A DNA stretch of 6,303 bases. Origin: Candidatus Latescibacterota bacterium (GTDB lineage Bacteria; Latescibacterota; UBA2968; UBA8231). The position numbers were made by a program, and so were the translations under genes. The stretch covers positions 1 through 6,303 of the forward strand of contig JAJDTN010000302.1 in assembly GCA_022827165.1 (NCBI GenBank), in the 5' to 3' direction. Below, in pieces: positions 1 to 6,303 of this stretch. Position 1 is the first letter of the stretch. Each line of letters opens with the position of its first letter. The notes beneath the pieces were generated by a model. That model did no database searches, was not told the DNA's origin, and saw nothing but the letters and a program-made list of their open reading frames with translations.

Positions 1-219
1 CTCGGCCATCGCCTCCGCCTCGCCCAGCTTCTGGGCCACGATCCCCACGGCTCCGGCGTCGATCTGCCGGCGGGCGACGGCCGGGGTCTTGTGGGTCTTG
101 GTGTGCACCCGCAGGTCGATCTCCAGGGCGTCGCAGGCGGCCTGGAGCTGCGCGATGTTGCGGTCGAGGATGTCGAGGTCGGCGCACAGGGCGGGCGTGT
201 CCAGCTCGGTGTAGTGCAC
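1..219 (-). CDS. Fold-type III PLP enzyme (D-threonine aldolase / D-serine dehydratase-like), N-terminal part
   Basis: Only the first 73 codons are present; the gene runs off the left edge. The protein opens with HYTELDTPALCADLDILDRN, the usual beginning of alanine-racemase-fold enzymes of the D-threonine aldolase / D-serine dehydratase (DSD1) group. Residues 37-44 read LRVHTKTHK-like (RVHTKTHK); in this family the first lysine of that motif (K41 here) forms the Schiff base with pyridoxal phosphate. Such enzymes cleave or deaminate D-3-hydroxyamino acids in the cytoplasm, and the precise substrate cannot be told from this fragment. The start is GTG at 219-217, with GAGGAG 6 bases upstream (231-226) inside the end of the glycosyltransferase gene. 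That gene's stop lies only 2 bases upstream, so the two are very probably co-transcribed and translationally coupled. The metal-binding C-terminal domain that would separate aldolase from dehydratase is outside the window. Confidence 0.85.
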   Translation of the reverse strand, partial: MHYTELDTPALCADLDILDRNIAQLQAACDALEIDLRVHTKTHKTPAVARRQIDAGAVGIVAQKLGEAEAMAE

Positions 220-221
220 GG

Positions 222-1307
222 TCAGCTCCTCAGCTCCTTGAAGAAATCGAGATAGCGGGACGAGGCCGTGTCCCAGGTGTACTCGCGGCGGCAGTAGCGG
301 CGCGCCGCCGCGCCGGCGGCGCGGCGTTCCTCCGGGGTCAGATCGTAGAAGGCTTGCACCGCGCCGGCAAAGGCCGGGTAGTCGCCCGCCGGCGCCAGCC
401 ACCCCCCCTCGCGCACCGCTTCCACCAGGGCGTCCACGGCGAAGGCGACCACCGGCGTGCCGAAGTACATCGCCTCCAGGGGCGCGATGCCGAAGCCCTC
501 CACGTCGCCCTCGGTGGCCACGTTGGGCATGAGGAACAGGTCGCAGTGGCGCCGCAGCATGGAGCAGGTGTCGTCGTCGAGGACGCCGAGGAGCAGCACC
601 CGCCCGGGGTCGTCGAGGCCTTCCCGGGCCTGGCGCACGAGGCCGGCGTCGGGCCCGTCGCCGACGACGAGGAGGCGCACGTCGGCGGCCAGCAGCGGCA
701 TGCCGCGCTCGACGAACCGGGCCAGGCCCTTGCGCGGCACCATGCGCCCCACGTTGAGCAGCAGCCGGTCGCGGCCGAAGGCGACTCCGTGCTCCGCCTC
801 GAAGGCGCGGCGCAGCTCCTCGTCGCGCTCCGGCGGCGGCTCCACCGGCTCGGCCCCCAGGTGGATGAGGCGCATCCGCTCCCGGGGGACGCCCCAGGCC
901 TCGGCGGCGATGCGCCCGGAGTTCTCGCTGTACACGGCGATGCCGTGGCAGCGCAGGGTCCCGGCCCGCATCAGGGCCCGCGCCCGGCGGTCGGGGAAGG
1001 TCATCTCCAGGCCGTTGAGGGTGCAGCAGAAGCGGGCCCGGCCGCGCAGCGGCGCCAGGGTCCAGGCGAGGGAGGCGGCGACGCCGTCGCCGAAGTAGAC
1101 CAGGTCGACCCGCCGCGCCAGCAGCGCCAGGGCCGCCCGCAGCCACGCCCACGGCAGGAACCAGGCCAGGTGCAGGACCGAGTCGCGCCCCAGGGTCACC
1201 CGGGTCACCGGCAGCCGCTGGCTCAGGTAGGTGAAGAGCTTGAAGGCGTGGGTCTGGAGCCCGCCGAGGGAGGGCGGGTAGCGGCGGGAGACGAAGAGGA
1301 TGCGCAT
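222..1307 (-). CDS. Family 4 glycosyltransferase (GT-B fold)
   Basis: A complete 361-residue protein, the usual size for GT4 enzymes. The N-terminal domain opens with MRILFVSRRYPPSLGGLQTH (1-20), matching the family pattern of a first strand followed by a P-x-x-G-G loop. The C-terminal nucleotide-sugar domain has VGRMVPRKG (186-194), LLVVGDGPD (212-220) and the acidic EX7E motif in EGFGIAPLE (E270 and E278), followed by AMYFGTPVVA. GT4 enzymes are retaining transferases that move a sugar from a nucleotide donor to a lipid, polysaccharide or small acceptor, usually at the cytoplasmic membrane face. The donor and acceptor cannot be deduced here. The hydrophobic stretch at about 45-65 is part of the N-terminal domain and may touch the membrane. 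The ATG start has no clear purine-rich ribosome site upstream. The gene is followed after 2 bases by the PLP enzyme gene, and it diverges from the aquaporin gene. Confidence 0.93.
   Translation of the reverse strand: MRILFVSRRYPPSLGGLQTHAFKLFTYLSQRLPVTRVTLGRDSVLHLAWFLPWAWLRAALALLARRVDLVYFGDGVAASLAWTLAPLRGRARFCCTLNGLEMTFPDRRARALMRAGTLRCHGIAVYSENSGRIAAEAWGVPRERMRLIHLGAEPVEPPPERDEELRRAFEAEHGVAFGRDRLLLNVGRMVPRKGLARFVERGMPLLAADVRLLVVGDGPDAGLVRQAREGLDDPGRVLLLGVLDDDTCSMLRRHCDLFLMPNVATEGDVEGFGIAPLEAMYFGTPVVAFAVDALVEAVREGGWLAPAGDYPAFAGAVQAFYDLTPEERRAAGAAARRYCRREYTWDTASSRYLDFFKELRS
226..231 (-). promoter_or_regulatory. Ribosome binding site of the PLP enzyme gene
   Basis: GAGGAG on the minus strand, 6 bases before the GTG at 219. 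It lies inside the last codons of the glycosyltransferase gene. It supports the GTG start and coupling of the two genes. Confidence 0.6.
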
Positions 1308-1367
1308 GGCTGGAAGAGAGGGCTCCGGGTGCGGCGGGCGGGGAGGGCCACTAAGTTAAGCACCTCC
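1308..1367. promoter_or_regulatory. Divergent intergenic region, likely shared promoters
   Basis: These 60 bases separate the divergent starts of the glycosyltransferase (minus) and aquaporin (plus) genes, so promoters for both directions must lie here or reach into the genes. The only AT-rich patch is CTAAGTTAAG at 1351-1360. On the plus strand TAAGTT (1352-1357) fits a TANNNT -10 element, which would place the transcript start within a few bases of the aquaporin ATG at 1368. No convincing -35 hexamer is visible. A purine block GGGAGGG (1341-1347) is 20 bases from the ATG, too far for a normal ribosome site. Confidence 0.35.
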
Positions 1368-1374
1368 ATGGAGG
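1363..1374. repeat. Perfect 12-base palindrome spanning the aquaporin start codon
   Basis: CCTCCATGGAGG is its own reverse complement and is centred on the aquaporin ATG (1368-1370). It could be an operator-like dyad or chance. With no loop it cannot form an RNA hairpin without opening the central bases. Confidence 0.3.
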
Positions 1375-2012
1375 CCAGGGCATACGCGGCGGAGCTGGCG
1401 GGGACCTTCACCCTCGTCTTCATCGGCGCCGGCGCCGTGGCCGTGGGTGTGGGCGGCCTCCTGGGCGCCGCCTTCGCCCACGGCTTCGTCGTCCTCGCCT
1501 TCAGCTTCGTCTGGGGCCGCCGCGCCCCTCACATCAACCCCGCCGTCACCCTCGGGCTCTTCGTCGCCGGCGTGGTGAAGGCGGTCCATCTGCCCGCCTG
1601 CTGGCTCGCCCAGCTGTCCGGCGGCCTCGTCGCCGCCCTCGCCCTGCAGCTGACCGTGGGCGGCTTCACCGACTCCCTGGGCGCCACCGTCCCGGCCCCG
1701 GGCGTCAGCCACGGCCAGGCCCTCGTCCTGGAGGCGATCCTCACCTTCATGCTCGTCACCTCCATCCTCGTCACCGCCGTCAGCGGCCGCGGAGGCGAAC
1801 TCGGGCTTGCCGCCATCGGCCTCACCCTGATCTTCTGCATCCTCATGGGCGGGCCCCTCACCGGCGCCTCCCTGAACCCGGCCCGCACCCTGGGGCCGGC
1901 GGTGTTCACCGACACGCTGCACCTGTTCTGGATCTACCTGGTGGGGACCTTCCTCGGGGCGGCCCTCGCCGGCGGCCTCTACCGCGGACTGCTGAAGGGA
2001 GAGCACACTTGA
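1368..2012 (+). CDS. Aquaporin / MIP family channel with a TIP-like selectivity filter
   Basis: A complete 214-residue membrane protein of the major intrinsic protein family, which passively conducts water or small neutral solutes across the cytoplasmic membrane. Both half-helix signatures are present: NPAV at 57-60 and NPAR at 170-173. Hydrophobic segments lie at about 8-28, 33-50, 76-98, 117-138, 146-164 and 186-207, giving the expected six spans. Hand alignment to E. coli AqpZ and plant TIPs puts the aromatic/arginine filter at H38, I158, A167 and R173. This H-I-A-R set is seen in plant tonoplast aquaporins rather than in AqpZ (F-H-T-R) or GlpF (W-G-F-R), and hints at permeability beyond water (ammonia, urea or peroxide), which is inference. 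Loop B reads GRRAPHINPAV, one residue shorter than AqpZ. ATG 1368 was chosen because AYAAELAGTF is a typical family N-terminus. No well-spaced ribosome site precedes it. The stop overlaps the next start. Confidence 0.93.
   Translation: MEARAYAAELAGTFTLVFIGAGAVAVGVGGLLGAAFAHGFVVLAFSFVWGRRAPHINPAVTLGLFVAGVVKAVHLPACWLAQLSGGLVAALALQLTVGGFTDSLGATVPAPGVSHGQALVLEAILTFMLVTSILVTAVSGRGGELGLAAIGLTLIFCILMGGPLTGASLNPARTLGPAVFTDTLHLFWIYLVGTFLGAALAGGLYRGLLKGEHT
1995..2001 (+). promoter_or_regulatory. Ribosome binding site of the MlrC-type gene
   Basis: AAGGGAG lies 7 bases before the TTG at 2009, inside the last codons of the aquaporin gene. It decides in favour of the TTG start, since no ATG or GTG gives the family N-terminus. 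Confidence 0.6.
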
Positions 2013-3475
2013 GAATCGCCGTCGCCGGCTTCGCCCACGAGTCGAACACCTTCTCCGTGCAGCCCACCCGCCTCGAGGACTTCGGCATCCTCACGGGGCA
2101 GGAGATGCTGGCCCGGCATGCCGACACTTACCACGAGATCGCCGGGTACGTGGCCGCCGCCGAGGACCTGGGCCTGGAGCTGTGTCCCATCCTCTCGGCC
2201 TCGGCCACCCCCGCGGGGCCGGTCTCCCCCGAGGCCTTCGAGGAACTCTGCGGCCGCATCCTCGCCGGCCTCGGGGATCTGGGCGCCGTCGACGGGGTCC
2301 TGCTCGCTCTCCACGGCGCCATGGTCGCCGAGGAGTACCCCCACGGCGACGCCGAGGTCGTGCGCCGCGTGCGAGAGCTGGTGGGCCCGGAGATGCCCCT
2401 CGTCGTCACCCACGACTACCACGCCAACGTGCCGCCCTCCCTGGTGGAGGCGGCCGACGCCCTGGTCATCTACAAGACCAACCCCCACGTCGACCAGCGC
2501 GAGCGCGGCTGGGAGGCGGCGTCGATCCTGGCGCGCACCGCGCGCGGCGAGGTGAGGCCCGCCATGGCCCTGGCCCAACCGCGGCTGGTGCTCAACATCT
2601 GCTTCCACAACACCAGCCTGCCGCCCGTGCAGCCCATCCTGGCCCGCGCCGTGGAGCTGGAGCAGCGGGAGGGGATCCTCTCCTGCTCGGTCGCCGGCGG
2701 CTATCAGTACGCCGACGTGGAGTTCATGGGGCCGTCGGTGGTCGTCGTCGCCGACGGCGACCCGGAGCTGGCCCGCGCCGAGGCGGACGCTCTGTCAGCG
2801 GCGATGTGGGAAGCGCGGGATCAGATGATCCCGGGGCTGCCCGGCCCGGCCGAGGCGGTGCGCCAGGCCATGGAGAGCCGGGAGCACCCGGTGACCCTCC
2901 TCGACGTGGGCGACAACATCGGCGGCGGCTCCACGGGGGACTCGACCCTGATCCTGGAAGAGCTGCTCGCGCAGGGCGCCGACGGCTGGGTGGTGACCCT
3001 GTGGGACCCGGAGGCGGTGCGGGCCTGCGCCGCCGCCGGCATCGGCGCCGAGGTCGAGGTCGACGCCGGCGGCAAGACCGACGACATGCACGGGGATCCG
3101 CAGCGGGTGAAGGGCACGGTGCGCACCCTGTCCGACGGCCGCTACGAGGAACGCGAGCGCCGCCACGGCGGCGGCCGCCACCACAACCAGGGGCTCACCG
3201 CCGTCCTGCGCGTGCCCAGCGGCCCGGGGGAGGGCCTGCTCGTCCTCGACAGCAACCGCCAGCCTCCCATGAGCATCCACCAGATCACCAGTGCCGGCAT
3301 CGCGCCGGAGCAGCAGAAGATCCTGGTCGCCAAGGGCGCCGTCGCCCCGCGCGCCGCGTACGAGCCCGTGTCGCCGAGGCTGATCGAGGTCGACTCCGGC
3401 GGCGCCTGCTGGATGGGCCGCGGCCCCGGGGACTACCGGCGCGCCGACCGCGGCAAGTACGAGTGGAACCAGTAA
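2009..3475 (+). CDS. M81 family metallopeptidase / MlrC-type hydrolase
   Basis: A complete 488-residue protein, typical of the MlrC family (N-terminal DUF1485/M81 domain plus MlrC_C domain). Family marks in order: RIAVAGFAHESNTF (2-15), LLALHGAM (98-105), VTHDYHANV (133-141), YKTNPHVDQRERG (155-167), DVGDNIGGGSTGDST (299-313) and GLTAVLRV (395-402). D136, H138 and H160 sit where the family places its predicted zinc ligands. The founding member, sphingomonad MlrC, cleaves linearised microcystin; most relatives have unknown substrates, so a microcystin role should not be assumed. The extreme C-terminus (VDSGGACWMG) departs from the more usual VNTPG form. The start is TTG, sharing the sequence TTGA with the aquaporin stop, a 4-base overlap that implies translational coupling. 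The Gfo/Idh/MocA gene follows after 28 bases. No signal peptide is seen, so the enzyme is probably cytoplasmic. Confidence 0.93.
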   Translation: MRIAVAGFAHESNTFSVQPTRLEDFGILTGQEMLARHADTYHEIAGYVAAAEDLGLELCPILSASATPAGPVSPEAFEELCGRILAGLGDLGAVDGVLLALHGAMVAEEYPHGDAEVVRRVRELVGPEMPLVVTHDYHANVPPSLVEAADALVIYKTNPHVDQRERGWEAASILARTARGEVRPAMALAQPRLVLNICFHNTSLPPVQPILARAVELEQREGILSCSVAGGYQYADVEFMGPSVVVVADGDPELARAEADALSAAMWEARDQMIPGLPGPAEAVRQAMESREHPVTLLDVGDNIGGGSTGDSTLILEELLAQGADGWVVTLWDPEAVRACAAAGIGAEVEVDAGGKTDDMHGDPQRVKGTVRTLSDGRYEERERRHGGGRHHNQGLTAVLRVPSGPGEGLLVLDSNRQPPMSIHQITSAGIAPEQQKILVAKGAVAPRAAYEPVSPRLIEVDSGGACWMGRGPGDYRRADRGKYEWNQ

Positions 3476-3491
3476 CCCAACCGAAGAGAAC

Positions 3492-3497
3492 AGGAGG
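3492..3497 (+). promoter_or_regulatory. Strong ribosome binding site of the oxidoreductase gene
   Basis: A consensus AGGAGG lies 6 bases before the ATG at 3504, in the short gap after the MlrC-type gene. It fixes the start and suggests efficient independent translation within the operon. Confidence 0.75.
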
Positions 3498-3503
3498 AAG
3501 GAC

Positions 3504-4523
3504 ATGACCTTGCGAATCGGCATCGTCGGCGCCGGGGCCAACACCCGGGAGCGGCACATCCCCGGGTTCCAGGAGATCGACGGCGTGGAGGTGGTGGCCG
3601 TCTGCAACCGCTCCCGCGAGTCGGGGCAGCGGGCGGCCGACGACTTCGGCATCCCCGCCGTGTACGACGACTGGAAGGAGCTGGTCCACGCCGCCGAGGT
3701 GGACGCCGTCTGCATCGGCACCTGGCCCTACCTGCACTGCGACATCACCCTGGAGGGCCTGGCCGCCGGCAAGCACGTCCTCACCGAGGCGCGCATGGCC
3801 ATGAACCTCGAAGAGGCCCGGCGCATGCTGGCCGCGGCACAGGCCTCCGACAAGGTGACCATGATCGTGCCGGCGCCCATCAACCTGGAGACCGAGCCCA
3901 CCCTCCTCGGCATGGTCGCCGACGGCGTCTTCGGCGACTGGCTGGAGGTTCACGTCAGCGCCCTCACCGGCGGCTGGGACCCCTCCGCCCCCCTGCACTG
4001 GCGCCAGCGGCGCGACCTGTCGGGCAACAACATCATGGCCATGGGCATCCTCAACGAGACGGTGCGGCGCTACGTCGGCCACGACCGCGCCCTCATGGCC
4101 CACGCCCACATCTTCACCGGCGAGCGCACCGACCCCGAGAGCGGCACCCCGAAGCCGGCGGACGTGCCCGAGAGCCTCGGCATCCTCTCCGAGCTGGAGA
4201 GCGGCGCCACCGCCGTCTACCACGTGAGCAGCGTCGCCGCCCACGGCGGCATCTCCTTCGAGATGCACGGCACCAAGGGGTCGATCCGCCTGGAGGAGGA
4301 CAAGGCCCTCGTGGCCCTGGACGACGGCGGCTGGCGCGAGCTGGTGGTGGAGCCGGAGAAGCAGTGGGGCTGGAACGTGGAGGCCGACTTCGTCGACGCC
4401 ATCCGCGACGGCCGGCCGGTGACCCACACCAACTTCGAGGACGGCGTGAAGTACATGGCCTTCACCGAGGCGGTGCAGGTCAGTTTCCGCGAGGGCCGGA
4501 GGGTGGTGCTGGGGGAGCTGTAG
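3504..4523 (+). CDS. Gfo/Idh/MocA family oxidoreductase with EAR in place of EKP
   Basis: A complete 339-residue protein, the usual family length. The N-terminal Rossmann domain begins LRIGIVGAGANTRERHIPGF (3-22), followed by VVAVCNRSRE (30-39) and VDAVCIGT (66-73). The C-terminal half (about 125-339) is the alpha/beta substrate domain, with FEMHGTKGSIRLEED (252-266) typical of the family. Classical members carry GKHVxxEKP, whose lysine takes part in NAD(P)-dependent sugar oxidation; here it is GKHVLTEARMAMN, so EKP is replaced by EAR at 95-97. I recall other annotated members with TEARMA, so this looks like a subfamily trait rather than a mutation, but normal dehydrogenase chemistry is doubtful. 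The usual second-domain lysine/histidine pattern is partly recognisable as GNNIMAMGILNETV (174-187), with no clear DxxxH. It is probably the last gene of the aquaporin-MlrC transcription unit. The substrate is unknown. Confidence 0.92.
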   Translation: MTLRIGIVGAGANTRERHIPGFQEIDGVEVVAVCNRSRESGQRAADDFGIPAVYDDWKELVHAAEVDAVCIGTWPYLHCDITLEGLAAGKHVLTEARMAMNLEEARRMLAAAQASDKVTMIVPAPINLETEPTLLGMVADGVFGDWLEVHVSALTGGWDPSAPLHWRQRRDLSGNNIMAMGILNETVRRYVGHDRALMAHAHIFTGERTDPESGTPKPADVPESLGILSELESGATAVYHVSSVAAHGGISFEMHGTKGSIRLEEDKALVALDDGGWRELVVEPEKQWGWNVEADFVDAIRDGRPVTHTNFEDGVKYMAFTEAVQVSFREGRRVVLGEL

Positions 4524-4579
4524 GCGATTCCGGAGGCAGGGGGCGCGACGGCGGCACTCAGTTGGTCTGTGGTTCGGCC

Positions 4580-4602
4580 GGGGGGCGCTGCCCGGCACCC
4601 CC
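4580..4602. terminator. GC-rich hairpin between convergent genes, possible terminator
   Basis: GGGGG at 4581-4585 pairs with CCCCC at 4598-4602. After one mismatch, two further G-C pairs close a small loop. It sits in the 78-base gap between the convergent oxidoreductase (ends 4523) and the low-GC cassette gene, and touches the stop codon of the latter (4604-4602). No T-run follows on either strand, so it is not a canonical intrinsic terminator. Confidence 0.3.
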
Positions 4603-5198
4603 TACTTCAGGGAGTCTCTGATCGCCTCCAGAATCTCATTGGTAGGATAGTCTGAGAATCTGGAAGATCTGGTGCCCCTGGAGTACGGCTCCTGAAAGTC
4701 GGCATAGGCAAAGAGAATTTCGTCGACAGAGACAGGAGTTGCTCCGGCCTCGCTGACGAGCCAGGTGCGCACGACTTCCACTGCTTTCTCGTGGTCTCCA
4801 TCATGGGGACAAACATCGATCCCGGACAAATCAGAAAGCGCCTTCTTGTACCTGTATGGTTTCTTCTCCAAGATCAGGCACTTTCTGTCAGCCCCCTGAG
4901 ACATCTGCCTGAGGCCAAAGTCCATTCCCAACTCGAAGGGGATATTCATCCGGAAGTATTCTCCCTTCCTGGACGCGCGGCACCTGCTCAGATCATGTAT
5001 GCAATACTTGGACCCCTGTAGCAGTCCCCAGATCTTGTCAACCCTGTTCTCGAGGGAGTCTCTGCGTTCCGTTGCAAGTCTCGGGAAGAACCCCAAATAC
5101 ACGACGCAGAAGAAGATGGCCCGAAGAATCGGATCGTAGTCCTCATCAAAAGGGCAGTTGACAAAGACCGAACTCTCAAAGGACGGCTCGGTCACCAA
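4602..5198 (-). CDS. Uncharacterised VFVNCPFD protein, probable TIR/Rossmannoid-like domain
   Basis: A complete 198-residue protein with no assigned function that I can name. I recall uncharacterised bacterial relatives sharing its motifs: VFVNCPFD (11-18), RVDKIWGLL (52-60), YCIHDLSR (65-72), MNIPFELGMDFG (84-95), CLILEKKPYRYKKALSDLSG (107-126) and FSDY (181-184). Read as secondary structure it alternates strand and helix five times: strand 11-16, helix 21-35, strand 37-42, helix 51-62, strand 65-70, helix 87-97, strand 107-111, helix 116-125, strand 127-131, helix 136-148. That order, with E89 at the start of the third helix, resembles TIR and nucleoside deoxyribosyltransferase-like folds that act on NAD or nucleotides; this is inference. 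The last 50 residues form an extra tail. The start is TTG 5198 with AAGGGA 8 bases upstream, and GTG 5195 is an alternative. It lies 5 bases after the DUF2188 gene. G+C is about 50%, far below the flanks. No signal peptide or clear membrane span was seen. Confidence 0.85.
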   Translation of the reverse strand: MVTEPSFESSVFVNCPFDEDYDPILRAIFFCVVYLGFFPRLATERRDSLENRVDKIWGLLQGSKYCIHDLSRCRASRKGEYFRMNIPFELGMDFGLRQMSQGADRKCLILEKKPYRYKKALSDLSGIDVCPHDGDHEKAVEVVRTWLVSEAGATPVSVDEILFAYADFQEPYSRGTRSSRFSDYPTNEILEAIRDSLK

Positions 5199-5203
5199 GC
5201 CCT

Positions 5204-5428
5204 CTATCCCTTCCGCCGCGAAGGATCGTTGCCATATGAGTTTCGGTCCCTGATTTGCCCATCTCGGCCATGGATGAACAGTTCTGTCTTCTGATCCTTG
5301 GCTCTTTCCCGAGCTTCTGCAATCGCTTCCTGCTGAGTATCATGGATACTGGCAACCCTCTTCGAGCCCGTGCTTCTGACGGCCCACTTCCCCTGACGAG
5401 GGACCACATGCTGGCTCTTCCTTGTCAT
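5204..5428 (-). CDS. DUF2188 domain protein
   Basis: A complete 74-residue protein filled almost wholly by a DUF2188 domain. Family marks are QHVVPRQGKWAV (6-17), the HDTQQEAIAEAR helix (29-40) and the closing HGRDGQIRDRNSYGNDP (53-69). The biochemical role of DUF2188 is unknown to me; the domain is small, basic and probably cytoplasmic. The ATG at 5428 has a near-perfect GGAGGTGA 6 bases upstream (5442-5435), so the start is secure and expression is likely to be strong. The gene is followed after 5 bases by the VFVNCPFD gene on the same strand, so the two almost certainly form one transcript. This arrangement, a small basic first gene and a larger likely enzyme second, is compatible with a regulator or antidote plus effector pair, but nothing in the sequence proves that. 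Base composition is clearly lower in G+C than in the flanking genes. Confidence 0.88.
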   Translation of the reverse strand: MTRKSQHVVPRQGKWAVRSTGSKRVASIHDTQQEAIAEARERAKDQKTELFIHGRDGQIRDRNSYGNDPSRRKG

Positions 5429-5434
5429 TGCAAG

Positions 5435-5442
5435 TCACCTCC
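5435..5442 (-). promoter_or_regulatory. Strong ribosome binding site of the DUF2188 gene
   Basis: GGAGGTGA on the minus strand, 6 bases before the ATG at 5428. It closely matches the anti-Shine-Dalgarno complement and confirms this short gene. Confidence 0.75.
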
Positions 5443-5484
5443 ACGCAATATGCTGCTGCTTGGGTGAGAACTCATGGGCAAAAG

Positions 5485-5497
5485 CCATTGTCAATGG
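5485..5497. repeat. 13-base inverted repeat with an embedded TTGACA, possible operator/-35
   Basis: CCATTG-T-CAATGG is a 6-base inverted repeat about one base. On the minus strand it contains the consensus -35 hexamer TTGACA (5494-5489), 61 bases before the DUF2188 start. A repressor site over a -35 element would suit an autoregulated cassette. No good -10 hexamer is found 16-18 bases downstream, so the promoter reading is weak. Confidence 0.3.
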
Positions 5498-5557
5498 ACG
5501 ATACGCTCCGTGCTGCGTCTCTTCAACATGCGTTCTTGCAGGACCCTGAGGACGCCA

Positions 5558-6303
5558 TCAATCAGGTGCATGGACGCCGTTGCAGAGCACGTCGAAGAGG
5601 TCGTAGTTGCGCATCTCGCCGCGCTCCAGGGCCTCGGCCGTCTCGGCGCGCAAAGGCCGGTTGACCACGAAGGGCACGGTCGCCTCGTGCAGGCCGCCGT
5701 GGGAGCGCAGCCCCTCCCGGACGTGGGACAGGTCGTGCCAGTCCGGGGTGCGCCCGAGGACGGTGCCGCCGTCGGCCAGGACCACCAGGTCGCCGATGCG
5801 GTCGGGCGGTAACTGGTAGAGGCCGGCCGCCTCCTCCCGGGTGTGGACGGCCTCGACGCCTGGCACCTCTGCCAGCACCCGCGCCGCCCTCTCCAGGCTT
5901 TCAGGCTCGACGTAGACGGTGGCGTACGAGCCCAGGGCCCCGTGGTGGACCACGTAGGGATCGGTGATCGGCAGGATCACCCGCGCGTCAGGCACCCCCT
6001 CCTCCCGCAGCAGGCTCTCCAGGTACTCCACCTTCGGCGAGCCGTCGGGCCTCGTCTTGGCGTTCATGCCGTGATCGGCGGTGACGGCGACCACGGCCCC
6101 GGCGCGGTGCAGGCGGCCGAGGACGGTGTCCAGCCGCGCGTGGAAGGCCAGGGCCTCCGGCTCCTCCGGCGCGTAGCGGTGCTGCACGTAGTCGGTCGTC
6201 GACAGGTAGGTCACGAGGGGGCCGCCGCGCTCCAGGAGGCAGGCGCCGGCCTCCAGGCAGTACACGCTCGCCTCGGGGTCGTAGATCCCGGGGGCCGGAC
6301 CGC
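5558..6303 (-). CDS. phnA: Phosphonoacetate hydrolase-like enzyme (alkaline phosphatase superfamily), C-terminal part
   Basis: The last 247 residues of a gene running off the right edge; the full family length is about 410, so roughly the first 170 residues are missing. The metal ligands known from Pseudomonas fluorescens phosphonoacetate hydrolase (D211/H215, D250/H251, H377) have matching residues here. TTDYVQH gives D37 and H41, TADHGMN gives D76 and H77, and SHGGLHE gives H201 (fragment numbering); the 39-residue spacing between the two Asp residues is identical. These two-zinc enzymes hydrolyse the carbon-phosphorus bond of phosphonoacetate to acetate and phosphate in phosphonate catabolism. 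The first zinc-site residues (Asp29 and the nucleophile Thr68) are outside the window, so a related phosphodiesterase/pyrophosphatase cannot be fully excluded. The sequence ends NYDLFDVLCNGVHAPD; the family core ends at about DVLCNG, and base composition drops sharply right after it. The DUF2188 gene begins 129 bases downstream on the same strand. Confidence 0.85.
   Translation of the reverse strand, partial: GPAPGIYDPEASVYCLEAGACLLERGGPLVTYLSTTDYVQHRYAPEEPEALAFHARLDTVLGRLHRAGAVVAVTADHGMNAKTRPDGSPKVEYLESLLREEGVPDARVILPITDPYVVHHGALGSYATVYVEPESLERAARVLAEVPGVEAVHTREEAAGLYQLPPDRIGDLVVLADGGTVLGRTPDWHDLSHVREGLRSHGGLHEATVPFVVNRPLRAETAEALERGEMRNYDLFDVLCNGVHAPD

Follow-up and report, generated by a model that had tools for sequence, protein, structure and literature searches.

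The window analysed here is a stretch of 6,303 nucleotides from a Candidatus Latescibacterota bacterium, and it contains a two-gene cassette of approximately 830 bases on the minus strand. The first gene (5204..5428) encodes a 74-residue DUF2188 protein from an ATG start, and a ribosome-binding site, GGAGGT (5437..5442, minus strand, read from the sequence), lies 8 nt 5' of that start. The second (4602..5198) follows after a spacer of 5 bases and encodes a 198-residue protein with the motif VFVNCPFD, referred to below as the TIR-like protein and considered a candidate NAD-degrading effector; its TTG start is consistent with the N-termini of homologues. The G+C fraction of the cassette is 0.538 (0.551 for the DUF2188 gene and 0.531 for the TIR-like gene), against 0.727 in the remainder of the window. 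An earlier note on this DNA had described these two genes, the strong ribosome site, the 5-base gap and the low G+C of the cassette in a high-G+C setting, all of which the coordinates and compositions bear out.

The cassette occupies a strain-specific segment (4528..5573), as judged by blastn against contig L207 of a close relative, G844, which is approximately 92% identical and belongs to the same phylum as the Latescibacterota locus in our collection (L001). Both conserved flanks lie outside the module as context: a Gfo/Idh/MocA oxidoreductase gene on the plus strand (3504..4523; PF01408; 90% identity to G844) and a type I phosphodiesterase gene on the minus strand (5558..6301; PF01663; 92% identity), which runs off the window. 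The G844 contig matches the window from 745 to 4527 at 91.7% and from 5574 to 6298 at 92.7%, and between these two blocks 617 bases with no blastn match to the window replace positions 4528-5573 and contain an open reading frame (ORF) of 156 amino acids (L207:3823-4293). In another relative, G830, a pair of genes that appear by eye to be RelE-like and HTH-like directly follows the same oxidoreductase gene (L213:335-1004). The presence of different genes at the same site in G844 and G830 indicates that this site accepts various accessory genes.

The 198-residue protein has no match in Pfam, NCBIfam or PADLOC, and 23 sampled members of its family, which comprises at least 7,999 proteins and has no family name, gave only weak Pfam matches. 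Its predicted model has an NDT/TIR fold of the flavodoxin-like TIR kind; the best fold matches of the model are nucleotide hydrolases, a result that we count against the reading favoured below. In profile comparison, three CAP12/PycTIR sequences (three of five PF10137 places, L220 and L222 [partial match] being left out) outscored all 225 other proteins, the similarity spanning residues 10-144. The residues that characterize TIR NADases, namely a catalytic glutamate, an NAD-binding arginine and asparagine, and an aspartate from the dimer mate, appear to be represented by E89, R83, N85 and D123, all of them invariant across the 23 diverse family sequences over which conservation was scored. The proposed catalytic glutamate, in an FELG motif (codon at 4932..4934, minus strand), aligns with E84 of SfSTING; the proposed NAD-binding residues R83-x-N85 (codons at 4944..4952, minus strand) have the spacing of SfSTING R78-x-N80; and D123 (codon at 4830..4832, minus strand), the proposed counterpart of SfSTING D110, lies in an S-D-L-x-G motif whose S122 is also invariant and which aligns with the P-S/T-D-x-x-G motif of CAP12/PycTIR. 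The counterpart of S10 is less plain. The window protein does not match PF10137 (CAP12-PCTIR_TIR) at its cut-off of 24.7 bits, and six of the 23 family members match it weakly (best E 0.0091); since the cut-off is not reached, we class the protein as related to this family and not as a member. It is predicted to be a TIR-like protein akin to the TIR NADases of the CAP12/PycTIR class and to degrade NAD.

Relatives of the enzyme that lack an adjacent DUF2188 gene frequently have some other ORF upstream, which in 13 of 16 loci ends between -11 and +34 bases from the start of the enzyme gene (L021, L023, L027, L029, L105, L107, L242, L244 and others). These ORFs are usually short, in many cases rich in lysine and arginine, and often share a similar short helix-like C-terminus; they were judged by eye, and in DNA rich in G+C many ORFs arise by chance. 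They hint that the enzyme is controlled by a partner.

The 74-residue protein matches PF09954 (E 1e-25; 90.1 bits against a cut-off of 22), phrog_3220 (E 6.2e-25) and, over its full length, the PADLOC model PDC-S16 (113.8 bits), in which we take the S to denote a single-gene candidate. Its predicted model has the strand order b-b-b-a-b-b (pLDDT 85.3), and a structural search with that model returned no informative match. The C-terminal sequence D-P-x-P-P-K-G is found in 27 of 58 DUF2188 proteins, the window protein reading D-P-S-R-R-K-G. The abbreviation PDC means phage defence candidate (PMC11514479), and S16 is not named in the parts of that paper that were consulted. Judged by titles and opening abstract lines, no defence study was evident among the papers naming DUF2188, and PDC-S16 is named nowhere in the literature set searched.

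Where the enzyme gene is absent, DUF2188 genes head a variety of defence operons. DUF2188 heads CBASS genes in L136 (TRIP13 and CD-NTase) and L139 (CD-NTase and HNH-SAVED), and precedes a CBASS-type phospholipase followed by CD-NTase and E1-E2 genes in L147; L153 is of the same type, its phospholipase alone having been scanned. It likewise precedes ThsB-type TIR genes (L037, E 7.2e-98; L143, E 4.2e-71), multiubiquitin genes (L133; L152, with E2 and ThiF, at a called distance of 348 bases), type I and type III methyltransferase genes (L155; L157, at a distance of 270 bases) and Csy1 (L160). Many DUF2188-headed operons are, by eye, divergent from an HTH gene and an ImmA/IrrE-like gene. Two similar proteins of approximately 390 amino acids, encoded 11-12 bases after DUF2188 beside HTH and ImmA-like genes (L134:5771-6958 and L138:5787-6959), have no PADLOC match and, for the L138 protein, no Pfam match; they are possibly another defence effector.

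Overall, eight of 23 genes downstream of enzyme-free DUF2188 match PADLOC (E <=1e-20) and 15 do not. Approximately five of 111 control ORFs do so, a count that assumes that same-name profiles hit one gene and that is at most 10; the controls were the longest ORFs found in 20 randomly chosen regions of genomes from this set, unmatched for gene size and operon position. By Fisher's test, p is 1.7e-4 for 8/23 against 5/111, 0.003 against 10/111, and 0.03 for eight of 32 distinct loci against 10/111, the last comparison also counting loci without a usable downstream gene. These loci derive from two sets of 36 and 23 DUF2188 places, of which 4 and 1 adjoin the enzyme and 18 and 16 were fetched; the remaining 14 and 6 are nearly all lower-scoring, and several look metabolic by eye. 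No downstream gene was obtained at 11 of the 34 fetched loci (L132, L135, L142, L146, L149, L154, L156, L158, L080, and L161/L162, which repeat L151), so that the strictest count is 8/34. DUF2188 also adjoins metabolic-looking genes, which we count against a defence reading.

In three genomes (L066, L141 and L142) DUF2188 follows a gene that by eye is ribonucleotide reductase-like. Klebsiella accounts for 341 of the 452 plasmid records that match DUF2188, with approximately 57% identity among the matches listed; in the one examined (L036), DUF2188 lies upstream of an annotated DUF2384/RES pair. There are no Klebsiella plasmids among the 17 plasmid records that match the TIR-like protein.

A single scan of the genome collection yielded 33 loci with a TIR-like gene. 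The 20 loci that rank highest by E-value (L001-L020, E <=1e-42), whose best segments are 43-58% identical to the window protein, all have DUF2188 immediately upstream on the same strand; three more (L022, L026 and L032) have it upstream within approximately 90 bases, for a total of 23/33. A weak DUF2188 match lies farther upstream in L028, DUF2188 lies downstream in L024, and the other eight loci, mostly more distant relatives and including the broken L033 (45% segment), have none. The named hosts of L001-L020 include Alphaproteobacteria, Xanthomonas, Rheinheimera, Latescibacterota, Gemmatimonadetes, Thermoanaerobaculia and a Catalimonadaceae isolate. Among 385 alphaproteobacterial genomes we found 36 DUF2188 matches in 35 genomes and nine TIR-like loci in seven. 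In all four TIR-like loci scoring above 240 bits, the profile match starts 35-42 bases after a same-strand DUF2188 match, one of the four being in G003, on which the sample was centred and where the pair was already known; none of the five lower-scoring loci in these genomes adjoins DUF2188. Pairing in the 385 genomes is far above chance. The adjacency that the earlier note had proposed to score is thus found among the closer relatives of the pair.

The two proteins also vary together. Their distances correlate (r 0.79) over 19 of 25 linked pairs (L010, L018, L038, L070, L073 and L081 were left out). The nearest relative of an enzyme-linked DUF2188 is itself enzyme-linked in 24 of 25 cases, and over 58 DUF2188 proteins the nearest relative carries the same label at a rate of 0.90, against a mean of 0.50 and a maximum of 0.76 with shuffled labels; the enzyme-linked proteins are not a blind sample, as most came from the scan made with the enzyme. 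In some relatives the reading frames of the pair overlap (by 4 bases in L013 and L241).

In two of the 17 plasmid records the match covers 80% or more of the TIR-like protein. Eight virus-like contigs carry the TIR-like gene, five of them with DUF2188 directly upstream, and the gene is absent from all 50,697 phage records searched. One Sinorhizobium plasmid (L038) carries a disrupted pair close to transposase genes. In L239 the pair lies within a structural cluster resembling that of a phage or gene transfer agent (portal-, capsid- and terminase-like neighbours, by eye), and on the virus-like contig L241 its neighbours on both sides look TIR-like by eye, a DUF4062-like gene being found farther upstream.

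With its conserved pairing, patchy scatter, variable site and defence-type anatomy, the cassette behaves as the mobile accessory-like unit that had been proposed. A defence role is likely, with evidence on both sides: the TIR-like NADase active site and the position of DUF2188 at the head of defence operons speak for a defence-type module, and the absence of defence enrichment around the pair speaks against it. The expectation that neighbours would be rich in known defence genes failed, PADLOC matches being no more frequent among 114 ORFs located up to 5 kb from one of 20 pairs than among the 111 ORFs from random regions.

We consider it probable that the cassette is a mobile two-gene immune module of the abortive-infection kind, consisting of a stand-alone TIR-like NADase effector and a DUF2188 partner, a reading that draws directly on how the genes are laid out, paired and inherited together, on the variable site, on the fold and conserved active site of the enzyme, and on the heading of defence operons by DUF2188. 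The two genes would be translated together. DUF2188 would bind or sense, either holding the enzyme silent or relaying a signal of infection; infection would free the enzyme to cleave NAD(+), and growth would halt before phage release. DUF2188 might do a comparable, common job in the other defence operons that it heads.

The leading alternative, which we regard as unlikely, is a plain toxin-antitoxin pair in which a TIR-like toxin stops growth, DUF2188 is its direct antitoxin, and the pair is kept for plasmid or genome stability and not for phage defence. The small first gene, the 5-base gap, the overlapping frames in some relatives and the co-inheritance of the pair all fit it, as does the different small upstream ORF, often K/R-rich, of relatives without DUF2188, as if partners had been swapped; hyperpromiscuous antitoxin domains such as Panacea exist, according to the part of that source consulted (PMC10440598). 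However, DUF2188 also heads CBASS, restriction-modification and ubiquitin-like operons, whose effectors are otherwise controlled, so that effector-specific neutralisation fails to explain its range. Rather less probable is that the protein is an N-glycosidase of the DNPH1, MilB or nucleoside deoxyribosyltransferase type that destroys (deoxy)nucleotides, either for defence or for cleaning the pool. Against this, seven nucleoside deoxyribosyltransferase sequences (of 16 PF05014 places; L229 and eight weaker ones were left out) scored at noise (0.6), a level equalled by 33-201 of the 225 other proteins and well apart from the three CAP12/PycTIR sequences that beat them all, and the combination of R-x-N-x-x-x-E with S-D-L-x-G belongs to the CAP12/PycTIR NADases.

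It is doubtful that the genes form an ordinary accessory metabolic or stress pair with no role in conflict. The metabolic flanking genes and the unenriched surroundings would suit such a pair, but its patchy distribution (7/385 alphaproteobacterial genomes), the other gene that a close relative carries at this site, the matches on plasmids and virus-like contigs and the company that DUF2188 keeps with defence operons would not. Least probable is a Thoeris-like split, in which a ThsB-like TIR makes a signal nucleotide that acts on an effector encoded at another place in the genome and DUF2188 senses infection. DUF2188 does precede ThsB-type TIRs in L037 and L143, but the TIR-like protein has no sequence link to two ThsB-type TIRs compared, and no ThsA name occurs among the PADLOC matches (E 1e-20) of the 114 genes lying up to 5 kb from the 20 pairs.

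Returning to the immune module, we suggest tentatively, and with less confidence than for the pair itself, that DUF2188 may be a general immunity component heading CBASS, ubiquitin-like, TIR and restriction operons. The present pair might then be its simplest form, with an enzyme from a large family of TIR-like NADases whose members lacking DUF2188 use another small upstream partner. A candidate function is thereby offered for two uncharacterised families together, DUF2188 and the TIR-like family. If DUF2188 acts alike in these operons, it would constitute a shared layer of immunity that models built system by system have missed, and a pair of this size would be a compact place to learn what that layer does.

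Immunity by TIR effectors is already known; the cassette would add to it an unexplained partner domain that is shared with other systems. The earlier note knew of no described system with this pair, a statement to be qualified in that PADLOC-DB already has DUF2188 alone as the candidate PDC-S16; the cassette differs from that candidate in pairing it with an enzyme that matches no PADLOC model. In profile and in its R-x-N-x-x-x-E and S-D-L-x-G motifs the TIR-like protein resembles the CAP12 TIR-STING of CBASS (SfSTING) and the PycTIR of Pycsar, but it has no STING or cyclic-nucleotide receptor domain, lies below the PF10137 cut-off and belongs to a family with a distinct VFINCPFD N-terminus. 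Unlike CBASS and Pycsar, the window has no cyclase gene, no CD-NTase being found among its proteins, and the partner is DUF2188. The nucleoside deoxyribosyltransferase/DNPH1 superfamily (PF05014) differs in that the protein has neither a Pfam match nor profile similarity to the seven members compared. Thoeris ThsB, to which the sequence shows no link in the two TIRs compared, SPARTA and, as far as the portion of its source consulted describes it, SpbK also differ, the window containing neither ThsA nor an Argonaute. A parallel for the partner is Panacea, a single small domain that accompanies numerous unrelated effectors (PMC10440598). Nothing was found in which DUF2188 neutralises a toxin; like Panacea it is a small domain found with many unrelated effectors, and it differs in preceding whole multi-gene defence operons.
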